Shown here one piece after another: positions 1 to 64,000 of a stretch of 64,000 bases of DNA. The DNA is from Bolinopsis microptera (taxonomy: Eukaryota; Ctenophora; Tentaculata; Lobata; Bolinopsidae). Under the pieces are notes generated by a model. It was not told where the DNA came from, did no database searches, and saw only the letters and a program-made list of their open reading frames with translations. The translations under genes and the position numbers were made by a program. How positions within the stretch are numbered: position 1 is the stretch's first letter; each line of letters opens with the position of its first letter. The DNA lies in the NCBI RefSeq assembly GCF_026151205.1, contig NC_087083.1, positions 10,475,460 through 10,539,459 of the forward strand, in the 5' to 3' direction.

Positions 1-3000
1 CACCTTGTCATTATCATAGATTTATAGATATGGATTGTGGATACCGATAGGGAGATGAACCATATTTGTTAATTTAACTCGACTCTTTGATTGATTATTG
101 GTTAATCGCTATAAAAAATACACATTTTTCTTAGCAATACCATTGAATAATATCCAACCGCTCATTAGTTCCTGGCCATAATCACTTAAGTGGACAATAA
201 CGTGTAAAAACAACATCATCACATCTCGGCATTTTTATTTCCATCATTATTCCTCCCCAATAATTAAACAACATCATCACATCTCAACATCTTTATTTCC
301 ATCATTATTCCTCCCCAAAGTTTGACCTAAACCAGATAATCGGACTAATGCCACATAATCAAATAACTTTTCCATCCCATCACGTACCTCCTTCCATTTC
401 TACAGAACCCCACAAAACAGTTTACAGTATTGCCCACCAAACAGCCAGCTTCATCTATCAATTTACGTTTTACCTGTTCACACCTCTGAATCAGCCGTCC
501 AATCACACTCGGATTAGCTGGTCACGTGACTAGTGACTACTGGTCACGTGGTATGGTCCGTAAAAGTAAACCCCGACCCGCTTCCGGCTGAACCCACTTG
601 AGTAGCCGGTGTTGTGGGTTATGCTTATACTTTTTTGGAAGTGTAAGTAGCCGTCATATTTTAATACTTTCAACACTACTATATAACAAATAATTTGAGG
701 AAACAATATAACAGAGTCGATATATTTTAATTTTGCCATGGGGTGGCAAGTCCTCATTTATCGTAGTCCGATAGTTTCACTGCATTTAACTAGATATAAC
801 TTAAAAATGCAGGCTCCGTCCGTGTGTGTGCTGTGTTCTTTGTGATATTTACAGTGAGGCGGCACATTCACACTTTGCTTTAGTGCAAATTTTCCGTGTG
901 CTTGTTTTAGGTTTAAACTTAAGGGTATTCCAAGCAATAATACAAATTAAGAATGCAATCATATATGTTAAATGATTTACATGTCATATATAATAATGTT
1001 ATTCACTTTTATGTGAATCATGTGAATAATATTATTTTATTATTTCTGCTCTTAATTTTATGAGTATGACTTATGAGGCCCAATTTAAGGCATCCCACGT
1101 ACCTCCGTTTTTGCCAGAGTTCAGGAAGTAAAATTAACGGCTACCCTTCTTAATAAACTTATTGAGTTATTATAAACTCGTAGAAACTGTTGAGTGTTTA
1201 CGAGCATTATTACGTTGAGTGGTTGTCTTATTGCCTCTGATACTTAATCTGCAGCACATTTATAAACGAATAGAGCATATTAGTGCGTTTGCTAAATTCA
1301 ACCGTCCCGGAATTTTCCATTTCTGTTCATTATATCTATTAAGATTAAACTTTTATTTTAAAATCTTATAAACTCTCAAAATTTGTATTACCTTGTCACT
1401 CAGTCAGTCTCTGCGAACTTGGTATTTTGTGATTTGTATTCTGTAGTATGTATATTGACGAAGAAAAACTCCCGGATTTAATTTAAGTCGACCCTGATTA
1501 ATTTCACTCTAGTTTAAATTAAATCATGGCATTATTTGGCCCAACAAAATACAAATAAATTAAAGCCAATTAAGTGAATAAAAGATTTTTTACCTTGAAG
1601 TTGAACACAATTTAATAAAATAAAATTAAAGTTGTTCTTTTTATTTTCTTTTGTATGTGGTGAAATTTTCCATTAGTACAGACAACTCTTTGTTCACGTA
1701 TACAATATGTACAATATTATATACTGTAAGAAACAGGAACTGCAAGGCAACTGAGCACAAGATATTAATAGAAAATAGGAAAATATAATACACTGTAGAG
1801 TGTAGAAGCCTGGTAAAACTATTTAACTTTCAATAATAAATGTGTTTTACGTAAGTAGTAAGCACTGCACGGAAAAGCTCTCCATCATGATCTACTCATA
1901 CTTAGAATTGGATCAATTCTGCTCGATATTATTCTGCCAGAGCTATTAACAAAGTGATCCTCACTTGTTCTATGCTCATGTGGTTGGAGTTGTGAAGCTC
2001 AGCTCTACACTCTACAGCATGCAATATTCAATACAATGAAGGAATAGAGGAAGTGGATTGTCTAATTGCTTGTACAAGAACATAAAGCTTTTGTGTAGCG
2101 AGGATTATATTGGCAAGCATGAGTCTTGTGGTGGTCGTGCCAACTTCACACATGCTGTATTCGTACTACAACACATATAATGTGGAGTTCTTTCTGGTGT
2201 CTTTTTATTCTTTTAAAAATGTATTGCGACTTGGTATTTATTTATTGCCAATGCTATCCTATTGACGCTTTTCATTCAACGTTACAACAAAGTCTTCATG
2301 TTATGTATCCTGGGTTTGGACACGATAAAGCTATACTTATAGACACATCCGGTATTGAACTTGAGTAATTTCCTAATCATGTGCTCAGTGTTGTTGTTGA
2401 CAAGGACGCTACATCGAAATTTTGCATCTTGAAGACGAATGTGCGTCCACAAATGTCAACTTTCAATGAAAGTTGACATTCGACACGGACTAAATTCCAG
2501 AACTTACTACAAATCCAAAGTTCGATGTTAAGCAAGGACACAAAATAAACCGCGCTGACACACTGATTAGTGGCCAGACTGCTGACAGAAAATACCTACG
2601 CTACAGGAATTCAGCTGGGTCAGGGGTACTATCGTTTTTAAATATTTTATATATTTTAAAAATACGTTGATTTTGATGTGCTTTTTATCACGGAATAAAC
2701 AAATTCTCTATTGGTGCAATTGCCAGCTACTTTGCTTTGCACATTTTCACTGGTCCAGGTCTGACATAGAAACATAACTCAAACATACCTCAAACATACC
2801 TCAATTACTGCACATAGACATTGCAGCCGGTACGTGGAAGAGGCTGATGCGCATATCACACATTTCTTGAAAGTGTTGAAAGTTCACAAAATTCGTTGCT
2901 GGTCTCTTGTAAACGCGAGATAGGCCATTTCGTGCTGGTATAAAGTATGTATTTTTTCAAGAGCCAGGATTATTTCCTTACGTTGTTTCCGTCCGCGTCC

Positions 3001-3882
3001 TATCAAGAAATACACAAAATCTGTTCAACATTTTTGCTATCGATTCAAAGTTGTTTCGTTCTCTCTTGAGTGGGTCGATCATGATAGATTACTGGGGACA
3101 GAATGAGAGTCTCCACTCACTGCAAAACAAATTCACAGTTCTGACCACACTTGACACTGGAGTCTGTAAATTAGCTTTATTTGTTCAAATTGCCCCAACT
3201 CATAATAATATAAACTGCCCCAACTAATAATATGATGCGTGTTCGTCGTGATATTATCTAATTTAAGGGTCAAAACTCAAATGTGAGCTCTATTGAAAGA
3301 TTGTAGTGAAATTGTAATGGCAATAATATAGTATTGTAGGTATAATACAATTAGTATCAACATTCGGTAAGATACAGTGAAATAATGCAATTTGAAGTTT
3401 CTAAGATCTAATTTCTGCGTCATCGGAGGAGTTCTTCCTAACTCTCTTGATTTAAAAAAGCTTTCTGTAGTACAAAGATCCATGCGTACCTGATCCTGAA
3501 CGTTCTTGTTTTAAGTCGTTGAACTGGTTGCTTTTCATTTCATGTTTATATAGTGTGCCTCCATTGACGCAATTAGCGTCAAATGACTTTATCCAATTGA
3601 AGTTATTTTATTTTTATAATGAACTTTTTTTGTTTGCTCAAAAATTGTGTCAAATGCAAATAAGAAACGTTTTGCTTACTATAAAATTATAAATCGTATC
3701 CTAATCCAGTATCGTGGTCATTCGGAATTTTTGATTGTTTTAAACATGCTTTTGCTGACAACATGTTCACAGTTTATTTTGTTCCCTAAGTCCAAATCTA
3801 AGTAATTGTAATAGTAATACATTGATGCAATTAAAAAACGTTTAAATCTCCCACACTTAGCTTGGAACGTGTCCTTCACAAA
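1..3882. other. Intergenic region left of the gelsolin gene
   Basis: No coding exon is recognised here; the short open frames lack splice context and protein-like composition. Visible structure: a 58-bp tandem duplication at about 209-318 (two copies of a segment containing CATCATCACATCTC); a dispersed AT-rich repeat at 659-698 (see the entry at 34407); a 29-bp palindrome at 2452-2480 with 14-bp arms around one base; and a TATA-like TATATAG at 3547-3553, which could serve the gelsolin gene but lies over 300 bp from its start codon. No promoter is assigned with confidence. Confidence 0.6.
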
Positions 3883-6800
3883 ATGATCAAACCAAAGAAG
3901 TACGACTGGAAGGACAGCAACCTCGCTCTTTTTGGAAGTGATGTGGAGAAAGGTGTTAAAAAGGACTCAGCTAACGCAGAGCCTGCTTGGCATGGATCAG
4001 GTACGTCTCATGCGTGCTAGATCACGCGGTACAGATGATCACGCGGTACGGATCACGCGTTACATATCACACTGTTCAGTTTCAGTCTACTCGACTCAAA
4101 TATTCATATGTTATTCAGGACAAGAAGTGGGTCTTGAGATCTGGAGGGTTGTAAAGTTCAAGATAGAGAAGTGGGCCAAGGAAGATTACGGCAAGTTCTT
4201 CAGCGGCGATTCCTACATCGTTCTCAACACATACAAGTACGGTGTAGTTATTTATCACTATAAATAGCATAGACTGTTTAAGTTTGGACTAATTGCTATT
4301 TCTTGTTATTAGATTTTGGAAGTTGGTACTACTAATTGTTTAACTTCAAACAAGCATTTAGGGTATTGTTATTAATAAATCATAAACCTGACCGAATACT
4401 TTTACCAAGTATAAAGCTTACAGTTACACACTACAATCCAACCCGTCATCTTAATTTCATAGTTTCCTGATTATGTGAACTTCGTTTAGTTATCTGTATT
4501 GACTATTGACCTGGCCTCTGTACGTCCAATGCGTGACTGTTGACGCGTGACATTGTACAAATCACACGGTATAGAACACGTGACATTGTACAAATCACGC
4601 GGTATAGAACACGTGACATTCTACAACATACAAATCACGCGGTATAGAACACGTGACATTCTACAAATCACGCGGTATAGAACACGTAATACAGATCACC
4701 GGATCACGTGATATCTATTAAAGTATTAACTAGGCCTCGGTCACAGGAACCCTGATGAGGAAGATCTGGAGTACGACCTCCATTTCTGGATTGGAAAGTA
4801 TTCCACTCAAGATGAGTACGGTACTGTGGCGTACAAGACTGTTGAACTGGATACCTTCCACAATGACAAACCTGTTCAGCATCGCGAGGTTTGTATGTTT
4901 GTCTGTTTGTCTGTTTGTCTGTTTGTATGTTTGTCTGTTTGTATGTTTGACTGTTTGTATGTTTGACTGTTTGACTGTTTGTATTTTTGTCTGTTTGACT
5001 GTTTGACTGTTTGTATGTTTGTCTGTTTGTCTGTTTGTCTATTTGTCTGTTTGTCTGTTTGTCTGTTTGACTGTTTGTCTGTTTGACTGTTTGTCTGTTT
5101 GACTGTTTGTCTGTTTGACTGTTTGTCTGTTTGACTGTTTGTCTGTTTGACTGTTTGTCTGTTTGACTGTTTGTCTGTTTGTCTATTTGTATGTTTGTCT
5201 GTTTGTCTGTTTGTCTGTTTGTCTGTTTGACTGTTTGTCTGTTTGTCTGTTTGTATGTTTGACTGTTTGTCTGTTTGTATGTTTGTCTGTTTGTCTATTT
5301 GTCTGTTTGTCTGTTTGTCTATTTGTCTGTTTGTATGTTTGTCTGTTTGTCTGTTTGTCTGTTTGACTGTTTGTCTGTTTGCCTGTCTAACCGCAGTAAC
5401 TTGTTCTGTTTGCACAGCTTCAAAAAATTGTTCTTACACCAATCCAGTCCAGAATCTTAATCAAATTCGTTCTACCGTTCATCTAATAACCAACCTTTCC
5501 TTTAGATCCAAAGCAACGAGTCGACCATGTTTTCCTCTTACTTCCCTAACGGAATCAGTCTGATGAAAGGAGGAGCTGACAGTGGTTTCAAACACGTCAA
5601 ACCGACCGAATACAAACCAAGACTCTTCCAGTTTGTTGGTTAGTTTCATTTGTGTTGGATTAATTTTCATATCGACATTAGTAATTCCGCAATAATTTAG
5701 GGTGAATATTTTGTATTGGATGGATGTCCTATATAGAGCATTGGTAGTTGAGAAAAATGAAAGCCTGTGGTCCGTGTAAAAAAATGTAATCTCTACAACT
5801 TACCAGGTACCACTTACGCTAACACTGTAATCAAGGAGGTTGGCCTCTACAAGCAATCACTCAACAAGGAAGATGTCTTTGTTCTTGACAACGGTCTCCA
5901 GATCTACCAGATCAATACTCCCAACTGTGACAAAGACGAAAAGGTAATATTGGATCTGAAATAGAAGGTAATATTGGATTTGAAATAGATGGTATTGGAT
6001 CTGAAATAGAAAGTAATATTGGATCTGAAATAGGAGGTAATATTGGATCTGAAATAGAAATCTGGCTGAATTTTTGCTTTCGTCTGAAATTCAGCAACGG
6101 GAGTTTAAGGTTTAACTTTTAATGTAAGTAGTTGGTGGGGATAAGACAGTAACAAAAGGAAGATTTCTAGTATTAACTTTCAACTTAGGAGCGTTGAAAG
6201 GATCAAAACATTTCATTTTGAAAATATTAAACAGTCACATTCCATTCCAGGTAAAAGCAATGCACCACTGTCTGAAGATAAAGAGTGAGAGATGTGGACG
6301 ACCCAAGGTCGAAACTATTGACGATGACCCTCTTAAACACGATGTGGTATGATTATTAACTTCTAATTAACTAATTAATTAACTTCAACTAATTAATTAG
6401 CTTCTAACAAATTAGTAGTAAATTTGATATAGTGATTGGTGTAATAAGAATAGAAAACTAAAAACTTTTACTGACTTTAACCAGTAAATTTAATAAAAAC
6501 GGAAGATTTATTCATAACTGATCAATCGATCCCTCGTTATTTTGGCGCCCTTTTTGAACTAACCATCTGCCATAATAACCGTTAAAAACCGTTTAAATTG
6601 GATAATCTTGGTAGCCTCTAATTGCGAGAAACATGTGAGGATTCTAATTTGTCATCTAGTCAGAAAAATATCCTCATCGTAATTGCTCTCACAGCACATC
6701 ACTTATGTGTAATAGGTATCGTCATAATGACACTAATCCTAGCCATGATATTATTATTTACTAACTTTAACATGTAATAACCTAACTTATACTAACTAGG

Positions 6801-7665
6801 AGACTAACCTAACATGTAACTTAACGTGTAAACTTCAGGTAGCGGGAGTACTAGGAGATAAGAACAAGAAGGAAAAGGCTCCAGCTCCAGGACCACACTC
6901 CAAGAAGCTTATCAGGGTGAGTTATCATATTTTCAATTGTTATCTCATTTTCTTATCTTCTTATCCACCAAGGTAATAGGTATCTATTATAGTGTGAACT
7001 ATCTATAACTCTATAAGTTGCAGCTGTCCTATGGGTAGTGAGTATGATTGACAAAGACAGCTTAGCACAACTGAAAAGTTCATCGATTGCAATACAACTA
7101 CAAGTCAAATGTGAAATTATTCGCAAATAATATGTAAATTACATATAATTTATCTGGAATAGTATGTAGATTACTTATAATTTGTATGTTAATTACATCT
7201 AAATTCATAATCATATTTCTAGGTAAGCGATGATTCAGGAACCCTAAAGATGGACACAGTTGCCGAAGGCTCATTTGAAGTTGACGACTTGGACCCTAAG
7301 GATGTGTTCATTGTTGATTTGGAAAAGTCAATCTACGTTTGGGTTGGAGAAGGTATGTATGACTGTAATGAGTTTTTATTTCTTTTAAAGCGTAAAGATA
7401 ACTATACTCTCAATTATAAAAGTAATAGGTACACCAAACATTTCATAACAAAGGTTTGAAAGCTTTTCAGTTTTAGAAACTAACAGTGCACTTTATCAAA
7501 CTAATTTATTATTTAACCAATTAATTAGGTGCCAGTGCGGAAGAAAAGAAGAACGGTATGTCTTATGCTCATACCTACGTATCCAAGACAGACAGGCCCC
7601 TCAGAAGTATTTCGGTCGTTAACCAACGTCGTGCTCACCACATGTACGCGGATATGAAGGCTTAA
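3883..7665 (+). CDS. Gelsolin/severin-like actin-binding protein, nine coding exons, 362 aa
   Basis: Coding exons: 3883-4000, 4119-4236, 4747-4888, 5506-5638, 5807-5943, 6251-6346, 6839-6916, 7223-7352, 7529-7665. They total 1089 bases with phase kept throughout. The product has three gelsolin repeats, the layout and length of severin/fragmin-type proteins, rather than the six of full gelsolin. Repeat 1 (about 40-165) has [25 protein letters not shown] and the [17 protein letters not shown] stretch that corresponds to the actin- and Ca-binding face. Repeat 2 is about 170-245 and repeat 3 about 268-362 ([18 protein letters not shown]). The family severs and caps actin filaments in a Ca-dependent way in the cytoplasm. 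There is no signal peptide, so this is a cytosolic form. In repeat 2, the position of the usual tryptophan-containing strand reads QIYQIN, which is divergent. Intron 3 is almost wholly an 8-bp microsatellite. I chose the start codon because it is the first ATG of the open exon and gives the usual short N-terminal tail. Confidence 0.93.
4545..4690. repeat. 33-bp minisatellite in gelsolin intron 2
   Basis: About four units of 33 bp contain CATTGTACAAATCACGCGG and GAACACGTGA. Each unit carries a CACGTGA core. The array lies within intron 2, about 55 bp before exon 3. A separate array at 49518-49682 has the same period and shares CATTGTA and CACGTGACA. Confidence 0.85.
4889..5388. repeat. 8-bp microsatellite (GTTTGTCT)n filling gelsolin intron 3
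   Basis: About 500 bp of an 8-base repeat with variants TTTGTCTG, TTTGACTG and TTTGTATG. It starts at the first base of intron 3, so the first repeat unit itself supplies the GTTTGT donor after codon GAG. The long open frames here on both strands (VCLFVCLS-like or KQTNRQTD-like) are products of the repeat period, not genes. Confidence 0.95.
5944..6060 (+). repeat. Tandem copies of the intron 5 donor region of the gelsolin gene
   Basis: About five copies of a 20-25 bp unit containing GGTAATATTGGATCTGAAAT start exactly at the exon 5 donor (AAG, then GTAATATT). Several copies repeat the AAGGTAATAT or AGGTAATAT donor-like sequence, so the intron opens with several candidate 5' splice sites. Only the first keeps the reading frame to exon 6 without adding a stop. 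Confidence 0.75.
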
Positions 7666-8452
7666 TTAATTAATTGATTAATTAACTCCCGAAAACAAGG
7701 AAATGTTTTTTTCTGGGCATACTGAGGAACAAAAGGGCATATTTTGAGCATTTTATCTGACATATTATTGTTTTCCTTTTATTCGTTTTGTTGAATCTTT
7801 TTGACCTTCCTTTTTAAACACTATTTTTTGGCTATATCGTGGCTCTTGTAGAAAAACCTAATTCTGATTGTGTAATTATATAATTAATGTGCTCGATAAT
7901 TTGTGGATGATTATAATTATGGTTATTTAATTTTGTAAAACCCGAAGAACGTACTGTTGATTATTTCTTGTTCTACTAAAGTCTACCGAGATGCATTCTA
8001 TTTCAGCATAATACGATATATTTTCAGCAACTTTTTTCAAACTCTTATTCACAATAGATCAACTAAATTTCCCAGCAAGATTTCCTTTTAATTTACTATT
8101 CACCAATTGAGTCTGAATTACGATCACAATGGGCCTGTAATCAAGTTGTATGCCTAACCTTGAAACAACAACAAAAACAAATAACTCTCAATGCAAATAT
8201 CGATCAGGTTACATAAAAACACTCGGTTTAATCAGAAGAAATCTCGAAAAGAAATTCTTAAAATAATAGCACAAAAAATCTTTAACAAGAAATGTTTTGC
8301 ACTGGTGTTCACTCCAATTTGATTTTATCGGGGAACCCCAAGTTTTCCCATCAGCTCCATTCGTAGAGTTGTCAGATCAACTACAACAATCACACGACTG
8401 TCACTTGACCACGTGACTCAACACGTGACCAAGCTGTTCCGGGTCATGTAAC
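7666..8452. other. Gap between the convergent gelsolin and peptide-precursor genes
   Basis: About 790 bp of AT-rich sequence that must hold the 3' untranslated regions of the two convergent genes. I found no clear AATAAA for gelsolin. A variant ATTAAA on the minus strand near 8091 could serve the peptide gene. No other gene is seen. Confidence 0.5.
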
Positions 8453-9028
8453 CTATCGTCCGAAGTAACCACCTTCTTCAGCATTGTGCTCTGAAACTAT
8501 GTCCGAGTCGAGAAGTTCGCCCTCAGACGCTGCTATACCGGCAGAGTTAACTTCGGACATCATCATCTCTCCTGAATCCTCTGCAAGATCGATTGATGCT
8601 GATATTCCTGTAGGGTTGATTGTTTGTCAGGCTAGGATAGTTAAATGAATGTTTTTCAATAGCATAAATAGGATTTCAGTAATAAAATAATCACTGTCAG
8701 AACATATGTAAACATAATGTAATTATGGAACGATTGTAATATTAATACTATATCATATATCAGATTTAATATCCGGATCACGCAATTCAAGGAGTCAATT
8801 TGTAATCCATTATCGCGTTCAAATTGAACTCCACATTTAGCTTTTAATTCGGAGATAAAACTTTGGATATCATCTATATATTTTATAATGAGAAAAAATA
8901 TTAAACTCAACAATGTGATTGAAAGTTTACTTAAAGTTAAACTAAGTTTAACTGCAGTTTGAGTTACCTTGCTCAAAGATGCAGACGGCCACCACTAAAA
9001 ACACTAATGCTCCGATAAATTTGGACAT
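8453..9028 (-). CDS. Putative secreted neuropeptide-like precursor, two exons, 71 aa
   Basis: Exon 1 is 9028-8968 (ATG to CAA G, donor GTAACT). Exon 2 is 8607-8453 (acceptor CCCTACAG, stop TAG). The joined frame is 216 bases. Residues 1-20 form a clear signal peptide (MSKFIGALVFLVVAVCIFEQ). The rest is strongly acidic, with no Lys or Arg until the last residue. The protein ends EEGGYFGR. A C-terminal Gly-Arg is the classic amidation signal: a carboxypeptidase removes Arg and peptidylglycine alpha-amidating enzyme uses Gly. Cnidarian precursors are known to be cut on the amino side after acidic residues, which would release GGYF-amide or a slightly longer form. A TATA box lies 87 bp upstream and supports a real promoter. 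Known: the processing logic. Inferred: that this is a signalling peptide. It could instead be an unrelated small secreted acidic protein. I do not recognise a named family. Confidence 0.72.
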
Positions 9029-9114
9029 TTCAACGATTGTAGAGATTTCAACTTTGGCTCTTCACAAGATTGGTGGATAAAAATATAACTGCCGTCGAAA
9101 GCTACCCCAACTCC

Positions 9115-9122
9115 TATTTATA
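9115..9122 (-). promoter_or_regulatory. TATA box of the peptide-precursor gene
   Basis: The minus strand reads GGTATAAATAGG around this position, a near-ideal TATA box. Initiation would be expected near 9085-9092, giving a leader of about 60 bases before the ATG at 9028. Confidence 0.75.
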
Positions 9123-9124
9123 CC

Positions 9125-11039
9125 TGCAAAGGCGCTGTGGTTTAGCGTGATCGCTGTAAAATTCTCATCATAATCATATACCATTTTAATTATCAGCAAC
9201 TCCGTGATTGAGATTGGCTTTAAAAATCTCGCGTGATTTCTGGGAAGCTTAAGCTTAACGTTACACCACACCACATACGACTTAAGGGCATCTGTTTTAT
9301 CAGCGCTTGCTTAAAGTACTGACCAAATTAATTGCTGGAAAGATCTGCACAAACCGGACTTGATCAGATGAAAATTCATTTTTCAGATATTGATCATAGA
9401 TGAAGGGAGATCACTTTTGATTAACAAGCAAAAAAAGTGGAGCTTATGCGCCATGGCTTAGATGTTGATTATATTTCATTCATTTTGAGATGTAGCCTCG
9501 CCTATATCATATATGATCAGAAAATTATGATCAACCCCAATCAACAATTTAATCAGCGAAGCCGAGAGAAAAGCCCTTTATAATTTGATCAGCTGGATGG
9601 ACTGCACTTGCTGATGGTATTAAATTGTTAGCGTTCTGAGATAGAGAATATCGTGCAGCTAATTTTGCAATTGGATGCAAGGCCATCATAGAATTGAACT
9701 TATGCTCTTAGAACAACTGAACTTTAACGCTATAAAAACTATTTCTAAGCTTTACTGGGCGGTGCTCAGCCTGTCATTCCGCCGAATCTCTATTCTGTTT
9801 ATGAACATTATAGCCTGGGGTCCCCCCAGGTTATGTAAACTAAAATTAAAGATAAAGTTACGGCCAGTAGCGCCTGGTGTTTATTAATTTTAACTTAAAT
9901 TACTTTTGTCACGTGATGGACTAATTTATAATCGTCAGGATAATAATCAAATGTAATCTGAGATAATTTCCATTAAATTTCATCTTCAATTATTGAAAAT
10001 GGGACACAACTTAAAAAAGGAACAATATGATCGTTCCGCCATTGTTTTCAGGATTTTGATTTCCAATACCTTATGTATGCTATTACATATTATATTTATT
10101 GTTAACTGATTAATTGGTTACTGAATAGAAAGAAAATTCGGTCATAACTGTGAAATAATGGCCAATGAATTTTTATTTCGTTAAGCTTTCTGAGTTTGAT
10201 CTATGGGAATGACTTAAAATATACTGTCAAATAAAACTAACTTTTCTGAAAGACACATACGAATAAATATAAATGTACATACATTTTTACAATTTTACAT
10301 GAAGAATACAACTTCAAATGTATTAAATATGACCGCTGCCTCATGCTTTTGCCAGCTTATTTTTGACAGCCGAACTGCAGTGTTGAGACGAGGTTTCGAG
10401 CAAAAATAACGCCATCATAATTGATAACTTGCCCAAAACCTTGGCCTGTTTTAACGATAAATTCATGTACAGCAAACCAATCAAATACACGTAACGAGTT
10501 ATATATTTATTCATGTGGAGTAAAACTTAGATAATAATAATATAAGATAATTCTACCACTGAACTGTTATGTGACTATGTCTGGATATATAATATATTCT
10601 GAATATATAATTATATTCTCTACAAACAACTTCAACACATAAAAACTTCAATATCAAAAAGAGTAAAGTACTGATTGAACACTAAGTTAAGCAATAAAGT
10701 TAGAATTAATAATTGTAAACTTAATCAAGGCGGGCCCACCTATTATCTTATTTACTTTTAGTTGAAGTTAACTAAATTCAATAATGGTGAAATCTTATCA
10801 TCATTGAGAACGCTTCGCTTTATATAAAGAGAAAGAGCCTTGTTCCTGAAAGCCTAACAAATATTAAATTTAAAACTTATTTGATCTGGTATGCATAAAA
10901 ATCGATACACTATATTTAATTATATTTTCCCTTAAACACTTTCTCAAAAAAACGAATATTTACCTATCTAATCCCTTAATCTCGATGGAATCGTTTCACA
11001 TAATCCACGAAAAATACGTGGTCAGTTCGTGACGTCTAG
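9125..11039. other. Intergenic AT-rich stretch with one dispersed repeat copy
   Basis: No gene is seen. A segment at about 9750-9840 (TTACTGGGCGGTGCTCAGCC through the CCTGGGG...CCCAGG stretch) occurs in inverse orientation at 59590-59950, where a further block interrupts it, so it is a dispersed mobile-element fragment. The region must also contain the 3' end of the host-gene transcript on the minus strand. I found no clear polyadenylation signal. Confidence 0.5.
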
Positions 11040-11166
11040 TAAACGTAACGTGTCAACACGTGAGATTATTATGATGTCACGTGGTATGTGATTACGTCAC
11101 GTGTGGCATTAAATGACGTCACGCGTGGCATATGATTACGTCACGTGTGGCATATGATGACGTCAC
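11040..11166. repeat. About 26-bp repeats with CRE-like and E-box-like cores in the host gene 3' UTR
   Basis: Degenerate units of TGACGTCACGTGTGGCAT type lie 20-150 bp beyond the host gene stop codon, so probably in its 3' untranslated region. Two perfect TGACGTCA palindromes (11114-11121, 11158-11165) and several CACGTG cores are present. Confidence 0.8.
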
Positions 11167-11187
11167 GTGATTCTGCTTAAGGTCCCA

Positions 11188-53336
<42,149 letters not shown>

Positions 53337-53911
53337 CACTATAAGATAAGTGGAAATAATTCAATATAATTTAATATATATATAACTTAATATAATTCGA
53401 TATAATTGATATATAATGATATAATTTAGGAACCGACCGGATATCCGGCTGAATCCGGTTCCGGCCGGATATCCGGCTTCAATATCCGGTTCCGGCTCCG
53501 GTTCGGTTTTTTTTTTTTGCCGGATTTTTGCCGGATATTTCTTTTTAAAAATGTATTTCTAAAATCTTGAAATGCATATTTTTCGTCACATTTTAACTCG
53601 AATCTTTAAAAAATCAAATGTTTTGACTAGGTGCGGAATTCAAAAAGGAGGAGAACCGAACCTTATTACGAACAGTAGCTCTAGTAATACTCTTTATCAC
53701 ATTTTATTATTGTGATCCAGTTTTGGCTCCGAGTCAAATATTGTGCAGACAGCAGACTGCTGTCTAGTAAAAATGATCCAGTGATAAAATATGCCTGCAT
53801 GCTAAAAAGGTACAATTGTGCCCTGAATCGGGAACTATTGTGCTTTGATATTCAGACACGCATGACAAAAAGAGAACAACTGTGTCTCACACGTGCAATC
53901 GCGGGGAGGCC

Positions 53912-55195
53912 GACTAAGGGGACCCCCGATTATCAGGGTCAGATCATGTCACCAATTAGTGACAATTGGTGTAGTATAATTATTATAATCGGACAGGATC
54001 TCAACAGCTACTTGACTCTGATGGATACATCTACTTTCGGAAGAAGGACAAGGATTCAGCCCTCACAGATGCCTGGCGGTGCTGCAAGCACAAACTTTCT
54101 ATGAAGTATTCCTGTCTGGGCTATCTCTCCCTCTCAGACAATTCTCTCAATTCTCTCTGCTGTAGCGAACGATTTCATTCTCGGTATCATTTTGCATTTG
54201 AGAACCGTTATTCCAACTGATATCATTTCCTTTTGTTTGTGAAAAGGAGACACTGGCAACGGTCCACTCAACCCAATTATAATGGGTTTTGGTAAAATAT
54301 ATAATAATAAGCTACATCAGTACAACATGCAAGTTTAATTACTCATAATTAATGCACGTGCGACGAGTGGGCTACGGACATGACTTTAAATTTCTTATTA
54401 CTTTATTATTATAGTCATAGAGAGATAAAAACAATGCATGTGCAAAGCGAGCATGTGTTGCAGACCTCTACGATCTGAAGGGTCCATCAACAGTTATCAC
54501 TGTAATCACTGCCTAGTGCTTAACTCAAGCTGTGGTGCGTGGGCAGCTGTTCTTAACTCTTTAAGATCTTAAACCCTTAGGAAATTCATTCGCCAATAAT
54601 TAATTATTTGCAGGCCGTGAATGAATGAGAAAAGCGAGCGAGCGATGTTAGTCCGGTAATTAACAATAACAGTGATTATACTTATAAATATCTTAAGCAA
54701 TAATCTCAATAAATCTGTGTGTGTGTGTGTGTGGGAAATTTACAATTAAATTCTACTGATGGATCACATAACTAACGGCCAGGTAGCGCAGTTGGTTAGC
54801 CAGCTTTGCAATCGTGAGGTTGCGGGTTCAAATCCCACTGCCTGCCTGGTCGTGGGGTGAGTGTCGTTGACATTCAGCTAAGGATCGTGAGTGGTCTATG
54901 CAGCCCCCCGGTCTACTCAGCCGAATACTCGAGAAATCGGGTGTGAGGGTTAAATGAGGAGCTGCACATTGCAGCAAAGTCTTGGGCGAAGAAAGTATGG
55001 TACACACTACCTTAACCGTCACTGGCTAAAAACAAATCCTTCGGCTTCCTGTAATTGGCTGGTTGCACTTGTGTAACAATATGGCTGTTGGAATACTCCG
55101 AAGTAAAATAAGTGTCTAGATAAAAAAATATGTCACTAATTGGTGACATGATCTGATCACCGAGGGACCCCTAATAATTGGGGGTCCCCTAAGTC
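53912..55195. mobile_element. Inner inverted-repeat element nested in the hAT element
   Basis: GACTAAGGGGACCCCCGATT through CATGTCACCAATTAGTGACA on the left matches the complement of TGTCACTAATTGGTGACATG through GGGGGTCCCCTAAGTC on the right, allowing small indels. This suggests a second terminal-inverted-repeat element inserted into the first. I could not define a target duplication. Confidence 0.6.
54777..55030 (+). mobile_element. tRNA-derived SINE-like element
   Basis: A perfect polymerase III A box (TAGCGCAGTTGG, 54784-54795) and B box (GGTTCAAATCC, 54825-54835) lie 30 bp apart. The leading 70 bases resemble a tRNA, but the D stem has only two pairs and no normal anticodon loop forms, so it is not a functional tRNA. 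A tRNA-unrelated body of about 180 bp follows (from CGTGGGGTGAGTGTCGTTG). Confidence 0.75.
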
Positions 55196-55560
55196 GTGCA
55201 GCCCAATTTCGCTCAAGAGGTAGGATATGCCAGTTGCATATCATTTCTGATAATAACTTGTTTACTCTGATCTTGTTACTTCTTGTTTACTCTGGTTACA
55301 ACGTACTGCTTGTTGATTTGATATTTGACCTATGTGAATGTCTACTGCTAGGCCTAAACAGGAAACATCATTGGTGTGGTTGTATTAATTTGCCCTTAGG
55401 AATGCAGAACTTATCGTGTAATTACAAACTATGGCTTAGTAGGATTAATATCCTGCCGGTCCGGCAAAATCCGGCTAACCGGATAATAGATTGATATACG
55501 GCAAAATCCGGTCCGGCAGCCAAAAGCCCATTCCGGTCGGTTCCTAATATAATTAATAAT

Positions 55561-56480
55561 ATGACGTTTGAATGTGTCCAATGCCCATATCCAAATTTCA
55601 CTGTTTTGACTGAATTTTTGTTTAATGACCATCTTACAAGGTCACTGAGGATGGCACAAGACACGATTGAGGCACTCAAAGTTCTATTCCTAAAAGAAGC
55701 TTTGGTAAACAGAAAATCATCATCTGAATATAAAAAGAGATTTTGGAAGATTTTTGGAGAGAGCTTTTCTGCCGTCCCCTTGACCGAAATTTTGCGGTTT
55801 TGAAATTTTTACCAGTGACCAATCAGTGGGGTTGGTGAGAGTGACACAAGCCATCGAGCAATTGAACCAGTATATCCGGAGAAAACTTTGATGCAAAATT
55901 TTGAATATGTCCTACTGGTAGGACATATTCAAATTTCAACTTTCCGTGACCCAAATTTCACTTTTTTTACTGAATTTTTCTCTAATGACCATCTTACAAG
56001 GTCACTGAGGATGGCACAAGACACGATTGAGGTACTAAAAGTTCTATTCTCAAAGGAAACTTCAAAGAGATTTTGGAAGATTTTTGAAGAGGTGCTTTTC
56101 TGCTGTCCCCTTGACCGAAATTTCGAACTGGTATATCCGGAGAAAACTGTGAGGCAATGAAAATTTTGAATATGTCCTACCGGTAGGACATATTCGAATT
56201 TAAGCTCTTATCTCTGTGACCCAAATTTCACTGTTTAGACTGAATTTGCTCTTAAATGACCATTTTACAGTGGATGACAGAAGACACAATTGACATACTG
56301 AAAGTTAGATTGCCAAAGAAAGCTTTGATGAACGGAAAATCATCAGAATAGAAGGAGACATTTTTGAAGAGTCTGAAAAGAAACCTTTTTCATTTCTGCT
56401 GTTTCATTTGTCATTGACCGAAATTTTACAGTCTTGGCTGAATTTTGATTTTTTAGATTGATGCCAATAACCCTAACAGT
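55561..56480. repeat. Three copies of a roughly 300-bp repeat linked by palindromes
   Basis: The segments near 55561, 55930 and 56200 all contain CCAAATTTCACTG/T, TGACCATCTTACAAGGTCAC (decayed in the third) and CCGAAATTT. The junctions carry the palindrome GAATATGTCCTAC/GTAGGACATATTC (about 55902-55930 and 56169-56197). Parts stay open (HLTRSLRMAQDTIE), but all copies are broken and no intact protein is present. Confidence 0.82.
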
Positions 56481-56746
56481 AATAACTGCAAACTGGCTGA
56501 CGTGGAACTCGTTTTGTCATATTGATATGAGCATATATGGGTTATTTGCACAGACAATATTCAACAAAAGAACAAATTGTAAAGTTCCTTTTAAGGTTAG
56601 GAACCTGTACTGGTCTTCAAGCATACAGTAAAATATTTGTGTACTGCTAGCTATGTATGTTGGTACTTGCACTAAAAATTCGCAACAAGGAGTATTTATT
56701 TAATTTAAGTGTGAATGTGTGACAATAATTTGGTAATTGTATCATG

Positions 56747-59160
56747 TATATATGGACACGTTCATTTGAGTTTGAGGATATTGGTAAATATAAGTGACCC
56801 TATTAAAAGGCACAGTGTACTTGACTTTGTCACACTTTGAAATTACATAAACCCTTGATGGTTAGGATAATCGTCTCATCCTCTAGGCTACCTTTGTCAC
56901 ATAACGATATCTTAATGAGGTGATAAGATATCGCTTAAATACGGCCGGCACGGAAATGGTTACATTGTCACCCTATAAACATGTGACGGAGTAAATATGG
57001 ACCCCTTGCTGCCGTTTTTGACCAAATTTTTGAGTGTCCAGTTGATTGGATGGGTACATATGACCATTACCTACATATTTGACGACTTTTTTCGTTGGAT
57101 GGTGCACTCAGGTTTACTCTGTCACACATTAAAGAAAATATGTGATGAATGTTTAGGGCACCCTGATAAGCAATGCTGAGTAGTGTAGGTTTATTTGATG
57201 GCCTGAAAGTGCTGGGAATTGTTATTATATCTTATAGTCGTAAGGAATTAAAACACAGAAGGCACAACCAAGTTTACTTTGTCACATAATCTTGATGATA
57301 TCTGAACATGTGTGAAATTGAACAAATAATGATATTCCAGCTTAAACCCCATATACTCTTATATTACGTACTATGGATCAAACAAAACTGCTAGTACCAT
57401 GTACCAGTCACATGAGTCATTATCAGGTGGTAATATGTTAACAATGTCACAATTAAACTACCACAACATGGTCAAAAATAGGGTAATTTCGTCACACAAA
57501 AAATTATTATAACTCTGTTAGCTCCTTGCTGGCAAAATAACTAGTTTATCGAAAATGTTTTGATGATTACCATTAGTATTCTAATAGAGGTATAGTTCTT
57601 CAAAATAGGGGCAAGACATGTTTACTTTGTCACATCAGTGACAGTTATTATAAGAGTTAGGTAATCGTCATCAGATTAAAAGATATTTTTCGTAGTTTGG
57701 ATCGATTAATATACCTGTAATAAAGCATCCTATGCCAATTTTAACGTGCATTATCTTGATATTGTTGGGGCAGGGAAAGTTAATTTTGTCACATTTTCAG
57801 TGTCATTGACAAATTAATCTAAAATTGTTAAAATTGAGCTCTGATGTTCTGGACAATATTCTTCCAATCGTTTCTGAAAGAATGTTGAATTCTAATAGAG
57901 TTATAGATCTTCAAAATAGGGGCAAGACATGTTTACTTTATCACATCAGTTATTATAAGAGTTAGGTAATCGTCATCACATTAACATATATTTTGTAGAT
58001 TGGATTGATTTATATTGGCAATAAAGGATCCTATGCCAATTTTAATACACTATCTTGATATTGTTGGGGCAGGGAAAGTTAATTTTGTCACATTTTTAGT
58101 GACTTTGACAAATTTAACCTAAAATTGTTAAACTTAAGAATATTGAATTCTAATAGAGGTATAGAATATAGATCTTCAAAATAGGGGCAAGACATGTTCA
58201 CTTTGTCACATCAGTTATTATAAGAGTTATTATATATCTTCGGAATTTCGCTGGATTGTACAACTTTCGTCTTGGTAGATTCCAAACACAAGGAAATTTT
58301 CCTTCTGGTTGGTAATATACTCAATGATGGAAGTATAGTGTATTGGCTATGCCCCGCTTACTAGTTTAGCTCTTTCTAGTCCCCTGCTACACGGCATGTA
58401 AACAGGGATTGGCTAGTTAGAGGCGGTCCGTGTAGGCCTTACACTGTGCTTTCAGCAATACTCATAAGAGACTATTTCATTCTATAATCATTGTTTTTAA
58501 CCTATTTACGATTTCGTATAATTTTTTGTGACAATGTAAACATCAACTGATCTTAACTTGCATCAACTACATTGTCATCATATAAAGTTTTCCCGCCTTT
58601 CAAACCAAAATCAAATATAAATAATTCGCCCAAAATTTAAAATTTCATATATTGTGACAGAATTAACCTCATTTCCCAATAACCAAGTGCCTGTATTAGC
58701 TAACTATTCAAAACAATATATTTTAGGGCTATGATTGGTACATCAACCATCAAATAATGAGTTGAAAGGGTTTTTAGGACACCTCACAGTAGAATAGAGG
58801 TATGGTATCATGAGTGTGACAAAGTTACCCAAATATTGCCTTGTAATCGTTCGATCCGTGCCCATTAACCAATGTTGTATCATAATTGTAAGATTGACCT
58901 AATTTACTATATTTCAGACCAAGGAATGATAATTAGACAACTGCAGTTAACTAAGTCACACAAAATGTGACATTTAAAACATTATAGTGCCTAACAACAA
59001 TAGATTTTCTTTCTGAGCGGTGCATATGGGAGTATGGGTTACTTGGCTAATGTTCAGAACTTCTGAACGGGATAGGTTAATAGATGTCAAAATTAAGCCA
59101 CTATCGCTATTATTTTTGTTTACCAATATCCTCAAACTCAAATAAATGTGTCCATATATA
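56747..59160. mobile_element. 2.4-kb terminal-inverted-repeat element with internal TTTACTTTGTCACA repeats
   Basis: The left end TATATATGGACACGTTCATT, through GGTAAA, and the complement of the right end (59119-59160) match over about 42 bp with two differences. The outermost bases suggest a TA target duplication (mariner-like), but this is ambiguous in TA-rich flanks. Inside, roughly 300-bp degenerate units repeat three times (CAAAATAGGGGCAAGACATG at about 57603, 57912 and 58178). The motif TTTACTTTGTCACA or a near variant recurs many times. I see no transposase frame. Confidence 0.72.
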
Positions 59161-59199
59161 ATTATATAGGGGTTTACTTAGATTTTATTATATACTGGC

Positions 59200-61440
59200 T
59201 GCGGCTGTCGACGAGTCCAACTCGGCACGGCACATTCAACAATGCACACGTTTTCGGTAGATTATTGTATATGTTCTATTAGGACTTCGCCGCTTCGACG
59301 CGCTGCCGGCCGTCCGAACTATTTTTTGCTTCGCATCGTTGCTCTACTTAGCAATAATCTGGAAGCGCAGGTTTGAGGTTTGATGCATCGTCAATCAAAG
59401 CTAAGTAAATTATAAACTGTAAACCTACAACCAGATTGTACATGACGTCGTGACCCCCACGGTTTTACTCTAACCAGAGCCCTCTCGCTTGCAGTAGCGC
59501 CAAGTATTCACCTAACCATGTGCTTTCGCGTCACTGCGGGCGCGCTTGTCTCACAACAACTTGCTACTGCAAGCGCAAGGGATAAAGTTACCTGGGGACC
59601 CCAGGCTATTATGTTCATAAACATAGCCTGGCGTAATTAAACTCTCTAAAACGCGCAAGTAGGCACTTTTATTGTTTATGCGATTTTACAACCAAATAAT
59701 CAGATTTTACAATTTAACTCAGCGCGCAGCTCTTGTAGCGCATACGTCACTTCTTTCCAATTGGTAGTTAGCATGCACGTGATCTTTTGCGCGGCTGTAA
59801 TTAGTTCTGAACGATCACGTGAATACTAGTCCACGTACGCTCTAACATGATTCGCACTTTTTCAGAATTTCAGGGCGATGGAAATCGTAATTCACTCAGC
59901 CCGAATAAAGATTCGGCGGAATGACAGGCTGAGCGCCGCCCAGTAAGAAATAGAGCAACGCCAAGTATTCTACTTGTGAAACAAGCGCGTCACGCAGTAC
60001 GCGTATACACATGGCTATATATATAATATGAACCCACGGTCGTACAACGTATGACAACAGCCAGACTGTTGATCTGCAAAGTAAATAAAGCAACGATTGG
60101 AGGACGTCGCCGCTTTTATGCGCAGCGCGATTCGAACTGTCATTATCAATTGTTGCTTCGCGGCAAAGCAACAATTTCGATTGAAGGGTTGACATTTCAC
60201 ATAGCCATGTGTATACGCGTACTGCGTGACGCGCTACTGCGGTCGTGCGCGGCGCTACTGCAAGCGAAAGGGCTCTGGTTAGAGCAAAAGCAAGGTCAAA
60301 GGTTGACATCGATCGTTAATCAAATTGCAAAAACGCGCCAAATTCACAGTTGGACTAATCATTAACTTTAAAACGTCGACGGTTTAAAACTTTTACAACC
60401 AACATCACCCGTTTTATAGTTAATCCGTAATTATCTATATATTTCCAGTACCAACAGGAACGCCTATCCGCAAGCAATATGCGCGGCGCTATTTTCGAGC
60501 TTCCTGCATATCATATGCAGTGCAAATTTAAATTGTAAATATAAAATAGGAGAGATGTGAAAAGAAACTTGTCCATTGTTAGCATGGACTTCACCTAACC
60601 ATTTAACGGGTGATACTCGTAAAATATCTGTTCCATATATTGCAGACCGTCGACGAGTCCAACTCGGCGCTTGACATACGTTGCATGCCACTTTTCGATA
60701 TTTGGATACGAAACATGTATCAACTCGGCGCGCGTCCTGGTAGGTTGTAAGGCTCTTACTAAATCGCTCGCCCAAAAATTTCACGTGACTTTGGTCTTTT
60801 TGGTTTTGCAGCCGTACAAAACGGTTTTACATAAACCCTAATCCCAACCCTAACCCTAACCATAACCCCGAAGCTATCCATAATCTTAACCACAACCCTA
60901 ACCCTAACCGGAGCCCTAAATAATCGAATTCACGGTTTACTAGCCTGTCACGTGACCAAAACGGTTTTTTGCCCATAACTCTCCGGGGAAGCATTTTAAC
61001 CCTACGTCATGCATGGGGGGTGATTCGGAATCAGCGTCCAAAAATACACCGGTTTTGATCACTTTCATGCCTAAAGGGCCTTTTCACAAGAATTTTCTTA
61101 AAATTTGGGCGAGCGATTTAGTAGGAGCGAGGTTGTAAACCTACAACTCTCCATGTGCTTTCGCGCCGCTGCGGGCGCGCTTGTTTCACAAGCTTGTTTA
61201 CCGCCGTGAGGGCTTTGGATTTCACATAGCCATATGTATACGCGTACTGCGTGACGCGCTTGTTTCAAAAGTTGAATATATACCTTCGGCGGTCGCGCGC
61301 TACTGCAAGTGAGAGGGCTCTGGTTAGAGCAAGCTCTGGATAGAGCAAAACATGGACTAATGACTAGCCAGGCGCGCGCTACTTCGTAGCACTTTCCTCG
61401 GGCCACTTCGAAGAAATTTAAACGATCAGTAACATCCGAT
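59200..61440. repeat. GC-rich island of mobile-element fragments
   Basis: A patchwork with markedly higher GC and CpG than its surroundings. Recurring blocks are CGCGTACTGCGTGACGCGCT (about 59985, 60215, 61240), CTACTGCAAGCG, CCGTCGACGAGTCCAACTCG (about 59207, 60648), CATGTGCTTTCGCG (59517, 61152) and TTCGAAGAAATTTA. Related copies lie at 43440-43850 and 9750-9840. The open frames are chance products of these blocks. Confidence 0.75.
60838..60912. repeat. Degenerate telomere-like CCCTAA tract
   Basis: About ten imperfect CCTAAC or CCCTAA units lie within the GC-rich island, next to CGGTTTT blocks repeated on both sides. They look like an internal part of a mobile element rather than a former chromosome end. 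Confidence 0.7.
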
Positions 61441-62250
61441 CCGTCAAAAGAGAAATGCGCGGGGAGATATTAATAAATTAGTTAATATATAATACATATA
61501 ATATATAATATAAGTCCGCCTGCTATGCAGTCTACTATACACGATCAGTTCGTTTCACGTTTGTGCGGCTCAATCCTTTAAAATTTAGATATGGCCGGCC
61601 GCGTCCAGTTGAAGGAATTTGCCGCTTCGACGCGCCGCGCAAACTTGCATTCTTGCTTCGCATCGAAGAGAAACGATTTCGATTGTCGATGGTCGGTCGA
61701 CATCGTCAATCAAGCGATGAGTTACGTTGATAGTATATTGATAAAATTGAACTGCGATGTATTACTATTAAATTTAAGTCTAGTCATCACTTCAATCTGA
61801 GCAGCACAGCTTAATTTCTTGCTATCAGCTATGAACATATTTGAATATGTTACGTTCTCAATTACAAATTTGAAATTGTAACTCAATGTAAGTGAAGACG
61901 CCCAAAATTACAAATTAAGAACACTTCATTGAGATTAAAAAACGATTGTTACATGTTATCGATTTTAGAATTGTTCAGACATCAGAGACGGTTTTTAGAT
62001 AATACTTCAAAGCTCGTGGTTATCAAAAAATTAATAGCCATGTCTGATGCAGAAGTTATGATCGTCGATCATACTTCAAAACTGACAAATAAGAAGAGTT
62101 ATAATTTTCGTCAATATCCAATTAATGCATGATGCGGTTTTACAGGAGTATAATACTTATACTGCAATATGAGAAATTTACTTCAAAAATCATGCTTTTA
62201 AAATAGGATAAAAATAGATTTTGTAAAATAGTAAAATAATAAATTATAAA
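61441..62250. other. AT-rich gap left of the TCF/LEF gene
   Basis: It should contain the TCF/LEF 3' UTR on the minus strand. No polyadenylation signal is clear. Short open frames at 61591 and 61929 lack support. Confidence 0.45.
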
Positions 62251-63073
62251 TTAACTACTAGGAAAGTGAGATAGCATGGACACGGTCGATGTATTCGGGG
62301 TAACATTATTAAAGTCTGGGGAAATAAAAACGCGCGGCGTCACCGTTGCCGCGGTCGTCTGAGACGCCGGCTGTTCAAAACCCGATCTAAACTTAGGAGA
62401 CGTGAAAACGTTCTCAGCTTTATACAGGGAGTTTGTGTCTATGGTGGGGAGGGAGGTGCTGGCGACAGATGTAACAAGGGTCTCTCGAGTCAGAGACAAA
62501 TTCGCCACACTCGCCAGATGAAGAGTATCTTTCCCTTCCTTCTCCGTGCTGCTACTGCTCACAGCCACATTTGGTGTCTTGTTGCTTTCTGCTTCTTTTC
62601 TGCACGTGCACGGTTCTTTTTCCTCCACTTTGACTTTCTCGGAGCTGTTGAACTCGCCCCCGCATGTGTGGGTGTTACAGTCGCATTGGTCCGCGCCGCG
62701 TACAGAGCAGCCAGGTTCGTGGGCAGCCGGGCAGGATGGCTTGTGGTGGTCTCCGTCCGCGTCACATTTACCGTCTTTACAGTCACTGTCTTCTCCTCCT
62801 TGTAGGTATCTTACACACTTCTTTTTTCTTCTGTAGGAGAGATTTAGTTGGTGAAATGTTGATAAAAGGGTAAAATGCCAAAGGACAATTTATCATGTTC
62901 GTTATATTGGTTATCCAAATTCAGACAAGAATAATTATAAAATACAAGGTTTTTCATGATTTGTAAATTCGGTTGTCATGGTTACGGTTGTCATGGTTAC
63001 CTGCAGGGCTTGCACCAGCTGCTTTGCTTATCGAGTCCGTATCTTGCTCGGCATTTTTTGGGACTTCCTGCTT
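62251..63073 (-). CDS. TCF/LEF HMG-box transcription factor, C-terminal two exons with C-clamp (partial)
   Basis: Exon 63073-63001 (phase 2 entry) encodes [18 protein letters not shown] and KPC. The next exon, 62830-62251, begins [13 protein letters not shown]. Joined, they form the C-clamp, the small Cys-rich DNA-binding module found after the HMG box in long-tail TCF proteins (vertebrate TCF7L2 E forms, fly Pangolin). It reads helper-site DNA in Wnt target genes together with beta-catenin. After the C-clamp comes an unusual cysteine- and histidine-rich stretch (about ten Cys in 65 residues, including [14 protein letters not shown] and EPCTC). A Ser/Thr-rich tail then runs to TAA at 62253-62251. 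The HMG box and beta-catenin-binding N-terminus must lie beyond the right edge; I found no HMG exon in 63074-64000. Confidence 0.92.
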
Positions 63074-64000
63074 CTGAAAGCGACATTGATTACGACGGTG
63101 AAAAGGAAAAAAAATTTGATAAGATTATGACTGTTCGCATTCCATTTGGGTTCGTTCCCACGAGTCATTAGGAATGTAATAAGAATTCTTTACTTTATGA
63201 AAAATGCTCTACTTGTTGTTAGGTATTACTATTATTTAAAAAACCCTGCCGATGAAAACCAACATTAACAACGTCCTGATTGTTTTCACAATATTAACAA
63301 CAATGTTAACAATAATGTTAACAACAATGTTAACAACAATGTAAACAAAAATGTTAACAATAATGTTAACAACAATTGTTATTACATCTGCAGAAGCGTG
63401 CATATAGACAGGTGAACTTTTACTGATAGGCGTCACTATAAACACTAGACGTCTAGACAGTAGACGGTCACAGATATGTAATCTATGAGAACAAAATGTA
63501 ACACGGCTTTAAAAGCAATATATCTTTACAGTGTACACGACCACGTGTACCAACATTTCATTACTTTTTATTTTATTTCAGCAAAGATTCAGTTATAATA
63601 CTGATATTAAGTCATATGTAGCAATATGGTAACCTCAATAGTCAATATGTCACATTGAAATCTGCAGATTAGTGAACCATCATTAAAGTTGTTATCATCT
63701 GTCGCACTGTTGAATCGATCAGACAAGTTTTACAGCCGAATTTTTAATATATGTATTAATTCTAGCGGATCAATCCAGAAATATTGGGTAAATTTGCAGA
63801 GTTTGAGTGTCTTGTAATAACATTTGAATAAATTAAATCTAGCGGGTGAAACCGTCATTGCCATGACATTTAATATCAAATAATTTAATAATACGGCTTT
63901 TTAGAAAAGATAATACTCTAAAGTCTAGAGTATTCGGCTATCTGGTATCAATTCCACGAATGTAATTGTTCAATAATATGGTGTGTTGCTCGAGTCCGAA
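63074..64000. other. TCF/LEF intron sequence at the right edge
   Basis: No coding exon is seen. About eight units of a 12-bp repeat containing AATGTTAACAAC lie at about 63290-63375. A GGTTGTCATGGTTAC pair near 62971-63000 directly abuts the exon donor. Confidence 0.6.

Follow-up and report, generated by a model that had tools for sequence, protein, structure and literature searches.

The locus and its gene model

The window, by which we mean the whole 64,000-nucleotide stretch of Bolinopsis microptera DNA analysed here (C12:10475460-10539459), carries a small two-exon gene on its minus strand at 8453..9124, and the gene model gives a product of 71 aa, MSKFIGALVFLVVAVCIFEQGISASIDLAEDSGEMMMSEVNSAGIAASEGELLDSDIVSEHNAEEGGYFGR. 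Its features, in window positions, are the following.

9122-9115, minus strand: TATA box TATAAATA, within GGTATAAATA; the box starts 94 nt ahead of the ATG
8968..9028, minus strand: coding part of exon 1, comprising the signal peptide MSKFIGALVFLVVAVCIFEQ and the first base of G21; ATG at 9028, donor CAAG/GTAACT
8608..8967, minus strand: intron of 360 nt, GTAACT...CCCTACAG, GT..AG, phase 1
8607-8453, minus strand: coding part of exon 2, comprising the end of the signal peptide (ISA), a K/R-free acidic region, SDIVSEHNAEEG, GYFGR and the stop
8471..8506, minus strand: codons for SDIVSEHNAEEG, the same residues in both paralogues on contig C5, with 8 silent base differences
8453..8470, minus strand: GYFGR and stop, the proposed amidation end, missing in both C5 paralogues
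8227..8232, minus strand: ATTAAA, a possible polyadenylation signal by motif match only, 220 nt past the stop

The initial annotation had described here a TATA box, a short leader, a signal-peptide exon and a single in-phase intron, followed by an acidic propeptide with no basic residue except the terminal Arg and ending EEGGYFGR; its coordinates and junction proved right, the strand, which it had not named, is minus, and the composition of the gene model bears out its description of the propeptide. The leader between the TATA box and the ATG is indeed short, and the hydrophobic N-terminal stretch FIGALVFLVVAVCIF qualifies as a signal peptide on visual inspection and under a hydropathy threshold. 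With the signal-peptidase cut at ISA/S, which is our own assignment, the remaining chain of 47 aa contains 12 D/E, no Cys and a single K/R (1/47), the last Arg, and the precursor closes on Gly plus a basic residue (...GYFGR-stop). Candidate cleavage sites are EE before GGYF and LLD before SDIV, with no basic site, and an alternative in-frame acceptor lies at 8580, the use of which would remove nine codons from exon 2 and leave the C-terminus unchanged. Neither the window protein nor the C5 protein matched any Pfam family at E up to 10, and the two solved-structure matches, to titin (E 0.056) and geranyltranstransferase (E 0.2), were not significant.

A Gly-Arg or Gly-Lys end is by itself weak evidence, because among the window's 654 stop-to-stop ORFs that reach 40 aa or more, 4 have a G[RK]+ end, three of them after an aromatic residue, the candidate counted. 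The full layout of TATA box, hydrophobic start, donor, acceptor, acidic exon and Gly-basic end occurs only at the candidate in the real window, where it is recovered via the 8580 acceptor only, and the scan for this two-exon layout, the criteria of which were picked after the gene had been seen, gave no match in 20 Markov-simulated windows. TATAAA stands exactly at -94 before 1 of the 2066 window ATGs, the candidate's own, and at -100..-80 before 18.

On the plus strand, a multi-exon gene with gelsolin repeats converges on the candidate from window ~4100-7665, its end near 7665 being placed by eye; PF00626 matches it at 7223-7459 (E 6.3e-06) and 4730-4966 (E 8.7e-05), and a repetitive stretch at ~4876-5433 lies within its span.

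Tandem paralogues on contig C5

Searching the genome (264,652,675 bases in 232 contigs) with the 71-aa window protein returned four matches, namely its own two exons and two places on C5 (E 0.19 and 0.20), and the search with the C5 protein returned three, both C5 places and the window; as the search scores best candidates only, the family counts at least three genes and further relatives are possible. A 21-aa query taken from the window protein matched the window only, and did not recover C5 from the genome. The two C5 paralogues are arranged in tandem 8.44 kb apart, at 17374865-17375002 and 17383307-17383444; their exon 1 codes MFALLLISTL, and their exon 2 finishes the signal peptide and continues with VPYNAAEMSEGGLESAAYNTEDLDVAESDIVSEHNAEEGQ and a stop.

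An ungapped alignment of 36 residues between the C5 and window proteins scores 76, a value reached in none of 5000 shuffles. Identity within it is complete over SDIVSEHNAEEG (12/12 residues) and poor outside that block, where 4 of the 24 residues agree. The SDIVSEHNAEEG codons of the window and C5 differ at eight bases with no replacement, including a TCA/AGC serine switch, and eight random changes simulated in these 12 codons were all silent in 0/300000 trials, a figure somewhat overstated because the C5 match was found by protein similarity. The resemblance extends to the promoter, as all three genes have in common the 10-nt GGTATAAATA with TATAAA at exactly -94 from the ATG. It extends also to the intron, which interrupts the same codon throughout, albeit in phase 1 in the window versus phase 2 on C5, and from the intron codon to the shared Glu-Met there are 12 codons in every copy; we prefer the window acceptor at 8607 over that at 8580 because it is the one that gives this 12-codon spacing, as in both paralogues. 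Between themselves, the tandem C5 copies show no difference over 174 coding bases versus 158/5791 over the whole duplication (chance of 0/174 about 0.008). The order of signal-peptide exon, acidic K/R-poor region and SDIVSEHNAEEG block is thus present in 3/3 genes found, the family being defined from these same three. Because the C5 paralogues exist, a chance origin of the window gene is very unlikely, and we regard the small gene described in the window as confirmed.

The similarity between window and C5 ends at GAAGAAGGT, after which the window reads GGT TAC TTC GGA CGA TAG (GYFGR-stop) versus CAG TAG (Q-stop) on C5. Both C5 paralogues consequently end EEGQ-stop, without GYFGR or an amidation signal, and among the relatives found, both of them paralogues in the animal's own genome, the amidated end is not conserved. 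The GGYF end, put forward as the mature peptide, is not the conserved part of the precursor, since both of these genes retain SDIVSEHNAEEG but close with Q directly after it; and the pattern that was to speak against an amidated peptide, loss of the GYFGR end with the rest kept, is seen at the C-terminal block, in paralogues and not in orthologues. Of the proposal of an amidated neuropeptide precursor, the secreted-peptide gene, the acidic K/R-free propeptide and the Gly-Arg end stand, and what has to be revised is the conserved part, which is SDIVSEHNAEEG and not the GGYF end.

Known precursors and the predicted product

Ctenophores hold a key place in the debate over a single origin of nervous systems, and their lineage has been proposed as sister to all other animals. 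Our literature search found no GYFamide neuropeptide, no GGYF-NH2/GYF-NH2 and no SEHNAEEG peptide; an orthologue may already have been predicted, for instance among the 30 Mnemiopsis precursors of a list cited in PMC9525235.

PMC9525235 reports 13 precursors of amidated peptides from B. mikado by mass spectrometry, with cleavage at both acidic and basic sites; it further reports PAM in ctenophores and, for the peptidergic clusters found in Nematostella and in Mnemiopsis, carboxypeptidases, PAM and neprilysin. Acidic cleavage had been argued for the window precursor from cnidarian precedent; the cleavage itself is documented in Bolinopsis mikado (PMC9525235), and the precedent needs correcting, the animal being a lobate ctenophore and not a cnidarian. 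Cnidarian amidated precursors nevertheless offer a likeness, as PMC9525235 reports both acidic cleavage and amidated peptides for Nematostella, with the difference that they belong to another phylum.

The NPWa peptide of B. mikado, given as IGSDIKLVPGAGGNPWa in PMC9525235, was used with an added GR as a query; residues 2-18 of its 18 matched contig C13 with 94 % identity (E 0.04). On the other strand, this NPWa locus (L011) comprises, with the exons joined by eye, a signal exon, then an acidic exon, and finally an exon for SDIKLAPGGGNPWGRK and the stop. With the exons so joined, the window gene resembles the NPWa precursor in its signal-peptide exon, its acidic K/R-free second exon and its Gly-basic end, as well as in having no Cys and a single mature peptide at the C-terminus. 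Unlike the window gene, NPWa keeps its mature peptide on an exon of its own and closes with GRK, and the 400 nt ahead of its ATG contain no TATA[AT]A. The C5 paralogues share with the window gene the signal and acidic exons, SDIVSEHNAEEG, the TATA box at -94 and the intron codon, and differ in their EEGQ-stop, the missing amidation signal and the intron phase (2 versus 1). Homology to NPWa by way of a common 'ELxxSDI' was considered and ruled out, as 2254/5000 shuffles score as high. A VWYa query, run as a second control, matched nothing in the genome; with 17 residues the search has little sensitivity, and the sequence may be different in this species, so that the result weighs neither for nor against.

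Precursors with Gly-Arg ends are typically secreted, lose the Arg to a carboxypeptidase and are amidated by PAM. We propose that the TATA-driven two-exon gene would give rise to a secreted precursor of 71 aa, that removal of the signal peptide would leave an acidic chain with no Cys and with K/R only at the last Arg, and that trimming of this Arg by a carboxypeptidase would expose a Gly for conversion to the amide by PAM, leaving the end ...EEGGYF-NH2. Any internal cuts would have to fall at acidic or other non-basic residues, comparable to the acidic cuts reported for precursors of B. mikado and Nematostella. Given that the constraint falls on SDIVSEHNAEEG, the active peptide would most likely include this block, for example as SDIVSEHNAEEGGYF-amide; we consider a longer ...SDIVSEHNAEEGGYF-amide more likely than GGYF-amide. 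A point against this is that conserved neuropeptide motifs are usually C-terminal, whereas here the conserved acidic block would be N-terminal to the amide. While the gene layout, the paralogues, the constraint and the paralogues' missing tail are observed, we infer that the window precursor is transcribed, spliced, secreted, cleaved at the sites above and amidated, that it has a signalling role, and that the gene is expressed in neurons.

Our best reading of the genomic sequence is that the three genes represent a new ctenophore family of secreted peptides defined by SDIVSEHNAEEG, in which the window copy may have gained, or alone kept, the GYF-Gly-Arg end; the family's products may be nerve signals, gland products or antimicrobials. 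We give about even weight to the proposal that the window gene is a member of such a family built on SDIVSEHNAEEG, and the copy with an amidation-type end; points against this reading are the EEGQ ends of both paralogues, a donor-like AAG/GTCAGT at the very end of the similarity on C5, which may lead there to a third exon, the C5 E-value, which stood at 0.19-0.20 until the other features came into view, and the differing intron phase. More tentatively, the acidic core SDIVSEHNAEEG could be the hormone in all copies, one of which carries an amidated GYF cap, amidation having been gained or lost within the family. If true, a family whose amidation signal differs between paralogues would make it possible to test directly by what route amidation comes and goes in peptide signals, and the window precursor supplies concrete masses to seek in the existing B. 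mikado peptidome.

Alternative readings and neighbouring frames

It is rather unlikely that the family makes a secreted acidic peptide or propeptide with no amidated signal, where SDIVSEHNAEEG would be functional in all three genes and GYFGR would be an incidental read-through extension. The intact frames of the tail-less paralogues, unchanged between the copies over their 174 coding bases, are in keeping with such a product, as is the recurrence of G[RK]+ ends in the window at 4/654; that background is, however, under 1 % for one given frame, and a Gly-Arg closing a K/R-free chain is exactly the requirement of an amidated precursor.

A neuropeptide precursor with a short GGYF-amide product, cut after Glu-Glu, is in our view unlikely. 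The arrangement EE/GGYF/GR would combine an acidic cut with an amidation signal as described for B. mikado in PMC9525235, and the end reads aromatic-Gly-Arg-stop, but both paralogues are without the GYF end even though the 12 residues before it are identical and constrained, and two mature peptides of B. mikado given in PMC9525235 have 15 and 16 residues. With GGYF-amide as the only product, nothing would account for the constraint on SDIVSEHNAEEG, and the paralogues would yield no product; since these end EEGQ with no amidation signal, GYF-amide is evidently not needed by the family.

Exon 2 could instead be spliced at GAAGAAG/GT into a third exon with the mature peptide, as in NPWa, so that GGYFGR would be intron, an arrangement that we consider improbable. 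Similarity to C5 does halt exactly at AAG/GT, where C5 has the good donor AAG/GTCAGT, silent changes are absent from the last four codons before the donor, and NPWa shows a signal/acidic/mature exon layout in the same phase (by eye). Against these points, the window AAG/GTGGTT is a weak donor by consensus, the room before the last exon of the plus-strand gelsolin-like gene, near 7665, is ~790 bp, an ATTAAA follows 53 nt past the C5 stop, and scans in which short exons are easily missed revealed no convincing in-phase amidation-type exon within ~5 kb downstream on C5 or in the window.

Scanning from in-phase AGs for a downstream exon with any of three Gly-basic patterns (~5.0 kb in the window, ~5.3 kb for the C5 copies) gave internal G-K/G-R matches and two exceptions; these, the window exons at 5575 (two residues, GK-stop) and, overlapping it, 5545 (LIPLGK-stop), fall within the gelsolin-like gene at a distance of ~2.9 kb downstream and are unconvincing. 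An any-frame scan for Gly-basic ends (~2.4 kb per C5 copy, ~1.3 kb in the window) yielded, besides the candidate, one Cys-Gly-Lys end per C5 copy, with no in-phase acceptor AG seen.

That the window locus is no gene at all, owing to accidental splice pairing or as a decayed copy, is hardly credible: its exons are short, but the core differs from that of the paralogues only silently, promoter spacing is equal across the genes, and the frames are intact in all three copies.

Further frames were noted at both loci. Adjoining each C5 paralogue on the minus strand is a frame whose leader looks secretory, MRFFCVLICLAVVSFG (L005 ~7100-7670) and MRFFCVLICLVVVSL (L006 ~5600-6150), and a very acidic frame, SDISDSDDIGSLEVRSDNEAESESESESE, lies beside the C5 paralogues at both L005 and L006. 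In the window, a plus-strand frame of 159 aa at 15274-15753 has a secretion-like leader and several Cys, with no Pfam match at E 0.01, and exon pieces at ~37500-39200 (plus strand) resemble, by eye, glutamine synthetase, the piece 37587-37910 having no Pfam match at E 1. A single frame of 339 aa at 45259-46278 (plus strand) looks by eye like a rhodopsin-type GPCR, with LNPCVYY near its end, and has no match among Pfam (E 0.01) and NCBIfam (E 1) models. The minus-strand open frame of 1125 aa at 28721-32098, with endonuclease/reverse transcriptase and RNase H domains (Pfam RVT_1, RNase_H, Exo_endo_phos_2), is a non-LTR retrotransposon.
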